In this document: piece by piece, positions 1 to 64,000 of the stretch
Numbering within the stretch: the first letter of the stretch is position 1
Layout of the letters: each line of letters starts with the position of its first letter
Origin: Allobosea sp.
GTDB lineage: Bacteria > Pseudomonadota > Alphaproteobacteria > Rhizobiales > Beijerinckiaceae
Reading direction: 5' to 3'
DNA: 64,000 nt
Assembly: GCF_017308015.1 (NCBI RefSeq)
Contig: NZ_JAFKFW010000002.1
Location: 372,001 to 436,000, forward strand
Program-made: the position numbers and the translations under genes
Notes under the pieces: generated by a model
Told to the model about the DNA's origin: nothing
The model's input: only the letters and a program-made list of their open reading frames with translations
The model's database searches: none

Positions 1-180
1 CTGCTCGGAATCGAAATCGGCCGGCACGAATTCCATATACGTGACCGGGATCAACGAGCGGACATAGACCAGCCGCACCTTTCCGCCGGAGATCTTGGCG
101 AATGATACGGCGGCCGCGATCGCCGGCTGGGCGAGATCGGCTTCGGCGAGATCCACGGGGACCATGATCGATCTGTACAT
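1..180 (-). CDS. Universal stress protein (UspA family), C-terminus outside window
   Basis: The reading frame starts with ATG at 178-180 and runs off the left window edge, so only the first 60 residues are visible. They begin MYRSIMVPVDLAEADLAQPA and continue with a helix, then a strand KVRLVYVRS. This is the first beta-alpha-beta unit of UspA proteins: MVPVD at the nucleotide-binding strand, then VYVRS on strand 2. The GxxGx9G(S/T) ATP-binding motif would lie outside the window. UspA proteins are cytoplasmic and act in stress adaptation; the specific role cannot be judged from a fragment. Confidence 0.75.
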   Translation of the reverse strand, partial: MYRSIMVPVDLAEADLAQPAIAAAVSFAKISGGKVRLVYVRSLIPVTYMEFVPADFDSEQ

Positions 181-296
181 CGCATCCTCCAAGGCTGGTT
201 TCGAAACCATCATGGAGTTTGCCAGTACCGGCGCCATGATCCAGCGCAAAATGCAGGATGCGGCGCAGCGCCGCGCGCCGGGTGCCCGACCAAGCC

Positions 297-338
297 GTCA
301 TTGCGAGCGCAACGAAGCAATGACCGGAAAGCTTCCGG
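297..338. repeat. Intergenic palindromic repeat downstream of the ferredoxin gene
   Basis: GTCATTGC at 297-304 is inverted as GCAATGAC at 317-324, with a 12-base loop. It is followed directly by the dyad CCGGAAAGCTTCCGG at 324-338. The first element resembles a short repeat scattered between genes in many Rhizobiales genomes (from memory). It lies just past the ferredoxin stop on the minus strand, so it may also act as a 3' hairpin for that transcript. There is no clear T-run. Confidence 0.5.
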
Positions 339-345
339 AAAAGCT

Positions 346-666
346 TCAGCCCTGACGCTCGGGCGTACGAACGGTCAGCCCGTCGAGATCGTCGCGGATG
401 CGGATCTGACAGGAAAGGCGCGAACCCGGACGAACGTCGAAAGCGAAGTCGAGCATGTCCTCCTCCATCGGCTCGGCATGCCCGACGGCGGCGATCCAGG
501 CGTCGTCGACATAGACATGACAGGTGGCGCAGGCGCAGGCACCGCCGCATTCCGCCTCGATGCCGGGAATCGCGTTTCGGATTGCCGTCTCCATCACGGT
601 GGAGCCGGTTTCGGCCTCGACGGTGCGGCTCTCGCCCTGAGCGTCGATGAAAGTGATGTTCGGCAT
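346..666 (-). CDS. 2Fe-2S ferredoxin (adrenodoxin/bacterial P450 or Isc type)
   Basis: This 106-residue protein is a single ferredoxin domain. The cluster ligands are visible as C40-x5-C46-x2-C49 in the segment ECGGACACATCHVYV plus C86 in RLSCQIR. That is the vertebrate/adrenodoxin-type spacing rather than the plant type. It would transfer single electrons in the cytoplasm to a monooxygenase or Fe-S biogenesis partner. No reductase or P450 gene is adjacent, so the partner is unknown. The start at 664-666 fits the family's N-terminus (MPNITFIDAQGE), and the length is typical. Confidence 0.9.
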   Translation of the reverse strand: MPNITFIDAQGESRTVEAETGSTVMETAIRNAIPGIEAECGGACACATCHVYVDDAWIAAVGHAEPMEEDMLDFAFDVRPGSRLSCQIRIRDDLDGLTVRTPERQG

Positions 667-750
667 GAAGGACTCCGGCGGCGCGATGACGGCCTCCGCT
701 TAGAGCATTTCAAAGCGGCACGGAACGGGGTTTCACGCCGCAGTGCCCGA

Positions 751-1089
751 TCACGCGGCGCAGTCGAAGCGGGCGATGACCGCCCTCGCCTCGGCGGCGG
801 CCAGGGCGAGCGCATCGAGTGCGCTGTCGTTCGCCTCCTGCTGCGGCCCGGAAAGACCTTCCTCGATGCAGTCGGCCGCCTCGGCGACCTGCCATGCACC
901 GATGGCGCGCGCCGCGCCCTTCAGGGTGTGGGCAGCATCGATCCTCGCCTGCCGGTCGGCGCTGCCATGGATGGTCCGGAGGTGGACGACGCATTGCTGG
1001 GCAAACAGCGTGAGCAGTTCGCGCTCCAGATCGTGGTCGCCGGCGGTCTGGCGCGAGAGATAGGCGAGATCGATGGCCTTCTCGGTCAT
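751..1089 (-). CDS. Hpt (histidine phosphotransfer) domain protein
   Basis: A single Hpt four-helix-bundle domain of about 112 residues. The phosphoacceptor histidine is H54 in the motif AHTLKGAARAIGA, close to the family consensus HxLKGxxxxxG. Such stand-alone Hpt proteins relay phosphate between hybrid kinases and response regulators in the cytoplasm; no kinase or receiver gene is nearby, so its partners are unknown. An in-frame ATG at 1126-1128 would add 13 residues. I prefer 1089 because the family core begins near MTEKAIDLAYL, but neither start has a strong ribosome-binding site. Confidence 0.8.
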   Translation of the reverse strand: MTEKAIDLAYLSRQTAGDHDLERELLTLFAQQCVVHLRTIHGSADRQARIDAAHTLKGAARAIGAWQVAEAADCIEEGLSGPQQEANDSALDALALAAAEARAVIARFDCAA

Positions 1090-1351
1090 GTCGGAAACTC
1101 TTGGACTGATGTCATCAAATGGCCGCATGGGCCGGTCTCGTGCCCTTCAGGAAGCGCCCGGATGGTAAACGAGGCGTTAACGACGTTTGTGAATCGCATG
1201 GTCAAATGGGTTTCCAATGCTCCGGGGGTCCACTACCCTTCCAATTGGTAAATGATGGGCGCAGTGTCTCCGTTCACCCGGCCAGAGGCGGCATGGGGCG
1301 GCGGTGATCACCGTATGCGCCCATGTTCAGTAGCGTGGCGAGGCGGCACCG

Positions 1352-4300
1352 ATGAATCGACCCAAGAAGCTCCAGGATCCCACTGAAGCTGCGATGTCGG
1401 CAATCGAAGAGGCTCTTCGCCTTGACCAGCCCAGGGAAGGCGAAGAGACGCCGATCGAAACCGAGCCTCGCCTGCCTTCGACCAGCGAGAACGACCTGAA
1501 GCTCGAACTGCCGCGGGTCGAGCCGGCTCCGGCATCGCCTCTGCCGGCCTCCGCCGCTCCTGCCCCGCAACAGCCAGCGCCGCCTCGCGCCGCGATCGCG
1601 CCCGATACCAGCCGCGTCGCCAATGACGACCGCCGGGATTCCAGCTCGCTGGTCCAGGCCTTCGCCGTGCGCCCGTCGCGCAAGCCCTACTGGTTCGCCG
1701 CGCTGGCCTCGCTCGCCTGGCTCGGCGGCGCCGCCTTCGTCCTGCTCGGCCGCTACGGCTCGTTCAGCAACGGCCTGCCTGAGCCTGTCGCCAGCTTCGG
1801 CATCGGCGAATGGACCCTGCTCGCGCTCTCGGTCGGAGCGCCCGTCGTCTTCTTCTTCGTGCTGGCGGCGCTCTATCGCCGTACCCAGGAAATGCGCCTG
1901 ATCTCGCGCGCGATGACCGAGGTCGCGCTGCGCCTCGCCGAGCCCGAGGTCGCCGGCGCCGATTCCGTGCTGTCGCTCAGCCAGACCATACGCCGCGAGG
2001 TTGCCGCCATGGGCGACGGCATCGAGCGCGCCGTGGCGCGTGCCGGCGAGCTGGAAACCATCGTCCGCGGCGAAATCTCGACGCTGGAGCGCGCCTATGC
2101 CGACAACGAAATCCGGCTGCGCTCGCTGATCGACGAGCTCGTCACCCAGCGTGAGGCCGTGGTCGGCAATGCCGAGCGCGTCAAGCTCGCCATCAGCGGC
2201 GCCCATGACGGGCTCGCCAAGGACCTCGACAGCGCCAGTCGCGCCATCGCGGAAGCCGTCTCGCAGGCGGGCGACCGCGTCACCGGCTCTCTCGGCGCCA
2301 AGGGCGACCAGATCACGCAGGCACTCGGCCGCGCCGGCGAGAAGATGATCGAGGAGATCAGCGGCCGCAGCCATGACCTCGTGGAGCGCCTGCAGATCAC
2401 CTCCGGCGAAGTGTCCGAGCGCCTGGCCGGCGCCAGCGGCAACCTGTCGGACATGCTCGACGGCCGCGCCAAGGAAATCGCGAGCTCGCTGGAGCGCACC
2501 GGAGCCGTCCTCACCGAGGGCCTGACCACCGGCGCTCAGGACGTCACCCGCGCCATCAGCGAGACCGGCAACCAGGTCGCCGAGACGCTGACCGGCCGCG
2601 TCGAGAGCGTCAACGAACTGCTCAAGAACACCGGCGAGACGCTTGCCCGCGACATCTCGGCGCGCGGCACGGAAGCGGCCGAGCGCTTCGAGGTCAGCAG
2701 CCGCAACATGGTCGCGCTGATCGAGAGCCAGAGCGAGGCCCTGCAGGCGCGCCTGGCGGAATCCGGCGAAGCGCTGCGCAGCGCCCTCTCCGACGAGGGC
2801 GAGAGCGTCACCACGCGCCTCGCCGAGGTCGGACGGGGCGTCAACAGCCTGCTCAACCGCCAGAACGAAGCCATCGCCAACCGCCTCACCGAAGTCGGCG
2901 AAAGCGTGCATGGTCTCATCGGCACGCATGGCGACACGCTGGTCAATCGCCTCAACGACACCGCCCGCACCGTCGACGACGTGCTGCGCGAGCGCAGCGA
3001 GGCGATCATCCTGCGCGTCACCGACGCCGGCCAGTCCCTCAGCGAGTCCGTCGCGCAGCACGGCGACACCCTCACCGGCCGCATCACCGATGTCGCGGGC
3101 CAGGTGAACGGGCTCTTCACCGAACAGGGCGGCAAGCTCGTCGACCGCCTCAACGAAACCGGCCAGACCGTCCATACCCTGCTCGACCAGCAGGCCGAGA
3201 AGCTCGTCGACCGCGTCTCCAGTGCCGGCAGCGAGCTCGCCGATCTGGTCGGCCAGCAGAGCGATGGCGTCGTCGAGCGCGTCTCGCAGGCCGGCAATGA
3301 ATTGGCCCGTGTGCTCACGGAGCGAAGCGAAGCAGCGGTCACCAGCGTCTCGGATGCCGGCCGCAGCCTCGCCAGCCTGATGGGCGAGCACAGCGACGCC
3401 ACCGTCGCGCGCGTCTCCAATGCCGGCGCCGATGTCGCCAAGCTCCTGTCGGAGCGCAGTGAGGCGCTGGTTTCCAGCGTCTCCGGCGCCGTCAACACGG
3501 TCGAGACCCGCCTGCGTGACGAGAGCGAATTGCTTGTGAGCCGCCTGACCCAGGCCGGGCAGGACGTCAGCGCCGTCGTCGGCGGCGAGAGCGAGCGCCT
3601 GCTCTCCGGCCTTTCCGAGACCGGCATGCGCGTCAGCGCGCTGCTCGAGGAGCAGGCCGGCGCGATGACCGTCAAGGTTTCGCAGGCCGGGCTCGAGATC
3701 AAGGACCTGCTCGGCAACGAGAGCCAGGCGCTGGCCAGCCGCGTCGCCGATGTCGGCCGCTCCGTTCACGGCATCCTGGCCGAGCGTTCGAACGCGCTGA
3801 TCTCCCGCCTCGCCGAGACTGGCGCCAGCATTGACCAGCAGCTCGACGAGCGCGGAGCCGTTCTGGCCTCGCGCATCACCGGCAGCATCGAAGCGGCGCA
3901 GAACGCGCTCGAACAGCAGCAGACCGGCTTCCTCGCCAGCATCGGCGACACGGCTGAGAAGGTCGGTGCCCTGCTCGGCGAGCAGCGCGAGACCATGGTG
4001 CGCGATCTCGTCAGCACCGGCCGCGAGGTCCACACCCTGCTCGGCGAGCAGAGCGAGGATCTGGCGCGCCGCATGACCGAGGCGACCCGATCCCTCACCG
4101 AGACGATCAATGTCGACGGCCGCCATGTCGCCGACCGCGTTTCCGAGGCGACACAGGGCCTGCGCGACACTTTCACCGTGCATGCCGAGGAAGCCCGCAC
4201 CATGCTCGCCGGCACCGGCCGCGAGATCGTGATGGCGCTGACCCAGCAGGGCGGCCGCGTGAACGAGGCACTTTCGGCCAATGCCGAATCGATGCTGCGT

Positions 4301-7300
4301 TCGGTCGAGGGCCGTGCCCAGGCACTGAACGAGGCGCTGGCCTTGCGCCACGACGCGCTGACCAGGCTCTTCGACGAGCGCGGGCATGAAATCGAAGCCG
4401 CTCTCGGCGGACGTCTTGCGGCGTTCTCGGCGCTTTTCGACACGCAGGGCCGCGACGTCGAGAACGCACTCGCCGCGCGCCTGGGCGCCTTCGAGGACCT
4501 GATCGTCAACCAGGGCGGCCTCCTGACCGCCAAGATTTCCGGCGACGCACAGCAGCTTACCGCAGCGCTCCATGCCGGCATCGCGCAGGTCGAAAAGCTC
4601 ATCTCCGAAGACAGCGTCCTGCTGGCCGACAAGGCTGGTACACGCGCGCTGGAAGCGGCGGAGCTCCTCGCCAGTCGCACCCGCGAGGCGGCGGACGCGA
4701 TGGAAAGCCAGATCAAACTGTTCGAGGACCGCTCCGGCACCAAGAGCGCCGAGATCGCCGGCACGCTCGATAGCCTGATCGCCCGCATCGACGGCAGCCT
4801 GGGCTCGCGTGCCACCGCCCTCAACGAGGCGCTGGTCGAGCGCACGGTCGATATCGCCCGCGTGCTGGCCGAAGGGGGGCGCGAGGTCACCCGCGCGCTC
4901 GCAGCCAAGGCCGACGAAATCGGCGAGGTCGTCACCTCCAAGAGCGAGTCGCTCACCCGCACGCTCAGCGACAAGGCCGATACGATCAACGCGACGCTGG
5001 GCGGCCGCGCCCTCCAGATCGCCGATACGCTCGACCAGAGTGTCGCGCGTTTCGAGGAACGCGTCGTCGGGCGACTCGATACGGTCTCGCACACGCTCGA
5101 CACCCGCGGCGACGAGATCGCCGCCACGCTGCAGGGCCGTTCGGAAGCCATCGCCACGGTTCTGGCCGAGCGGGCGCAGGAGCTGCGCGCCCTCTTCGAC
5201 GACCAGGGCGGCGGCATGGTCTCGGCGCTCGCCGGGCAGAGCGAAGCCATCGCGGCCGCGCTCACCGAGCGCGCCGAGCAGTTGCGCACCCTGTTCGACG
5301 ATCGCGGGCTCGGCATAGTTGCCGCGCTCGGCCGTCGCGGCGATGCCATCTCGGGCGCGCTCGACCAGCGCGCCGAGCAGCTGCGCGCGATCTTCGAGGG
5401 CCAGGGCGCCGGCATCGTCACCGCCCTGGAGCGCCAGGGCACGGCGATCGCCAATTCGCTGGACGAGCGGACGGACGCCATGCGGGCCGCCTTCGACGCC
5501 AAGGGCCACGGCCTCGTCGAATTGCTCGGCCGCCAGGGCGATACGATCACCCAATCGCTCGACGAACGCGTGGAGACTCTGCGTGGCGTCTTCGAGGCCA
5601 AGGGCAGCGGCCTCGTCGCAGCCCTCGGCGAGCAGGGCGCGACCTTCACCCAGTCGGTCGACGAGCGTGTGGAAGCCCTGCGCGCCGTGTTCGACGCCAG
5701 GAGCAATGGTGCCGTCGAGGCGCTGAACGAGCGCGGCGAAGCGCTGGCCAACGAGTTCGCCTCCGTCGGCGAGACGGTGGTGCGTGCGCTCGAAAGCCGC
5801 GGCAACGCCATCGTCGCCAGCCTGCGCGATCGTGGCGCGGCGATTGCGAATGCGGTCGAAGCTTCGTCCAATGCGCTCCGCGAGACGCTCGAAGCGGGTT
5901 CGCGCCAATCGATCGAGGCGCTGATCGGCACCAACGACCAACTCCGCGACGAGCTGGGGGGCATGTTGGGACGCCTCGGCGAGGCCAACAAGCTGATGCA
6001 GCAGATCGTCAACGGCGCCAACAAGAACCTCGCGGCCGTCGAGAATGGCCTGTCGACCCGCGTCGGCGAGCTTCAGACTGTGATCGGAACCGTGATGACG
6101 GAAGCCGGCTCGGCCTCGCAGCAGGTCACGGCGCAGATCGCCGAACTGAAGAGCTTCTCGGAAGGCACCCTGCGGGAGACGACTGCGCTGATCGGCCAGC
6201 TCGACGACCGCGGCACCTCGCTCAACGAGGCGACGCAGGCCAGCAGTGCGGCGCTCAACGCCGTCGCCGGCCGGCTGGAGCAGATCGAGAACCGCGTTGG
6301 CAAGGCCTTGATCGAACGTCGCGAGGCGCTGGAGCAACTGCACGGGCTCATCGCCAACCGCACCGACGACGTCGAATCCATCACCCGCTCCTTCGCCACG
6401 CTGATCGATGATTCGCTCAGCACGGCCGAAGCGCGAGCCCGCCAGATCGGCGCGGTTTTGTCCGACTCGGCAGAATCGACAACGAACGCGATCGCCCAGC
6501 AGTTCGAGACCATCCGCTCGGCCACCGGGCAGGAGCGCGAACGCACGGCGGAAGCCCTGCGCGCGGCCTATGCCCAGGTCTCTACCGAGATCGGCGGCGA
6601 GATCGCCAAGGTCACCGAACGCTTCCAGAAGGCGGCGCAGGACATGCGCGGCATCACCGGTGGCATCCAGCGCGAGCTGGAGGCGACCCGCGCCGAGCTG
6701 AAGCGCGGCGTGCTCGAACTACCGGCCGAGGCCCAGGAATCGACCTCGGCCATGCGCCGGGTCGTGGCCGAGCAGATCAAGGCGCTGAACGATCTCACCG
6801 AGATCGTAACGCGCGCCGGCCGCCGCGGCGACGTCTCGCTGCCGATCGACCATGTCGCCAGCCGGCGCCCGGCCGCGGCTGCAGTGGTCGCCGCCGCCGT
6901 TGCCACCCCGGCCGCTCCGGCGCGACCTGCCCAGGCTTTCCCGCCTGCACCTCAGCACACGCCTGCCGCGGAGGAGCCTCTGCTGCGGCCGTCCATCGAT
7001 GCTGCGGCGAGCGAGCCCGAGCAGCCTGCCGCGCCGCGCGTCGCCGCCCGCATCGAGACGGCGACCGCGCCGACCCGTCCGGCCTCCGTGCAGGACGTGT
7101 CGCGCCGCCAACCGGAGCCCACACAGCAGCCGGCCAAGACGGGCTGGCTCTCGGACCTCCTGACCCGCGCCTCGCGCGAGGACAAGCAGCCGGAGCCGAG
7201 CAAGCCGACGACGCATTCGATCGAGAAGCTCGATTCGCTCTCGGTCGACATCGCGCGGATGATCGACCATGACGCCGCCGTCGAATTGTGGGACCGCTAC

Positions 7301-7558
7301 AAGCGCGGCGAGCGCAACGTCTTCACCCGCCGGCTCTACACGCTGCAGGGCCAGCAGACCTTCGACGAGATCCGCCGCAAGTACCGGCGCGATGCCGAGT
7401 TCAAGGACACGGTCGACCGCTATATCGACGAGTTCGAGCGCCTGCTCGGCGAAGCCGCCAAGGACGACCGCGACTCGATGGTGGCCAAGACCTACCTCAC
7501 CTCGGAGACCGGCAAGGTCTACACGATGCTGGCCCATGCCAGCGGGCGCTTCGAGTAA
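1352..7558 (+). CDS. Growth Pole Ring-type giant coiled-coil membrane protein (GPR/RgsE homologue)
   Basis: A 2068-residue protein. A proline/alanine-rich head (about 1-108) precedes two membrane segments (about 113-133 and 153-175). A very long helical region follows, rich in Glu, Ala, Arg, Ser and Leu. Within it are clear 22-residue tandem repeats (about 510-710, units such as DRVSSAG...) and five exact-length 33-residue repeats (1304-1468, units starting LDERVE or LTERAE). A disordered Pro/Ala linker leads to a conserved globular C-terminus (about 1955-2068, containing ELWDRYKRGERNVFTRRLY). This architecture and size match Agrobacterium GPR and Sinorhizobium RgsE, apolipoprotein-like proteins that form a ring at the growing pole and are needed for polar growth. 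It is a single gene bounded by a terminator at 7582. Confidence 0.85.
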   Translation: MNRPKKLQDPTEAAMSAIEEALRLDQPREGEETPIETEPRLPSTSENDLKLELPRVEPAPASPLPASAAPAPQQPAPPRAAIAPDTSRVANDDRRDSSSLVQAFAVRPSRKPYWFAALASLAWLGGAAFVLLGRYGSFSNGLPEPVASFGIGEWTLLALSVGAPVVFFFVLAALYRRTQEMRLISRAMTEVALRLAEPEVAGADSVLSLSQTIRREVAAMGDGIERAVARAGELETIVRGEISTLERAYADNEIRLRSLIDELVTQREAVVGNAERVKLAISGAHDGLAKDLDSASRAIAEAVSQAGDRVTGSLGAKGDQITQALGRAGEKMIEEISGRSHDLVERLQITSGEVSERLAGASGNLSDMLDGRAKEIASSLERTGAVLTEGLTTGAQDVTRAISETGNQVAETLTGRVESVNELLKNTGETLARDISARGTEAAERFEVSSRNMVALIESQSEALQARLAESGEALRSALSDEGESVTTRLAEVGRGVNSLLNRQNEAIANRLTEVGESVHGLIGTHGDTLVNRLNDTARTVDDVLRERSEAIILRVTDAGQSLSESVAQHGDTLTGRITDVAGQVNGLFTEQGGKLVDRLNETGQTVHTLLDQQAEKLVDRVSSAGSELADLVGQQSDGVVERVSQAGNELARVLTERSEAAVTSVSDAGRSLASLMGEHSDATVARVSNAGADVAKLLSERSEALVSSVSGAVNTVETRLRDESELLVSRLTQAGQDVSAVVGGESERLLSGLSETGMRVSALLEEQAGAMTVKVSQAGLEIKDLLGNESQALASRVADVGRSVHGILAERSNALISRLAETGASIDQQLDERGAVLASRITGSIEAAQNALEQQQTGFLASIGDTAEKVGALLGEQRETMVRDLVSTGREVHTLLGEQSEDLARRMTEATRSLTETINVDGRHVADRVSEATQGLRDTFTVHAEEARTMLAGTGREIVMALTQQGGRVNEALSANAESMLRSVEGRAQALNEALALRHDALTRLFDERGHEIEAALGGRLAAFSALFDTQGRDVENALAARLGAFEDLIVNQGGLLTAKISGDAQQLTAALHAGIAQVEKLISEDSVLLADKAGTRALEAAELLASRTREAADAMESQIKLFEDRSGTKSAEIAGTLDSLIARIDGSLGSRATALNEALVERTVDIARVLAEGGREVTRALAAKADEIGEVVTSKSESLTRTLSDKADTINATLGGRALQIADTLDQSVARFEERVVGRLDTVSHTLDTRGDEIAATLQGRSEAIATVLAERAQELRALFDDQGGGMVSALAGQSEAIAAALTERAEQLRTLFDDRGLGIVAALGRRGDAISGALDQRAEQLRAIFEGQGAGIVTALERQGTAIANSLDERTDAMRAAFDAKGHGLVELLGRQGDTITQSLDERVETLRGVFEAKGSGLVAALGEQGATFTQSVDERVEALRAVFDARSNGAVEALNERGEALANEFASVGETVVRALESRGNAIVASLRDRGAAIANAVEASSNALRETLEAGSRQSIEALIGTNDQLRDELGGMLGRLGEANKLMQQIVNGANKNLAAVENGLSTRVGELQTVIGTVMTEAGSASQQVTAQIAELKSFSEGTLRETTALIGQLDDRGTSLNEATQASSAALNAVAGRLEQIENRVGKALIERREALEQLHGLIANRTDDVESITRSFATLIDDSLSTAEARARQIGAVLSDSAESTTNAIAQQFETIRSATGQERERTAEALRAAYAQVSTEIGGEIAKVTERFQKAAQDMRGITGGIQRELEATRAELKRGVLELPAEAQESTSAMRRVVAEQIKALNDLTEIVTRAGRRGDVSLPIDHVASRRPAAAAVVAAAVATPAAPARPAQAFPPAPQHTPAAEEPLLRPSIDAAASEPEQPAAPRVAARIETATAPTRPASVQDVSRRQPEPTQQPAKTGWLSDLLTRASREDKQPEPSKPTTHSIEKLDSLSVDIARMIDHDAAVELWDRYKRGERNVFTRRLYTLQGQQTFDEIRRKYRRDAEFKDTVDRYIDEFERLLGEAAKDDRDSMVAKTYLTSETGKVYTMLAHASGRFE

Positions 7559-7581
7559 GCACCGGGCACAACCGGAACGAG

Positions 7582-7609
7582 AAAGGCCGCCCCGCAAGGG
7601 CGGCCTTTT
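7582..7609. terminator. Bidirectional intrinsic terminator between the GPR homologue and the DnaB-like gene
   Basis: AAAGGCCGCC at 7582-7591 pairs with GGCGGCCTTT at 7599-7608, with an extra C-G pair inside and a 5-base loop. A T-run follows on the plus strand, and the A-run on the left gives a T-run on the minus strand. It lies between convergent genes ending at 7558 (plus) and 7634 (minus), so it can serve both. Confidence 0.85.
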
Positions 7610-7633
7610 ACTTTTCAGATGGCTATGGAGAGG

Positions 7634-8353
7634 CTAACCGGGCGCCGCCGCCCGGAAACGCGCCTCACCCCGGTTCACGAAACAGGTCTTGTCGAACAGG
7701 GCGAGGTCGAGCGGGTTGGGCAGCCGCACATCCGCGATCCCGGGGAAGGATTTGCCCGAGGCTTCATAGGAACGGTCGACCTGCGAGAGGAAGACGAGGA
7801 TCACCCCCCTCTCCCGCGCGAAGGCTTTCAGCGTCCTCACCTGCAGCTCCAGCTCCGGCGTATCACGGCGCTGGTCGAGCAGTTGCAGGTAATCGATCAC
7901 CGCCACCGTGCCACGCGACGCATCGGCCAGCCTTACCATGACGTAGTTGGCGCTGATCGCATCGGAACAGTCGCAATCGAACAGGCCCGCGAACTCAGCC
8001 GGCTCGACATTGATCGCCCGCAGACGGGAGAGCACGTCAGCCGGCGTGTATTCAAGCGTAAGGAAGATAGCTTGGCGCCCGGCACGCATCGCTTCGGCAA
8101 GAAGGGCCAGGCTCGCCAGCGTCTTGCCCTGCCCGGGCCGTCCCGCCACCAGTACGAGATCGCCCGGTTCAAGCAGCGGCCAGAGCGCGCGAACCGATGC
8201 CATTCCGGGCTGCTTGGCTGCGAGCAGGTTCCAGCTGCGATAGCCCTCCTCGGCCGCGACGCGGTCGAGGGCTACGTGGAGCGGGATGCGCTCCGCCCGG
8301 CTCAGGAGGCGCGCTTTACGTTTCAACTGATGGATCGGAGCCGACAAAATCAT
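7634..8353 (-). CDS. Small DnaB-like RecA-fold ATPase
   Basis: The 239-residue protein has one RecA/DnaB-type ATPase domain. Walker A is GRPGQGKT at 71-78, Walker B is VAVIDYLQLL at 150-159 (DnaB has a very similar IDYLQLM), and a sensor-like FLSQVDRS follows at about 188-195. Residues 1-50 (SRAERIPLHVALDRVAAEEG, then YRSWNLLAAK) do not resemble the DnaB N-terminal primase-binding domain. At half the length of DnaB it is unlikely to be the replicative helicase. It may be a DNA-dependent ATPase or a regulator; no function is established. The start is supported by GGAGG eight bases upstream. Confidence 0.75.
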   Translation of the reverse strand: MILSAPIHQLKRKARLLSRAERIPLHVALDRVAAEEGYRSWNLLAAKQPGMASVRALWPLLEPGDLVLVAGRPGQGKTLASLALLAEAMRAGRQAIFLTLEYTPADVLSRLRAINVEPAEFAGLFDCDCSDAISANYVMVRLADASRGTVAVIDYLQLLDQRRDTPELELQVRTLKAFARERGVILVFLSQVDRSYEASGKSFPGIADVRLPNPLDLALFDKTCFVNRGEARFRAAAPG

Positions 8354-8548
8354 GACGTAAACCTCCTATCGCAGGCAGCTCACGCAATCCCTCCTCACGC
8401 GTGGTGCCCGGACAGTCGGTCAGGTCGATGGAAATGCCCCGCATGATGATGCTGCCCCGGCTGGAGGGGGGAGGCTCGGGCCGAGCCGGAATCAAAGCCT
8501 AGCGCAGCATTGGTTCGAAGGAAATCGCGGGTTGCCGGCGAAATGCGC

Positions 8549-9154
8549 TCAGCGTGCCCAGCGCACGATCTCGACCAGGACCTGCGACAGCGCCCGGTCG
8601 AGCGCCTGGGTCGCAGCCGGTCCGTCGACCGCGCCAGCCGGTACGCGCGCCGCGAACAGCCGCGCCCGCTGGATCTGCCCGGTCCGGTCACCGACAATCC
8701 GGGCAGTGATCTCGACCACCGCCGTTCCGCTCGCCGCATCAATGTTGAAGCTGCGGATATTGGTATTGAGCTGGACATCAGGCGAGATGCGCTGGCCCGG
8801 CCCCGAAACCGAGCCGACCCGTCCGGCATTCTCGAAGGTCTGGATCAGGCGGGCTTGCACCAGCGCCGGAACGCGATCGGCCCATTGCGCCCCGCCGACG
8901 AAGGACAGGGCCCCGCTTGAATCTCTGACGATGACCCGATCGGAATCGAGCGCCTGGACTGCCGTCGGCTCTGCCACGACCATCATCGCCCGCGATCCGC
9001 CTGCCTTGCCGAAGCCGCCCGGCGCCGAGAGATCGAATGTGGTGGGCGTCGCCCCGCCGCCGCAGCCGGCGAGAAACGCCGTTGCGGCCACCACCAGGAC
9101 GGGGAGGAAGCGGCGAGCCCTGCGGGCCGGAGGAAACTGAACCTCGGTCGTCAT
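8549..9154 (-). CDS. ABC-type transport auxiliary lipoprotein (PqiC/YmbA-like), mla operon
   Basis: A 201-residue predicted lipoprotein. The N-terminus has Arg-rich ARRARR, a hydrophobic stretch, then the lipobox LAGC with acylated C31. The rest fits the ABC_trans_aux (PF03886-like) family: an N-terminal YDL-like segment (TTFDLSAPG), the central VVAEPTAVQALDSDRV and a C-terminal RALSQVLVEIV helix. Such lipoproteins bridge MCE transporters to the outer membrane. It is the last gene of the four-gene operon, four bases after the MlaD-type gene. The frame is open further upstream but would overlap that gene; ATG at 9152-9154 is the sensible start. Confidence 0.8.
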   Translation of the reverse strand: MTTEVQFPPARRARRFLPVLVVAATAFLAGCGGGATPTTFDLSAPGGFGKAGGSRAMMVVAEPTAVQALDSDRVIVRDSSGALSFVGGAQWADRVPALVQARLIQTFENAGRVGSVSGPGQRISPDVQLNTNIRSFNIDAASGTAVVEITARIVGDRTGQIQRARLFAARVPAGAVDGPAATQALDRALSQVLVEIVRWAR

Positions 9155-9158
9155 GGGG

Positions 9159-10301
9159 CTAGCGTGATCCGTTGTACTGGGGAAGCGGCGGCTTGCCCCC
9201 GAAAATGAACTGCTGCGGGTTGCGTTCGAAATTCCGCAAGGTGCGGTTGAGTTCCGTGAGCGTACGTTTGCCGTCGGCAGCCAGCGTCTCGACATCGCGC
9301 AGGCCCGGCCCGGTGAAGCGGCTGATGCCTGCCGTGATCTCGGCGGTGCGCTTGTCGAGATTGTCGGCGAGTGTCCGGATCGATTTGGCAGCGTCCGCGA
9401 CCTCCTGGAAAGCGCTGCGGCCGTCGGGGCCCGATCCCGACTCAAGGAAGCCCTTCGCCGCCTTCAGCACGCCCTCAACCTGATCGGCCGCCTTGTCCAG
9501 CTTCGCCGAGATCGAGGCTGCGTCCTTGACCACCTTGGCGACATCGGCGCTCGAGCCTCCGAGCGCGCCGGTGAACTTGTCGACGTTCTCGACGATGCTG
9601 GCGATCCGGTCTCGATCGACCGAGCGCACCACCGCGGTCAGCTCCTCGCTCAGCGATTGCAGCCTCTGCGAGAGCGGCTGGATCGTCTCGGCGATGCTGC
9701 CGAAACCGGCCATCAGCTTGTCGAGCCCGTCGGCATTGTTGCCGAGCGCCTGCGAGAATTTTTCGACATTGCGGACGGTGTTGTTGATCGGCGTGGCGTT
9801 CTGCTTGATCAGCCCATCGAGGGAGGTAAGCATGCCATCGGCCTTCTGCGCGACGTTGCGCACGGTTTCGATGATATCCTGCAACTCGGAGCGCTCGGCG
9901 ATGATCGTCGGCATCGGCTCGCCGGGCTTGGCCTTCAGCATCGGTGCGGAAGGATCGCCGCCGATGAGCTGCAGCGCAACCACGCCGGCCAAACCTTGGG
10001 CCTCGATGCGCGCGCGCGTGTCGTCACGCACGGGCGTCGTGTTGGCGACCTGGATCACCGCATAGATACGCCGCGGATCGTCCGGCTGAAGCTCGATACT
10101 GGTGACCTCGCCGACGCGCAGACCGTTGAAGAGCACGCTCGATCCACGGCCCAGCCCGGTCACCGTACCGGTGAAGATGACGCGGATGCTCTCCTTGCTT
10201 CCCGCCCCGCCGCTGTTGAACCAGTAGACGAAGCCGAAAGCCGCCGCGAGGACCGCGAGCGTGAACAGGCCGACGAGTGCGTAATTGGCGCGCGATTCCA
10301 T
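9159..10301 (-). CDS. mlaD: MCE-domain lipid transport protein (MlaD-type)
   Basis: This 380-residue protein starts with one membrane anchor (about 8-29, YALVGLFTLAVLAAAFGFVYW). One MCE domain follows (about 38-118, with VLFNGLRVGEVTSIEL and GLAGVVALQLIGG). A long helical C-terminal part (about 140-345) has alternating hydrophobics like a coiled coil. MlaD-type proteins form a periplasmic ring that passes phospholipid between the membranes. E. coli MlaD is only about 183 residues; the longer helical tail is usual in alphaproteobacterial and Pqi-like versions. It lies three bases downstream of the ATPase gene. Confidence 0.88.
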   Translation of the reverse strand: MESRANYALVGLFTLAVLAAAFGFVYWFNSGGAGSKESIRVIFTGTVTGLGRGSSVLFNGLRVGEVTSIELQPDDPRRIYAVIQVANTTPVRDDTRARIEAQGLAGVVALQLIGGDPSAPMLKAKPGEPMPTIIAERSELQDIIETVRNVAQKADGMLTSLDGLIKQNATPINNTVRNVEKFSQALGNNADGLDKLMAGFGSIAETIQPLSQRLQSLSEELTAVVRSVDRDRIASIVENVDKFTGALGGSSADVAKVVKDAASISAKLDKAADQVEGVLKAAKGFLESGSGPDGRSAFQEVADAAKSIRTLADNLDKRTAEITAGISRFTGPGLRDVETLAADGKRTLTELNRTLRNFERNPQQFIFGGKPPLPQYNGSR

Positions 10302-10304
10302 GCC

Positions 10305-11135
10305 CTAGCCGCTTCGTCCCTGCTCTCCTGCCGGCAGTCTGGCCATGGCGCGCTCGCCGCCGAAATAGGCCTTCAACCATGGGTGGTCGGACGCCAGCAT
10401 CGCCGCCAGCGGGCCGACCGCGATCACCTTCTTGTCCGCCAGAGCGGCGATTCGGTCGCAAGCATGATACAGGCTGTCGAGATCATGGGTTACCATGAAG
10501 ACGGTCAGGCCCAGTGTCTGCTTCAAGGTCATGATTAGATCGTCGAATTCGGCGGCGCCGATCGGATCCAGCCCCGATGTCGGCTCGTCCAGGAAGACGA
10601 TCTCGGGATCGAGCGCGAGCGCGCGGGCGAGTGCGGCGCGCTTGATCATGCCGCCCGAAAGTTCGGACGGCACCTTGTCGGCAGCGTCGCGCGGCAGGCC
10701 GACAAGATCGAGCTTCACCATCGCCAGTTCGTCGAGCAGATCGGGCGAGAGCTGGAGGTATTCCCGCATCGGCACCTGGATATTCTGCTTTACCGTCAGC
10801 GCCGAGAACAGCGCGCCCTGCTGGAACATGACGCCGAAGCGCCGCTCGAGCACACGGCGCTGCTGGAGATTCAGGTCGTCGACATCCTCGCCGAAAACCT
10901 CGATCGTCCCGCGCCGCTTGCGGACGAGCCCGAGGATCGTGCGCGTCAGCACCGACTTGCCTTGACCGGAGCCGCCGACGAAGCCGAGGATCTCGCCCCG
11001 GAACACGTCGAGATCGAGCCCCTCCATGATCACCTTGTCGCCAAAGGCGACCTTGAGGTCACGGACGCGGATGACAGCCTCGGGTTCGCCGAGAGCCTGC
11101 GCCGAACCGGTATGTGACGCGCCCTGCCCTGTCAT
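10305..11135 (-). CDS. mlaF: ABC transporter ATP-binding protein (MlaF-type)
   Basis: A 276-residue ATPase subunit. Walker A is GGSGQGKSVLTRT, the ABC signature is LSGGMIKRAALARAL, and Walker B is EIVFLDEPTSGLDPIGA, all in normal order and spacing. The signature LSGGM and the GQGKS Walker A are typical of Mla/Mkl-type ATPases. It powers phospholipid transport with the MlaE permease and MlaD ring at the inner membrane. The start lies two bases after the mlaE stop, and the gap to mlaD is three bases, so the operon is tightly coupled. Confidence 0.9.
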   Translation of the reverse strand: MTGQGASHTGSAQALGEPEAVIRVRDLKVAFGDKVIMEGLDLDVFRGEILGFVGGSGQGKSVLTRTILGLVRKRRGTIEVFGEDVDDLNLQQRRVLERRFGVMFQQGALFSALTVKQNIQVPMREYLQLSPDLLDELAMVKLDLVGLPRDAADKVPSELSGGMIKRAALARALALDPEIVFLDEPTSGLDPIGAAEFDDLIMTLKQTLGLTVFMVTHDLDSLYHACDRIAALADKKVIAVGPLAAMLASDHPWLKAYFGGERAMARLPAGEQGRSG

Positions 11136-11137
11136 CG

Positions 11138-12280
11138 TCAGAACTCGATCGAGGCGAAGAACATGGCGAAAAGCCCATCGACGACGATGACCATGAAGAT
11201 CGCCTTCACCACCGAGGCGGTGACCTGCCGGCCGAGCGATTCCGCCGAACCCTTGACCGCGAGTCCCTCGATCGAGGCGATCAACCCGATGACGAAGGCC
11301 ATGAAAGGCGCCTTGATCAGGCCGACGGCGAAATGCTTCCAGGTGATGACCGATTGCAACCGAGCGAGGAAAGTATCGACCCCGATGCCACCATAGAGCC
11401 AGGAGACGAGGCCGGCGCCGACCAGTCCGGCCATCGCCGAGATGAAGGTCAGGATCGGCAGCGAGATGATCAGCGCGAGGATGCGTGGCACGACCAGAAC
11501 CTCGATCGGGTCGAGCCCCATTACGCGCAAGGCATCAATCTCCTCGCGCATTTTCATCGAGCCGATCTCCGCCGTGAAGGCCGAGCCCGAGCGGCCGGCG
11601 ATCATGATCGAGGTCAGGAGGACCGCGAGCTCGCGCAGGATCAGGATGCCGGTCAGGTTCACCACGAAGGCGGAGGCGCCGAACTGCTGGAGCTGGAAAA
11701 TTCCCTGCTGCGCGACGATGCAGCCGACGAGGAACGAGATCAGCATGATGATCGGCGCGCCGTTGAAGGCGATCAGCTCGATCTGGTTGACCAGCGACGG
11801 TCCGCGAAACTTGCGCGGGCCGAGGACGACACTGGCCGAGCCGACCACGACCTCTCCGAGGAACATGGCGCCGCCGACCATGTCCCGGCCGAAGCGCACC
11901 ACGCCCTCACCGATATCGACGAGCACGTCGACGATCCCGAAATGCCGACGGGATTTCGGCGGATCCTCGTCGTGAAGCTGGACCTCGGCCAGGAGGATGC
12001 CGTGCTCGGGCCGGCGGCTGACGAGTTCGACCTCGATGCCATTCCGTTTCTGCCGGGACTTCAGCCGATTGAGGACGTAGGCGCCAAGCGTATCGAGCCG
12101 CGTCACCTCGGACAGATCGACCCGGGCACCGGACTGCGTCAGGCGCTCGCTGATCTCGGTGACCAGTTCCTCGATGCGCGGGGCACGGTCGGCGCTCCAC
12201 GAGCCCGTCAGCGCCACCGCGAGCGTGCCCGCGTCATCGCGGATAGCCGCCTGCGGTTCGGCGGTATCGAGACTCGCCAT
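11138..12280 (-). CDS. mlaE: MlaE-type permease with fused N-terminal STAS domain
   Basis: A 380-residue protein with two parts. Residues 1 to about 110 form a STAS-like domain (LAVALTGSWSADRAP, RVDLSEVTRLDTLGAYVLN). The remainder is an MlaE permease with five to six membrane segments and the conserved EIGSMKMREEIDALRVMGLDP loop. In E. coli the STAS protein is separate (MlaB); here it is fused, which explains why no mlaB gene is present. It is the first gene of the operon mlaE-mlaF-mlaD-lipoprotein. Substrate direction (import or export of phospholipid) is not evident from sequence. Confidence 0.88.
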   Translation of the reverse strand: MASLDTAEPQAAIRDDAGTLAVALTGSWSADRAPRIEELVTEISERLTQSGARVDLSEVTRLDTLGAYVLNRLKSRQKRNGIEVELVSRRPEHGILLAEVQLHDEDPPKSRRHFGIVDVLVDIGEGVVRFGRDMVGGAMFLGEVVVGSASVVLGPRKFRGPSLVNQIELIAFNGAPIIMLISFLVGCIVAQQGIFQLQQFGASAFVVNLTGILILRELAVLLTSIMIAGRSGSAFTAEIGSMKMREEIDALRVMGLDPIEVLVVPRILALIISLPILTFISAMAGLVGAGLVSWLYGGIGVDTFLARLQSVITWKHFAVGLIKAPFMAFVIGLIASIEGLAVKGSAESLGRQVTASVVKAIFMVIVVDGLFAMFFASIEF

Positions 12281-12592
12281 ATCGCCCTGAGGCCCTCATC
12301 CCCTCGCCGGAACTGCCAGACGGCCTTGCACGCGTCCGCGCATTGCCGTGGCATCGGCTTTCACCCCCAGCCCTGTATTGCTGCGCCGCGCCTGCTTGGC
12401 AAGCAGCGAGCCTTCCGGCGGCGTCCGAGGCGTAGCCAATACGTTGCTTGGCCCGAAAACGACCGTCTGCCTGGCAATCTGTTCCAATTCGGGGCGGTGG
12501 CAGCAATTCCTTAAGCAATCGCAAGGCAGGCTTGGTTCACAACTTCATCCCCGGTTCCCTGATTCGGCCGGTCCTTCGAAGGCAGATCCGTC
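12281..12592. other. 312-base intergenic region between divergent genes
   Basis: This gap separates the divergent mlaE and the gene at 12593, so promoters for both must lie here. I see no convincing -35/-10 pair, no long dyad and no RNA gene. Short open frames are present on both strands but lack ribosome-binding sites or recognisable content. Confidence 0.5.
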
Positions 12593-13450
12593 ATGGGCGA
12601 TGCGCGCTCGCTGACACCACTGAGCCAGGCCGACTACGAGGCGATCGAGGCCGCGGTGATGGAGACGGCACGCGGCCGCTGGTTCATGGTCGAATACGCC
12701 AAGCGCAACCGGCAGGCGGACACCCTGCAACTGCTCGGCGCCATCCAGCGAATCGAGCGCGTCGTCGGGCTCGGCGTGCAGGAAACCAGCCGGGAAACCA
12801 ATCTGATCGAGGCTGCAGCGCTCATCAGCGATCTGCGCACCGATCTCGAACGCATCAGCGGCAAGGCCGAAGCTCGCTCCTCGGGGCTCGCCGCCCAGAT
12901 CGAGAAAGCCGCCGGCGCCGTTCTCGCCGCGACCGAGGGCGTCCAGGAGGCTGCCTGGGGACTGCGCGAAACCGGCGCGGATGTGGCAGCCTGCGATATG
13001 CTCGACCGACGCGCCGCCGAGATTTCTACGGCGATCGGCGTCGTCGACAGCGTGGTCCAGCGGATCGACAAGATCGCCGATACGATCGCCATGCTGGATT
13101 CGAGCCTCCGGGCCTTCGGCGAGGTCTCGCGGGAGAGCAGCGTGAGCTTCGAGGCCATGGCGGCGACCACGGACACGATGATCGTGCCGCCCCCTTCCGC
13201 CGCGCCGCGCCATTACGACGATCTCGACATCGCGACCGATGGCCATGCTCCGGTCCCGCTGGAATTCCCGGACCGAATGGCGTCGGAAGCACGCTTCGCC
13301 ACAGTCCAGTTGCTCGACGACGATATCGTCTTCAGCGATTCCGGCAACGCCCATCCAGAGCCCGCGCGCCCGGCCGCCACCCCTTCGGAATCCGCGCTGC
13401 GCGACATCGATGCGCTGCCGGCCGAGCGTAAGCTCGCCTATTTCGTCTAG
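12593..13450 (+). CDS. Conserved protein of unknown function
   Basis: A 285-residue soluble protein without signal peptide or membrane segment. The N-terminus contains YEAIEAAVMETARGRWFMVE and then YAKRNRQADT. Residues about 40-180 are helical and polar with regular hydrophobics, suggesting coiled coil or a helical bundle. The last third is proline/acid-rich and probably disordered, ending PAERKLAYFV. I recall similar unnamed proteins in Rhizobiales but no function. The start is supported by GAAGG ten bases upstream. It stands alone, between the mla operon (divergent) and a convergent ABC transporter operon. Confidence 0.7.
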   Translation: MGDARSLTPLSQADYEAIEAAVMETARGRWFMVEYAKRNRQADTLQLLGAIQRIERVVGLGVQETSRETNLIEAAALISDLRTDLERISGKAEARSSGLAAQIEKAAGAVLAATEGVQEAAWGLRETGADVAACDMLDRRAAEISTAIGVVDSVVQRIDKIADTIAMLDSSLRAFGEVSRESSVSFEAMAATTDTMIVPPPSAAPRHYDDLDIATDGHAPVPLEFPDRMASEARFATVQLLDDDIVFSDSGNAHPEPARPAATPSESALRDIDALPAERKLAYFV

Positions 13451-13467
13451 CTTCGCCGCGCCGGCCG

Positions 13468-14343
13468 CTAGTTCTCGCGCCGGATCGCACTCTCATGCCA
13501 GCGATGGAGCAGCAGGTACGAGATCAGGCTGGTTGCCAGGAAAATGGCGATGCCTGAGAGCGAGATCATCACCAGTGCCGCGAAGACGCGCGGTATCTTG
13601 AGCTGGTAGCCTGCCTCTAGGATGCGATAGGCGAGGCCCGAGGCGCTACCGCCTGTGCCGGCGACGAACTCGGCCACGACCGCACCGATCAGCGCAAGAC
13701 CGCCCGAAATCTTCAGCCCCGCGAGGAAATAGGGCAGCGCCGCAGGCAGCTTGAGATAGCGCATCGTCTGCCAGCGCGAGGCGCCATAGAGTTCGAACAG
13801 GTTGACGAGGTTGTGATCGGCCGAGTTCAACCCGAGGATCGTGTTCGACAGGATCGGAAAGAAGGCGACGATCCAGGCACAGATCAGCAGCGACAGGTCG
13901 ATGTCGTTGGCCCAGATGATGATCAGCGGGGCGATGGCAACGATCGGCGTGACCTGCAGAATGACGGCGTAGGGCAGGAGCGCCATCTCCAGCCATTTCG
14001 ACTGGCTGAACAGCACCGCGAGCGTCACGCCCACAACGATCGCAGCGGCGAGCGCCATGAAGGTGATCTTCAGTGTCACCCAGAGCGAGCCCGAAAGCGT
14101 GCCCCAGTCGGCCACCAGCGTCTGCCCGACCAGGATCGGCCCGGGGAGGACGTAATGCGGGATATCGTTCCAGCGGACCGCGAATTCCCAGAGCGCCAGC
14201 ACGGCGACGCCGATCACCAGCGGCGCGAAGATACGCGGCCAGACACTGGCAGGCAGGCCGAGAATGTTGGCCTCGACCGCCGCGATCGGCCGTGCCTGCG
14301 CGTCGGTTCCGTCCGAATTCAAGCTTTCAACGGGCACGTTCAT
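13468..14343 (-). CDS. ABC transporter permease, NitT/TauT (SsuC) family
   Basis: The 291-residue protein has about six membrane segments and the binding-protein-dependent transport signature (AALPYFLAGLKISGGLALIGAV preceding the EFVAG motif) typical of SsuC/TauC-like permeases. It would form the inner-membrane channel for a small organic molecule. Its start codon overlaps the stop of the upstream ATPase gene (TGATG), giving translational coupling. It is the last gene of the operon binding protein, ATPase, permease. The substrate is not known. Confidence 0.88.
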   Translation of the reverse strand: MNVPVESLNSDGTDAQARPIAAVEANILGLPASVWPRIFAPLVIGVAVLALWEFAVRWNDIPHYVLPGPILVGQTLVADWGTLSGSLWVTLKITFMALAAAIVVGVTLAVLFSQSKWLEMALLPYAVILQVTPIVAIAPLIIIWANDIDLSLLICAWIVAFFPILSNTILGLNSADHNLVNLFELYGASRWQTMRYLKLPAALPYFLAGLKISGGLALIGAVVAEFVAGTGGSASGLAYRILEAGYQLKIPRVFAALVMISLSGIAIFLATSLISYLLLHRWHESAIRREN

Positions 14344-15158
14344 CAGCCGATCGCCTCTTTGAGCTTGGTCGAAGCGACGCGGCAGAGATGGGCGTATTCA
14401 CCGGAGGTCCGGAACAGGTCGTCGCGCGGATAGGCGGCATCGACTGACAAATCGGCCATGACCCGGCCGGGGCGCGCCGCCATCACCACGATGCGCTCCG
14501 AGAGATAAACGGATTCGAAGACCGAATGGGTGACGAAAACGGCGGTGAAGCGCTCACGCTCCCACAAGGACAGCAGGTCGTCGTTGAGGCGGTGGCGGGT
14601 GATCTCGTCGAGCGCAGCGAAGGGCTCGTCCATCAGCAGGATCTTCGGCCGCATCACCAGCGCACGTGCAATCGAGACGCGCATCTTCATGCCGCCCGAG
14701 AGTTCACGCGGGTAGGATGCCTCAAAGCCCCTCAGGCCGACCAGCGCCAGCATTTCGGCGGCACGCGCCTCGGCTTCGGCTCTCGGCACGCCCTTGAGCT
14801 TGAGCGGCAGCATGACGTTGGCGAGCGCATTAGCCCAGGGCATCAACGTTGGGTCCTGGAAGACGAAGCCGAGATCGCGTGCGCCGTGGCCGGCACTGCC
14901 CTGCGCATCTCCGGTCTCGCCCGGCCAGGTGATCGAGCCTGTCGTCGGCGCGCCGAGCCCCGCGATCATGCGCAGCAGCGTCGACTTCCCGCAGCCGGAC
15001 GGGCCGAGCAAGCTGATGAACTGCCCTGCCCCCAACTCCAGATCGACATCCCGCACGGCCAGCGTGCCATTGGCGAAGCGCTTCGAGACGTGCCGGACGG
15101 CCACCAGCGGGGTGCTTGCGGCGGATTGCGGCTTCGTCTCGTCCATCGTCACAGTCAT
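14343..15158 (-). CDS. ABC transporter ATP-binding protein, NitT/TauT (SsuB) family
   Basis: A 271-residue ATPase. Walker A is GPSGCGKSTLLRM, the signature is LSGGMKMRVSIARAL, and Walker B is ILLMDEPFAALDE, followed by the H-loop FVTHSVFESVYLS. The sequence type is that of nitrate/sulfonate/taurine importers. It lies 23 bases after the binding-protein gene and overlaps the permease start by one base. It supplies energy for the operon's importer at the cytoplasmic side of the inner membrane. Confidence 0.9.
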   Translation of the reverse strand: MTVTMDETKPQSAASTPLVAVRHVSKRFANGTLAVRDVDLELGAGQFISLLGPSGCGKSTLLRMIAGLGAPTTGSITWPGETGDAQGSAGHGARDLGFVFQDPTLMPWANALANVMLPLKLKGVPRAEAEARAAEMLALVGLRGFEASYPRELSGGMKMRVSIARALVMRPKILLMDEPFAALDEITRHRLNDDLLSLWERERFTAVFVTHSVFESVYLSERIVVMAARPGRVMADLSVDAAYPRDDLFRTSGEYAHLCRVASTKLKEAIG

Positions 15159-15181
15159 CTTTTCAGCAATGCTTGTCCGGC

Positions 15182-16213
15182 TCAGCTCTTGCCGATGCCC
15201 TTGTTGACGAAGTCGAGGCTGTAAGCCTTCTTCACGTCGACACCGGCGGGAACCACACCGGCTTCGTTCATCGTCTTGTAGAAGCTCGCCCAGCGCGCAT
15301 CGGTCATCGCGCCGATGCCGAGCGTCTTGGCGTCTCCGGAGACGACGATGCCGCGCTCGTTCATGACCTTGAGCGCGTAGTCGATCTTCTCCTGATCCAT
15401 GTCGGGATTATCCTTCAGGATCCGGGCATTGGCGGCGGCGTTGCCGGGGCCGCCCTTCATGTATTCCGCCCAGCCCTCCAGCGTCGCATCGGTGAAGCGC
15501 TGCACCAGTTCCTTCTTCTCCTGGACCATCTTCCGGGAGAGCGTGATCGTGGTGTTGTAGTTCTCGAAGCCGGCATCGGCGAGAAGATGCACGACCGGGT
15601 CGACTCCCGCCTTGCGGATGACGAAGGGCTCGGAGGACAGGAAACCCTGCTGCGTCAGCTTCTTGTCGGCCAGAAACGGCGCCATATTGAACGTGTAGGG
15701 ACGAATCTGTTCGTCCTGATAGCCGAATTTGAGCTTCAGGAACGGCCAGAAGCCGACGCGGGCCTGCGCCGCGATCAGAATCGGCTTGCCCTTCAGGTCG
15801 GCGAGCGTGTCGTTGCCCTGGCCGGGATGCGAGATCAGGACCTGCGGGTCCTTCTGGAAGATCGAGGCGATGCAGAGGAAGGGCAGGTTCTCATGCGCGA
15901 AGCTGAGCGCTTCCAGCGAGTTGCCCATGATCATGTCGACGCGGCCGCCGAGCAGGAGCTGAGTGGGATTCTGCTGCGGACCGCCGGGGCGGATCTCTAC
16001 GTCGAGGCCGTATTTCTTGTAGATGCCGTTGGTCGCGGCGAGATAGAAACCACCATGCTCGGTCTGGGCGCGCCAGTTGGTCTGGTAGCTGACCTTGTCG
16101 AGCGTCTGCGCGTTGACGCGCGCGCCCGGCACCGGAATAAGCAGGGACGCGGTGGAGCCGCCGATCAGCCCCAGCGCGGCGCGCCGGTTCACGCGATATT
16201 TCATCGTCGCCAT
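15182..16213 (-). CDS. ABC transporter substrate-binding protein, NMT1/THI5-like, Tat-type signal
   Basis: The mature part follows an N-terminal twin-arginine-like signal (RVNRRAALGLIGGS, then a hydrophobic stretch ending GARVNAQ). The domain is the NMT1/SsuA-like periplasmic fold, with SYQTNWRAQTEHGGFYLAA and GLDVEIRPGGPQQNP near the start and ELVQRFTDATLEGW near the end. These proteins capture pyrimidine precursors, sulfonates or related small molecules. The divergent neighbour is a creatininase-family amidohydrolase, so a cyclic amide or ureide ligand is possible but unproven. The frame extends upstream, but ATG at 16211-16213 begins the signal peptide. Confidence 0.85.
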   Translation of the reverse strand: MATMKYRVNRRAALGLIGGSTASLLIPVPGARVNAQTLDKVSYQTNWRAQTEHGGFYLAATNGIYKKYGLDVEIRPGGPQQNPTQLLLGGRVDMIMGNSLEALSFAHENLPFLCIASIFQKDPQVLISHPGQGNDTLADLKGKPILIAAQARVGFWPFLKLKFGYQDEQIRPYTFNMAPFLADKKLTQQGFLSSEPFVIRKAGVDPVVHLLADAGFENYNTTITLSRKMVQEKKELVQRFTDATLEGWAEYMKGGPGNAAANARILKDNPDMDQEKIDYALKVMNERGIVVSGDAKTLGIGAMTDARWASFYKTMNEAGVVPAGVDVKKAYSLDFVNKGIGKS

Positions 16214-16361
16214 CTCGCTCTCTCCCCTCTCGCCGCCGCCAATCCGACCACTGGCCCGTCTCCTTATCCCATGCGATAGGACGGCGGGACAATGCAACGC
16301 CGTGCGGCCGGGTTTCTGCACAGAAACAAGGCGACCGCACCGGTTCCTGACAGGCCTGATC

Positions 16362-17162
16362 ATGACCGCACGTTTCTGGGGCGACCTGAAGAGCTCCGAC
16401 TTCGCCACGCTTTCTGCCGATCGCACCGTCGCGGTGCTGCCGCTGGCGGCGATCGAGCAGCACGGCCCCCATCTGCCGGTCTCCGTCGATACGACAGTGA
16501 TGAACGGGATGTTGGCCGAGGCCATGCCACTTGTGCCGGCCGGTCTCGACGTGCTCGTCCTGCCCACGCAGGCGGTCTGCAAGTCGAACGAGCATCTGCA
16601 TTCGCCGGGTACCGTGACGATCGGCTGGGAGAGCGCGATCCGCTCCTGGATCGAGATCGGCGAGAGCGTGAAGCGGGCGGGCCTGCGCAAGCTGGTGCTG
16701 ATCACCTCGCATGGCGGCAATGTCGACCCGATGAAGATCGCGGCTCGGGAACTGCGCGTCGAGCACGGGATGTTCGCCGTCTGCACCGCCTGGATGTCCT
16801 TCGGCCTGCCGGAGGGGCTCTATGGCGAGCTCGATGTCCGCCACGGCATCCATGGCGGCGATGTCGAGACCTCGCTGATGCTGCATTTCCGGCCCGACCT
16901 CGTCGACATGGGCCAGGCCGGGCTGTTCAAGCCCCATACGGTGACCATGGCCGAGGAAGGCTACGCGCATCTGCGCCCGACCGGCCCGCATGCCTTCGCC
17001 TGGATGGCGCAGGACGTGAACCGCGCCGGCGCGGCGGGCGATGCCAGCCTCGCGACCGCCGCGAAGGGCAAGGCGACGGCGGCCCTCCAGGCGCAGGGCT
17101 TCGCTCAATTGATGGCCGATGTCGCGCGGATGCCGCTCGACACGCTCTACAAGGCAGGCTGA
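16362..17162 (+). CDS. Creatininase-family amidohydrolase
   Basis: The 266-residue protein shows the creatininase fold's metal ligands: E32 and H34 in AAIEQHGPHLP, D43 in SVDTT, H117 in ITSHGGN and E169 in the HGGDVETSLML region. Family members hydrolyse cyclic amides (creatinine) or related substrates with two metal ions, in the cytoplasm. It diverges from the NitT/TauT-type transporter, which probably brings in its substrate. The frame is open further upstream without a start region of matching sequence; ATG at 16362 begins the family core (TARFWGDL). The exact substrate cannot be told. Confidence 0.85.
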   Translation: MTARFWGDLKSSDFATLSADRTVAVLPLAAIEQHGPHLPVSVDTTVMNGMLAEAMPLVPAGLDVLVLPTQAVCKSNEHLHSPGTVTIGWESAIRSWIEIGESVKRAGLRKLVLITSHGGNVDPMKIAARELRVEHGMFAVCTAWMSFGLPEGLYGELDVRHGIHGGDVETSLMLHFRPDLVDMGQAGLFKPHTVTMAEEGYAHLRPTGPHAFAWMAQDVNRAGAAGDASLATAAKGKATAALQAQGFAQLMADVARMPLDTLYKAG

Positions 17163-17165
17163 GCC

Positions 17166-17630
17166 TCACTCGGGATCGAGGAGGCGCGGCCCCGGCCCCT
17201 CCTCTGCCAGGCGATCGAGAGGATTGTGCAGCGGACAATCCCGCACCGACAGGCAACCGCAGCCGATGCAGCCGTTCAGATGGTCGCGCAGTCGCGTCAG
17301 CCGGTCGATGCGGCGTTCCAGCTCCTGTTTCCAGGCTGACGAAAGCCGCGTCCAGTCGGCGACGGTCGGCGTGCGTTCCTGCGGCAGCGCCCTGAAGGCC
17401 TCGCGGATCGTCTTCAGCGGGATGCCGGCCCGCTGCGCCACCTTGATGATCGCGACCCGGCGCAGCACTTCTCGGGCATAGCGACGCTGATTGCCGGCCG
17501 TGCGATGGCTGCGGATCAGCCCTTCGGCTTCGTAGAAGTGCAGCGCCGATACGGCGAGCCCGCTGCGGCGGGCGACATCGCCGACGCTGAGTTCGATCGG
17601 CAAATGCACCGGCTGGGGCACTGGAAACAC
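17166..17630 (-). CDS. soxR: Redox-sensing MerR-family regulator SoxR
   Basis: A MerR-family protein of about 150 residues. It has an N-terminal winged helix ([21 protein letters not shown]), a dimerisation helix, and a C-terminal cluster motif [12 protein letters not shown], whose C-x2-C-x-C-x5-C spacing is diagnostic for the SoxR 2Fe-2S cluster. SoxR senses redox-cycling compounds and activates its target from an over-spaced promoter. Such a promoter lies immediately upstream (17634-17664), facing the FMN reductase gene. The longest frame starts with GTG at 17628-17630; in-frame GTG codons at 17621 and 17609 are alternatives and would fit the family N-terminus better. Confidence 0.92.
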
Positions 17631-17633
17631 CTC

Positions 17634-17664
17634 TTGACCTTAACCTTACTTGAGGTTCTATAAA
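17634..17664 (+). promoter_or_regulatory. SoxR-type promoter with 19-base spacer and SoxR box
   Basis: A -35 element TTGACC (17634-17639) and a -10 element TATAAA (17659-17664) are separated by 19 bases, the over-long spacing typical of MerR-family targets. Inside lies CCTTAACCTTACTTGAGG (17638-17655), which matches the E. coli SoxR box CCTCAAGTTAACTTGAGG at 14 of 18 positions by my count. It faces the FMN reductase gene at 17698 and abuts soxR on the other side, so soxR may also be autoregulated. Confidence 0.8.
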
Positions 17665-17697
17665 CCCCGCTCCCGTGATGCAAACCGGAGCGTTTCC

Positions 17698-18291
17698 ATG
17701 CACCAGAAGGTCGATACGCGGATCAGGCTCGCCCTGATCTATGGCAGCAGCCGCGAAGGCCGCTTCTGCGACAAGGTCGCCGGCTGGGCGATCTCGCAGA
17801 TCGCGGGCGACGGCCCCTTCGACCTCGCGGTCGTGGACCCCGGCGACATGGACCTGCCGCCGCGCCATGTCAGCGGCAAGCACCCTGCCCTCGAAGAGCT
17901 CCGGCAGATCATCGGCTGGGCCGACGGCTTCGTCGTGGTGACTCCGGAGTACAATCGCGGCTATCCGGCGATCCTGAAATTCCTGATCGACGCGGTCGGG
18001 CAGGAATGGCGCGGCAAGCCGGTCGGCTTCGTCTCCTATGGCGGGATCTCGGGCGGCTTGCGTGCGGTCGAGCAATTGCGCCTCGTCTTCGGGGAACTGC
18101 ATGCTGCCCCGATCCGCGACGGCGTCGCCTTCGCCGATGTCTGGAGCCGCTTCGATGCAGAGGGCACACTGCTCGATGCCGACCGTGCCGAGCAGGCGAT
18201 GGCGACGATGCTGGCGCAGCTCCACTGGTGGGCGAGCGCGCTGCGCAAGGCGCGCGAAACGGTGCCCTACGGCCAGTTCGCGGTGGCGTGA
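17698..18291 (+). CDS. NADPH-dependent FMN reductase-family flavoprotein, probable SoxR target
   Basis: The 197-residue protein has the flavodoxin-like fold of the NADPH-dependent FMN reductase family. The FMN-phosphate loop is YGSSREGRFCDK near the N-terminus, followed by VVVTPEYNRGYPAILKFLID and GKPVGFVSYGGISGG. Members reduce FMN, quinones, azo dyes or chromate in the cytoplasm. It is transcribed from the SoxR-type promoter just upstream, which suggests a role in coping with redox-cycling quinones. ATG at 17698-17700 is chosen because an upstream start would fall within or before the promoter -10. Confidence 0.88.
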   Translation: MHQKVDTRIRLALIYGSSREGRFCDKVAGWAISQIAGDGPFDLAVVDPGDMDLPPRHVSGKHPALEELRQIIGWADGFVVVTPEYNRGYPAILKFLIDAVGQEWRGKPVGFVSYGGISGGLRAVEQLRLVFGELHAAPIRDGVAFADVWSRFDAEGTLLDADRAEQAMATMLAQLHWWASALRKARETVPYGQFAVA

Positions 18292-18389
18292 TACGTCACG
18301 CGAACGTGGAAAGAGCTTCACAAATCCGAACTGGTCTCCTCGTGGCGGGATGCGGAACAATGCCGGTCCCAGATGAGGAGCCGACGGAT

Positions 18390-19154
18390 ATGAAGCTCAA
18401 ACTTCTCCGCAACGCGACGCTGAAGCTCGATTTCGGGGGCCGGGTCTTCCTGATCGACCCCGATTTCGGCCCGCGCCATAGCCGCCGCTCCTTCACCGGG
18501 CGCTCGGAGAACCCGATGGTGGACCTGCCCGAGCCCATCGCGGACATCGTCGCCGGGGTCGAGACCGTGATCATCTCCCATCTCCATGCCGATCATTTCG
18601 ACGAGGTCGCCAAGGAACGTCTGCCGAAGAACCTGCCGATCCTGTGCCGGCCAGGCGACGAGGCGGCGATCGCGCAGGCGGGCTTCGCCTCGATCACGGC
18701 GATCGACTGCTATATCAGGCTGGGGCCGATCATCCTGAAACGACACCCGGCCCAGCACGGCACCGGCGCCGTCGTCGAGAAGATGGGGCCGGTCATGGGG
18801 CTGAGCTTCGAGGCGCCGGGCGAGCCGACGCTCTACTGGTGCGGCGACAGCGTGCTCTATCCACCCCTGCGCGATGCCGCGACCGCGACAGGCCCCGACG
18901 TGATCGTCAGCCATTCCTGCGGGGCGATGTGGGACAACACGCTGATCGTGATGGATGCCGAGCAGACGCTCGACCTGGCCGAGGCTTTCCCGCATGCGAC
19001 AGTGATCGCGACGCATATGGAAGCGCTCGACCACGCCACGGTCAGCCGTGCGGCTTTGCGCAAGGCGGCGAAGGAGCGCGGGGTCGATACCCGGCGCCTG
19101 CGCATCCCGGCCGATGGCGAGACCATCGAGCTCGGTGTGCCGGCGCTGGTATGA
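18390..19154 (+). CDS. Metallo-beta-lactamase-fold metal-dependent hydrolase (UlaG-like)
   Basis: The 254-residue protein has the fold's metal motif HLHADH (H64, H66, D68, H69 in IISHLHADHFDE). Additional ligand regions are HPAQHGTG (residue about 130), YWCGDSVL and the terminal THMEALDH. There is no signal peptide, so it is cytoplasmic. UlaG-like members hydrolyse lactones or phosphodiesters; the substrate here is unknown. ATG at 18390 has AGGAG about nine bases upstream. It follows the FMN reductase gene by 98 bases on the same strand and could share its SoxR-dependent transcript. Confidence 0.82.
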   Translation: MKLKLLRNATLKLDFGGRVFLIDPDFGPRHSRRSFTGRSENPMVDLPEPIADIVAGVETVIISHLHADHFDEVAKERLPKNLPILCRPGDEAAIAQAGFASITAIDCYIRLGPIILKRHPAQHGTGAVVEKMGPVMGLSFEAPGEPTLYWCGDSVLYPPLRDAATATGPDVIVSHSCGAMWDNTLIVMDAEQTLDLAEAFPHATVIATHMEALDHATVSRAALRKAAKERGVDTRRLRIPADGETIELGVPALV

Positions 19155-19169
19155 ATCGTCTGAGCTAGC

Positions 19170-19266
19170 CGTCATGCTAGGGCTTGACCCGAGCATCTCT
19201 CGAAAGAGAGCGCCCTTCCTGCATGAAATTCTCGGGTCGAGGCTCCACCTCGCCCGAGAATGATGG
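19170..19266. repeat. Roughly 100-base mosaic palindromic repeat, copy A
   Basis: It begins CGTCATGCTAGGGCTTGACC and ends CTCGCCCGAGAATGATGG. The left part has the dyad GGGCTTGACCCGAGC and the right part has TTCTCGGGTC facing CCCGAGAATG. It is closely related, in reverse orientation, to copy B at 61908-62011. It fills the gap between the convergent MBL hydrolase and matB genes and may act as a terminator for both. Confidence 0.75.
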
Positions 19267-19275
19267 ATAAAGCTG

Positions 19276-20805
19276 TTATCCGCCCGCCTTCATCTGCCTG
19301 GCGTAGATATCCTTGTACTGCTCGCGCAGCAGGTTCTTCTGAACCTTGCCCATGGTGTTGCGTGGCAGCTCCGCCACAACGAAGACCTGCTTGGGCTGCT
19401 TGAACTTGGCGAGACGCTGCTCCAGCGCCGTGGCGATCCCCTTCGCGGTGATCTCGGCGCCGGGCTTGCAGACCACGACCGCGGTGACGCCCTCGCCGAA
19501 ATCGGGATGCGCCACGCCGATGACCGCGCTCTCGATCACGCCCGGCATCTCGTCGATCTCGGTCTCGACTTCCTTCGGATAGACGTTGTAGCCGCCAGTG
19601 ATGATCAGGTCCTTGCCGCGCCCGACGATATGGACGTAGCCGGCGGGATCGATCTTGCCGAGATCGCCGGTGATGAAGAAGCCGTCCGGCCGGAACTCGG
19701 CGGCCGTCTTCTCGGGATTGCGCCAGTAGCCCTTGAAGACGTTCGGGCCCTTGACCTCGATCATGCCGATCTCGTCGCGAGCGATCTCCTTGCCGGTCTC
19801 TGGCTCGGTGACGCGGGCCGAGACGCCCGGCAGCGGGAAGCCGACCGTGCCGGCGACCCGATCCCCCTCATAGGGGTTCGAGGTATTCATGTTGGTCTCG
19901 GTCATGCCGTATCGTTCGAGAATGGCGTGGCCGGTGCGAGCGCTCCACTCGCGATGCGTCTCGGCCAGAAGCGGCGCCGAGCCGGAGACGAAGAGGCGCA
20001 TATGCTTCGTCGCCTCCTTGGTCAGGCGGGCATCCTGAAGCAAACGGACATAGAAGGTCGGCACGCCCATCATGCTGGTCGCCTGCGGCAGATACTTGAA
20101 GACCTGCTCCGGATCGAATTTCGGCAGGAGGATCATCGAAGCGCCGGACAGCAGGATCACGTTGGTCGCGACGAAGAGGCCATGCGTGTGGAAGATCGGC
20201 AAGGCATGCAGCAGCACGTCGCCCTTCGTGAAGCGCCAGTAGTCGACCAGCGCCAGCGCATTGGACGACAGGTTGTCATGGCTGAGCATCGCGCCCTTGG
20301 AGCGTCCGGTCGTACCAGAGGTGTAGAGGATCGCGGCGAGATCGTCCGGCCCGCGCGCGACATCCGCGAATTCGTCTGAGGCGGCATCGGCCTTATCGAG
20401 CAGGCTGCCGGTGCCGATGCCCAGCGTCTCCAGCTTGGCGCCGGCCTTCTCGGCATAGGGCCGCAGGGCCTCGGCCTTGGCGGGATCGCAGACGAAGACC
20501 GCTGGCTCGGCATCACCCAGGAAATACTCGATCTCGGCCGGGGTATAGGCGGTGTTCAGCGGCAGGAAGATCGCGCCGGCCCGCACAGTCCCGAGATAGA
20601 GCATCAGCGCTTCGAAGCTCTTCTCGACCTGCACCGCAACGCGATCACCCGGCTTCACGCCGAGTCCGGCGAGTGCATCCGCGAAGCGCGCGGAGACCGC
20701 AACCATGTCGCCATAGGAGAAACGCCTGCCATCATCGAGCAGCGCGAAGGGCGCGGCGGGCGCCGGCATGCGCGAACGAATCAGATCGAAGAGGTGATTG
20801 CCCAT
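19276..20805 (-). CDS. matB: Malonyl-CoA synthetase (acyl-adenylate-forming)
   Basis: A 509-residue AMP-forming ligase. The P-loop-like motif is YTSGTTGRSKGAMLSH, the adenine motif is RYGMTETNMNTSNPYEG, and the hinge/catalytic region is ITGDLGKIDPAGY with the final PRNTMGKVQKN containing the catalytic lysine. The MTETNMNTSNPY segment is typical of MatB, which makes malonyl-CoA from malonate, ATP and CoA. It follows matA on the same strand after 131 bases of palindromic repeat. ATG at 20803-20805 has GGA upstream; an upstream in-frame start would add ten poorly conserved residues. Confidence 0.9.
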   Translation of the reverse strand: MGNHLFDLIRSRMPAPAAPFALLDDGRRFSYGDMVAVSARFADALAGLGVKPGDRVAVQVEKSFEALMLYLGTVRAGAIFLPLNTAYTPAEIEYFLGDAEPAVFVCDPAKAEALRPYAEKAGAKLETLGIGTGSLLDKADAASDEFADVARGPDDLAAILYTSGTTGRSKGAMLSHDNLSSNALALVDYWRFTKGDVLLHALPIFHTHGLFVATNVILLSGASMILLPKFDPEQVFKYLPQATSMMGVPTFYVRLLQDARLTKEATKHMRLFVSGSAPLLAETHREWSARTGHAILERYGMTETNMNTSNPYEGDRVAGTVGFPLPGVSARVTEPETGKEIARDEIGMIEVKGPNVFKGYWRNPEKTAAEFRPDGFFITGDLGKIDPAGYVHIVGRGKDLIITGGYNVYPKEVETEIDEMPGVIESAVIGVAHPDFGEGVTAVVVCKPGAEITAKGIATALEQRLAKFKQPKQVFVVAELPRNTMGKVQKNLLREQYKDIYARQMKAGG

Positions 20806-20837
20806 GATTTCGGGTCCTTTCAGGCGTTTTCGCATTC

Positions 20838-20936
20838 GAGTATCGGACTGAACACGACATTCAGTCCGATACTCTAGATCCTAGATTTTGCATCGGCCTT
20901 TTTCGAAAACCGCATCACGCTCTTCGGACCGATGCT
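20838..20936. repeat. Tandem inverted repeats between matA and matB
   Basis: GAGTATCGGACTGAA (20838-20852) and its exact reverse complement (20860-20874) form a perfect 15-base stem with a 7-base loop. A second, longer-looped dyad follows: GCATCGG (20890-20896) and CCGATGC (20929-20935). Similar elements are scattered in Rhizobiales intergenic regions. In this position the hairpins could attenuate or stabilise the matA-matB transcript. Confidence 0.7.
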
Positions 20937-22271
20937 CTAGCTCGCAACAGAGCGCAGCAGCTTGCGTACGCCGGAGGAGGCCACCACCGTGTTGCGGGTC
21001 GCGAAGGCCTCGTGGTTGGTCTCGATATCGTCGAGGTCGTAGCGGTAATTGACCATCACGCCGTGCGACTCGCGCAGGCCCCGCGCCGAGAGATTACCGC
21101 CGACATTGATGCGCTCCAGCCGCGCACCGTTGCCGAGATGGAAGCGGGCGACGGGATCGATGACGCGGCCCGAGCCCGTGCGCGCCCGCAGCATGTATTG
21201 CGCCATCATCTGGCCGAGCAGCTTGTCGCGGCGCGCCTTGGTGGCATCGTCGAGCGAGATCGTCTCGCCGGCCGGGCGGGCGAGCTCGGAACGCTCCTCG
21301 TTGGTGAGCACGAGATCGCCGGGCTCTTCCGCCATGCTGGCGAGCCAGCGGGCGAAACCGGGCACAGGCGAGAGCGTGACGAAGGTATCCAGTCCCGGCA
21401 GTTCACGCTTCAGGTCCTCGGCGACCTGCTTGATCAGGAAATTACCGAAGGAGATGCCACGCAGGCCCTCCTGGCAGTTTGAGATCGAATAGAATACCGC
21501 CGTCGTCGCCTGCTGCGCTGGCAGGACCTCACGCTCAGGCTCCAGCACTTCGCTGATGCTGCGCGGGATATCCCCGGTCAGCGCTACCTCGACGAAGATC
21601 AGCGGGTCGTCGACGAGCTGGGGATGGAAGAAGGCAAAACAGCGCCGATCCGCAGGCTCCAGCCGGCGCCTGAGATCGTCCCAACCCTGGATCTCGTGGA
21701 CCGCCTCGTAGCGGATGATCTTCTCCAGGACGTTTGCGGGGGTGCGCCAGTCGATCCGGCGCAGGACCAGGAAGCCGCGGTTGAACCAGGAGCCGAAGAG
21801 ATGACGGAAATCGTCGTCGATGCCCTTCAGCTCCGGCTCCGCCGCGATCGCCTCGAACAGGGCTTCACGCATCCGCACCAGCACATGCGTGCCCTCGGGC
21901 GCAAGATTAAGGCGACGAAACAGTTCCTGCCGGCGCGGCTCGGACGCCTGATGCAGAGCCGCCACCGTCGCCGGGCAGGGCTTGGCGCGATAGGCCTCGA
22001 TCGCCGCGTCGAGCCGCTCGTGATCAGGGCCGAAACGCTCCCGCAGCATGGTGAAGAAGGCGAGCCGGCCGGGCTTGTCGAGCTTCTGCCACGCTTCCAG
22101 CACGGCCTGCGCCAACGCCATCCCAGAGGCCTCGCCACGACCGGAGAGGAGATCCTCGCAGAGCTTGTCGATCGGGCGCGAGCGATTGCCAAGAAAGCGC
22201 TCGAAGCCGATCAGCGCGCGGCCGCGATCCGCCACGTTGATCAGAAGTTCGCCGAGAAATGCCATGTCCAT
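20937..22271 (-). CDS. matA: Malonyl-CoA decarboxylase
   Basis: The 444-residue protein matches malonyl-CoA decarboxylase end to end. The helical N-terminal domain spans about 1-150. The catalytic domain includes YEAVHEIQGWDDLRRRLEP, FAFFHPQLVDDPLIFVEVAL, FYSISNCQEGLRGISFGNFL and FVTLSPVPGFARWL. The late segment DPVARFHLGNGARLERIN contains the conserved HLxNG-like motif. It converts malonyl-CoA to acetyl-CoA in the cytoplasm, completing malonate use with MatB. No MatC transporter or MatR regulator is present in the window. The start has GGGA six bases upstream. Confidence 0.93.
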   Translation of the reverse strand: MDMAFLGELLINVADRGRALIGFERFLGNRSRPIDKLCEDLLSGRGEASGMALAQAVLEAWQKLDKPGRLAFFTMLRERFGPDHERLDAAIEAYRAKPCPATVAALHQASEPRRQELFRRLNLAPEGTHVLVRMREALFEAIAAEPELKGIDDDFRHLFGSWFNRGFLVLRRIDWRTPANVLEKIIRYEAVHEIQGWDDLRRRLEPADRRCFAFFHPQLVDDPLIFVEVALTGDIPRSISEVLEPEREVLPAQQATTAVFYSISNCQEGLRGISFGNFLIKQVAEDLKRELPGLDTFVTLSPVPGFARWLASMAEEPGDLVLTNEERSELARPAGETISLDDATKARRDKLLGQMMAQYMLRARTGSGRVIDPVARFHLGNGARLERINVGGNLSARGLRESHGVMVNYRYDLDDIETNHEAFATRNTVVASSGVRKLLRSVAS

Positions 22272-22329
22272 ACCGTTTCCCAGTTCGCGGGCCGAGCCTA
22301 CAGGAGATTCAGGGCAGGAAAATCGGGCA

Positions 22330-23595
22330 TCAGCGCAGCAAATTCCAGGCTTTCACGAAGAAATCCGGCGTGCCGAAATTGCCGGATTTCAGGGCCACGA
22401 CCATTTCCGGCCCATCGACGACGCGCGTCCAGGGCACGCCTGGGTCAATTTCCGGGCCGATTTCGAGGGTGCGGATGCCCAAGCCCAGCACCGTTGCGCC
22501 CGAGGTCTCGCCGCCAGCGACGAGAAGCCGCGTCACACCGCCTTCGGAAAGCCGGCGCGCCAGCTCGGCGAAGGCGTGTTCGACGATGCTGCCGGCCCGC
22601 TCGCGGCCCAGCTTGCCCTGCACAGCCGCGACCTCAGCCGGATCATCGCTGGAATAGACGAGGAACGGTTTGTCGGCCGGCTGCGCCAGCGCCCAGGCGG
22701 CGAGGCCGACGGCATCCTGGCTGCCGTCGACCAGAGCGAAGGGATCGACCTTCAGCGCAGGAAAGCCAGCCGCGAGCGCCGCCTTGATCTGGCCGCGTGT
22801 CGCGGTGGAGCAACTGCCGGAAATGATACCGGCACGCCCGGCGGGCGCCTTCAAGTCCTGCGGGCCGGGACGCTCCGGCAGCAGGCCGGCGCGGCGGAAA
22901 TTCTGCGGCAGGCCCATCGCGATGCCCGAGCCGCCGGTCAGCAGGACATGCTCCGACACGGCGTGGCCGAGCGTCATCAGGTCCTCGTTTGTCAGGGCGT
23001 CGGTCACGGCATAGCGGATGCCGTCAGCCTCCAGCTTCGCGAGCCGCGCCTTCACCGCGGCCGGGCCCGCGAGCACGGTGGCGTAGTCGACGAGACCGGT
23101 TTCGGTCTTCGCCTGCGTCGACATCAGGCGCATCAGGCTGGAATCCCGCATCGGCGTCAGCGGATGGTCCTTCATCGAGCTTTCATGCAGCGGCACGGCG
23201 CCGACGAAGAGATAGCCCTGATAGATCGAGCGGCCATTCGCCGGGAACGCCGGACAGATGATGGCGAGCCTGGCGCCCAGCCGTTCCGCCAGCGCATTCG
23301 CCACCGGCCCGATATTGCCCTGCGCCGTCGAATCGAAGGTCGAGCAGTATTTGAACAGGATCTGGCGCGCGCCAGCTTTCAGCAGCGCCTCGCAGGCGGC
23401 GAGCGAATCCGCGATGGCCTCAGCCACCGGATTGGTCCGCGATTTCAGCGCGACGACGACAGCATCGGCCTCCGGCAGCGCAGTGCCGGCCGGCGGCACG
23501 CCGATGACCTGGACGGTGCGCATGCCCGCCCGATTCAGCATCAGCGCAACATCGGTCGCGCCCGTCATGTCGTCGGCGATCACGCCCAGCAGCAT
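22330..23595 (-). CDS. Four-carbon acid sugar kinase family protein (OtnK-like, DUF1537)
   Basis: The 421-residue protein has the family's N-terminal motif IADDMTGATDVALMLNRAGM and the C-terminal nucleotide-binding domain with VAGGETSGATVLGLGIRTLEIGPE-like sequence (the GGETSGAV motif). OtnK enzymes phosphorylate 3-oxo-tetronate, part of a route for four-carbon acid sugars. The usual partner genes (OtnC aldolase, OtnI isomerase, dehydrogenase) are absent here, so the true substrate is uncertain. The ATG at 23593-23595 is preferred over a TTG six bases upstream because GGGAG lies at good spacing. Confidence 0.82.
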   Translation of the reverse strand: MLLGVIADDMTGATDVALMLNRAGMRTVQVIGVPPAGTALPEADAVVVALKSRTNPVAEAIADSLAACEALLKAGARQILFKYCSTFDSTAQGNIGPVANALAERLGARLAIICPAFPANGRSIYQGYLFVGAVPLHESSMKDHPLTPMRDSSLMRLMSTQAKTETGLVDYATVLAGPAAVKARLAKLEADGIRYAVTDALTNEDLMTLGHAVSEHVLLTGGSGIAMGLPQNFRRAGLLPERPGPQDLKAPAGRAGIISGSCSTATRGQIKAALAAGFPALKVDPFALVDGSQDAVGLAAWALAQPADKPFLVYSSDDPAEVAAVQGKLGRERAGSIVEHAFAELARRLSEGGVTRLLVAGGETSGATVLGLGIRTLEIGPEIDPGVPWTRVVDGPEMVVALKSGNFGTPDFFVKAWNLLR

Positions 23596-23899
23596 GCCCA
23601 ATCTCCCTCAGGCCCAGACGGCCCATGCCTTGTCGATCGCCGTTCTAGCTTCTGCCGAAAGAGGTGGCGACAGCCATGGCCGCATCGGGCACGCCCATCC
23701 CGGACATGGAACCCGCCTCACGGCAAGACGGTGCCCGCCCAGACTGCAGGCCGAGTTGCCAGCGAATTGATGCGGCGCATCATCGACGCCGGCCGCAAAC
23801 TGAGTCAGGTTAGTGCCACAAGGAACGAATTGAGCAGAACGACCCGCTGCCAACGCGGCGGAAACGTTCGCCGACAACCGTCCGGAACGAGGGGAAATC
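23596..23899. other. 304-base divergent intergenic region
   Basis: The gap lies between the divergent OtnK-like and binding-protein genes. The only structure I see is a short dyad GATGC-GGC-GCATC at 23769-23781, which could be an operator but could occur by chance in this GC-rich DNA. No RNA gene or clear promoter is visible. A good ribosome-binding site (AGGGGAAATC) precedes the plus-strand gene. Confidence 0.4.
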
Positions 23900-25405
23900 A
23901 TGAAGCTTTTGAAGGTTGCGATCTCGGCCGCCGCGCTCGCGCTCGCGACAATGCCGGCCCTGGCCCAGGCTCCGTCCACCCTGCGGATCGGGCTTCAGGA
24001 AGACCCCGACATGCTCGACCCGCACAAGGCGCGCACCTTCGTCGGCCGCATCGTCTTCATGGGACTGTGCGACCGGCTGGTCGATATCACGCCGGACCTG
24101 AAGCTGGTGCCGCGCCTGGCGACGGAATGGAATTTCTCCGTCGATGGCCTGACGCTGACGATGAAGCTGCGCAGCGACGCCAAGTTCCATGACGGCGAGG
24201 CCTTCAACGCCGAGGCTGCCAAGGCCAATCTAGACCGCGCCCGCACCTTGCCCGACTCGCTGCGCAAGGCCGAGCTCGGCTCGGTCGACAGCGTCGAAGC
24301 GCCCGACGCGACCACGCTGGTGCTGAAGCTGAAGCGCCCCGACGCCACCCTGCTCTCGCAGCTCACCGATCGCGCCGGCATGATGCTCTCGCCCAAGACC
24401 CTGTCGGGCGACGTCGCGGCGAAGCCGGTCTGCTCCGGCCCCTATAAATTCGTCGAGCGCGTGCAGAACGACCGCATCGTGCTGGAGAAGTTCAAGGAGC
24501 ATTGGGAGGCCGACAAGTACAGTTTCGACCGTGTGCTCTACCGCTCGATCCCCGACACGACGGTGCGCCTCGCCAATCTGCGCTCGGGCGAACTCGACAT
24601 GCTGGAGCGGCTGGCCCCGACCGACGTGAAATCGGCTCAGTCGGACAAGTCGCTGAAGGTCGAGAGCATCGCCAATCTCGGCTACCAGGGCATCACCATC
24701 AACACCAACAATGGTGAAGCCGCGAACCAGCCGATGGGCAAGGACAAGCGCGTGCGCCAGGCACTCTCCCTGTCGATCGACCGCAAGGTGCTGAGCCAGG
24801 TCGTGTTCGAGGGGCTCTACGCGCCGTCGAACCAGCCCTTCAACCCCGGCAACTACTATGTCAGCGCCGATCTGCCGGTGCCCGCCCGCGACCTCGCCAA
24901 GGCCAAGGCCCTGCTCAAGGAAGCCGGGCAGTCCAAAGTCTCGGTCGAGCTCTTCGTCACCAACAATCCGGTCGATGCCCAGCTCGGGCAGGTGATCCAG
25001 GCGATGGCCCAGGAAGCCGGCATCGACATCCAGATCCGCTCGACCGAATTCGCCAGCCAGCTGCGCGACCAGCAGCAGGGCAAGTTCCAGATGAGCCGCG
25101 TCGGCTGGTCCGGCCGAATCGATCCGGACGGCAACATCCATCCGTTCGCCCATTCGAAGGGCAACCAGAACGACGGCAAATACGCCAATGCGGAGGTCGA
25201 CAAGCTCCTCGACGAGGCCCGCACGATCTACGAGCCGGCCGAACGCAAGAAGCGCTACGACGCCGCGCAGAAGATCCTGCAGGACGAGTTGCCGATCATC
25301 TACCTCTATAACCAGACGGTGTTCTTCGCGATGCGCTCCGACATGCAGGGCTTTGCGATCAACCCGGACGGGATGATCCGGCTGGCCGGGCTGAAGCGCT
25401 CGTGA
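23900..25405 (+). CDS. Peptide-type ABC transporter substrate-binding protein (SBP family 5)
   Basis: A 501-residue periplasmic protein with a Sec signal peptide (about 1-22, MKLLKVAISAAALALATMPA, then LAQ). It has the family-5 pattern: STLRIGLQEDPDMLDPHKA at the mature start, KFHDGEAFNAEAAKANLDRA, and FQMSRVGWSGRIDPDGNIHP near the C-terminus. Such proteins bind oligopeptides, glutathione or opines. It leads the operon of two permeases, a gamma-glutamyltransferase and a DUF1028 protein, suggesting gamma-glutamyl compounds as ligands (inference). Confidence 0.88.
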   Translation: MKLLKVAISAAALALATMPALAQAPSTLRIGLQEDPDMLDPHKARTFVGRIVFMGLCDRLVDITPDLKLVPRLATEWNFSVDGLTLTMKLRSDAKFHDGEAFNAEAAKANLDRARTLPDSLRKAELGSVDSVEAPDATTLVLKLKRPDATLLSQLTDRAGMMLSPKTLSGDVAAKPVCSGPYKFVERVQNDRIVLEKFKEHWEADKYSFDRVLYRSIPDTTVRLANLRSGELDMLERLAPTDVKSAQSDKSLKVESIANLGYQGITINTNNGEAANQPMGKDKRVRQALSLSIDRKVLSQVVFEGLYAPSNQPFNPGNYYVSADLPVPARDLAKAKALLKEAGQSKVSVELFVTNNPVDAQLGQVIQAMAQEAGIDIQIRSTEFASQLRDQQQGKFQMSRVGWSGRIDPDGNIHPFAHSKGNQNDGKYANAEVDKLLDEARTIYEPAERKKRYDAAQKILQDELPIIYLYNQTVFFAMRSDMQGFAINPDGMIRLAGLKRS

Positions 25406-25432
25406 GGACGTTCATGCTCTGAGAGGTGGCCC

Positions 25433-26377
25433 ATGGCCACGCTCATCCTCCGCCGCATCCTGATCGCGATACCGACGCTGTTTCTGGTATCGCTCTTCGT
25501 CTTCGCCCTGCAGCGCGCGCTGCCGGGCGACCCGTTCCTCGTCATCGCCGGCGAGGAACGCGACCCCGAGGTGATCGCGCGGCTGCGCGAGATCTACCGG
25601 CTGGACGATCCGATCTTCGTCCAGTTCTTCGCCTGGCTCGGACAGGTCGTGCAGGGCGATTTCGGCCGCTCGCTGCGCACCGGCGAGCCAGTGCTGAACC
25701 TGATCCTGCAAAAGCTGCCGGTGACGATCCAGCTCGCCACCGCCTCGATCCTGGTCGCGATCTGCATCGGCATCCCGATCGGCATCCTGGCCGCACGGCG
25801 CAAGGGCACGATCGTCGACTACTCCGCCAGCGCGGTCGCGCTGTCGGGGCTGTCGATCCCGAATTTCTGGTTCGGGATCATGCTGATCCTGCTGGTCTCG
25901 GTGCATCTGAAATGGCTGCCGGCATCCGGTTATGAATCGATCTTCGTCCACCCCTGGGAGGCGATCCAGCGCCTGATCATGCCGGCCTTCGTGCTCGGCA
26001 ACGGACTCGCCGCCTTCCTGATGCGCCACACCCGCTCGGCGATGCTGGAGGTGCTGCGGTCGGACTATGTCCGCACCGCCCGCGCGAAGGGGCTCGACGA
26101 GGATGCGGTCGTGCATCGCCATGCGCTGCGCAATGCGCTGATGCCGATCATCACGCTGACGACCCTGCTCTTCGGCGAATTGCTGGCGGGCGCTGTGCTG
26201 ACCGAACAGGTCTTCACCATTCCCGGCTTCGGCAAGCTGATCGTCGATGCGGTGTTCAACCGCGACTATGGCGTGGTGCAGGGCGTGGTGCTGTGCACCG
26301 CCATCGGCTTCATCCTGATGAACCTCATCGCCGATATCCTCTATGTCCTCGTCAACCCGCGTCTGAGGACAGGCTGA
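25433..26377 (+). CDS. Peptide-type ABC transporter permease (DppB-like)
   Basis: A 314-residue inner-membrane protein with about six membrane segments. The DppB signature includes RALPGDPFLVIAGEERD early on, and the cytoplasmic EAA loop DYVRTARAKGLDEDAVVHRHALRNA, with PIITLTTLLFGELLAGAVLTE after it. The start has GAGAGG at good spacing and lies 27 bases after the binding-protein gene. Its stop overlaps the next permease's start (TGATG). No ATPase gene follows. Confidence 0.9.
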   Translation: MATLILRRILIAIPTLFLVSLFVFALQRALPGDPFLVIAGEERDPEVIARLREIYRLDDPIFVQFFAWLGQVVQGDFGRSLRTGEPVLNLILQKLPVTIQLATASILVAICIGIPIGILAARRKGTIVDYSASAVALSGLSIPNFWFGIMLILLVSVHLKWLPASGYESIFVHPWEAIQRLIMPAFVLGNGLAAFLMRHTRSAMLEVLRSDYVRTARAKGLDEDAVVHRHALRNALMPIITLTTLLFGELLAGAVLTEQVFTIPGFGKLIVDAVFNRDYGVVQGVVLCTAIGFILMNLIADILYVLVNPRLRTG

Positions 26378-27258
26378 TGGCATCGCTCGATTCCATCTCC
26401 TCGACCGGGAGCGCGAGCGGCGTGAGCGCCCGCCCCGGCGTCTTCGCCCGGCTGATCCGCAACAAATCGGCGCTGATCGGCGGCAGCATCGTGCTGGTCT
26501 TCCTGCTGATGGCTGTCCTGGCGCCGGTATTGCCGCTGGCCGACCCGTTCAAGTCGAACTTCCTCGCCATCCGCAAGCCGCCGTCGGAACTCTACTGGTT
26601 CGGCACGGACGAACTCGGCCGCGATCAGGTCTCGCGGCTCTTCTACGGGGCGCAGGCCTCGCTGCTCGCCGGCATCGTCTCGGTGCTGATCGCGGTTGCG
26701 ATCGGCCTGCCCTTCGGCATGCTCGCCGGCTGGTATGGCGGCTGGATCGACATCGTGATCTCGCGCGTCACCGAAGCCTTGCTCGCCTGCCCGTTCCTGA
26801 TCCTCGCCATAGCCTTCGCCGCCGTGCTCGGCCCGTCGCTGACCAATGCGATGATCGCGATCGGCCTGTCGGCGGTACCGATCTTCATCCGGCTGATCCG
26901 TGGCCAGGTGATGAGCGTGAAGGCGGAGGATTTCGTCGAAGGAGCGCGGGCGGTCGGTGCGCGCGATCTCCGGTTGATGTTCCGTCATGTCCTGCCCAAC
27001 ACCCTGTCCCCCATCGTGGTGCAGTCGACATTGTTCATGGCGCAGGCGATCATCCTGGAAGCCGCCCTCTCCTTCCTCGGCCTTGGCCAGCAGCCACCTG
27101 CACCGTCCTGGGGGCAGATGCTCAACGTCGCCAAGAACTTCATGGAGCAGGCGCCGTGGATGTCGGTGGCACCGGGCATCTGCATCTTCCTCGCCGTGCT
27201 CGGCTTCAACCTGCTCGGCGACGGCCTGCGCGACGCGCTCGACCCGAAAGAAAACTAG
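26377..27258 (+). CDS. Peptide-type ABC transporter permease (DppC-like)
   Basis: The 293-residue protein has a short cytoplasmic N-terminus, then about six membrane segments. It shows the DppC features SELYWFGTDELGRDQVSRLFYGAQ and the EAA loop FVEGARAVGARDLRLMFRHVLPN. The ATG at 26377 shares a base with the upstream stop, so translation is coupled. It pairs with the DppB-like permease at 25433. The ATPase subunit(s) must come from elsewhere in the genome. Confidence 0.9.
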   Translation: MASLDSISSTGSASGVSARPGVFARLIRNKSALIGGSIVLVFLLMAVLAPVLPLADPFKSNFLAIRKPPSELYWFGTDELGRDQVSRLFYGAQASLLAGIVSVLIAVAIGLPFGMLAGWYGGWIDIVISRVTEALLACPFLILAIAFAAVLGPSLTNAMIAIGLSAVPIFIRLIRGQVMSVKAEDFVEGARAVGARDLRLMFRHVLPNTLSPIVVQSTLFMAQAIILEAALSFLGLGQQPPAPSWGQMLNVAKNFMEQAPWMSVAPGICIFLAVLGFNLLGDGLRDALDPKEN

Positions 27259-27275
27259 GCTTCAGGGATACGCCC

Positions 27276-29075
27276 ATGTTCACCACCCGCCCCGAAATCC
27301 TCGGCACCTTCGGCGTCGTGACCTCGACGCACTGGCTGGCGACCGCTTCCGGCATGGCCATGCTGGAAAAGGGCGGCAACGCCTTCGACGCCTGCGCCGC
27401 CGCGGCCTTCGTGCTGCAGGTGGTGGAGCCGCATCTCGTCGGGCCAGCCGGCGACATGCCTGCCGTGTTCTATTCGGCCGAAACCGGGAAGGTCGAGACG
27501 CTCTGCGCGCAGGGCCCCGCTCCTCAGGCGGCGACCATCGCCGCCTACAAGGCGCTCGGCCTCGACCTGATCCCCGGCTCTGGTCTGCTCGCGACCGTCA
27601 TCCCCGGCGCCTTCGGCGGCTGGATGACGCTGCTGCGCGATCATGGCCGGCTGAAGCTGCGCGATGTCCTCGAACCGGCGATCGGCTATTTCGAGAACGG
27701 CCACCCGATGCTGCCGCGCGTCTCGGATTCGATCCGGGAACTGACCGATCTCTTCAGCAACGAGTGGTCGACCTCGGGCGAGGTCTACCTGCCGGGCGGC
27801 AATGTCCCGGAGGCGCGCAAGCTCTTCGCCAACAAAGCCGCGGCCGAGACCTACAAGCGCATCCTTTCGGAGGCGGAAGCCAAGGGCGGCGACCGGCAGG
27901 AGCAGATCCAGGGCGCCTATGACGCCTGGTACAAGGGCTTCGTCGCCGAGGCGATGGACCGTTTCTGCCGCACGCAGGAGGTGATGGATTCCTCCGGCCG
28001 CCGCAACAAGGGCCTGCTCACCGCGCAGGACATGGCGAACTACAAGCCGACCTACGAGACGCCGACCTCGGTGACCTATCACGACTGGGAGGTCTTCAAG
28101 ATCGGCCCCTGGGGCCAGGGACCGGCCTTCCTGCAGACGCTGAAGATCCTGGAGGGCGTCGATCTCGCGGGAATGGGGCCGGCCAGCCCCGACTTCGTCC
28201 ATCATGTCGTCGAGGCGATGAAGCTCGCCTTCGCCGACCGCGAGGCCTATTACGGCGACCCGGATTTCGTGAAAGTGCCGCTCGCGACGCTGCTCTCCGA
28301 GGACTACGCAGCCGGACGGCGCGGCCTGATCGGCGAGCGCGCCTCGCTAGAGCTGCGGCCCGGTACCGTCTCCGGCTACGAGGCGCAGGTTGCGCATGCC
28401 ATGAGGGCGCTTGGCGCCATCGCCCAGCCAACCCAGGGCGGCGCCAGCGTCGGCGAACCGACCATGGCGTCGATGGTCGCAGCGGGACGCAAGGGCGACA
28501 CCGTCCATATCGACGTCATCGACAGATGGGGCAACATGATCGCGGCGACGCCCTCCGGCGGCTGGCTGCAATCCTCGCCGGTCATTCCCGAGCTCGGCTT
28601 CCCGCTGAATTCCCGCGCCCAGATGTTCTGGCTGGAAGAGGGCCTGCCCTCATCGCTCGCGCCGGGCAAGCGGCCGCGCACGACACTGACGCCCTCGATC
28701 GCCTTCGAGCACGGCAAGCCCCGCCTCGCCTTCGGCACGCCGGGCGGTGACCAGCAGGAGCAGTGGCAGCTCGGCCTGTTCCTGCGCCGCGTCCATCACG
28801 GCCTCAACCTGCAGGAAGCGATCGACCTGCCACTGTTCCACACGCAGCACTTCCCCTCCTCCTTCTATCCACGCTCGTCGCGGCCTGGCCATATGATGAT
28901 CGAGGAGAGCATCGGCGCTGCCGCACTGGCCGAGCTGGAGCGGCGCGGTCACGCCGTCGAGAAGGCACCTGCGTGGACCGTCGGCCGGCTCACTGCGGCA
29001 GAACGCAGCGACGACGGGCTCTTGCGCGCTGCCGCGACGCCGCGTCTGATGCAGGCTTATGCCGCTGGCCGTTGA
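27276..29075 (+). CDS. Gamma-glutamyltransferase family protein, no signal peptide
   Basis: A 599-residue Ntn-hydrolase-type enzyme. N-terminal family motifs are EKGGNAFDACAAAAFVLQVV and EPHLVGPAGD. The self-cleavage and catalytic threonine is T409 in GDTVHIDVIDRWGN, with the downstream TPSGGWLQSSP loop. Most family members are exported, but this one begins MFTTRPEILGTFG with no signal, so it should be cytoplasmic. It would cleave gamma-glutamyl bonds or cyclic lactams, or act as a cephalosporin-acylase-like amidase. It lies 17 bases after the permease and 12 before a DUF1028 gene. Confidence 0.85.
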   Translation: MFTTRPEILGTFGVVTSTHWLATASGMAMLEKGGNAFDACAAAAFVLQVVEPHLVGPAGDMPAVFYSAETGKVETLCAQGPAPQAATIAAYKALGLDLIPGSGLLATVIPGAFGGWMTLLRDHGRLKLRDVLEPAIGYFENGHPMLPRVSDSIRELTDLFSNEWSTSGEVYLPGGNVPEARKLFANKAAAETYKRILSEAEAKGGDRQEQIQGAYDAWYKGFVAEAMDRFCRTQEVMDSSGRRNKGLLTAQDMANYKPTYETPTSVTYHDWEVFKIGPWGQGPAFLQTLKILEGVDLAGMGPASPDFVHHVVEAMKLAFADREAYYGDPDFVKVPLATLLSEDYAAGRRGLIGERASLELRPGTVSGYEAQVAHAMRALGAIAQPTQGGASVGEPTMASMVAAGRKGDTVHIDVIDRWGNMIAATPSGGWLQSSPVIPELGFPLNSRAQMFWLEEGLPSSLAPGKRPRTTLTPSIAFEHGKPRLAFGTPGGDQQEQWQLGLFLRRVHHGLNLQEAIDLPLFHTQHFPSSFYPRSSRPGHMMIEESIGAAALAELERRGHAVEKAPAWTVGRLTAAERSDDGLLRAAATPRLMQAYAAGR

Positions 29076-29087
29076 GGAGCTGACTAC

Positions 29088-29816
29088 ATGACCTGGTCCA
29101 TCGTCGCCCGCGACGCCGCGACCGGCGCCTATGGCGTCGCCGTCTCGACCTGCGCCTTCGCCGTCGGTGCCCGCGTGCCTTATGGCGGCGGGCGGATCGG
29201 CGCGATCGCCACACAGGCCTTCGTCAATCCGCTCTACGGCATCGACGGCCTCCGGCTGCTGCAGGAAGGGCGCTCGGCGGTCGAAATCATCGCGACGCTG
29301 ACCGCGGCCGACGAAGGCCGCGCCCATCGTCAGCTCCATGTCATCGACCGCGACGGCAAGATCGCCTCGCATACGGGCGCAGCCTGCATCGACTGGTGCG
29401 GCGCCGTCGACGGGCCGCAGGTCTCGGTCGCCGGCAACATGCTCGCCGGACCAGAGGTCGTGCAGCAGACGCTGAAGGCCTATATCGCTTCCTCTGCGCT
29501 CGATTTCGACGAGAGGCTGCTGGTGGCGCTGGAAGCCGGCGAGAAGGCCGGTGGCGACAAGCGCGGCAAGCAATCCGCCGCGATCCGCATCTGGAACGGC
29601 GAGCCTGTGCCGAGCATCGATATCCGCGTCGACGACCATACCGACCCGCTGACGGAACTGCGCCGGCTCTGGCGCGTCGCGCATCAGCGCTCGGTGCCGT
29701 TCCAGCAGGCCTCGCCGTCGCGCGGGCGCCCTGCCGGCGTCACCGACCGGGCCGAGCTCGACCGCCTCTGCACGGAATACGCAGCCTCCTGGAACTCCCG
29801 ACATCCGGAGACCTGA
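29088..29816 (+). CDS. DUF1028 domain protein (Ntn-hydrolase-like)
   Basis: The 242-residue protein is a single DUF1028 domain. Landmarks are TWSIVARDAATGAYGVAVST at the N-terminus, GAIATQAFVNPLYG, and SVAGNMLAGPEVVQQTLKAY. The family resembles Ntn hydrolases, in which the residue after Met (here Thr2) could act as nucleophile; that role is an inference. DUF1028 genes are often found beside gamma-glutamyltransferase and peptide-transporter genes, as here. It is the last gene of the plus-strand operon and has GGAG before its start. Confidence 0.85.
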   Translation: MTWSIVARDAATGAYGVAVSTCAFAVGARVPYGGGRIGAIATQAFVNPLYGIDGLRLLQEGRSAVEIIATLTAADEGRAHRQLHVIDRDGKIASHTGAACIDWCGAVDGPQVSVAGNMLAGPEVVQQTLKAYIASSALDFDERLLVALEAGEKAGGDKRGKQSAAIRIWNGEPVPSIDIRVDDHTDPLTELRRLWRVAHQRSVPFQQASPSRGRPAGVTDRAELDRLCTEYAASWNSRHPET

Positions 29817-29899
29817 GCGGCCAAATGCATTCTCGGCGTAGCCGCGTCGTGATAGGCTGACGCTTCGTCATTCTGTCATGCCGACGAGCGGGGAATGCG

Positions 29900-30490
29900 A
29901 TGGCCGATCCCAACACCGAAGCCCTCCAGAAGCGCATCGCCACGCTGGAGGCGCAGGTCGCAGCCCTGTTGCAGGCGATATCCGCGGATCGCGGCGGCAA
30001 TGTCGTCATCAACGCGCCTGGTTCTCTGACCGTCAATTGCGGGATGGGCATCGCGTTCACAGCCGGCAGCGTGATGACGCTGACGGCGGGTGCCAACCTT
30101 GCAGTGACCGCAGGCGCCAATGCCACGATGGTGGTCGGTAACCGCCTGCGCGTCAGCAGCGGCCATGAAGCCTCGTTCGAGACACGAAGTTTCAACGTCG
30201 ACGCGGCAGTGAGTTGCGAGATCGACAGCGGGCAAAACCTCGCCATCACAGCGGGCAAGGACATGGCGATGAGGATCGGAGCGGGTATGGCCGTCAGTGT
30301 CGGCAAGACGCTTGCGATCGAAAGCGCCGACGCAGCAACACTCAAGAGCGGCGATGCCAGGCTCAGCATGAAGAAGGATGGCAGCGTCGAATTGCAGGGG
30401 CGCGATATCGCACTCAAGGCTTCCGGACGCCTCGAAGCCAAGGCGTCCGGCAATGTCACGATCAAGGGATCGAAAATCCTGCAGAACTAG
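29900..30490 (+). CDS. Stand-alone spike-like beta-helix protein with octad repeats (gp5/VgrG C-terminal type)
   Basis: A 196-residue protein without signal peptide. Residues about 6-28 form a short coiled coil (ALQKRIATLEAQVAALLQAI). From residue 34 to the end it consists of about nineteen 8-residue units, for example NLAVTAGA, NLAITAGK, DMAMRIGA, GSVELQGR, DIALKASG and RLEAKASG. This octad period is that of the intertwined triple-stranded beta-helix of T4 gp5 and VgrG tips, and the last 40 residues (KKDGSVELQGRDI, then NVTIKGSK) closely resemble VgrG/DUF2345 ends. No other spike, tail or type VI secretion gene is present. GGGG lies upstream of the start. Confidence 0.75.
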   Translation: MADPNTEALQKRIATLEAQVAALLQAISADRGGNVVINAPGSLTVNCGMGIAFTAGSVMTLTAGANLAVTAGANATMVVGNRLRVSSGHEASFETRSFNVDAAVSCEIDSGQNLAITAGKDMAMRIGAGMAVSVGKTLAIESADAATLKSGDARLSMKKDGSVELQGRDIALKASGRLEAKASGNVTIKGSKILQN

Positions 30491-30523
30491 AGAACGCCGG
30501 CTTCTGACGGCGCTGTTCGATGT

Positions 30524-31645
30524 TCAGGTCAGACGACCCCGCGCCGCAACCGGCAGTTCCCCGATCAGCTTGTCGCCGCGCACGGTGATCAGGCGATCGA
30601 CCATATTGACGACGACGCAGACATGGTTCGGCACGACGCGGACGACCTCGCCGACGAGCGGGCGCTTGTTCGAGGCGGAGAGATCGAGGAAGCCGTGCTC
30701 CTCGGCGAATTGCGCGATCCGCGCCGCCGGATATTCGAGGATATAGCCGTGGCCGTCGAGATTGCCCTTGTCGCTGGTCAGCGTCTTCGAGCCTGAATCG
30801 AGGATGCCGCGCTCAGGCCCGGCCCGGCTCACCACGGTCGCATAGACCATGAGCGCGCAATCATCGAGCGTCGCGACGCCGGCCGCGATCTGCATGCGGT
30901 CGTTGAAGATCGAGGTGCCCGAGCGATGCTCGGTCGAGCCCTTGAGCTTGCCGATATGGGGCAGATTGGGCGAGCCGCCGGTCGAGACGATGTCGGCCTT
31001 GAGGCCGACCTCGCGCAGGCCGGCATTGGCGGTGTCGAGGAAGGCCTGCGTGCGCTCCCAGCCATCCTCCGGCGGGTACATCAGGAAGCCGGCGAAGCGC
31101 AGGCCGGGCGAAGCCGCGACCATCCTGGCGAGCTCGACCGCTTCACCGGGCGTCTCGACGCCGGCGCGCTTGCGGCCGGTATCGCATTCGATGACGACCT
31201 CAAGATCACGACCTGCGATCTCCCCCGCCCGCGGCAAGCCGGAGATGGTGACGGGATTGTCGGCGGCGACGATCATGCGGACGCGTCTTTGCAACGCTCC
31301 CAGACGCCCCAGCTTCTCCTCGCCGAGGATGTTGTAGCTGATCAGGATGTCGTCGATGCCGCCATCGGCCATGATCTCGGCCTCGCCGAGCTTCTGGCAG
31401 GTGATGCCGCGCGCACCGGCCTCGATCTGGAGTCGGGCCAGCTCGGGCGATTTATGCGTCTTGATATGCGGGCGATTGGCCAGGCCGGCGGCGTCGCAGG
31501 TCGCCTGAAGGCGCGTGATATTGGCATCGACCTTGTCGAGATCGATCACAACGGCGGGCGTGCCGTAGACGCGGGCGATCTCGGCGGCGAGCGGGGTGGC
31601 GGCAGGCTGATCGACGGCCCTGGAGGTAGTTGCGGTCATGCTCAT
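30524..31645 (-). CDS. PLP enzyme of the D-threonine aldolase / D-serine dehydratase family
   Basis: The 373-residue protein has an alanine-racemase-like barrel followed by a beta domain. The PLP lysine is in PHIKTHKSPE (probably K62). HRSGTSIFND is a family hallmark, and the metal-site motif PNHVC gives H341-x-C343. His-x-Cys resembles zinc-dependent D-serine dehydratase; D-threonine aldolases are reported with His-x-Asp (from memory). It would break down D-serine or D-threonine-like amino acids in the cytoplasm. Its ATG overlaps the RidA stop (ATGA), so the two are translationally coupled. The frame is open upstream, but 31645 is the supported start. Confidence 0.85.
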   Translation of the reverse strand: MSMTATTSRAVDQPAATPLAAEIARVYGTPAVVIDLDKVDANITRLQATCDAAGLANRPHIKTHKSPELARLQIEAGARGITCQKLGEAEIMADGGIDDILISYNILGEEKLGRLGALQRRVRMIVAADNPVTISGLPRAGEIAGRDLEVVIECDTGRKRAGVETPGEAVELARMVAASPGLRFAGFLMYPPEDGWERTQAFLDTANAGLREVGLKADIVSTGGSPNLPHIGKLKGSTEHRSGTSIFNDRMQIAAGVATLDDCALMVYATVVSRAGPERGILDSGSKTLTSDKGNLDGHGYILEYPAARIAQFAEEHGFLDLSASNKRPLVGEVVRVVPNHVCVVVNMVDRLITVRGDKLIGELPVAARGRLT

Positions 31646-32100
31646 GAGTGCACCTTGACGATAACTTCGATCTCGACGGTCATGCGGTTCGGCAGGGAGC
31701 CCATGCCGACGGCCGAACGGGCATGTCGGCCGCGGTCGCCGAGGACGGCGACGAACAGATCCGAGCAACCATTGATGACCTTGGGATGATCGGAGAACTC
31801 GGGCACGGCATTGACCATGCCCAGCAGCTTGACCACCTCGACCTTGTCGAGCGAGCCGGCGGCCTTCTTCATCGCTGCTAGCAGGCCGAGGCCCGTGTGC
31901 CTGGCATGCTCGTAGGCCTGCTCGACCGTGACGTCGGCGCCGACCTTGCCGGTCGGATAGGTACCATCGGCCCGCCTCGGCCCCTGGCCGGAGAGATAGA
32001 CCATGTCGCCGACCTGCTTGAAGCTGACATAGGTGGCGACCGGCGTCGGCATGGCCGGCAGGGTCAGACCCAGCTCCTTCAGCCTGTCTTCGGGGCTCAT
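31642..32100 (-). CDS. RidA-family (YjgF/YER057c) protein
   Basis: The 152-residue protein belongs to the RidA superfamily, in the longer-loop subgroup. Landmarks are the MVYLSGQGPRRADGTYPTGKVG region, EQAYEHARHTGLGLLAAMKKAAGSLDKVEVVKLLGMVN, and MTVEIEVIVKV at the end. RidA hydrolyses reactive enamines and imines such as 2-aminoacrylate released by PLP-dependent serine/threonine dehydratases. It overlaps the start of a PLP enzyme gene by four bases, which fits that role exactly. The start has GAGGAGAG at good spacing. Confidence 0.88.
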   Translation of the reverse strand: MSPEDRLKELGLTLPAMPTPVATYVSFKQVGDMVYLSGQGPRRADGTYPTGKVGADVTVEQAYEHARHTGLGLLAAMKKAAGSLDKVEVVKLLGMVNAVPEFSDHPKVINGCSDLFVAVLGDRGRHARSAVGMGSLPNRMTVEIEVIVKVHS

Positions 32101-32151
32101 GGCGTTTCTCTCCTCAAATCCTGCCGGCATCTCGGGCGCCGGCCCGTCCTG

Positions 32152-32661
32152 TCAGTCGTTCAGTTCGCGGCGCATGTAGCGGGCCGCATCGTCATAGCTC
32201 GCGAGCTTGCGATCAAGCGCAGGGTCATGCACCTCGCGAAAGCCCTGCCGCCGCCAGAAGCCGGTCGAGTCGTTGACCGCGACGAGCGCGAGGCTCGTAT
32301 GGCCGGCCGCGGCGGCATGGCGGGCGATCGCGGTGACGATCGCGACCGCCGCTCCGCTGCCCCGCCCGGCCGGCAGCAGCGCAAGGTCGTGGATATACCA
32401 GTTGGCGACGCCGTCCGGGATTCGGCCGAGCCGGGAATTCAGAGCCGGAACCGTATCCGCTGGCCAGGGATGGCTGACGAGATAGCCTTGAAGTGCCCCG
32501 CCACTTGCCGCGAGCACATGGCAGCCCTCGGGTGCCAGGCGCAAACGCTCGACGAAGATGGCCTCATCCTCGGGATAGTCCGGGTGCACGACGGCCGCGA
32601 TCGCCATCACGGCCGGCATGTCGGCGGGCGCCATGCAGCGCCAGCCCGTTTCGTGTGACAT
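32152..32661 (-). CDS. GNAT-family N-acetyltransferase
   Basis: A 169-residue acetyltransferase. The acetyl-CoA-binding motif region is NWYIHDLALLPAGRGSGAAVAI, with RGSGA in the place of the Q/RxxGxG/A loop. The C-terminal motif is VAVNDSTGFWRRQGFREV. It is in the middle of the minus-strand catabolic operon, seven bases after the amidohydrolase gene and 51 bases before ridA. It probably acetylates an amino group of a small molecule, perhaps a pathway amino acid, but the substrate is not visible from sequence. Confidence 0.82.
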   Translation of the reverse strand: MSHETGWRCMAPADMPAVMAIAAVVHPDYPEDEAIFVERLRLAPEGCHVLAASGGALQGYLVSHPWPADTVPALNSRLGRIPDGVANWYIHDLALLPAGRGSGAAVAIVTAIARHAAAAGHTSLALVAVNDSTGFWRRQGFREVHDPALDRKLASYDDAARYMRRELND

Positions 32662-32667
32662 GAAAAC

Positions 32668-33831
32668 CTACGCCGCGACCTTCGGGAACTTGCCGGTGCG
32701 CTTCGGGTGCCACCACTTGCCCTTGAGCACAACACCTTCGGAGACGATCTTGCGGTCGCCCATCAGGTGCTCGCCGACGACGTCGACATAGTCGAACTTG
32801 CCTTCCTTGACGGTGAGGATCGTTGCGTCGCCGAGCGAGCCGACCTTGAGCGAGCCGTATTCCGGACGCTTCAGCGCCATGGCGGCATTCACGGTCGAGG
32901 CGGCGATGACGTTGTTCAGGCTCATGCCCATGCAGAGGAACTTCGACATGGTGGTGACCTGGTCATAGGCCGGGCCGTCGATGCAGAGCTTGTGCACATC
33001 GGACGAGATCACGTCAGGTTCGAAGCCGTTGGCGAGCATCGCGCGGGTGGTCTTGAACGAGAACGAGCCCTTGCCGTGGCCGATGTCGAAGATGACGCCG
33101 CGCTTGCGGGCGGCCAGCACCTCCGGCTTCACCGTGCCCTGAGCCGTCGAAGGCGCGTTCGGGAAGGGACGAAAAGCGTGAGTCAGCACGTCGCCCGGCC
33201 GCAGCATGCCGATGACTTCCTCATAGGACGGCGGCGGATGGTCGATATGGCACATCAGCGGCATGCCGACCTCGTTGGCGACCTGCAGCGCGATGTTGAG
33301 CGGCACGGTGCCGGAATTTCCGGAAGCATGCAGGCCGACGCGGACCTTGATCCCGACGATGTAGTCGCGGTTCTCGTCCGCGACCCTGGCGCAGTCGATC
33401 GGGTTCATCAGGCGCAGGTCGCCGCTCTCGCCCACCATGACGCGATGGTCGAAGCCGTAGATGCCGGCATGCGAGACGTGGAGATAGGCGAGGATGCGCG
33501 CCTGGCTCGGCTCGATGACATGCTTGCGGAATCCGGCCCAGTTGCCGGGACCGGCCGAGCCGGTATCGACCGAGGTGGTGACGCCGGAGACGCGGCAGAA
33601 CTCGTCGGCATCGATGCCGAGCGAGGTACCGCCCCAATAGACATGGGTATGCAGGTCGATCAGACCGGGCGAGACGATGTAACCGGAGACGTCGCGGATC
33701 TCCTTGGCGCCCTTCAGGTCCTTGCCGAAGCCGGAGACCTTGCCGTTCGTGAAGGCGACATCGAGGATGCCGTCATGCTTCTGGGAGGGGTCGATGACGC
33801 GACCGCCCTTCAGGATGAGATCATGGGTCAT
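32668..33831 (-). CDS. Amidohydrolase/deacetylase family metallohydrolase (cog3964-like)
   Basis: A 387-residue amidohydrolase-superfamily enzyme. The metal ligands are visible as H61 and H63 in LIDLHTHVYWGG, the likely carboxylated lysine K162 in VGIKVRVGLHASG, H195 in MCHIDHPP and the late aspartate in ISSDVHKLCI. Characterised cog3964 relatives in Agrobacterium and Ochrobactrum hydrolyse acetyl-(R)-mandelate with stereospecificity (from memory). Here it lies 21 bases after an N-carbamoyl-D-amino-acid hydrolase gene, so a role in removing an acyl group from an R/D-configured compound is plausible. Confidence 0.85.
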   Translation of the reverse strand: MTHDLILKGGRVIDPSQKHDGILDVAFTNGKVSGFGKDLKGAKEIRDVSGYIVSPGLIDLHTHVYWGGTSLGIDADEFCRVSGVTTSVDTGSAGPGNWAGFRKHVIEPSQARILAYLHVSHAGIYGFDHRVMVGESGDLRLMNPIDCARVADENRDYIVGIKVRVGLHASGNSGTVPLNIALQVANEVGMPLMCHIDHPPPSYEEVIGMLRPGDVLTHAFRPFPNAPSTAQGTVKPEVLAARKRGVIFDIGHGKGSFSFKTTRAMLANGFEPDVISSDVHKLCIDGPAYDQVTTMSKFLCMGMSLNNVIAASTVNAAMALKRPEYGSLKVGSLGDATILTVKEGKFDYVDVVGEHLMGDRKIVSEGVVLKGKWWHPKRTGKFPKVAA

Positions 33832-33852
33832 TATGTGTCCTCTGGAGGCTGA

Positions 33853-34788
33853 TCAAACCGGGGAGACGGCGCCCTTGCGCTCGACGATCAGGCCATAGGC
33901 CTGGGGCTCGCGATGCCTGGCGAAATTGAAGGTCGAGGCCTTGTAGCTCTTGCCGAGATCCATGTCGCAGCGGGCGATGACGAGCTCGTCATCCTCCGTC
34001 ACAGCCTGGGCCACGACCTCGCCGGTCGGCGCGATGATGCAGGAGCCGCCGATCTGGTCGACGCCGGCCTCCAGCCCCGCCTTGGCCACGCCGACGACCC
34101 AGGTGGCGTTCTGGTAAGCGCCGGCCTGCATCACGAGCTGGTTGTGGAAGTTGCCGAGCCGATCATGGTCCGGAGCCGGCGGGTTGTGCTTGGGCGTATT
34201 GTAGCCGAGCACGATCAGTTCGACATCCTGCAGGCCCATCGAGCGATAACTCTCCGGCCAGCGGCGGTCGTTGCAGATCATCATGCCGATATTGGCGTCC
34301 ATCGTCCGCCAGACCGGCCAGCCGAGCTCTCCGGTCTCGAAATAGCGCTTCTCCAGGTTCTGGAAGGACGCGGCGGGGCGGTGCTCGGGATGGCCCGGCA
34401 AGTGGATCTTGCGATACTTGCCGACGATCGAGCCCGATTTGTCGACGAGGATCGCGGTGTTGAAGCGGCGCTTGCGGCCCTGCTCGAAGGCAAGCTCGCA
34501 ATAACCGAGATGGAAGCCGACGCCGAGGCGCTTGCTTTCCTCGAAGAGCGGCGCAGTCTCGTTCGAGGGCATCGCACTCTCGAAATGGCTGTCGATCTCG
34601 GCTTCGTCGTCGATCCACCAATGCGGGAAGAAGGCGGTGAGCGCGGCTTCCGGATAAACAACGAGATCGGCGCCGTGACTTTTCGCCTGCCGCATCAGCT
34701 CGACCATGCGGGCGACGGCCGAAACCCGGCTCTCGTCGCGCTGGATCGGACCGAGCTGGGCGGCGGCGACGGTGAGGATGCGGGTCAC
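33853..34788 (-). CDS. N-carbamoyl-D-amino-acid hydrolase (nitrilase superfamily)
   Basis: A 311-residue nitrilase-superfamily enzyme with the catalytic triad E47 (VVYPEAAL), K127 (KYRKIHLPGH) and C172 (MMICNDRRWPE). These fall at the same positions as in Agrobacterium D-carbamoylase, and long stretches (RRFNTAILVDKSGSIVGKYR, FQNLEKRYFE) are nearly the same from memory. It converts N-carbamoyl-D-amino acids to D-amino acids, CO2 and ammonia in the cytoplasm. The start is GTG at 34786-34788 with GGAG upstream, beginning TRILTVAAAQLGPI; the frame is open upstream without support. Confidence 0.92.
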   Translation of the reverse strand: MTRILTVAAAQLGPIQRDESRVSAVARMVELMRQAKSHGADLVVYPEAALTAFFPHWWIDDEAEIDSHFESAMPSNETAPLFEESKRLGVGFHLGYCELAFEQGRKRRFNTAILVDKSGSIVGKYRKIHLPGHPEHRPAASFQNLEKRYFETGELGWPVWRTMDANIGMMICNDRRWPESYRSMGLQDVELIVLGYNTPKHNPPAPDHDRLGNFHNQLVMQAGAYQNATWVVGVAKAGLEAGVDQIGGSCIIAPTGEVVAQAVTEDDELVIARCDMDLGKSYKASTFNFARHREPQAYGLIVERKGAVSPV

Positions 34789-34917
34789 GTCATAAGCTCC
34801 GGATGAGGATCGCCGTGTAAGGCAAGGCTTCGATGTGCCGGGCCGGCGCGTCAAGCGCCGGCAATGCAGGGCGTGGGTTGTCCCAGTTGCGGGGCAGGCT
34901 CTCAGAGCGATTGCTTC

Positions 34918-35814
34918 TCAGAGGGTCTTGGCGAGCCTCGGATCGAGCGAGTCTCGCAGCCCGTCGCCGAGCAGGTTGACCGCGAGCACGGTGATCGAGA
35001 GGAAGACCGCCGGGAACAGGATGATGTGCGGCCGGACCTGCCAGAGTGCCCTGCCCTCGGCCATGATATTGCCCCAGGACGGCGTCGCCGGTGGCACGCC
35101 GGCGCCGATGAAGGACAGGATCGCCTCGACGATCATGGCGCTGGCGCAGATATAGGTCGCCTGCACGCTCATCGGCGCGAAGGTGTTGGGCAGGATGTGC
35201 CGGAAGATGATGCGCGGCACCCGCGCACCATTGGCGACGGCCGCCTCGACATAAGGCTGCTCGCGCAGGGAGAGCACGACACCGCGTACGAGCCGGGCCA
35301 CGCGCGGAATCTCGGCGATGGTGATGGCGATGATGACATTCTGAATCGATCCGCGGGTCAGCGCCATCAGGGCGATGGCGAGCAGGATCGGCGGGATCGA
35401 CATCATGCCGTCGATGATGCGCATGATCACGCCGTCGGCCCAGCGGATGAAGCCGGCGAAAAGGCCGATCGCCAATCCGATGACCGAGGACAGGACTGCC
35501 ACGCTGAAGCCAACGAGCAGCGAGACGCGGGCGCCGTAGATCACGCGCGAATAGACGTCGCGGCCGAGCATGTCGGTGCCGAACCAGTAGAGCTCGGAGG
35601 GGACGCGGGTGCGGCGGGACGGCGCGATCGCGGTCGGGTCGGTGGTCCAGAGCAGCGGCGCGAAAATGCCGATCAGCGCCATCAGGATGAGGAGACCACC
35701 GCCGACGGCAACGGAAGGATGCCGGCGCAGATAGCGGCGGAAGCGTGCGGCGCGGCCGGGTTCGGCCTTCACCGGTTCAGCGGCAGTTGCCGCAACGGTC
35801 GATGGAGCGGTCAA
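34918..35814 (-). CDS. Peptide-type ABC transporter permease (DppC-like), second set
   Basis: A 298-residue permease: a cytoplasmic Ala/Pro N-terminus, then about six membrane segments. It has the DppC landmarks SELYWFGTDMLGRDVYSRVIYG and the EAA loop YVEAAVANGARVPRIIFRHILPN. The most likely start is TTG at 35812-35814, which overlaps the upstream stop (TTGA), as in coupled DppB/DppC pairs. A GTG about 13 codons further in is an alternative. No ATPase gene follows; the next gene, 129 bases on, is the D-carbamoylase. Confidence 0.87.
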   Translation of the reverse strand: MTAPSTVAATAAEPVKAEPGRAARFRRYLRRHPSVAVGGGLLILMALIGIFAPLLWTTDPTAIAPSRRTRVPSELYWFGTDMLGRDVYSRVIYGARVSLLVGFSVAVLSSVIGLAIGLFAGFIRWADGVIMRIIDGMMSIPPILLAIALMALTRGSIQNVIIAITIAEIPRVARLVRGVVLSLREQPYVEAAVANGARVPRIIFRHILPNTFAPMSVQATYICASAMIVEAILSFIGAGVPPATPSWGNIMAEGRALWQVRPHIILFPAVFLSITVLAVNLLGDGLRDSLDPRLAKTL

Positions 35815-36752
35815 TAGCGTATCCTCGGGTCGACGAGGGTGTAGGTCAGGTCGATCAGCAGATTCACGAGCACGTAGACCAGGCTGAACATCAGCACGAC
35901 GCCCTGGATGACGGGGTAATCGCGGCGCAGGATCGCATCGACGGTGAGCCGGCCGAGGCCGGGAATGGCGAAGACGCTCTCGGTGACGACGGCACCGCCG
36001 ATCAGCAGCGCGATGCCGATGCCGATGATGGTCACGATCGGTACGGCTGCGTTCTTGAGGGAATGCAGGAAGAGCACGTCCTTCTGCGCCACGCCCTTGG
36101 CCTGGGCGGTGCGGACGTAATCCTGCTGGAGCACCTCGAGCATGGTGGCGCGGGTGATGCGGGCGATCAACGCGATATAGACCAGGCCCAGCGTGACGGC
36201 CGGCAGGATGAGGTTGCGGAGCCAGGGCCAGAAGCCCTGCGAGAACGGCGTGTAGCCCTGCACCGGCAGCCAGTCGAGCTTCAGCGCGAATACCCAGGCG
36301 AGCAGATAACCGACGACGAAGACCGGCACGGAGAAGCCGAGCACGGCGAAGCCCATCGCCGCCTTGTCGACCCAGCTTCCCGCCTTCCAGGCCGCGACCA
36401 CGCCCATCGGCACGGCGACCACGACGGCAAAGATCAGCGTCAGCACCATCAGGGACAGCGTCGGCTCGATGCGCTGCGCGATGAGCTGCGTCACCGGCAG
36501 GTTGGTGAAGATCGAGGTGCCGAGATCGCCCTGGATCACGCGGAACGACCATTCGGCGAAACGAACCAGATAAGGCCGGTCCAGGCCGAGGCTGGCGCGG
36601 ATGCGCTCGACATCGGCGGGGGACGCCTGGTCACCGGCGATGATGGCGGCGGGATCGCCGGGCGCGACATAGAGCAACGAAAAGACGAACAGCGCCACGA
36701 AAGCCATCACGGGGATGGTCGTGACGATGCGCCTGACGACAAAAGCGAGCAT
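35811..36752 (-). CDS. Peptide-type ABC transporter permease (DppB-like), second set
   Basis: The 313-residue protein has about six membrane segments, the early motif VAPGDPAAIIAGDQASPADVE, and the EAA loop DYVRTAQAKGVAQKDVLFLHSLKNA. It overlaps the DppC-like start by four bases and sits downstream of the binding-protein gene, separated from it by 132 bases that contain two strong hairpins. It forms the inner-membrane channel of the second importer in this catabolic region. Confidence 0.9.
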   Translation of the reverse strand: MLAFVVRRIVTTIPVMAFVALFVFSLLYVAPGDPAAIIAGDQASPADVERIRASLGLDRPYLVRFAEWSFRVIQGDLGTSIFTNLPVTQLIAQRIEPTLSLMVLTLIFAVVVAVPMGVVAAWKAGSWVDKAAMGFAVLGFSVPVFVVGYLLAWVFALKLDWLPVQGYTPFSQGFWPWLRNLILPAVTLGLVYIALIARITRATMLEVLQQDYVRTAQAKGVAQKDVLFLHSLKNAAVPIVTIIGIGIALLIGGAVVTESVFAIPGLGRLTVDAILRRDYPVIQGVVLMFSLVYVLVNLLIDLTYTLVDPRIRY

Positions 36753-36830
36753 GGGGCCGTCGGACCTCGTTCACAGCGTATCCGGAGGTCGCGGCCGGGA
36801 TTTCTTCCGGGTCGCGACGAAGCGAGGCAG

Positions 36831-36876
36831 CGGAGCCCGCGGGCTCCGGAAAGGCGGAGCGGCGTCGCCGCTCCGC
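36831..36876. repeat. Two adjacent hairpins between the binding-protein and permease genes
   Basis: CGGAGCCCGCGGGCTCCG (36831-36848) is a perfect 18-base palindrome. GCGGAGCGGC (36854-36863) pairs with GCCGCTCCGC (36867-36876) around a three-base loop. They lie just past the stop of the minus-strand binding-protein gene. Such hairpins often protect the 3' end of the binding-protein message so that it is made in excess over the permeases. Confidence 0.7.
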
Positions 36877-36884
36877 GAGAGCGA

Positions 36885-38480
36885 TCAGGCCTTCCCGACG
36901 TCCCAGAAGAACGGCAGCGGTCCGCTAACCACGCCGGTGACGTTCTTCCGCCAGGCCTGATAGCCTAGGTAGAAGCCCGTCGGCGCAAAGACGACATTTT
37001 CGACGGCGGCCTTGTTGAGGCGGGCCATCGCCGCTTTCTCCTCGGCCAGGTCCTTGGCGTTGAACCAGTTGGTGACCTCGGTCTCGACAGCCGGGACATC
37101 GGGCCAGCCGAACCAGGCCTTGTCACCATTGGCGCGGATTGCGGTGTAGGCCGCCGGATTGATGCAGTCGGCGCCGGCATGCCAGGTGTGGAACATGCTC
37201 CAGCCGCCCTGGCCCGGAGGCGTCTTCTGGGCGCGGCGAGAGCCGACCGTGCCCCAGTCGGTCGCGACGAAATCGACATTCATGCCGATGCTCTTGAGCA
37301 GCGCGGCGGTGACGTCGCCCATCGACTTCGTCGCCGCCATGTCCTGTGCGACGACGCAGACTACCGGCTCGCCCTTGTAGCCGGCTTCGGCGAGGAGCTT
37401 CTTGGCCTCGGCGACATTGCGCTTCTTCAGGATGTCGCCGCCTTCCTCGGTGTAGAGCGGCGTGCCCGGGGTGAAGAAGCCGGGCAGCGGCTTCCAGAGC
37501 TTTTCGTCGTCGCCGACGACGGCGCGCATATAGTCTTCCTGGTTCAGTGCCGTCAGAACGGCCTGGCGAACCTTCAGGTTGTTGAAGGGCGGGAACAGGT
37601 GGTTCATGCGGAAGGCGCCGACATTGCCGAGCGGGTCGCCGATGTCGACATTGATGTCCTTGTGGCCCTTCAGCACCGGCACGAGGTCGGCGAGCGGGGT
37701 CTCCCACCAATCGACCTCACCGTTCTGGAGCGCGGCGGCGGCCGTCGCCGCATCGGGCATGATCACCCATTCGACCCGGTCGACGAGGATGTTCTTGCCG
37801 CCGGCGAGCCAGTCCGCCTTCTCGGAGCGAGGCTTGTAGTCGGCGAATTTCTCGAACACTGCCTTGGCGCCCGGCACCCAGTCGCTGCGCAGGAACTTCA
37901 TCGGGCCAGAGCCGATATATTCGGTGATCTGCGTGAACGGATCGGTCCTGGCGATGCGCTCGGGCATCACGAAGGAACAGGGCGCGTTGTTCTTGGCCAG
38001 TGCCAGCAACATCTTCGGGAAGGGCTGCTTCAGCGACCATTTCCACGTCAGCTCGTCGACAGGCGCGAGCTCGACCTGGATGGCGCGCAGCATCAACCCC
38101 ATCGGATCGCGCGCCGACCAGCGCACCAGGCTTGCAACCACGTCCTTGGACGTGACGGACGTGCCGTCATGGAACTTGAGGCCGGAACGCAGCTTGAAGG
38201 TCCAGTTCAGGCCGTCGGAGGAGACCTCCTCGCTCTCGACCATCTGGCGCTGCGGCTGGAATTTCGAGTCGATGCCGTAGAGCGTGTCCCAGACCAGCGC
38301 CGCGGCGTTGCGGACGACGTATTGCGTCCCCCAGATCGGGTCGAAATTGGCGAGATTGGCCTGCGGTACGAAGCGTAGGGTCTTGCTCGGACTTTGCGCG
38401 AGGGCCGGCATCGCGAGCCCTCCGGTCGCGGCAGCCATGCCGGCGCCCGTCGCGGATTTCAGAAATGTCCTGCGATCCAT
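36885..38480 (-). CDS. Peptide-type ABC transporter substrate-binding protein with Tat signal (SBP family 5)
   Basis: A 531-residue protein that starts with a twin-arginine signal (MDRRTFLKSATGAGMAAATG, ending MPALAQ). The mature part is an SBP family-5 protein: KTLRFVPQANLANFDPIWGT, KFHDGTSVTSKDVVASLVRW, and GGWSMFHTWHAGADCINP near the C-terminus. The frame is open upstream, but ATG at 38478-38480 begins the RR signal and has GGAGAG before it. It serves the permeases at 35811 and 34918. Ligand is unknown; the flanking carbamoylases suggest N-modified amino acids. Confidence 0.88.
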   Translation of the reverse strand: MDRRTFLKSATGAGMAAATGGLAMPALAQSPSKTLRFVPQANLANFDPIWGTQYVVRNAAALVWDTLYGIDSKFQPQRQMVESEEVSSDGLNWTFKLRSGLKFHDGTSVTSKDVVASLVRWSARDPMGLMLRAIQVELAPVDELTWKWSLKQPFPKMLLALAKNNAPCSFVMPERIARTDPFTQITEYIGSGPMKFLRSDWVPGAKAVFEKFADYKPRSEKADWLAGGKNILVDRVEWVIMPDAATAAAALQNGEVDWWETPLADLVPVLKGHKDINVDIGDPLGNVGAFRMNHLFPPFNNLKVRQAVLTALNQEDYMRAVVGDDEKLWKPLPGFFTPGTPLYTEEGGDILKKRNVAEAKKLLAEAGYKGEPVVCVVAQDMAATKSMGDVTAALLKSIGMNVDFVATDWGTVGSRRAQKTPPGQGGWSMFHTWHAGADCINPAAYTAIRANGDKAWFGWPDVPAVETEVTNWFNAKDLAEEKAAMARLNKAAVENVVFAPTGFYLGYQAWRKNVTGVVSGPLPFFWDVGKA

Positions 38481-38696
38481 CTTGCTCTCCCCTAAAGCGG
38501 CGCCTCTGAGCGGGCTGCCTTGGCGCGAGTTTGAGCAGAAAAATTCCGCCTGACAACACACCGCACCTCCCGGTCGAGGCTGCCGCACCGCTTGCACGGT
38601 TCGTGCCAGCCGGAACTTTCGGGCGGGGAACCCGCTGTTTCAGCTCCCGGACGCGCTCTTTTCGGCTCGTTCCGGGAAACGCGAAAAAATCCGCGG

Positions 38697-40109
38697 CTAG
38701 ATCGGCGTGACAGGCTCGTCCACCCGAGCAAACGGGCGAGCCTGCTCGAAGGCCGCCGCCGCCCGGAGCACGAGTGCGTCCTTGCCGAAGGCGCCGACGA
38801 TCTGGAGGCCGGCCGGCAGACCCGCCCTGGTCAAGCCGCAGGGCACCGAGACAGCCGGCTGCTCGGTGATGTTGAAGGGGTAGGTGAAGGGCGTCCAGCG
38901 CGTCCAGTCATCGCCATAGGCGCCGTGCTCGGGCGTGTCGCGCCCGACCGCGAAAGCCGGCAGCGGCAGGGTCGGCGTCAGCAACAGGTCGTATTGCTGG
39001 TGGAACTGCGCCATGCGGTAGGCCAGTGCATTGCGCTGGTTCAGGAGCGCATCGACATAGGCGGAGGCCGGGATGCGCTCCCCCTGCTCCGCCACCGCCA
39101 CGAGGCCAGGGTCCATCTGTTTGCGGCCGGCGGCGTCGGTGTTCTTCAACGCCAGCGCGGCACCGGATGACCAAAGAGTCATCAAAATCCCGATCGGATC
39201 ATCGAAGCCGGGATCGACCTCTTCCACCGCCGCGCCAAGCTCGGTGAAGACCTGCGCCGCTGCGGCCGTCAGAGCCGCGATCTCGGGATCGACCGTCACG
39301 CTCTGGCCAAGGCGCGGGGACCAGGCGACGCGCAGCCCCCTCATGCTGCCCCTGAGCCCGTCGACGTAGTCCGGCGGACGATCCTGCAGCGCGGTCATGT
39401 CGCGTGCATCGGGCTGGCCTATCACCTTCATGGCGAGCGCCGTATCCATGACGGTGCGGGTGAGCGGCCCGAGATGGGCGAGGAAGCCCATGACCGAGAT
39501 CGGCCAGGCCGGGACGCGGCCATAGCTCGGCTTCAGGCCGACGACGCCCGTGAAGGCCGCGGGGATACGGATCGAACCCGCCCCGTCAGTCCCCATATGC
39601 AGGCAGCCGAGATTGAGCGCGGCACAGACAGCCGCGCCCGACGACGAGCCTCCCGGCCCCGTGCCGGTGCTCCAGGGATTGCGGGTGATCCCGGTCAACG
39701 GGGAGTCGCCGACGCCCTTCCAGCCGTATTCCGGCATGGTGGTCTTGCCGAGAAAGACCGTGCCTGCCTCACGCAGCCGTGCCGTGATAGGGGAATCCTC
39801 GGCGCTTGGCTCGGCGGAAGCGATGGCCGAGCCGCGCTGCATCGACCAGCCGGCGACGCCGAGATTGTCCTTGATCGTGACGGGCACGCCGTCGAGCGGA
39901 CCAATCGCCTCGCCTTTCAGCCAGCGCCCCTGCGAGGCCTCTGCCATGGCCAGCGTCACCGCCTCGTCGCGGACGGCGAAGGCGTTGACCGTAGGTTCGA
40001 AGCGCTCGATGCGGGCGAGCGTGTCCCTCGCGACCTCGACCGGGGAGAGTTGCTTGCTGGCATAGAGCGGGCCGAGCTCGGCGGCGGAAAGCGAGGCGAT
40101 CGTCGTCAT
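38697..40109 (-). CDS. Amidase (amidase signature family)
   Basis: The 470-residue protein has the Ser-cisSer-Lys triad of the family: K80 in VTIKDNLG, S155 in GPGGSSSGAA and S179 in GTDGAGSIRIPA, with 24 residues between the serines as in characterised members. These enzymes hydrolyse a wide range of amides; the sequence does not have GatA partners nearby, so it is not a tRNA amidotransferase. It is 13 bases after the L-carbamoylase-type gene and 216 bases before the binding-protein gene, and is probably cytoplasmic as no signal peptide is seen. Confidence 0.88.
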   Translation of the reverse strand: MTTIASLSAAELGPLYASKQLSPVEVARDTLARIERFEPTVNAFAVRDEAVTLAMAEASQGRWLKGEAIGPLDGVPVTIKDNLGVAGWSMQRGSAIASAEPSAEDSPITARLREAGTVFLGKTTMPEYGWKGVGDSPLTGITRNPWSTGTGPGGSSSGAAVCAALNLGCLHMGTDGAGSIRIPAAFTGVVGLKPSYGRVPAWPISVMGFLAHLGPLTRTVMDTALAMKVIGQPDARDMTALQDRPPDYVDGLRGSMRGLRVAWSPRLGQSVTVDPEIAALTAAAAQVFTELGAAVEEVDPGFDDPIGILMTLWSSGAALALKNTDAAGRKQMDPGLVAVAEQGERIPASAYVDALLNQRNALAYRMAQFHQQYDLLLTPTLPLPAFAVGRDTPEHGAYGDDWTRWTPFTYPFNITEQPAVSVPCGLTRAGLPAGLQIVGAFGKDALVLRAAAAFEQARPFARVDEPVTPI

Positions 40110-40122
40110 GCGGAGAGACCTC

Positions 40123-41352
40123 TCAGGCGTTGGCGACGCGCCAGGCGGTGGTGAGCAGGATATTGGCGCCGGCGACCATGTCGTCGTCGGTGCTGAACTC
40201 CGCCGGATTGTGCGAGAGCCCGCCGACCGAGGGAATGAACACCATCGCCGTCGGGCAGAGCCGCGCCATCATCTGGGCATCGTGACCGGCACCGGAGATC
40301 ATGCGGCGGATCGGCAAGCCGAACTCGCCGGCGCTGCGCTCGACTTCGGCGATGATCTCCTCGGCGAAGGGCGTCGCCGGGAAGCGAGCGAGATCGCGGA
40401 AGGAGATCTCGATGCCATCGCGCTCGGCCAATTCGGCGCAGAAGCGGCGCACCGCTTCCTCGGCCTGGGCAAGCGGCGCATCGAGCGGGTTGCGCAGGTC
40501 GAGCGTCATCACCACGGTCTCCGGCACGACATTGACGTTGCCAGGCTGCACCCGGATCACGCCGCTGTTGGCGAGCTGGTTGGGAATGGTCCTGGTCAAT
40601 TCGTTGGCGAAGATGTTGATGCGGGCAGCGGCGAGGCCGGGATCCTTGCGATAGGCCATCGGCGTCGTGCCGGCATGGCTCGGGCGGCCCTTGAGCGTGA
40701 GTTCCAGCCAGCAGATACCCTGGATGCCCGTGACGGCGCCAAGCCCGCCGCCCTCGTTCTCGAGCACCGGCCCCTGTTCGATATGCATCTCGATATAGGC
40801 ATGCGCCGGCAGGAAGCCCGGCTTCTCTGCGCCCTCGTAGCCGATGCGCTTCAATTCGGCGCCGAGCCCGATCCCATCGGAATCGACTTCCGCGTGTGCC
40901 GCCTCGACGCTCATGCCACCGGCCCAGACATAGGAGCCGAGCATGTCGGGGTGGAAGCGCGCGCCCTCCTCGTTGGTGAAGGCGATCACCGCCATGTCGC
41001 GCTTCGGCGTCAGGCCGGCGTCGCGGAGCGCCGCGAGAACCTCGACGCCGGCGACGACGCCGAGCGCTCCGTCAAAGCGCCCGCCCGTACCGACCGTGTC
41101 GATATGCGAGCCCATGATGACGGCCGGGCCGCTCTCCTGCCCCTTGAGGACGCCGACGATATTGCCGATGGCATCGACGCGGATATCGAGCCCGAGCCCC
41201 TTCATCTGGCCGACCAGCCAATCGCGCCCCTGCCTGTCCTCGTCGGTCAGGGCGAGGCGGCGGCAGCCGCCTTCCGGCGTCGCACCGATCTTCGAAAGCT
41301 CGGCAAGGCGCGAGGTCAGCCTCGCGCCATCGATCCTCAGATTGGTGCTCAT
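40123..41352 (-). CDS. Zn-dependent hydrolase of the N-carbamoyl-L-amino-acid hydrolase / allantoate amidohydrolase family
   Basis: A 409-residue M20-type metallohydrolase. The metal ligands are visible as H83 (GSHIDTV), D94 (GRFDGALG), E128/E129 (FTNEEGARF), H190 (EMHIEQGPVLE) and H381 (GLSHNPAEFS), with spacing like Geobacillus L-carbamoylase. Family members release ammonia and CO2 from N-carbamoyl-L-amino acids, beta-ureidopropionate or allantoate. It heads the ten-gene minus-strand operon. ATG at 41350-41352 matches the family start; the open frame upstream has no family sequence. Confidence 0.9.
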   Translation of the reverse strand: MSTNLRIDGARLTSRLAELSKIGATPEGGCRRLALTDEDRQGRDWLVGQMKGLGLDIRVDAIGNIVGVLKGQESGPAVIMGSHIDTVGTGGRFDGALGVVAGVEVLAALRDAGLTPKRDMAVIAFTNEEGARFHPDMLGSYVWAGGMSVEAAHAEVDSDGIGLGAELKRIGYEGAEKPGFLPAHAYIEMHIEQGPVLENEGGGLGAVTGIQGICWLELTLKGRPSHAGTTPMAYRKDPGLAAARINIFANELTRTIPNQLANSGVIRVQPGNVNVVPETVVMTLDLRNPLDAPLAQAEEAVRRFCAELAERDGIEISFRDLARFPATPFAEEIIAEVERSAGEFGLPIRRMISGAGHDAQMMARLCPTAMVFIPSVGGLSHNPAEFSTDDDMVAGANILLTTAWRVANA

Positions 41353-41497
41353 CGGTTCAGGCTCTCCAGCAGTGTTCGAGGCAAGATGCAGACCACGACC
41401 GGACTTGTCGACCCGCGTCCAGCGCATCGGCTCCGGACGGTGAAGCGCGCAGCGGCGACTGTTTCGATGCATCGATCGGCGGTAGAAGCGGCGCCCC

Positions 41498-42904
41498 ATG
41501 TCCGAGATCGCAGAATCCCGCCCGCATCATTCCTGGCTCGCGGAAGCCCGCGCCATGCTGGCCCTGAGCTGGCCGATGGTGCTGACCAATGTCGCGCAGA
41601 CCGCGATGACGGCGACCGATGTCATCATGATGGGCCATCTCGGCCCGGATGCACTGGCGGCCGGTGCGCTCGGCACCAATCTCTACAATGCCTCGCTGAT
41701 CTTCGGCATCGGCGCAATGGGCGCGGTCTCGCCGATGATCGCGATCGAACTGGGCCGCAACCGGCATGCGGTGCGCGATCTGCGCCGCACGGTCCGGCAG
41801 GGTTTCTGGGCCGCAGCCACCATGGTCGGGCCGATGTGGCTGTTCCTCTGGCAGGCCGAGTTCATTCTCACCGCGATGGGGCAGGACCCTGCCCTGTCCA
41901 GAGCGGCGGCCTCCTATATCCACACGCTGCAATGGGGCCTGCTGCCCTTCTTCCTCTATCTGTGCCTGCGCGGCTTCGTCGCCGCCCTGCAGCGGCCGCG
42001 CTGGGCCTTCATCGTGGTGCTGTTCGCGGTGGCGTTCAACGCCTTCGCCAACTGGTGTCTGATGTTCGGGCGGCTCGGCTTCCCGGCACTCGGCCTGCCG
42101 GGCTCCGGCATGGCGACAGCACTATCCTCGACCCTGATGTTCTTCGGCCTCGCGCTCGTCGTCTCGCTCGACCGGCGCTTCCGGCGCTACCAGCTCTTCG
42201 GCCGCTTCTGGGTGCCGGACTGGCCGCGCTACCGCGCTTTCTGGCGCATGGGCCTGCCGATCTCGCTGACACTCTCCTTCGAATCGCTGATCTTCTACGG
42301 CGCCGCCTTCATGATGGGGCTGATCGGAACGACCGCGCTCGCGGCCCACGCCATCGCGATCCAGATCGCTTCGCTCGCCTTCATGGTGCCGCTCGGCATC
42401 GGCCAGGCCGGGACCGTGCGGGTCGGTCGCGCCTTCGGCTCCGGCGACAAGGAGGGCATCCGGCGGGCCGGCACGATGGCGCTGATCCTGGCGCTGAGCT
42501 TCATGAGCTTCACGGCGCTCCTGATGGCGACCGTGCCGCACTGGCTGATCGCCCCCTTCCTCGACCGGTCGAAGCCCGGTGCGGAAGCTGTCGCCCAGAT
42601 CGCCGTGATCTTCCTGTTCTATGGTGCGATCTTCCAGATCGCGGACGGGGCGCAGGTCATCGGCTCGTCGATCCTGCGCGGGCTGGGCGATACCCGCCTT
42701 CCGATGCTCTTCGCCGGCATCGGCTATTGGGGCGTCGGCCTGCCGCTTTCCGCGGCCTTGGGTTTCTTGACGCCGCTTGCCGGCCGGGGCATCTGGATGG
42801 GGCTCGTGATCGGGCTTTCCCTCGTCGCCGTGATGATGCTCTGGCGCTGGCGGGCCCGCGAAAGGCTGGGGCTGCTCAAATGGGGGCTCCGGGAAGCGGT
42901 CTGA
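41498..42904 (+). CDS. MATE-family efflux transporter
   Basis: A 468-residue inner-membrane protein with about twelve membrane segments in two repeats. It has MATE landmarks: [21 protein letters not shown] at the N-terminus, [20 protein letters not shown], and [21 protein letters not shown] in the second half. These pumps expel cationic drugs or metabolites using sodium or proton gradients. It is divergent from the L-carbamoylase gene (145-base gap) and has no obvious partner. The start at 41498 gives a complete first helix. Confidence 0.9.
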
Positions 42905-43070
42905 GCCATCGGGCCGGATTTCCGGCAAGCGCACCGCCTGTTGCCGAACGGCCACAGCGTTGCACGGACACAATTTGGCCATCTCCTGTTCACCCCGAGG
43001 CCATCTCGGCAACCTTGAACGAAGGTCAGCAACGGCGCATGGAACCACCGCGCCGCCCAGCCGTTCATTC

Positions 43071-43856
43071 ATGCCCGTAACGCCGAGTTGTCCGTCGATG
43101 TCCTCCGTCCGTCCGTCTCCCCCCCTCGCCCGGCCGACCCGCCGCATGTTTGCGGCCCTCAGCCCCCTTTTCCTCGCTGCCTGCGTCAGCCAGCGCCAGC
43201 AGCCGATCGAGGTCGCCGCGCATCAGGGTCCGCATATCAGCGCCGAATATCTGGCGATGTATGGCGAACGCCCGGATGAGCAGCATCCGCTGCCCGCGAC
43301 GGATCTCTCCGAGGTCGAACCGCAGTTCCTGCGCCGCATCGTCTCCTACCCGACCCGCGAGCAGCCCGGCACGATCGTCGTCGATACCGACAACCGCTAT
43401 CTCTATCTCGTGATGGAAGGCGGCCGGGCCGTGCGCTACGGCATCGGCGTCGGCAAGCAGGGCATGTCCTGGCGGGGCCGGGCAACCGTCGCCCGCAAAG
43501 CGCAGTGGCCGCGCTGGACCCCGACCCCGGCCATGATCGCCCGCGAGCCGGAACGGAATCGTCCCTGGGCCGGCGGCATGGCCGGTGGCATCGAGAACCC
43601 ACTGGGCGCCCGCGCGCTCTATCTCTACCAGGGTGGCCGCGACACGCTGTACCGCATTCACGGCACCTCCGAGCCGTGGTCGATCGGCAAGTCGGTGTCG
43701 TCAGGCTGCATCCGCCTGTTCAACCAGGACATCATCGACCTCTACGGCCGCGTCCCGACCGGCACGACGGTCGTTGTGCTCAACCGCGGCACCCTGCAGG
43801 CGCCGTCCGAAATCGACGAGATGCCGCCGCCGGACGACGATTTCGGCAGCATCTGA
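43071..43856 (+). CDS. L,D-transpeptidase (YkuD/ErfK family), predicted lipoprotein
   Basis: A protein of about 261 residues with a basic stretch PTRR, a hydrophobic stretch and the lipobox LAAC, then a YkuD domain. The catalytic region is [20 protein letters not shown] (H and C nucleophile) followed by IRLFNQD. It forms 3-3 cross-links in peptidoglycan or attaches proteins to it, at the periplasmic face. Start choice is uncertain: ATG at 43071, 43098 and 43145 are in frame; I give the first that provides a full lipoprotein signal. It is followed by a DUF2076 gene on the same strand. Confidence 0.82.
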
Positions 43857-43964
43857 CGCCAGGCGGCCGACGGTTGCCGCATCGGTCCTTCTCAAACAGG
43901 AATCGGTTTTTCGGTGCGAAGGGGCCGCACCGCCGCCTTGATACCGTCACAGGCCGATCCCACT

Positions 43965-44000
43965 TCTCGTTGCGCGGCGCAACCGCACCGCGCAACGAGA
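43965..44000 (+). promoter_or_regulatory. Perfect 13-base hairpin abutting the DUF2076 ribosome-binding site
   Basis: TCTCGTTGCGCGG (43965-43977) and its exact reverse complement (43988-44000) enclose a 10-base loop. The GGAG ribosome-binding site begins at 44001, directly at the foot of the stem. In RNA this could control access to the site or protect the 5' end; it could also be a terminator for the upstream gene, although no T-run follows. Confidence 0.6.
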
Positions 44001-44010
44001 GGAGATGACG

Positions 44011-44805
44011 ATGACGCCGCAGGAACGCGACGTGATCGCCGGGATTTTCGACCGCCTTCGGCAGGCGGCCAATCAGCCCCGCGACCCCGAGGCTGAGAAT
44101 TTCATTGCGGAACGCCTGCGCGAGCAGCCCTATGCGCCCTACGCCATGGCCCAGGCGGTTTATGTACAGGAGCAGGCGCTCGCCAACCTGAACCAGCAGG
44201 TCGAGACCCTGCAGGCGCAATTGCGTGAGGCGCAGAGCCGCGCCAGCGAGGCGGCACAGCCGCAGGCGGGCGGCTTCCTGTCCGGCATTTTTGGTGGTGG
44301 ATCGGTGCCGCGCACCGGCTCGGTTCCGCCCGTGCCGCCGCGCAACGATGCCGCCGCGCCTTCCGGCGTCTGGAACACGCAGCCGCAGGCGCAGGGCGCT
44401 CCCGGCCAGGCCATGCCTATGCAGGCGCAGGGCCAGCCCGGCCCGTGGATCAATCAGCCGCAGCAGCAGTCCCGTGGCGGCGGCTTCATGGCAAGCGCGC
44501 TGACCACCGCGGCGGGTGTCGCCGGCGGCATGATGCTGGGAAATGTGCTGACCAACGCCTTCGGCGGCAGCAAGCCAGCGGCTCAGACCGCAAGCGACAC
44601 CGGTTCGAGCTCCAGCCCAAGTTCAGCGGCCCCGCAACAGGCAGCCGATCAAAGCGCCGGTGCCCAGCCTGCGGCCGACCAGACCGCTCAGGATGGCGGC
44701 TACGGCCAGGGCTATGACGGCGAGGCCAATTACCAGAGCGCTGGCTATGACGATGCCGATCCCGGCTTCGACGATGGTGGTGGGGACGACGATAGCTGGG
44801 TCTGA
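44011..44805 (+). CDS. DUF2076 domain protein
   Basis: A 264-residue protein. The conserved N-terminal DUF2076 region reads MTPQERDVIAGIFDRLRQAA and AENFIAERLREQPYAPYAMAQ, with a short coiled coil (about 50-75). A Gly/Pro/Gln-rich linker and an alanine-rich hydrophobic patch (about 160-180, TTAAGVAGGMMLGNVLTNAF) follow, then an acidic, Asp-rich tail. Function is unknown; the family is periplasm-associated or ABC-substrate-like in databases. ATG at 44011 is preferred over 44005 because GGAG (44001-44004) would be too close to the latter. Confidence 0.82.
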   Translation: MTPQERDVIAGIFDRLRQAANQPRDPEAENFIAERLREQPYAPYAMAQAVYVQEQALANLNQQVETLQAQLREAQSRASEAAQPQAGGFLSGIFGGGSVPRTGSVPPVPPRNDAAAPSGVWNTQPQAQGAPGQAMPMQAQGQPGPWINQPQQQSRGGGFMASALTTAAGVAGGMMLGNVLTNAFGGSKPAAQTASDTGSSSSPSSAAPQQAADQSAGAQPAADQTAQDGGYGQGYDGEANYQSAGYDDADPGFDDGGGDDDSWV

Positions 44806-44840
44806 CGGCGCGCGTCGCCTCGGACTGACCAAGATATGAA

Positions 44841-44874
44841 AAGCGGCGGCCCGCGATGCGCGGCCGCCGTTTTT
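44841..44874 (+). terminator. Intrinsic terminator after the DUF2076 gene
   Basis: CGGCGGCC (44844-44851) pairs with GGCCGCCG (44862-44869) and is followed by a run of five T residues (44870-44874). It lies 36 bases past the DUF2076 stop. The A residues on the left could allow weaker function for the convergent minus-strand gene ending at 44900. Confidence 0.85.
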
Positions 44875-44899
44875 CATGGTGGTCGATCCGGCTTTCGCC

Positions 44900-45718
44900 T
44901 CAGATCACCAGCACCCTCGCGCCGACGCGGACGCGTTCGTAGAGGTCGGTGACGTCGTCATTGGTCATGCGGATACAGCCTGACGACACCGCCTGCCCGA
45001 TCGTGTTCGGCTCGTTGGTGCCGTGGATGCGGTAGAGCGTCGAGCCGAGATACATGGCGCGCGCGCCCATCGGGTTGTCGGGACCGCCGGCCATGAAGCG
45101 CGGCAGGTCGGGGCGGCGCTTCAGCATCTCGGCCGGGGGCGTCCAGCTCGGCCATTCCGCCTTGCGGGTGATGGTCTTCATGCCGGCCCAGGAGAAGCCC
45201 GGCCGTCCGACGCCGATACCGTAGCGCATGGCGCGGCCGCCCGGCTGCACCAGGAAGAGGAAGCGCTGCGGCGTGTCGATGATGATCGTGCCCGGCTTGT
45301 GCGGGCCATCATAGGCCACTTCCTGCTTACGGAAACGCGGATCGACGATTTGCTGGATGCCCTGCTGCGGCTCGACCGGCTCGCCGAGCGCCGCCATCCG
45401 GCGGCTGGCGCGCGGCGGGCGGGCCGCCTCGAACGGATCGACCTCATAGCCGCTCTGCGGCAGCATGCGCTGGCCATAGGCATAGCCGCCGGGGCGATTG
45501 TAGACAGCGCCGCTGCGCCCGTGAGGCGTCGGATCGCGGCCGGTCATCAGCATCTCGATGAAGCCCCCGCCATAGTTGCCGCGCCCGCCGCCGCCCGCCA
45601 TGGGGTCGTTCGGGGCGGCATAGCCGTGATTCTGGCGGTAGCCCTGCGCAAAGCCCGGCCCGGCCATGGCGAGGGCTCCGGCTGCTGCGAGGAGTGGGAG
45701 GACAATCTTTCGACGCAT
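44900..45718 (-). CDS. L,D-transpeptidase (YkuD/ErfK family), exported
   Basis: The 272-residue protein has a Sec signal peptide (MRRKIVLPLLAAAGALAMAG, cleaved after GFAQ). A Gly/Tyr-rich linker follows, then a YkuD domain. The catalytic motif is YRIHGTNEPNTIGQAVSSGC followed by IRMTNDD. It is related to the enzyme at 43071 but in the opposite orientation, with the DUF2076 gene between them. It cross-links or modifies peptidoglycan in the periplasm. Multiple L,D-transpeptidases are typical of polar-growing Rhizobiales. Confidence 0.9.
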   Translation of the reverse strand: MRRKIVLPLLAAAGALAMAGPGFAQGYRQNHGYAAPNDPMAGGGGRGNYGGGFIEMLMTGRDPTPHGRSGAVYNRPGGYAYGQRMLPQSGYEVDPFEAARPPRASRRMAALGEPVEPQQGIQQIVDPRFRKQEVAYDGPHKPGTIIIDTPQRFLFLVQPGGRAMRYGIGVGRPGFSWAGMKTITRKAEWPSWTPPAEMLKRRPDLPRFMAGGPDNPMGARAMYLGSTLYRIHGTNEPNTIGQAVSSGCIRMTNDDVTDLYERVRVGARVLVI

Positions 45719-45880
45719 GACGCAATACTCTCGACATCGACTGCCGGAAGCCTGCGGCGTGCCCTGAAAGGAATGGTGAATCGTTGACTCTCAGGCGCGG
45801 AAACCGGCCTTACCCCAAGCAATTCGCAAAATTAACCTTAGCAGGCGGTCAAGCGACAGGGTGAAGGAACCCTTGCCGTC

Positions 45881-47311
45881 TCACCGGCGTGCCGAGCGCC
45901 GGGCGAGCCAGCGCAACTTCAAACCGGTGCGCCAGCGGCCAACATCGCAGGTCAGGATCACCCCCGCATAAACCAGCCCTCCAAGCCCGATCTGAAGCGG
46001 CAGCTCCAGCGCCGCCGGCAGCGCGTCGCGCAGCAGCCAGAGCGTAAGCCCCATCGCGGCACCGGCAGCAAGGATGCACATGATCTCCCGCAGCGGCGGC
46101 AGGACCGGCAGTGCACGCAGGGCGAATACGGCCATGACCAGCAAGGCGCACAGATAGGCGGCGCTCTGCGCCACCGAAACCGTCACCGGGGCCAACGCTC
46201 CCGGCAAAGCGAGGATGATCGCGAGATTGACCGCAAGCCCCACCAGCGAAGCGAGGATCGCGACGAGCGTGCGCTTCGCCAGCAGAAAGACCGGCGCGAG
46301 ACCGGCCTGAAACAGCGCTATCGCCGCAAAGCCCGGCAGCAGCAACGCCATATGGCCGGCGAAATGGCCGCGGAAGCTCGCGGGAACGAAAAGTCGCTCG
46401 AAGGACGGCAGAACCAGCCAGAAGCCAAGCGCAACCGGCAGCACGCAGGCGACCACAACGACCATGTTGCGGGCGATGCGCTTCTGCGCGGCCACGCGCC
46501 CTCGCGTCTCGTCGAGGCGGATGACCTCACGCAGCAGCACGATCTCCAGCATCGAGGCCAGTACCGGGAAGAGCCTGAGGCCGATATCGGAAGCCAGCGA
46601 GAAATAGCCTGCCTCGGCGAAACCATGGCTCTCAGCCAGGATGGCACGGTTGAGGAGCGGGATTGCGGCATAGACCGCGTTGCTCGCGACCAGAGGCAGC
46701 GCGTAGCGCGCGAAACTGCGCATCAGGTCCGTCCGCAACGCTCCCGGTGCCGGTTTCCCATCGGCCAGTCGCCGGCGGTTGGCCAGAACTGCGGCGACCG
46801 CGCTGAGCACACCGCCAAGCAGGACGATGGTCGGGTCACGGGTCAACCAGGCACCGAAGACCATCAGCAGCAGGGCCGCGATGCTTCGGACAAGCACGAG
46901 CCGGGCATAGGCGGCATCGAGGAAACGGGCGCGGGCTATGGCCGCGTGGTAGTCGAACCAGCCTGCGGCGATGCCGCCAGCGACCGACACCATCAGCAAC
47001 ACAGCCGGGAGCCCGGCATCGATACCTGCGAGCAGTGCAGCCGCAAGGAGCGCGCAAAGCGACAGGGTGACGCCGAGGAAGAGCAGGTCGAGTGTCGCCC
47101 GGATACCGGGATCGCTCTCGCGAGTTCCGAGAGAGTAGAAGCGGACGACGGAAAGCTTCAGCCAGTCGAGCAGCGCCGTGTTGATGAGCACGACGGCAGC
47201 GGCGCCGATGGCGTAAAGCCCGAAGGCCTCCGGGCCGAGGAACAGGGCGACGAGCAGCCCAAGGACGAAATTCAGCCCGGCATTGACGATGAAGGGCAGA
47301 AGAACGGTCAT
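45881..47311 (-). CDS. Wzx-type oligosaccharide flippase / polysaccharide biosynthesis protein
   Basis: A 476-residue inner-membrane protein with twelve or more hydrophobic segments. It belongs to the MOP superfamily: FIVNAGLNFVLGLLVALFLG and PEAFGLYAIGAAAVVL at the N-terminus and a repeated pattern of paired helices. Wzx-like proteins flip lipid-linked sugars across the inner membrane for capsule, exopolysaccharide or O-antigen. No glycosyltransferase or Wzy gene lies nearby, so the product is unknown. Basic RWLARRSARR forms the C-terminus. Confidence 0.82.
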   Translation of the reverse strand: MTVLLPFIVNAGLNFVLGLLVALFLGPEAFGLYAIGAAAVVLINTALLDWLKLSVVRFYSLGTRESDPGIRATLDLLFLGVTLSLCALLAAALLAGIDAGLPAVLLMVSVAGGIAAGWFDYHAAIARARFLDAAYARLVLVRSIAALLLMVFGAWLTRDPTIVLLGGVLSAVAAVLANRRRLADGKPAPGALRTDLMRSFARYALPLVASNAVYAAIPLLNRAILAESHGFAEAGYFSLASDIGLRLFPVLASMLEIVLLREVIRLDETRGRVAAQKRIARNMVVVVACVLPVALGFWLVLPSFERLFVPASFRGHFAGHMALLLPGFAAIALFQAGLAPVFLLAKRTLVAILASLVGLAVNLAIILALPGALAPVTVSVAQSAAYLCALLVMAVFALRALPVLPPLREIMCILAAGAAMGLTLWLLRDALPAALELPLQIGLGGLVYAGVILTCDVGRWRTGLKLRWLARRSARR

Positions 47312-47520
47312 CGTGCCTTCGCAATCGGTCCGATCTTCATGGGGCCTGGGTCAAAGCGCGCGACTCGATCGAACTGCACCGCAATCCGGGTAACCGGACG
47401 GGGCAGGTTTTCCAAGGGGAAGTTGTGGGGCCGAGCCAGCCGTCGGCCCTGCCGAACGGCACCGCCCGACGTCGCTTATGCATCTGTACTGCGGCAGGTT
47501 TTGGCTCTAAGGCAAGCGTC

Positions 47521-48012
47521 ATGACGCCATCCATCCGCCTCGCCCGCGACGACGATTCCGGCCCGCTCTCTGCCCTCATCTCCGCAAGCTTCGCGGAATA
47601 TCCGGGCTGCCTCTTCGTGCCGGAGGAGTTTCCGGAGCTTCGCCGGCCCGCGACAGCTTTTACGGCGAAGAGCGGCATACTCTGGATTGCCGACGGGTTA
47701 GATGGCCGCATCGCAGGCTCGCTCGGCGTCGCGCCCGTTCCCGAACAGAATGCCGTCGAGCTCACCAAGGTCTATGTCGACGGCGCCTTACGGGGTTCCG
47801 GCCTGGCGCAGGCCCTCTTCGCCAAGGCGCTCGACTTTGCGGAGCGCGGCGGGTTCTCCGAGATCATGCTGTGGTCCGATTCGCGTTTCGCGCGCGGCCA
47901 TCGTTTCTACGAGAAGCTCGGCTTCGCGCGCTGGCCGGGCGAGCGCTATCTGGGCGATGTCTCGGAAAGCTGGGAATATCATTTCCGAAAGCGGCTTCGC
48001 GACGGCCCGTGA
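47521..48012 (+). CDS. GNAT-family N-acetyltransferase
   Basis: A 163-residue acetyltransferase. The acetyl-CoA motif is VYVDGALRGSGLAQALFAKA, and a C-terminal motif reads RGHRFYEKLGFAR. The N-terminus SIRLARDDDSGPLSALI is typical of the family. Its stop overlaps the GTG start of the following EamA transporter gene (GTGA), so the two are coupled and may act on the same metabolite, for example acetylation plus export. The substrate is unknown. Confidence 0.85.
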   Translation: MTPSIRLARDDDSGPLSALISASFAEYPGCLFVPEEFPELRRPATAFTAKSGILWIADGLDGRIAGSLGVAPVPEQNAVELTKVYVDGALRGSGLAQALFAKALDFAERGGFSEIMLWSDSRFARGHRFYEKLGFARWPGERYLGDVSESWEYHFRKRLRDGP

Positions 48013-48851
48013 CCCTTTCCGTCGCCTTCCGGGCCGCCCTCGGCATTGCCCTGCTCACCGCCATGGATGCGGTTATCAAAGGCCAGATGCAGCAGCACCC
48101 CTTCATCGTGGCGCTGTTCATGCGCTTCGTGATGGGCGGCATCTGCGCACTCGTCGTGCTCGCCGTCGCCCGCCCGCCCCGCCCGACGCAAGCGAGCCTG
48201 ATCGGCAACCTGGCGCGGATTCCGCTGGTCGTGCTCACCGCCGGCAGCTTCTTCTATTCCGTTTCGGTGCTGCCGCTGGCGGAGGCCCTGACCCTTTCCT
48301 TCCTGGCGCCGGTTTTCGTGGCCCTGCTCGGCGGGCTCCTGCTCAAGGAGAAGATCGACAAGCGCATCCTTCAGGCGCTCGGTTTCGGGATCGCCGGCAT
48401 GCTTGTGATGGTCTGGCCCCGCCTGCAGGGCCATGTCAGCGGCGCCGGTCTCGGGGTTGCCGCCGCACTGTTCTCGGCAGTGAGCTACGCCTTCAACCTG
48501 ATCCTGCTTCGGCGCATCGCGCTCAGGGAACATCCGGCCGTCATCGTCGCCTTCCAGAATGTCGGGCCGGCGCTCTGCCTCGCCATTCCGGCCGCCCTCG
48601 CGTTCGTGCCGATGACGCCGACGGATTGCGCAGCCTATCTCTTCGCCGGAGCGCTCGGCGTCGCGGGCCATCTGACGCTGACCTCGGCCTATGCCAGAGC
48701 CGCCGCCTCGCGCCTGGCGCCGATCGACTATACGGCGCTGATCTGGGCAAGCCTGCTCGGCTTCCTCGTATTCGGCGAGGTGCCGCTCTATACGACCTAT
48801 GCCGGTGCCCTGCTGATCGTCGCCGGCGCGGCCGCGGTCAGCCGGCGCTGA
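48009..48851 (+). CDS. DMT-superfamily transporter (EamA family)
   Basis: The 280-residue protein has about ten membrane segments arranged as two EamA repeats (AALGIALLTAMDAVIKGQMQ in the first; AALFSAVSYAFNLILLRRIA in the second). EamA proteins export amino acids or other metabolites. The likely start is GTG at 48009-48011, overlapping the GNAT stop; the frame continues upstream but inside that gene. The end overlaps the convergent DUF1801 pseudogene by 14 bases. Confidence 0.87.
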   Translation: MTLSVAFRAALGIALLTAMDAVIKGQMQQHPFIVALFMRFVMGGICALVVLAVARPPRPTQASLIGNLARIPLVVLTAGSFFYSVSVLPLAEALTLSFLAPVFVALLGGLLLKEKIDKRILQALGFGIAGMLVMVWPRLQGHVSGAGLGVAAALFSAVSYAFNLILLRRIALREHPAVIVAFQNVGPALCLAIPAALAFVPMTPTDCAAYLFAGALGVAGHLTLTSAYARAAASRLAPIDYTALIWASLLGFLVFGEVPLYTTYAGALLIVAGAAAVSRR

Positions 48852-49238
48852 CACCGCTCTTGCCGCGATAGGTCAGGGCAAGCGCGATGCAATGGTCGAG
48901 CGCCTCCAACGGAACCGCATCGTTGAGGCGGAACACCAGAGCTCGCTCGCCATCCACCCGCAGGATGCCCGGATAGAGCTGCCGGAACGTGCCCGCCAAG
49001 CTGGTCTGACAATGAACGTAGAGCGCATAGGCGTCGCATTCGCCCCGCATCGGGCCAAGGCGGATCGTCGTGCCGATGCGCGGCCTCTCAGGGTTTCGGC
49101 GATGGCACCGATGGCGGGCGTTGCTGCCGCAACCTCAAAGATGCGCTGGCGCAGCGCGAGCAACGGATTCTGGAGCGGCGCCGGGAAGGAACGGTATCGC
49201 GCCGCGACATCCGGGGCCTGGAATGGAACGAACGGCAT
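48838..49238 (-). pseudogene. DUF1801-family gene broken by a frameshift
   Basis: The N-terminal half reads MPFVPFQAPDVAARYRSFPA and continues to IAETLR in one frame. The C-terminal half (IGTTIRLGPMRGECDAYALY and on) is in another frame. The break is at about 49080-49086. Intact relatives have a WGEP motif between ETL and IGTT; here only a few bases of it remain, as if about 7 bases were deleted. The ending, HCIALALTYRGKSG, is normal. Either a real deletion or a sequencing error is possible. It follows the thioesterase gene on the same strand. Confidence 0.8.
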
Positions 49239-49300
49239 CTGGCAGCTCCCGCAACGATACTCGCCCCATCGCGCAGCCGCATCAAGCCGAACAGCGCCCC

Positions 49301-49783
49301 TCAGCCTTCCGCGCGCTTGCCCGGCAGGATCAGGCAGGTCTCGGTGCCATGCGCGAGCAATTTGCCGCGGGCATCGACGAGGCGCCCCTCCGTCGTCACC
49401 ACCGTATTGCCACGGTGGATCAGCTTGCCCTCGCAGCGCACCACGCCGCTTTCCGGCATGACCGGGCGGACATAGTTCAGCTTCATCTCCAGCGTGGTGT
49501 AACCCTCGCCCGGCCGCAGCGTCGCGTGCGCGGCGCAGGCCATGGCGGAATCGAGGATGGTCGCTGTCCAGCCGCCATGGATCGTGCCGAGCGGGTTGAA
49601 GAAACGCGGCGAGGGGCGCCCCACGAACACCACCCTGCCCTCGTCCGCCTCGGCCAGTTCGAAATCCATGGCATCGGCGAAGGGCGGCGCCGGGTTGGTG
49701 CCGGCGATGATCCCGCGCAGGAAGCTCAAGCCATCGCCCGCGACCAGTTCCTCGCGAGACACCACTCCAACCGCGCGCTTCAT
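49301..49783 (-). CDS. PaaI-family hot-dog thioesterase
   Basis: A 160-residue acyl-CoA thioesterase-like protein with one hot-dog domain. The signature region is PLGTIHGGWTATILDSAMAC (HGG motif), followed by TLEMKLNYVRPVMP. PaaI-like enzymes hydrolyse phenylacetyl-CoA and other acyl-CoA thioesters in the cytoplasm. ATG at 49781-49783 has GGGGA at good spacing; an in-frame ATG at 49795 lacks one. It lies downstream of a MarR-family gene on the same strand (160-base gap). Confidence 0.87.
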   Translation of the reverse strand: MKRAVGVVSREELVAGDGLSFLRGIIAGTNPAPPFADAMDFELAEADEGRVVFVGRPSPRFFNPLGTIHGGWTATILDSAMACAAHATLRPGEGYTTLEMKLNYVRPVMPESGVVRCEGKLIHRGNTVVTTEGRLVDARGKLLAHGTETCLILPGKRAEG

Positions 49784-49943
49784 GTCGATCCCCATTCGTG
49801 TATCTGCACGATATGAAAGGAATTGGGAACGCGTCAACCGGCGCGAGGAGGCGAACCTTCAACCCTGCGCCATCCCGGACGCAGTGAAGCGGAGATCCGG
49901 GGTGACCGCTGAAAGGCACGAATTCGACTTCGGGAACCCGGCT

Positions 49944-50405
49944 TCAGCGTTGGCGTTCGCCGCGCGCGGCACGGCGCAGGGCCTTGAGGCCGTCCCGGGT
50001 TTCGCGCCAGCGCTCTTCACCGAAGCCGCCCTCGATCTTGTCCTGCGCAGCACGCCAATAGGGGATCGCGACCTCTATCGCAGCCCTGCCCTTCTCCGTC
50101 ACCGCATAGACCGAGGCCCTGCCGCGGCACTCGACCGGTTCGACCATGCCTTCCACCGCCAGAAGCTGGAGATTGCGTGTCAGCGAGGTCCGCTCCAGAG
50201 CGAAGCGTTCCGCCAGTTCCGTGACGGATTTCCACTGCCCGGTGCTGAGCGCCGAAAGGAGCACGAACTGGGTGATCTTGAGGCCGCTCGGCCGCATCGC
50301 CTCGTCATAGGCCCGCGTCACCGCCCGCGCCGTCATGCGGACATGCAGTGCAACGCAGGAACGGGCGATGGCGTCGAGGCGCGGATCGGGCGAGGGCGTC
50401 GTCAT
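49944..50405 (-). CDS. MarR-family transcriptional regulator
   Basis: The 153-residue protein has the MarR winged-helix layout: a dimerisation helix (residues about 10-35), KITQFVLLSALSTGQWKSVT, the recognition helix region LAERFALERTSLTRNLQLLA and the wing EGMVEPVECRGRASVYAVTEKG. It is a DNA-binding repressor or activator, probably responding to a small phenolic or lipophilic ligand. The downstream thioesterase gene could be a target, but no operator dyad is evident to me. Confidence 0.88.
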   Translation of the reverse strand: MTTPSPDPRLDAIARSCVALHVRMTARAVTRAYDEAMRPSGLKITQFVLLSALSTGQWKSVTELAERFALERTSLTRNLQLLAVEGMVEPVECRGRASVYAVTEKGRAAIEVAIPYWRAAQDKIEGGFGEERWRETRDGLKALRRAARGERQR

Positions 50406-50502
50406 TCGGCCATGTTAGCGTGTTCAAGCGCTGGTGCCAGCAGGCCCGAAGCGACCTGCGACACTGCATCCGCCAGCGTTCACTTTATCGCGGAGTGCTT
50501 CC

Positions 50503-50531
50503 TTGACTCTCCGCACCCTCGCGCCTATCTC
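50503..50531 (+). promoter_or_regulatory. groESL promoter (sigma-70 and/or RpoH type)
   Basis: TTGACT (50503-50508) and TATCTC (50526-50531) are separated by 17 bases. Read as CTTG and CCTATCT, the same sequence also resembles the alphaproteobacterial heat-shock sigma-32 promoter. It lies 12 bases before the CIRCE element and about 100 bases before groES. Confidence 0.7.
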
Positions 50532-50542
50532 CCCGCCATCTG

Positions 50543-50569
50543 TTAGCACTCCCTCCAGGAGACTGCTAA
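50543..50569 (+). promoter_or_regulatory. CIRCE element (HrcA operator)
   Basis: TTAGCACTC (50543-50551), a 9-base spacer and GACTGCTAA (50561-50569) match the CIRCE consensus TTAGCACTC-N9-GAGTGCTAA at 17 of 18 positions, with the one mismatch in the right arm. It lies between the promoter and groES, the normal place for HrcA repression of groESL. Confidence 0.92.
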
Positions 50570-50633
50570 CAGCTTCCCCCGGGAGCCCTTCAGCGGCACC
50601 CGAACCGAATAAGACCGAGAGGAAGACAGAACC

Positions 50634-50921
50634 ATGAAGTTCCGTCCGTTGCATGACCGCGTCGTGGTCCGCCGCCTTGACAGCGAAGAGAAGACCAAGG
50701 GCGGCATCATCATCCCCGAGACCGCCAAGGAAAAGCCCCAGGAGGGCGAGGTCGTCGCCGTGGGTCCCGGCGCGCGTGACGAAGCCGGCAAGCTCGTTGC
50801 CCTCGACGTCAAGAAGGGCGACCGCGTCCTGTTCGGCAAGTGGTCGGGCACCGAGGTGAAGATCGATGGTCAGGACCTCCTGATCATGAAGGAATCCGAC
50901 ATCATGGGCGTCGTCGGCTGA
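50634..50921 (+). CDS. groES: Co-chaperonin GroES
   Basis: The 95-residue protein is a full GroES. Landmarks are [20 protein letters not shown] at the start, the mobile-loop region [19 protein letters not shown] that docks on Gro[22 protein letters not shown], and the end [15 protein letters not shown]. It caps the GroEL cage during protein folding in the cytoplasm. It precedes groEL by 54 bases and is controlled by the CIRCE element and promoter upstream. Confidence 0.98.
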
Positions 50922-50924
50922 TAG

Positions 50925-52613
<1,689 letters not shown>

Positions 52614-52638
52614 TCCATCGCTCCCAGCGAGAAGACAG

Positions 52639-52668
52639 GAAGGCCCGGCGCAAGCCGGGCCTTCTTTC
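52639..52668 (+). terminator. Intrinsic terminator after groEL
   Basis: GAAGGCCCGGC (52639-52649) pairs exactly with GCCGGGCCTTC (52654-52664) around the GCAA loop and is followed by a short T-rich stretch. It lies 25 bases past the groEL stop and closes the groESL operon. Confidence 0.9.
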
Positions 52669-52758
52669 GTTTCACGGCACTGTCATCGGCCCGCCATCCG
52701 GCCGTCGTGCTGGGCGCGCATCAAGGCGCGATCGGATTCCACCGCGCCAGAGACCATC

Positions 52759-53673
52759 ATGCCGACACGCCGTTCCGTTCTCGCCGGCCTCGCTGCCAGC
52801 AGCCTCACGCCTGCCCTCGCCCAAGGTTCGGATTGGCGCCAGAGCGTCAAGGAGGTCCGTTTTGGCGTCTCCTCCGCCGAGAACGAGGCGGGGGCCATCG
52901 CCCGCACCCAGCCGATGGTGGATTACCTGTCGCAACGCCTCGGCGTGCCCGTCCGCTTCTTCAGGGTCTCGGATTACGCCGGCCTCGTCGAGGCGATGCG
53001 GGCAGATCAGGTCGACTTCGCCCGCTTCGGGCCCGCGGTCTATGCGCTCGGCCGACGGGTGCTCGGCAACAAGCTCCAGCCGCTGATCCGCGACGTCGAT
53101 AACCAGGGGCAAGAAGGCTACTATTCCGTGCTGCTGGTCCGCGCCGAGAGCCCTTATCAGAGCGTTGCCGACCTCAAGGGCAAGGTGATGGCCTTCGCCG
53201 ATCCGAACTCGACTTCCGGCTACGCCTTCCCCTCCTATTTCCTGCGCAAGCAGGGCATCGACCCGAAAGTCCATTTCAGCGGCACGGTCTTCTCCGGCGG
53301 CCATGACAATTCGGTGCTGGCACTGGTGCGGGGCCAGTTCGACGTCGTCGCGACCTATCAGGTCAATGCCGAGCATGGTGTCGCGCAACGGCTCGCCCAG
53401 AAGGGTATGATCCCGGCCGGCTCGACCAGGGTTCTCTGGACCTCGCCCCTGATCCCGGCGAGCCCGTTCTCGACCCGCGCCAACCTGCCGCAGGGGCTGA
53501 AGGACGATTTCGTTGTCGCCATGAACGCGATGAAGGAGGCCGCCCCGGAGGCGTGGAAGAGCTTCACCGACGGCTATGTCTCGCGCTATGCGCCGGCCCG
53601 GCACGAGGATTATCTCGACGTCATCGCCGTCACCGAGGAGCTGGAAGCTCAACGCAAGGCTCGCAGCGGCTGA
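52759..53673 (+). CDS. Phosphate/phosphite/phosphonate-type substrate-binding protein (PhnD-like), orphan
   Basis: A 304-residue protein with a signal peptide containing twin Arg (MPTRRSVLAGLAASSLTPAL, ending AQ). The mature domain is PhnD-like: VRFGVSSAENEAGAIARTQP, ADQVDFARFGPAVYALG, and ADPNSTSGYAFPSYFLRKQG, the last being a strong family mark. PhnD proteins bind phosphonate, phosphite or similar anions. No permease or ATPase gene is beside it, so the partner transporter or a sensory role must lie elsewhere. The frame extends upstream into groEL's end, but ATG at 52759 starts the signal. Confidence 0.87.
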   Translation: MPTRRSVLAGLAASSLTPALAQGSDWRQSVKEVRFGVSSAENEAGAIARTQPMVDYLSQRLGVPVRFFRVSDYAGLVEAMRADQVDFARFGPAVYALGRRVLGNKLQPLIRDVDNQGQEGYYSVLLVRAESPYQSVADLKGKVMAFADPNSTSGYAFPSYFLRKQGIDPKVHFSGTVFSGGHDNSVLALVRGQFDVVATYQVNAEHGVAQRLAQKGMIPAGSTRVLWTSPLIPASPFSTRANLPQGLKDDFVVAMNAMKEAAPEAWKSFTDGYVSRYAPARHEDYLDVIAVTEELEAQRKARSG

Positions 53674-53774
53674 ACGCGTACATCGCCCCTGCCGTATCGC
53701 CATGCATTTCCCGACGAGGCTGATGAAAGCGCAAGCAGTGCCCTTCGCCGCATCCTGGCCTATACAGGCTGCAA

Positions 53775-53804
53775 GCGATCCCGCGCGGGATCGCGCGCTA
53801 AAAT
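53775..53804. promoter_or_regulatory. 20-base perfect palindrome and -10-like element upstream of the LivJ-type gene
   Basis: GCGATCCCGCGCGGGATCGC (53775-53794) is a perfect palindrome. It is followed by TAAAAT (53799-53804), which could be a -10 element, 22 bases before the start codon. The position suggests a repressor operator over the promoter of the binding-protein gene; no matching -35 is clear. Confidence 0.45.
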
Positions 53805-53826
53805 TGCATGTCGTAGGGAGATGCAG

Positions 53827-54939
53827 ATGAAAAAGTCCCAACTCCTGTCAGGCGCCGCGCTGGCCGCCGCCCTCTTCTTCTCCGCCCAGGCCGCGCAGGC
53901 CGACATCACCATCGGCCTCGTCGCGCCGCTGACGGGCCCCGTCGCCGCCTATGGCGACCAGGTCAAGAACGGCGCCCAGACCGCCGTCGATGTGATCAAC
54001 AAGAATGGCGGCGTGCTCGGCGAGAAGCTCGTGCTGAAGCTCGCCGACGATGCCGGCGACCCGAAGCAGGGCGTCTCTTCCGCCAACCTCCTGGTCGGTG
54101 AGAAGGTCAAGTTCGTGGTCGGCCCGGTGACCTCCGGCGTCGCCATGGCGGTCTCCGACGTGTTCTCCGAGAGCGGCGTGCTCATGGTGACGCCGACCGC
54201 GACCTCGCCGGCCCTGACGACGCGCGGCCTGACCAATGTCTTCCGCACCTGCGGCCGCGACGACCAGCAAGCCGATATCGCCGCTTCCTACGTCCTCAAA
54301 AATCTGAAGGACAAGAAGATCGCGATCGTTCACGACAAAGGCACCTACGGCAAGGGCCTGGCCGATGCCTTCCAGAAGGGCGTCAATGCCGGGGGGATCA
54401 AGGAGGTCATCGCGCTGACCGTCAACCCCGGCGACAAGGACCTGTCGGCCGTGGTGACGCGGCTGAAGGCTGCGAATGTCGAGGTGATCTATTTCGGCGG
54501 CTATCACCCCGAGGGCGGCCTTCTCGCACGCCAGCTCGCTGATGCCGGCGTCAAGGCGACGATCATCGGCGGCGAAGGCCTGTCGAACACCGAATACGCC
54601 GCGATCGGCGGGGACCATGCCACCGGTACGCTCTTCACCAACGCAACCGACGCGCTGAAGAACCCCGACTCGGCGCAGGCCGTCGCCGCTCTGAAGGAGA
54701 AGGGCATTCCGCCCGAGGCCTTCACGCTGAACGCCTATGCCGCGGTCGAGGTGCTCAAGGCTGCGATCGAGAAGGCCGGCAAGCCGGGCGACGCGAACGG
54801 CGCCGCCAAGGCTCTCCAGTCCGGTATGCCGGTCAAGACCGCGATCGGCACGCTGACCTACGGCAAGACGGGCGACCTGAGCTCGCCGAGCTTCTCGATG
54901 TACAGGTGGGACGCCGGCAAGATCGTCGCTGCCGAGTGA
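53827..54939 (+). CDS. Branched-chain amino acid-type ABC substrate-binding protein (LivJ-like), orphan
   Basis: A 370-residue periplasmic protein with a Sec signal ([20 protein letters not shown], cleaved near QAAQA). The mature part has the LivJ/type I fold marks: [60 protein letters not shown], and [20 protein letters not shown]. It would bind Leu/Ile/Val or another small amino acid. No livHMGF genes are adjacent. ATG at 53827 is preferred over 53821 because GGGAG directly abuts the latter. Confidence 0.9.
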
Positions 54940-54977
54940 CCGGCCGGGCGGCGAACCGCCAGCCCATATCAGTTTTG

Positions 54978-55008
54978 CGCCCCGGTCGAGCTCCGCTCGT
55001 CCGGGGCG
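54978..55008. terminator. Hairpin, probable terminator after the LivJ-type gene
   Basis: CGCCCCGG (54978-54985) pairs with CCGGGGCG (55001-55008), and an inner stem CGAG/CTCG extends it around a T-T mismatch. A short T-containing tail (TTCCGTTT) follows. It lies 38 bases past the stop codon. Confidence 0.65.
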
Positions 55009-55152
55009 TTCCGTTTCCGGAAGGCCAGTTCGCCGCCGCCTCTCCGCCCGATGACAATTTGCTCATTCGGGCGTGTCGCCATTGAAAGGCCGCCACTGCT
55101 GCGACATGGTCCGAATCGTGGCATTCACCGTCTCCCGCCAGGATTCCCATTT

Positions 55153-57246
55153 ATGCGCCTGTTGAGCATCCTCGCCGCCCTGCTGGCGGCTGCCACGCTG
55201 GTCGCCGGCCAACAAGCCGGCTCCGCCGCACTGATCGGCATGGGCGTCATCGGCCTGCTGCTGGCGGCGGTGACCTTCCGTTCGCCCACCCTGCCCTTCT
55301 TTCTGCGGATATTTTCCGGCGTCTTCGCAATCGAGTACCTGCTGTTCGGCGCGGCCGCGGTTGCCGCCCAGCTCGGCTGGTGGCCGGAAGCGCTTGGCAT
55401 CCCACCGGTCCCGACCAGCCTGCCGACGACGGTCGGCGTCTTCGCGATCCTGATCTACGCCATCTCGTTCGTGCCGGTGATCGCGCGCATCGCACGGCTG
55501 GCCTCGCCGTATTTCGAATCCGATGAGGTCACGACCGCCAATCTCTGGCCGATCGGGCCGTTCAAGATCCGGCTCGGCGCCCTCGCGGTCTCGCTCTTCG
55601 TCTTCCTGATCGTGCTCAACCAGATACAGGTCGGCATCACGCTGCGCCTCTCCTTCTTCAACCGCGACATGTACGACGCGCTGCAGAACAAGGATGCGAC
55701 GGCATTCTGGTACCAGCTCTTCTACGTCTTCTGCGTCTGGGCGGTGCTCTGGGTCGCCTCGAATCTGATCGAGCTGTTCGCCAACTACACGATCCTGATC
55801 CGCTGGCGGCAGTTCATGGCGAACGCCTATACGAAAGCCTGGCTCGACCACGCCACCCACTACCGGATCGCGCTCGCCGGCAGCGTCGACAACCCCGACC
55901 AGCGCATCGCCGAAGACACGCGTTCCTTCGTCAACCAGACCTACGGCTTCGCGCTTCCCCTGCTCTCGCAGGTCTCCACGCTGGTCTCGTTCTCTATCAT
56001 CCTCTGGAACATTCAGGTCAGCTTCACCCTGCCGGGCACATCGCTTGCGATACCCGGCTATGTCTTCTGGGTGGCGTTCTTCTATGCCGCGGCGGCCACC
56101 TGGCTCACCCATATGATCGGCCGCCCGCTGATCCGCCTCGAATTCGAGCAGGAGAAGCGCGAGGCGAATTTCCGCTTCGCTCTGGCGCGCCTGCGCGAAT
56201 ACTCCGAGCAGATCGCGCTGATGGTCGGCGAGCCGACCGAGCGCAGCCATCTCGCCCAGCGCTTCCGCGATATCGTCGAGAATTTCTACCGGCTGGTCTG
56301 GCGCCGGCTGAAGCTGACGAGCTTCACCCTGTCCTACAACCAGCTCAGCGTCGTCCTGCCCTATATCATTCTTGCGCCGTACTATTTCGCGGGCACGATC
56401 ACGCTCGGCATCATGATGCAGGTCGCCGGCGCCTTCGACCGGGTCCAGACCGCGCTGTCCTTCATCATCAACAGCTATTCCTCGATCGCCCAGTATCTCG
56501 CCGCCATCAGCCGTCTGACCACCTTCGAGGCCGCGGTCTCCGATGCGCAGCACGGCGCGATCAGCGAGGAGGCACTCGGCCGCGAGACCTCGCGCGACGA
56601 CAGCCTGCATATCCGCGACGCCACGCTTCTCCTGCCGAACGGCCGGCCGATCGTGAAGCTCGGCGCGCTCGATCTCGGCACCGCGCGCTCGACGCTGCTG
56701 ATCGGCCCTTCCGGCTCCGGCAAGTCGACGCTGTTCCGCGCCATTGCCGGAATCTGGCCCTTCGGCGATGGCAAGGTCGGCATTCCCGCGGAAGCCGAGA
56801 TCATGCTGCTGCCGCAACGCCCCTATCTGCCGCAGGGCTCGCTCAGGGCGGCACTCGCCTATCCGGCCGAGGAAGGCGCATATGACGACGCCGCCATCCG
56901 TGCCGCGATGGAGAAGGTCAAGCTCGGCCATCTCGCCGACAAGCTCGACGAAATCGACCTGTGGGGGCAGCGCCTCTCGGGCGGCGAACAGCAGCGGCTT
57001 GCCGTCGCGCGCGCGCTTCTGAGCAAGCCGGACTGGCTCTTCCTCGACGAGGCGACCGCCTCGCTCGACGAGAAGCTGGAAGGCGAAATCTACGCGACGA
57101 TCGAGCGCGAGCTGCCGCAGACCCGCATCGTCTCGATCGGCCACCGCACGACGCTGCGCGCGATGCACGACACCGTCGTCGTCATGGAGCCGAACGCGGA
57201 CGGAACCTTCACGCCGATGCCGACCGCAAAAACGCCCACTGCCTGA
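55153..57246 (+). CDS. ABC transporter, fused permease-ATPase of the YddA/SbmA-BacA type
   Basis: The 697-residue protein has several hydrophobic segments, two at the N-terminus and a core membrane domain at about 140-440. That domain includes the SbmA/BacA-like motif GSVDNPDQRIAEDTR (243-257). The ATPase domain has Walker A GPSGSGKST (518-526), signature LSGGEQQRLAVARALL and Walker B WLFLDEATASLDE. Relatives move peptides or long-chain fatty acids; BacA-like proteins matter for symbiosis and peptide resistance in Rhizobiales. ATG at 55153 begins the first hydrophobic segment; the frame is open upstream without support. Confidence 0.88.
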   Translation: MRLLSILAALLAAATLVAGQQAGSAALIGMGVIGLLLAAVTFRSPTLPFFLRIFSGVFAIEYLLFGAAAVAAQLGWWPEALGIPPVPTSLPTTVGVFAILIYAISFVPVIARIARLASPYFESDEVTTANLWPIGPFKIRLGALAVSLFVFLIVLNQIQVGITLRLSFFNRDMYDALQNKDATAFWYQLFYVFCVWAVLWVASNLIELFANYTILIRWRQFMANAYTKAWLDHATHYRIALAGSVDNPDQRIAEDTRSFVNQTYGFALPLLSQVSTLVSFSIILWNIQVSFTLPGTSLAIPGYVFWVAFFYAAAATWLTHMIGRPLIRLEFEQEKREANFRFALARLREYSEQIALMVGEPTERSHLAQRFRDIVENFYRLVWRRLKLTSFTLSYNQLSVVLPYIILAPYYFAGTITLGIMMQVAGAFDRVQTALSFIINSYSSIAQYLAAISRLTTFEAAVSDAQHGAISEEALGRETSRDDSLHIRDATLLLPNGRPIVKLGALDLGTARSTLLIGPSGSGKSTLFRAIAGIWPFGDGKVGIPAEAEIMLLPQRPYLPQGSLRAALAYPAEEGAYDDAAIRAAMEKVKLGHLADKLDEIDLWGQRLSGGEQQRLAVARALLSKPDWLFLDEATASLDEKLEGEIYATIERELPQTRIVSIGHRTTLRAMHDTVVVMEPNADGTFTPMPTAKTPTA

Positions 57247-57317
57247 GGCTCAGGCCAGCTGCGCGCCGTGACAGCGCAGAATGTTCGCCGATGCGCCAGA
57301 CATCGCATCGGCGAAAC

Positions 57318-57343
57318 AGAAAAAGGTCGCTCACGCGACCCTT
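57318..57343. terminator. Intrinsic terminator for convergent genes
   Basis: GGTCGC (57325-57330) and GCGACC (57335-57340) form a stem around TCAC. An A-run at 57320-57324 gives a T-run on the minus strand for the META-domain gene, and CTTT on the right gives a weaker one for the ABC exporter gene. Confidence 0.75.
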
Positions 57344-57390
57344 TCATTGGCTGATATTGTGCCCTCCCGAAGGGCGGAGAAACGCGCTGG

Positions 57391-57876
57391 TCAGAGCGAG
57401 CGGCTGAGGGTCAATTCTCCAGCGCCGCCCTTCAGGACGAGACGGCCATTGACCAGATCCCATTTCTGGGTCGCCCGCAGGGCCATCAGGAACGCCTTCT
57501 CGAAACCGAGCAGCCCCTTGTCGCAACTGCGCTTGGTGATAGCGATCGGACCGACCGCCAGCCCCTGCTGACGCAAGGGATAGGCCGAAGCCGAGAAGGT
57601 GTTGCAGCCAGCAAAGCCGGTGCCGCGCAGATTCTGGTCGATCATCAATGTTGCACGCCGATCCTGAACCGGCTTGCCATTCAGCGCCACAACGCTCCAG
57701 CTCGCGCCAAGTGGGAAGGTCTTCTCCTGCTGCGGCGTCGGGATCGGCGCGGTCCCGCCGGCCCTCTCCTCGGCGGAGATCGCCGCCCCGCGGCGCTGCG
57801 CAGCCGCCTCGTCAGGCATCAGCATCGGCACGGCCAGTGCCGCAAGAACGGCCGCAAGGCCAAGGCGTCGGATCAT
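57391..57876 (-). CDS. META-domain (HslJ-like) exported protein
   Basis: A 161-residue protein with a signal peptide (MIRRLGLAAVLAALAVPMLM, ending AAAQ) and one META domain. Domain landmarks are GASWSVVALNGKPVQDRRAT, the GCNTFSASY-like segment FAGCNTFSASAYPL, and ITKRSCDKGLLGFEKAFLMA. META/HslJ domains are periplasmic or outer-membrane linked and have been tied to novobiocin resistance and stress, but their molecular role is not known. ATG at 57874-57876 is chosen because it begins the signal sequence. Confidence 0.85.
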   Translation of the reverse strand: MIRRLGLAAVLAALAVPMLMPDEAAAQRRGAAISAEERAGGTAPIPTPQQEKTFPLGASWSVVALNGKPVQDRRATLMIDQNLRGTGFAGCNTFSASAYPLRQQGLAVGPIAITKRSCDKGLLGFEKAFLMALRATQKWDLVNGRLVLKGGAGELTLSRSL

Positions 57877-58010
57877 GATCGTCTTACCTGCATTCACTCG
57901 CGCGGCAACGCGACGTGCCGCCAAACCGGTTAACACGCCTAGAGGCCAATTCGTTCGGGATCAAGGCTGAACCGCGGGCGATCCCGTCATTCCGATGACG
58001 CCACGCGGCA

Positions 58011-58997
58011 TCAGATGCGGGCGTTCAACCGCTCCTGAAGACGGTTTGCACGGCGAAAAACGTAGGCCGGAGCACCGACGGTCACATCGTCCGCACCGAG
58101 GCCGCCGAGATGCTCGACCAGCGCGAAGACGGCTTTTTCCGGACAATGCAGTGTCAGCGGCGTGCCGGCAGCGGGCGGCCCGAACGGCAGGCGGGCCGCA
58201 AAGCGCTCCTCCAGCCCGGCCAGCGCATCCGGAGCAAGGTCGAGCCGGGCGCGGACTTCGCGGAGCGTGCGCCCCTCCTCCTCGGCCGCGATCCGCGACA
58301 GGATGGTCTTCGCCGCCGCCTTCGCCCGGCCGCCCCAGGCCGCCCGCATCGAGGCCACGAGATTGGCTTCGGAGGCCAGCATCACACCGTCGTCGAGCAC
58401 CTTCAGCGCATTCGCGGAGAGGGTCGCTCCGGTCGTGGTGATGTCCACGACGATCTCGGCCGTGCCGGCGGCGGGAGCCCCTTCGGTAGCGCCGAGGCTT
58501 TCGACGATGCGATAATCGGCGAGGCCGTGCTCAGCGAAGAAGCGGCGGGTCAGGTTCACGTATTTGGTCGCAACGCGCAGCTTCTTGCCGTGGCGAGCCC
58601 GCATGGCAGAGGCGACGTCGTCGAGATCGGCCATGTTGCGCACGTCGATCCAGGCCTGCGGCACGGCGACGACGACATTGGCGTGGCCGAAGCCAAGCGG
58701 GGTGAGCATCTCGACCGCCGCATCGGCATCGGAGAGCTGTTCGCGGACGAGATCCTCACCGGTGATGCCGATATGGGCGGCACCGGAGGAGAGCTGCGCG
58801 ACGATCTCGGAAGCCGACAGGAAGGCGACTTCCGCGCCATCCACGCCAGCAATGGCGCCGCGATAATCGCGCTCGCCGCGCGACTTGACGAATTTCAGGC
58901 CGGCGCGGCCGAAGAAGGCGGTGGCGTTCTCCTGCAGGCGCCCCTTGGAGGGGACCGCGAGGACGAGCGGGGCGTCGTTGTCCGGCATCTGGCTCAT
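58011..58997 (-). CDS. hisG: ATP phosphoribosyltransferase, catalytic subunit, with C-terminal extension
   Basis: The 328-residue protein catalyses the first step of histidine synthesis, from ATP and PRPP. Landmarks are [49 protein letters not shown], and the PRPP-binding [16 protein letters not shown]. HisG proteins that work with HisZ are usually short (about 210-230 residues). Here about 95 residues follow the core, with [20 protein letters not shown] resembling the regulatory domain of long-form HisG. Its ATG overlaps the hisZ stop by four bases (ATGA). Confidence 0.93.
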
Positions 58998-60106
58998 GCA
59001 GCGTCTCCCGTCAGGCGGTCGAGCCAGAGCGAGGCGCCGACAGCCGGGATCGGGCGGCTCGCGCCCAGTCGTCCGAGGACGTTGTCGTAGCGACCACCGC
59101 CGGCAACCGGCTTGCCGTCACCGCGGGCCGAGTCGTGAAGCTCGAAGATGAAGCCGGTATAGTAGTCGAGATTGCGGGCGAAGCCGGCCGAGAAGCGGAT
59201 CGCGCCGATATCGACGCCGCGTGCGGCAAGGAAGCCGGTGCGCTCGTCGAAGGCGTCGAGCTGGCGACCGATATCGAGCGAAGCCTGATCGGCGAGCGCC
59301 CGCAGCGAGGCCGAGGCCGCATCGGGATCACCGGAGACCGCGAGCACCCGCGCCAGCAGCGCCTTGACGTCGCCATTGACCGGGTTTTCGCGCTCGGCTG
59401 CACGCGCCAGGAAGCGCTCGGCGATATCGGCAGCGGAGCGCCCGCCGACGGTCGAGATGCCGGCGATCGAGAGCACATCCTCGACGAAGGCGCGGGCGGC
59501 CTTGGGGTCCTGTCCTTCCAGCGCCTTGAGCAGGCCGGCATGGGCGGCCTCACCCTCGGCGGTCGGAGGATCGAGCGCATCGACAGCGTCGGTACCCTTG
59601 CCCTGGACCACGGCGCGGACCAGCCTGCGGCGGGCGCCCTGCGGCACCGCAAGTCCGTCCAGCAGCGCGCCGAGCACGGCGACATCGCCCATGACAATGC
59701 GCGGCTCGGCAAGGCCGAGCATGGCCGTAGCCTCGATGGTCAGCGCCATGATCTCGGCATCGGCGGCAGTGAAATCGTCGCGGCCGAAGGATTCAATACC
59801 GGCCTGCAGGAACTCGCCCGGCTCCCCGGAGCGCATCCGGAAGACCGGGCCGGCATAGGCATAGGCCGCCGGCTCGGTCTTGCCCGAGGCGATGTGATCG
59901 AGCGCGACGGGGATGGTATATTCGGGCCGCAGGCACCAGTCGCGGCCGTCGGCATCCTGCGTCATGAAGATGCGGCGGCGAATGTCCTCGCCGGAGAGAT
60001 CGAGGAAGACATCGGCTGGCTGCAGGATCGCCGGCTCGGCATGGGCATAACCCTCGCCGGCGAAGAGCGCGATCACGGTCTCGATGCTGGCGCGGCTTGC
60101 GGGCAC
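58994..60106 (-). CDS. hisZ: ATP phosphoribosyltransferase regulatory subunit
   Basis: The 370-residue protein is a histidyl-tRNA synthetase paralogue without the tRNA-binding domain. It keeps class II core features such as [40 protein letters not shown], and the late [11 protein letters not shown] and [13 protein letters not shown]. It binds HisG and confers histidine feedback in bacteria with short-form HisG. It sits between hisS and hisG in the operon. The overlap with hisG indicates coupled translation of the two subunits. Confidence 0.93.
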
Positions 60107-60206
60107 GGCTCGTCCTGTCCTGTTGCGAGCGCCGTCCTAGCAGCGATGCAACGCATTTTCGAGGGATTTGAGGGAAATGGGTGAACGGGAATCGAAAGAC
60201 TGAGCG

Positions 60207-60233
60207 GAACCCTCTCCTGCCGGGAGAGGGTTC
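60207..60233. repeat. Perfect 11-base hairpin between hisS and hisZ
   Basis: GAACCCTCTCC (60207-60217) and GGAGAGGGTTC (60223-60233) are exact reverse complements with a 5-base loop. The element lies nine bases past the hisS stop on the minus strand. CCCTCTCC/GGAGAGGG hairpins are common intergenic repeats in GC-rich proteobacteria. Without a T-run it is more likely a processing or stability element than a terminator. Confidence 0.65.
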
Positions 60234-60241
60234 TCAGTGCC

Positions 60242-61816
60242 TTACGAATGTCGCGCGAGCACCCGCTTCACGCCCTCGACCAGTTCCGCGACCGGCACGG
60301 CGAATTGGGCCTCGGCCTGCTTGGCCTTGTGCTCGGCGGAATCCTTGACGTCGCGGCTCGCGGCAGCGAGCTCGGCGCCGAGGATCAGGTCCTTGATGAC
60401 GACCGTCCCGGCCTCGCGCTCCGACGAGCCCTGGATGATCGCGCAGGTCGCGCCGCGGCGGTCGGCATATTTCATCTGGGCATTGAAGCCGGAGGCGCCG
60501 AGATAGAGATCGGCACGCAGCAGCGGCTTGCCCTCGGCATCCTTGGCCTGACGCAGGCCTGCGACCATCGCCTGATAGCCCGGCATGAATTCCGGCGACT
60601 TGTTGTCCATCGCCGTGACAACGACGAGCGGCAATTCGTTGCGGCTGTCGACGATCGGCGATTTCACCGCCTTCAGCGCCGAGAACAGCCGCGAGACGCC
60701 GATCGAGAAGCCGGTCGCCGGCACGGGCTCGGCGCGGAAGCGGCCGACGAGCCCGTCATAGCGCCCGCCGCCCGCGACCGAGCCGAAGCGCACGACCTGG
60801 CCGTCGTCATTGGTGACCGGAAAGGTCAATTCCACCTCGTAGACCGGGCCGGTATAGTATTCGAGGCCGCGGACGATCGAGGGATCGATGATGATCCGCC
60901 CGAGATAGCCCGCCGCCGTGATCAGCTCGCGGATCTGCTCCAGCTCCGCGATGCCAGCCTGACCATTCTCGGCGCCTTCGACGAGACCGCTGAGATCGGT
61001 GAGCGCTGCGGCCGAGAGCCTGGCAGAGCCTTCGCTGTCCTGAGCGTTGGTCTTGCCCAGTTCCGCGAGCTTCTGGCCGAGTTCGAGATAGCGCAGGATG
61101 CGATCGGACTGCGCGTCCGAGAGGCCTGCGCCCTTGGTGAAGTCGCCGCTTTCGTCCTTGCGGCCTTCGCCCAGAAGCTTGCGAACTTCCTCAAGCGGAA
61201 ACTTATCGGCCTTGTCGATCGCCCGCAGCACGGTGAGGCGCGCGGCTGGGGCGATCCCGGCCGCATCCATCACGCCGTCGAGCACCTTGCGGTTGTTGAC
61301 CTTCACCACATAGTCGCCGCGCCTGATGCCGAGCTTTTCCATCGTGTCGGCGGCGAGCATGCAGATCTCGGCATCGCCCGCGACGGTACCGCTACCCACG
61401 ATATCGGCATCGAACTGCATGAACTGGCGGAAGCGGCCCGGCCCCGGCTTCTCGTTGCGGAAGACGTAGCCGACGCGATAGCTGCGATAGGGCTTCGGCA
61501 GCGCGTCGAAATTCTCCGCGACATAGCGGGCGAGCGGCGCCGTCAGGTCATAGCGCAGCGAGAGCCACTGCTCGTCGTCGTCCTGGAAGGAAAAGACGCC
61601 CTCGTTCGGCCGGTCCTGATCCGGCAGGAACTTGCCGAGCGCGTCGGTGTACTCGACGAAAGGCGTCTCGACGGGATCGAAGCCATAGACGGAGAAGCTC
61701 TCGCGGATGACGGAGAGCATGCGCTCGGTGGCGGCGACATCGGCCGGGCCACGATCGACGAAGCCGCGCGGCTGGCGGGCCTTCAGCTTGGCAGGGGCGG
61801 ATTTGTCGGCGGACAT
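60242..61816 (-). CDS. hisS: Histidyl-tRNA synthetase
   Basis: A 524-residue class II aminoacyl-tRNA synthetase. Motif 2 is [20 protein letters not shown], with [14 protein letters not shown] after it. The histidine-specific regions are [13 protein letters not shown] and [12 protein letters not shown], followed by the anticodon-binding domain (from about 400). It charges tRNA-His in the cytoplasm. Several alphaproteobacteria use an altered HisRS/tRNA-His pair without the G-1 identity base; I cannot tell from sequence alone whether this one does. It begins the hisS-hisZ-hisG operon and has an AT-centred palindrome upstream. Confidence 0.95.
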
Positions 61817-61846
61817 GGCGTGCGGAACTCAATCAGAGTGGAAGGT

Positions 61847-61868
61847 CGTGCATAAAAAATTATGCACG
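61847..61868. promoter_or_regulatory. AT-centred palindrome upstream of hisS
   Basis: CGTGCATAA (61847-61855) and TTATGCACG (61860-61868) are exact inverted repeats around AAAA. The centre lies about 40 bases upstream of the hisS start, in the promoter/leader region. It could be an operator or a leader hairpin; the palindrome contains CATAAT on the minus strand, which could serve as a -10. Confidence 0.5.
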
Positions 61869-61907
61869 CGGGTTAGACCGCCACGACGCATGGAGCAAGT
61901 CACGGGG

Positions 61908-62011
61908 CGTCATTCTCGGGCGGAGCAGAGCGCAGACCCGAGAATCTCAGGACACGAAGGTACCGACGCCCTCTTCGGCAAGAGATGCTCGGGTCAAGCC
62001 CGAGCATGACG
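61908..62011. repeat. Roughly 100-base mosaic palindromic repeat, copy B
   Basis: It begins CGTCATTCTCGGGCGGAG and ends GGGTCAAGCCCGAGCATGACG. Its reverse complement aligns with copy A at 19170-19266: the same outer arms and the same inner GGGCTTGACCCGAGC dyad, with a different centre. It lies between hisS (upstream side) and the glcF stop, 10 bases from glcF, and may terminate that transcript. Confidence 0.75.
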
Positions 62012-62021
62012 CGCTGCTTGG

Positions 62022-63395
62022 CTATTCGGCCGCCGCCAGCGCCTTTTCCTGTAACGGCCGATCCTCGATCCCCGCCCGCGCCAGCTTCTCCGGCAACGGG
62101 CCGCCGGTCGCCCAGTCCAGCAATTCGGCCGTGTGCACCACCGGCGTCGTCGCGCCCTTGTCCGAAAAACCCTTTGCGAGCTGGGTCATGCAGCCGATAT
62201 TTCCGGTCGCGACCAGCACCGGCCTGGTGCGCTCGATATTGCCGATCTTGCGCTCACGCAGTTGCCCCGCGATCTCGGGCTGGAGGATGTTGTAGACGCC
62301 GGCCGAGCCGCAGCAGATATGGCCCTCCGGAACTTCCTTGACCTTGAATCCGGCACCGGAGAGCAGGCGCTTCGGCCCGTCCTTGAGCTGCTGGCCGTGC
62401 TGCATCGAGCAGGCCGAGTGATAGGCGATAGGCATGGCGACATCGCGCACCGGGGCAAGCTCCAGCGTCTCCAGGAATTCGGTGACGTCCTTCGCCAGCG
62501 CGGAGACCTTCGCCGCCTTCTCGGCATAGGCGGGCTCGTTGCGGAACATGAACCCGTAGTCCTTGATCGTGGTGCCGCAGCCCGAGGCGGTGATCAGGAT
62601 CGCGTCGAGCCCCTCGCCGTCGACCTCCGCCACCCAGGAGTCGATATTCGCACGGGCGAAGGACAAGGCATCGTGCTCCTGCCCCATATGATGGACGAGC
62701 GCGCCGCAGCAGCCCTCCCCCTTCGGTAGCACGACCTCGACGCCATGGCGGTTGAGCAGGCGGATCGTCGCCTCGTTGATGGCGGGATCGAGCACCGGCT
62801 GGGCGCAGCCGGAGAGGAGCGCGACGCGGCGCTTGCGCTCGGCCGGCGGCGGGAAGTTCTGCGGGCCTTCCATGGCGGAGCGTGTCGGCAAGCGCGCGGG
62901 CGCCAGCGCCAGCATCGCCTTCAGGCGCGAACCAACAACCGGGAGCACGCCCAGCACCGGAGCAAGCGGCTTGCCGATCAGCGCCATCAGCATCGCCGCG
63001 CGGAAACGGCCGGGATAGGGCAGGATCGCCGCCAGCACCTTGCGCAGCAAACGGTCATGCCAGGAGCGCGTGTAGGTCTCCTCGATATGGGCGCGGGCAT
63101 GGTCGACGAGGTGCATGTAGTGCACGCCCGAGGGGCAGGTCGACATGCAGGAGAGGCAGGAGAGGCAGCGGTCGACATGCTTCACCACCTCTTCGGTGGC
63201 GGGCTTGCCGTTCTCCAGCATGTCCTTGATCAGGTAGATGCGCCCGCGGGGGGAATCGAGCTCGTCGCCGAGCAGGAGATAGGTCGGGCAGGTCGCGGTG
63301 CAGAAGCCGCAATGCACGCAGGTCCGCAGGATCTTCTCCGAAGCCGGCATGCGCGGATCGGAGGCGAGGCGCTCGGGAGTGAAGTTCGTCTGCAT
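62022..63395 (-). CDS. glcF: Glycolate oxidase iron-sulfur subunit
   Basis: The 457-residue protein has two 4Fe-4S motifs near the N-terminus: C26-x2-C29-x2-C32-x3-C36 (CVHCGFCTATCP) and C77-x2-C80-x2-C83-x3-C87 (CLSCLSCMSTCP). Two cysteine-rich CCG domains follow (CAQPVLDPAIN with GEGCCGALVHHMG; YHSACSMQHG with HICCGSAGVYN). GlcF passes electrons from the flavin subunits GlcD/GlcE, which oxidise glycolate to glyoxylate. glcD and glcE are not visible and would have to lie upstream of the window's right edge or elsewhere. The start is five bases after the DUF2585 gene. Confidence 0.92.
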   Translation of the reverse strand: MQTNFTPERLASDPRMPASEKILRTCVHCGFCTATCPTYLLLGDELDSPRGRIYLIKDMLENGKPATEEVVKHVDRCLSCLSCMSTCPSGVHYMHLVDHARAHIEETYTRSWHDRLLRKVLAAILPYPGRFRAAMLMALIGKPLAPVLGVLPVVGSRLKAMLALAPARLPTRSAMEGPQNFPPPAERKRRVALLSGCAQPVLDPAINEATIRLLNRHGVEVVLPKGEGCCGALVHHMGQEHDALSFARANIDSWVAEVDGEGLDAILITASGCGTTIKDYGFMFRNEPAYAEKAAKVSALAKDVTEFLETLELAPVRDVAMPIAYHSACSMQHGQQLKDGPKRLLSGAGFKVKEVPEGHICCGSAGVYNILQPEIAGQLRERKIGNIERTRPVLVATGNIGCMTQLAKGFSDKGATTPVVHTAELLDWATGGPLPEKLARAGIEDRPLQEKALAAAE

Positions 63396-63399
63396 CGGT

Positions 63400-64000
63400 T
63401 CAGGCCCCGCCCTGCCAGGCTTTGATCCAGTCCATCGGCCAGAGCAGCATGATGACGTTGAGGGTGAGGTTGTCGCGGATCAGCCAGCCGACGATCAGCT
63501 CCATCGCCAATGCGCTGGCCACCGTCAGCCAGACGGGCGCGAAGCGAGCGACGAGGAAGCCCAGCGCCATTGAGAGGATGTCGCAGACCGAGTTCAGGAC
63601 GCTGTCGCCGTAATAGTCGAGCGAGATCGTCGCCGAGCGGTAATGCTCGATCACGCCATTGGTGTTCTCGGCGATCTCCCAGGCGCCTTCGAGCAGGATC
63701 GAGAGGAGAAGCGCGAGCCCGAACGAGATCGGCAGGCCGGTAACGCGACGGATCAGCCAGAACAGGCCGTAAAACAGGAAGCCGTGGATGATGTGCGAGA
63801 AGGTGTACCAGTCGGCGATGTGCTGGGAGTTCTCGGAGGACATCACCGTGCCTTGCCAGAACTTGATCGTCCCGCATTTGCAGATCGGCTCGCGGCCCAT
63901 CCAGAGCAGGATCGCAGCGACGCCCGCGATCAGCAGCGCGGCGACCAGCACGAGCGCCAAGGGGCCGAGCCGGTTCGGCGCCCAGCTTGCGCGGCTGTCA
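63400..64000 (-). CDS. DUF2585 (UPF0314) membrane protein, N-terminus outside window
   Basis: At least 200 residues are visible, open to the window's right edge. The family core is clear: [15 protein letters not shown], then [20 protein letters not shown] and [20 protein letters not shown], then [20 protein letters not shown]. There are about four membrane segments. A TTG at 63958-63960 is an in-frame internal start candidate, but family members usually begin further upstream, so I treat the 5' end as cut off. Function is unknown. The gene is five bases upstream of glcF on the same strand. Confidence 0.82.

Follow-up and report, generated by a model that had tools for sequence, protein, structure and literature searches.

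Why should the tip of a VgrG spike be encoded as a small gene of its own, outside any phage or secretion cluster? The question is raised by one ORF in the window, i.e. the whole stretch of 64,000 nucleotides that was analysed. The features needed for the argument are as follows.

29900..30490, + strand: stand-alone spike gene of the DUF2345 family, an ORF with an ATG start encoding 196 aa
29915..29983, + strand: predicted N-terminal coiled coil, residues ~6-28 (helix 4-26 in the AlphaFold2 monomer, heptad spacing)
29933..29950, + strand: RhxxhE trimerisation motif RIATLE, residues 12-17, found in 45/45 family members
29999..30331, + strand: octad-repeat body, residues 34-144, a predicted triple-stranded beta-helix (periodicity, monomer model, PDB folds)
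30332..30487, + strand: VgrG-type tip module, residues 145-196, with the KKDG hairpin, the last octads and the KGSKILQN end
29088..29816, + strand: DUF1028 (PF06267) gene, upstream neighbour outside the system, marker of the site
30524..31768, - strand: PLP enzyme gene (Ala_racemase_N and D-ser_dehydrat), downstream neighbour outside the system, marker of the other side

The spike protein matches PF10106 (DUF2345) with 44.1 bits (Pfam cut-off 30.7), and all 45 family members have a DUF2345 match at E<=0.001. Neither the gp27-like hub (PF05954) nor the OB fold (PF04717) appears among its Pfam matches at E<=10, so that the spike cannot be a hub; the remaining Pfam matches are weak and all under cut-off. 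The Francisella-type TssI model of NCBIfam (NF041249) gave 22.2 bits (E 1.1e-4) and did not reach its curated cut-off of 100 bits. PHROGs profiles gave weak matches to baseplate families (E 4.8e-5 and 1.1e-3) and to one family of unknown function (E 1.7e-5). A DNA tandem repeat was looked for and none was found.

When summed over lags 8, 16 and 24, the autocorrelation of residues 29-196 reaches 0.91 for bulky residues (VILMF) and 1.0 for glycine, against a shuffle mean of about 0 with a standard deviation of about 0.13, and 0 of 20,000 shuffles reach either value. The octad repeats of the preliminary description are thus real, and its count of nineteen is replaced by about 20; the phase slips around residues 95-110, and residues 145-158 make a hairpin-like pair of strands. 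A single chain was modelled by AlphaFold2 from the 45-row family alignment (mean pLDDT 90.9, pTM 0.60). In this monomer, residues 4-26 are a helix which directly precedes the octads; it contains no OB fold, and its octad part has hardly any intrachain strands, which is what a helix with hydrogen bonds from chain to chain should show. Foldseek of the monomer against the PDB found nothing at E<=1e-3, and its eight best PDB folds are all VgrG-type spikes (E 1.9e-3 to 0.33). In the sequence search, the two best PDB chains are 9mlp (titled VgrS) and 9jg8 (named VgrG), with E of 3.7e-4 and 1.2e-3. The protein is therefore predicted to be an octad beta-helix with a VgrG tip.

The N-terminus has the 3-4 spacing L9-I13-L16-V20-L23-I27 and the RhxxhE motif, which appears in 0.9% of shuffles of the first 30 residues and which stabilises parallel trimers via g-e salt bridges, as stated in the available part of PMC5940361, citing Kammerer et al. 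2005. Coiled-coil columns without variation in the family alignment include L9, R12, L16, E17 and L23. The length from RhxxhE to the C-terminus, taken modulo 8, is the same in 39 of 45 members, off by one residue in 5 and by four in one; spike-family lengths change mostly in octad steps. The chains would trimerise through their own coiled coil. All this agrees with the earlier proposal of a short coiled coil (residues ~6-28) which could hold together a VgrG- or gp5-like octad helix, probably a trimer. The idea of a cell-surface rod fared worse, as the protein starts MADPNTEALQKR and seems to carry no hydrophobic signal stretch.

The final ~46 residues (MKKDG...GKDI...SGK...KAS...KGSKIxQN) are a VgrG end, with D160, G161, G167, G190 and Q195 among the tip columns without variation in the family; the VgrG-like C-terminus noticed earlier is real, by sequence matches and by this tip module. 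To which VgrG does the tip belong? The KKDG module is present in 14 of 14 non-Bosea VgrG-type tails that we read, which were retrieved through spike similarity and partly chosen by KKDG and are not a VgrG survey (nine from the order, Sulfitobacter, Rhizobium indigoferae, Paracoccus, a gammaproteobacterium and another of the class). It is present in 0 of 24 tails of Bosea T6SS VgrGs, a set that excludes the second VgrGs of some genomes (e.g. G028 and G068), and no Bosea VgrG position coincides with a spike-profile match. Judged by these tails and positions, the spike tip is of another VgrG type than the tip of the resident T6SS VgrG, and the two need not share one PAAR.

Outside Bosea, the stretch that matches the spike runs on upstream into a long frame, and RhxxhE occurs in 2 of 13 such frames, both times far upstream of the matching stretch. 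Among 397 genomes sampled from the order, 13 match at E<=1e-6: four are from the genus (three full-length spikes and the remnant in genome G074), and the other nine fall within open frames of 784-798 aa. Among 385 genomes sampled from the class, 8 match at E<=1e-8, one being the window and the other seven lying in frames of 643-1006 aa; the one tail read in a matching frame (L273) is VgrG-like, and the other matches may be different repeat proteins. On plasmids, 54 records match the spike; among the matches listed (40 of 54), the informative annotations are VgrG/TssI, some with an adjoining tagF, and the others have no annotation, no feature or the label "hypothetical". Two further non-Bosea matches from a search of 61 genomes (L030 and L031; E 0.002-0.003; frames of 377 and 297 aa) were discarded, as their translations are not spike-like. 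A phage origin was rejected as well: tblastn at E<=0.01 against 50,697 phage records gave no match, 63 stretches of viral contigs fitted a pattern and 0 were confirmed, and the PHROG matches are weak.

A profile built from the 45 family members has matches at E<=0.001 in 48 of the 67 genomes of the genus. Presence was set at 47, with G073 counted as present (profile positions 1-89 at a contig end) and G074 as absent (positions 127-188 only, in a frame of 143 aa that lacks the coiled coil); weaker matches elsewhere in Bosea genomes (E 7.5e-6 to 9e-4) were left uncounted. The G074 stretch (L218:4001-4192, on G074:C1) is a degenerate trace of a VgrG or spike tip in a genome without a TssC match, possibly a decaying spike. 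Besides, two open frames of ~6,500 aa (G068:C1:3756577 and G008:C11:486846) match the octad profile faintly and are possibly giant repeat adhesins. Named carriers include B. thiooxidans DSM 9653 and, with 93% identity, Bosea robiniae DSM 26672, which suggests that the window comes from Bosea or a very near relative. Compared with ten close relatives, the spike has dN/dS of 0.10-0.27 in 10 of 10 comparisons, and two upstream metabolic genes have 0.03-0.13; the spike is under purifying selection, yet it evolves faster than these two genes. No internal stop codon occurs in any spike-profile match. The earlier suggestion of a relic is contradicted by this selection, while a domesticated spike fits. 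Among the literature matches listed, no paper is by its title about a Bosea spike and none joins DUF2345, a coiled coil and T6SS; going by that search, the Bosea spike family is undescribed.

For the locations of the spike genes, gene calls came from a simple composition script and gene names from Pfam. Generally, the spike lies between DUF1028 and a D-serine-dehydratase/alanine-racemase-like gene (27 of 36 genomes), a context in which some genomes interpose an MFS transporter, or a LysR gene with chromate transporters. In 8 of 36 genomes it is near an AcrB pump and a photolyase, and in G004 there is a third context, with a DeoR regulator on one side and an FGE-sulfatase/caspase-domain gene on the other; the remaining carriers were assigned to contexts by sequence or by a flanking-gene search. 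Near the G004 spike there are two caspase-domain (Peptidase_C14) proteins (L093:8741-10627 and L093:12517-14031), one of them with an FGE-sulfatase domain. The named neighbours are metabolic, transport or regulatory genes, and no recognised toxin stands beside the spike in the neighbourhoods examined. When 13 T6SS-cluster proteins of the window's genome were compared with 46 spike stretches, the only match was a marginal one at ~4 kb from the spike, to TssF in L113 (E 6e-4, 34% over 87 aa); VgrG, PAAR and the 11 further proteins gave nothing beyond it. The spike is thus a protein of its own outside tail and T6SS clusters, as had been described, and homologues confined to such clusters, which the preliminary description had named beforehand as counter-evidence, are not what the 13 proteins and 46 stretches reveal.

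Two elements precede the gene in the window:

29850..29858, + strand: extended -10-like element TGATAGGCT, 50 nt upstream of the start codon
29828..29834, + strand: CATTCTC block upstream of the -10-like element, conserved in close relatives sharing the DUF1028 context (alignment)

The pattern TGnTAnnnT, picked post hoc, is found 36-55 nt upstream in 25 of 37 spike copies, with 1.4 expected in shuffles (17/27 in the first context, 8/9 in the second, 0/1 in G004), and a sigma-70 scan upstream of the spike reported no site. An operon with DUF1028 is possible by the spacing of 83 nt and is disfavoured by the second genomic context and the -10-like element; with the pattern being post hoc and the scan without a site, these two observations favour a promoter of the spike's own. 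The combination CATTCTC-N15-TGATAGG (29828-29856) is conserved in close relatives and has its sole match in the window there, with 0 of 100 shuffles containing it.

The absence of phage and type VI genes stated earlier holds for the neighbourhood and fails for the genome: on another contig (C3), the window's genome encodes TssC, one VgrG (L105:1602-3464; PF05954, PF04717, Gp5_trimer_C), PAAR (L105:6898-7398) and DUF6931, further T6SS gene names on this contig being our own assignments. At the edge of this cluster there is a 256-aa protein with a sub-threshold NlpC/P60 match (L104:8292-9062), a possible amidase effector. TssC was matched in 52 of the 67 genomes of the genus, absence of a T6SS being taken as no TssC match, for which assembly gaps are possible, chiefly in draft genomes. 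The spike is present in 46 of the 52 genomes with TssC versus 1 of the 15 without, i.e. both in 46, TssC only in 6, spike only in 1 and neither in 14 (Fisher P 5e-9). Six genomes have TssC and no spike (G013, G023, G025, G067, G080 and G088), so the spike is not essential for a T6SS. The one genome with the spike and no TssC, G018, has no VgrG match either; besides the spike it retains a PAAR protein that bears a putative metallopeptidase domain. This PAAR protein (L268:8358-9704 on G018:C23) has the domain at its C-terminus (DUF6782, below cut-off) and is followed by a 150-aa gene without Pfam match (L268:9701-10153); the pair has the look of an orphan PAAR effector, possibly followed by its immunity gene.

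Does this association survive shared descent? On a tree of parE alone, with 66 of 67 genomes (G025 omitted for want of a full parE match; G028 parE, frameshift-split in the record, entered as plain DNA) and with weak nodes down to 0.12, dependent evolution fits better than independent evolution (LR 23.6, P 9e-5), and it does so in the main clade of 59 genomes (LR 19.6, P 6e-4). None of 60 simulated independent spike traits, retained only with 40-54 carriers of 59, reaches the observed LR (maximum 9.5 versus 18.5 observed, same fitting, main clade). The main clade contains seven T6SS-negative lineages (9 genomes), six of which (8 genomes) have no spike. DUF1028 and the downstream gene are still neighbours in all 8 of these genomes; the gap is 55-256 nt in G002, G011, G085, G061, G024 and G006, too short to hold the spike gene, and ~1.07 kb in G065 and G087, where a spike was looked for and none found. 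Among TssC-positive genomes without spike, the gaps are 42 nt in G067, 151 in G088, 163 in G013 and 3859 in G023. Spike presence tracks the T6SS across the genus; a part of the T6SS-negative lineages may have lacked both from the start.

Among the T6SS genes compared, none co-varies with the spike. In some Bosea T6SS clusters there is a 260-aa gene without Pfam match beside PAAR (L105:6048-6830), independent of the spike. Its absence in G067 suggested that it co-varies with the spike, which was ruled out by both types of mismatch: it is missing from seven spike-positive clusters (G022, G066, G076, G027, G009, G010 and G064), not seen in the examined stretches of G008 and G001 either, and present in three spike-negative clusters (G088, G023 and G013).

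What, then, could the spike do? Taking the computed fold family, tip type, trimerisation motif, purifying selection and T6SS co-occurrence, we give about even odds to a detached VgrG tip, trimeric through its coiled coil, which acts in trans with the T6SS, most likely to load PAAR or effectors or to serve as their adaptor. In VgrG, the tip is the surface where PAAR proteins and cargo sit. The N-terminal RhxxhE coiled coil would set the register of three spike chains, and these would form a wound rod of ~20 octads with the VgrG-type tip at its end. Having no gp27 hub and no OB fold, the rod would be unable to join the Hcp tube as VgrG does. The T6SS genes lie elsewhere in the genome, and the rod would most likely serve their products in trans from the cytoplasm, taking hold of a PAAR protein or an effector as an adaptor or loading tip and bringing it to the VgrG spike. 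The trimer, the PAAR or effector binding, the VgrG contact, and the partner, timing and site of action are what we infer here. The role is supported by a published stand-alone DUF2345 protein that binds VgrG and a toxin, bridging both (e.g. DUF2345-PAR of E. coli PAR; PMC10673891, in the excerpt available). Against it, the spike gene is unaccompanied by vgrG, PAAR or recognised toxin genes in the neighbourhoods examined, unlike published DUF2345 adaptors; the six TssC-positive genomes without spike, the G018 spike without TssC and VgrG, the difference in tip type from the resident VgrG, and the lack of a co-varying T6SS gene among those compared also count against it.

It is possible, at well below even odds, that the spike in trans forms part of a two-part spike, in which a short VgrG encoded in the T6SS cluster and a free self-trimerising tip, encoded elsewhere and variable in length by octad steps, would together offer PAAR or effectors a second docking face, of another VgrG type, without a second VgrG. 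If this were true, tip and hub would evolve and be exchanged as separate genes.

The first of the rival explanations, which we consider doubtful, is modelled on TvpC, a predicted trimeric VgrG mimic without Gp27 which, in Serratia, joins PAAR in a pre-complex and gives way to VgrG1, according to the accessible text of PMC13373197: the spike would hold PAAR in such a pre-complex until VgrG replaces it, and would never be fired. A match to DUF3540, the class III TvpC family, at E<=0.001 in 6 of 45 members speaks for it in addition to the Serratia precedent. The window spike itself reaches 15.5 bits with DUF3540 versus a cut-off of 27.9, has no DUF6484 match among those listed and no OB fold in its model, and PAAR does not adjoin it; TvpA (DUF2169), which Tvp systems share, has 0 matches in the window's genome (G000) and is found in 9 of 67 genus genomes. 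Membership in TvpC was therefore rejected by the DUF3540 score, the missing OB fold and the missing DUF2169, and the adaptor is preferred over a TvpC-like role because DUF2169, the defining Tvp partner, is missing from the window's genome.

We regard it as unlikely that the spike is a domesticated rod with a cytoplasmic function unrelated to T6SS, the co-occurrence reflecting a shared lifestyle. Its orphan position in three different neighbourhoods and the exceptions in both directions (six TssC-positive genomes without spike; G018 with spike and without TssC) would suit such a rod, but the association survives the tree-based test with its simulated null, and T6SS-negative genomes keep the flanking genes with no spike between them.

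Similarly improbable is a fired needle, i.e. a trimer that the T6SS would carry on or in its tube and deliver, either as a second spike in the manner of the short Francisella VgrG or as rod-shaped cargo. The Francisella VgrG, of 164 aa, is said to lack gp27 and the OB fold and to be co-secreted with PdpA (PMC5924787 and PMC8632748, each in part), and the spike weakly matches the Francisella-type model; the 22.2 bits are far under the 100-bit cut-off, however, and a full VgrG is already present in the genome. A decaying, functionless fragment of a lost VgrG, suggested by the VgrG-end sequence and the degenerate trace in G074, is very improbable given the dN/dS range in all ten comparisons, RhxxhE in 45/45 members and the lack of internal stops.

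With the adaptor or loading tip as the preferred reading, the spike family looks like a VgrG tip turned into an independent, selected gene that still tracks the T6SS across the genus. Parts of T6SS are usually sought inside T6SS or vgrG clusters, and cluster-based annotation could miss parts like this one. The Bosea spike offers a clean test of whether VgrG tips can act in trans, and for structural work it would provide a small beta-helix of gp5 type that brings its own coiled coil for trimerisation and varies in length by octad steps.

Several known systems resemble the spike; those from the literature are compared as far as excerpts of the sources describe them. Like the spike, the stand-alone adaptors have DUF2345 as a separate gene. 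They sit in the vgrG locus (at most three genes downstream in the scan), whereas the Bosea spike is an orphan in metabolic or other surroundings, with its own coiled coil and no recognised toxin adjoining; a vgrG-locus position with a link to a toxin, which marks these adaptors, was seen in none of the 46 stretches. TvpC (DUF3540/DUF6484) is alike in being small and predicted trimeric, without gp27 and with a VgrG-like tip for PAAR, but it has an OB fold and belongs with TvpA and PAAR, and the spike has a coiled coil instead. The short Francisella VgrG (NF041249) is likewise a needle only, of similar size and without gp27 or OB fold (PMC5924787, in part); its gene is inside a T6SS island, with PdpA proposed as the head, whereas Bosea has a full VgrG besides the spike. 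T4 gp5 shares the triple-stranded octad (VxGxxxxx) helix at its C-terminus, but bears further domains (PMC4576200, in the portion available), and the Bosea spike has no tblastn match in phage records.

The VgrG ends of Rhizobium, Paracoccus, Sulfitobacter and others have the same octads and KKDG...KGSKIxQN tip, at 29-40% identity over up to 94% of the spike query; they are fused to a long VgrG with no RhxxhE near the join, whereas the spike is separate and has the motif. In VgrGi of Acinetobacter baumannii, DUF2345 (688-834) comes immediately after a predicted coiled coil (667-687), and the parts are thus ordered as in the spike (PMC6960284, as excerpted). There, both belong to a complete VgrG that has gp27 and OB domains; a coiled coil with DUF2345 is therefore already known as a piece of VgrG, and the unusual point in Bosea is only that it exists separately. 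In conclusion, stand-alone DUF2345 adaptors, VgrG mimics such as TvpC and needle-only VgrGs are already published, and the Bosea spike is a variation on them.
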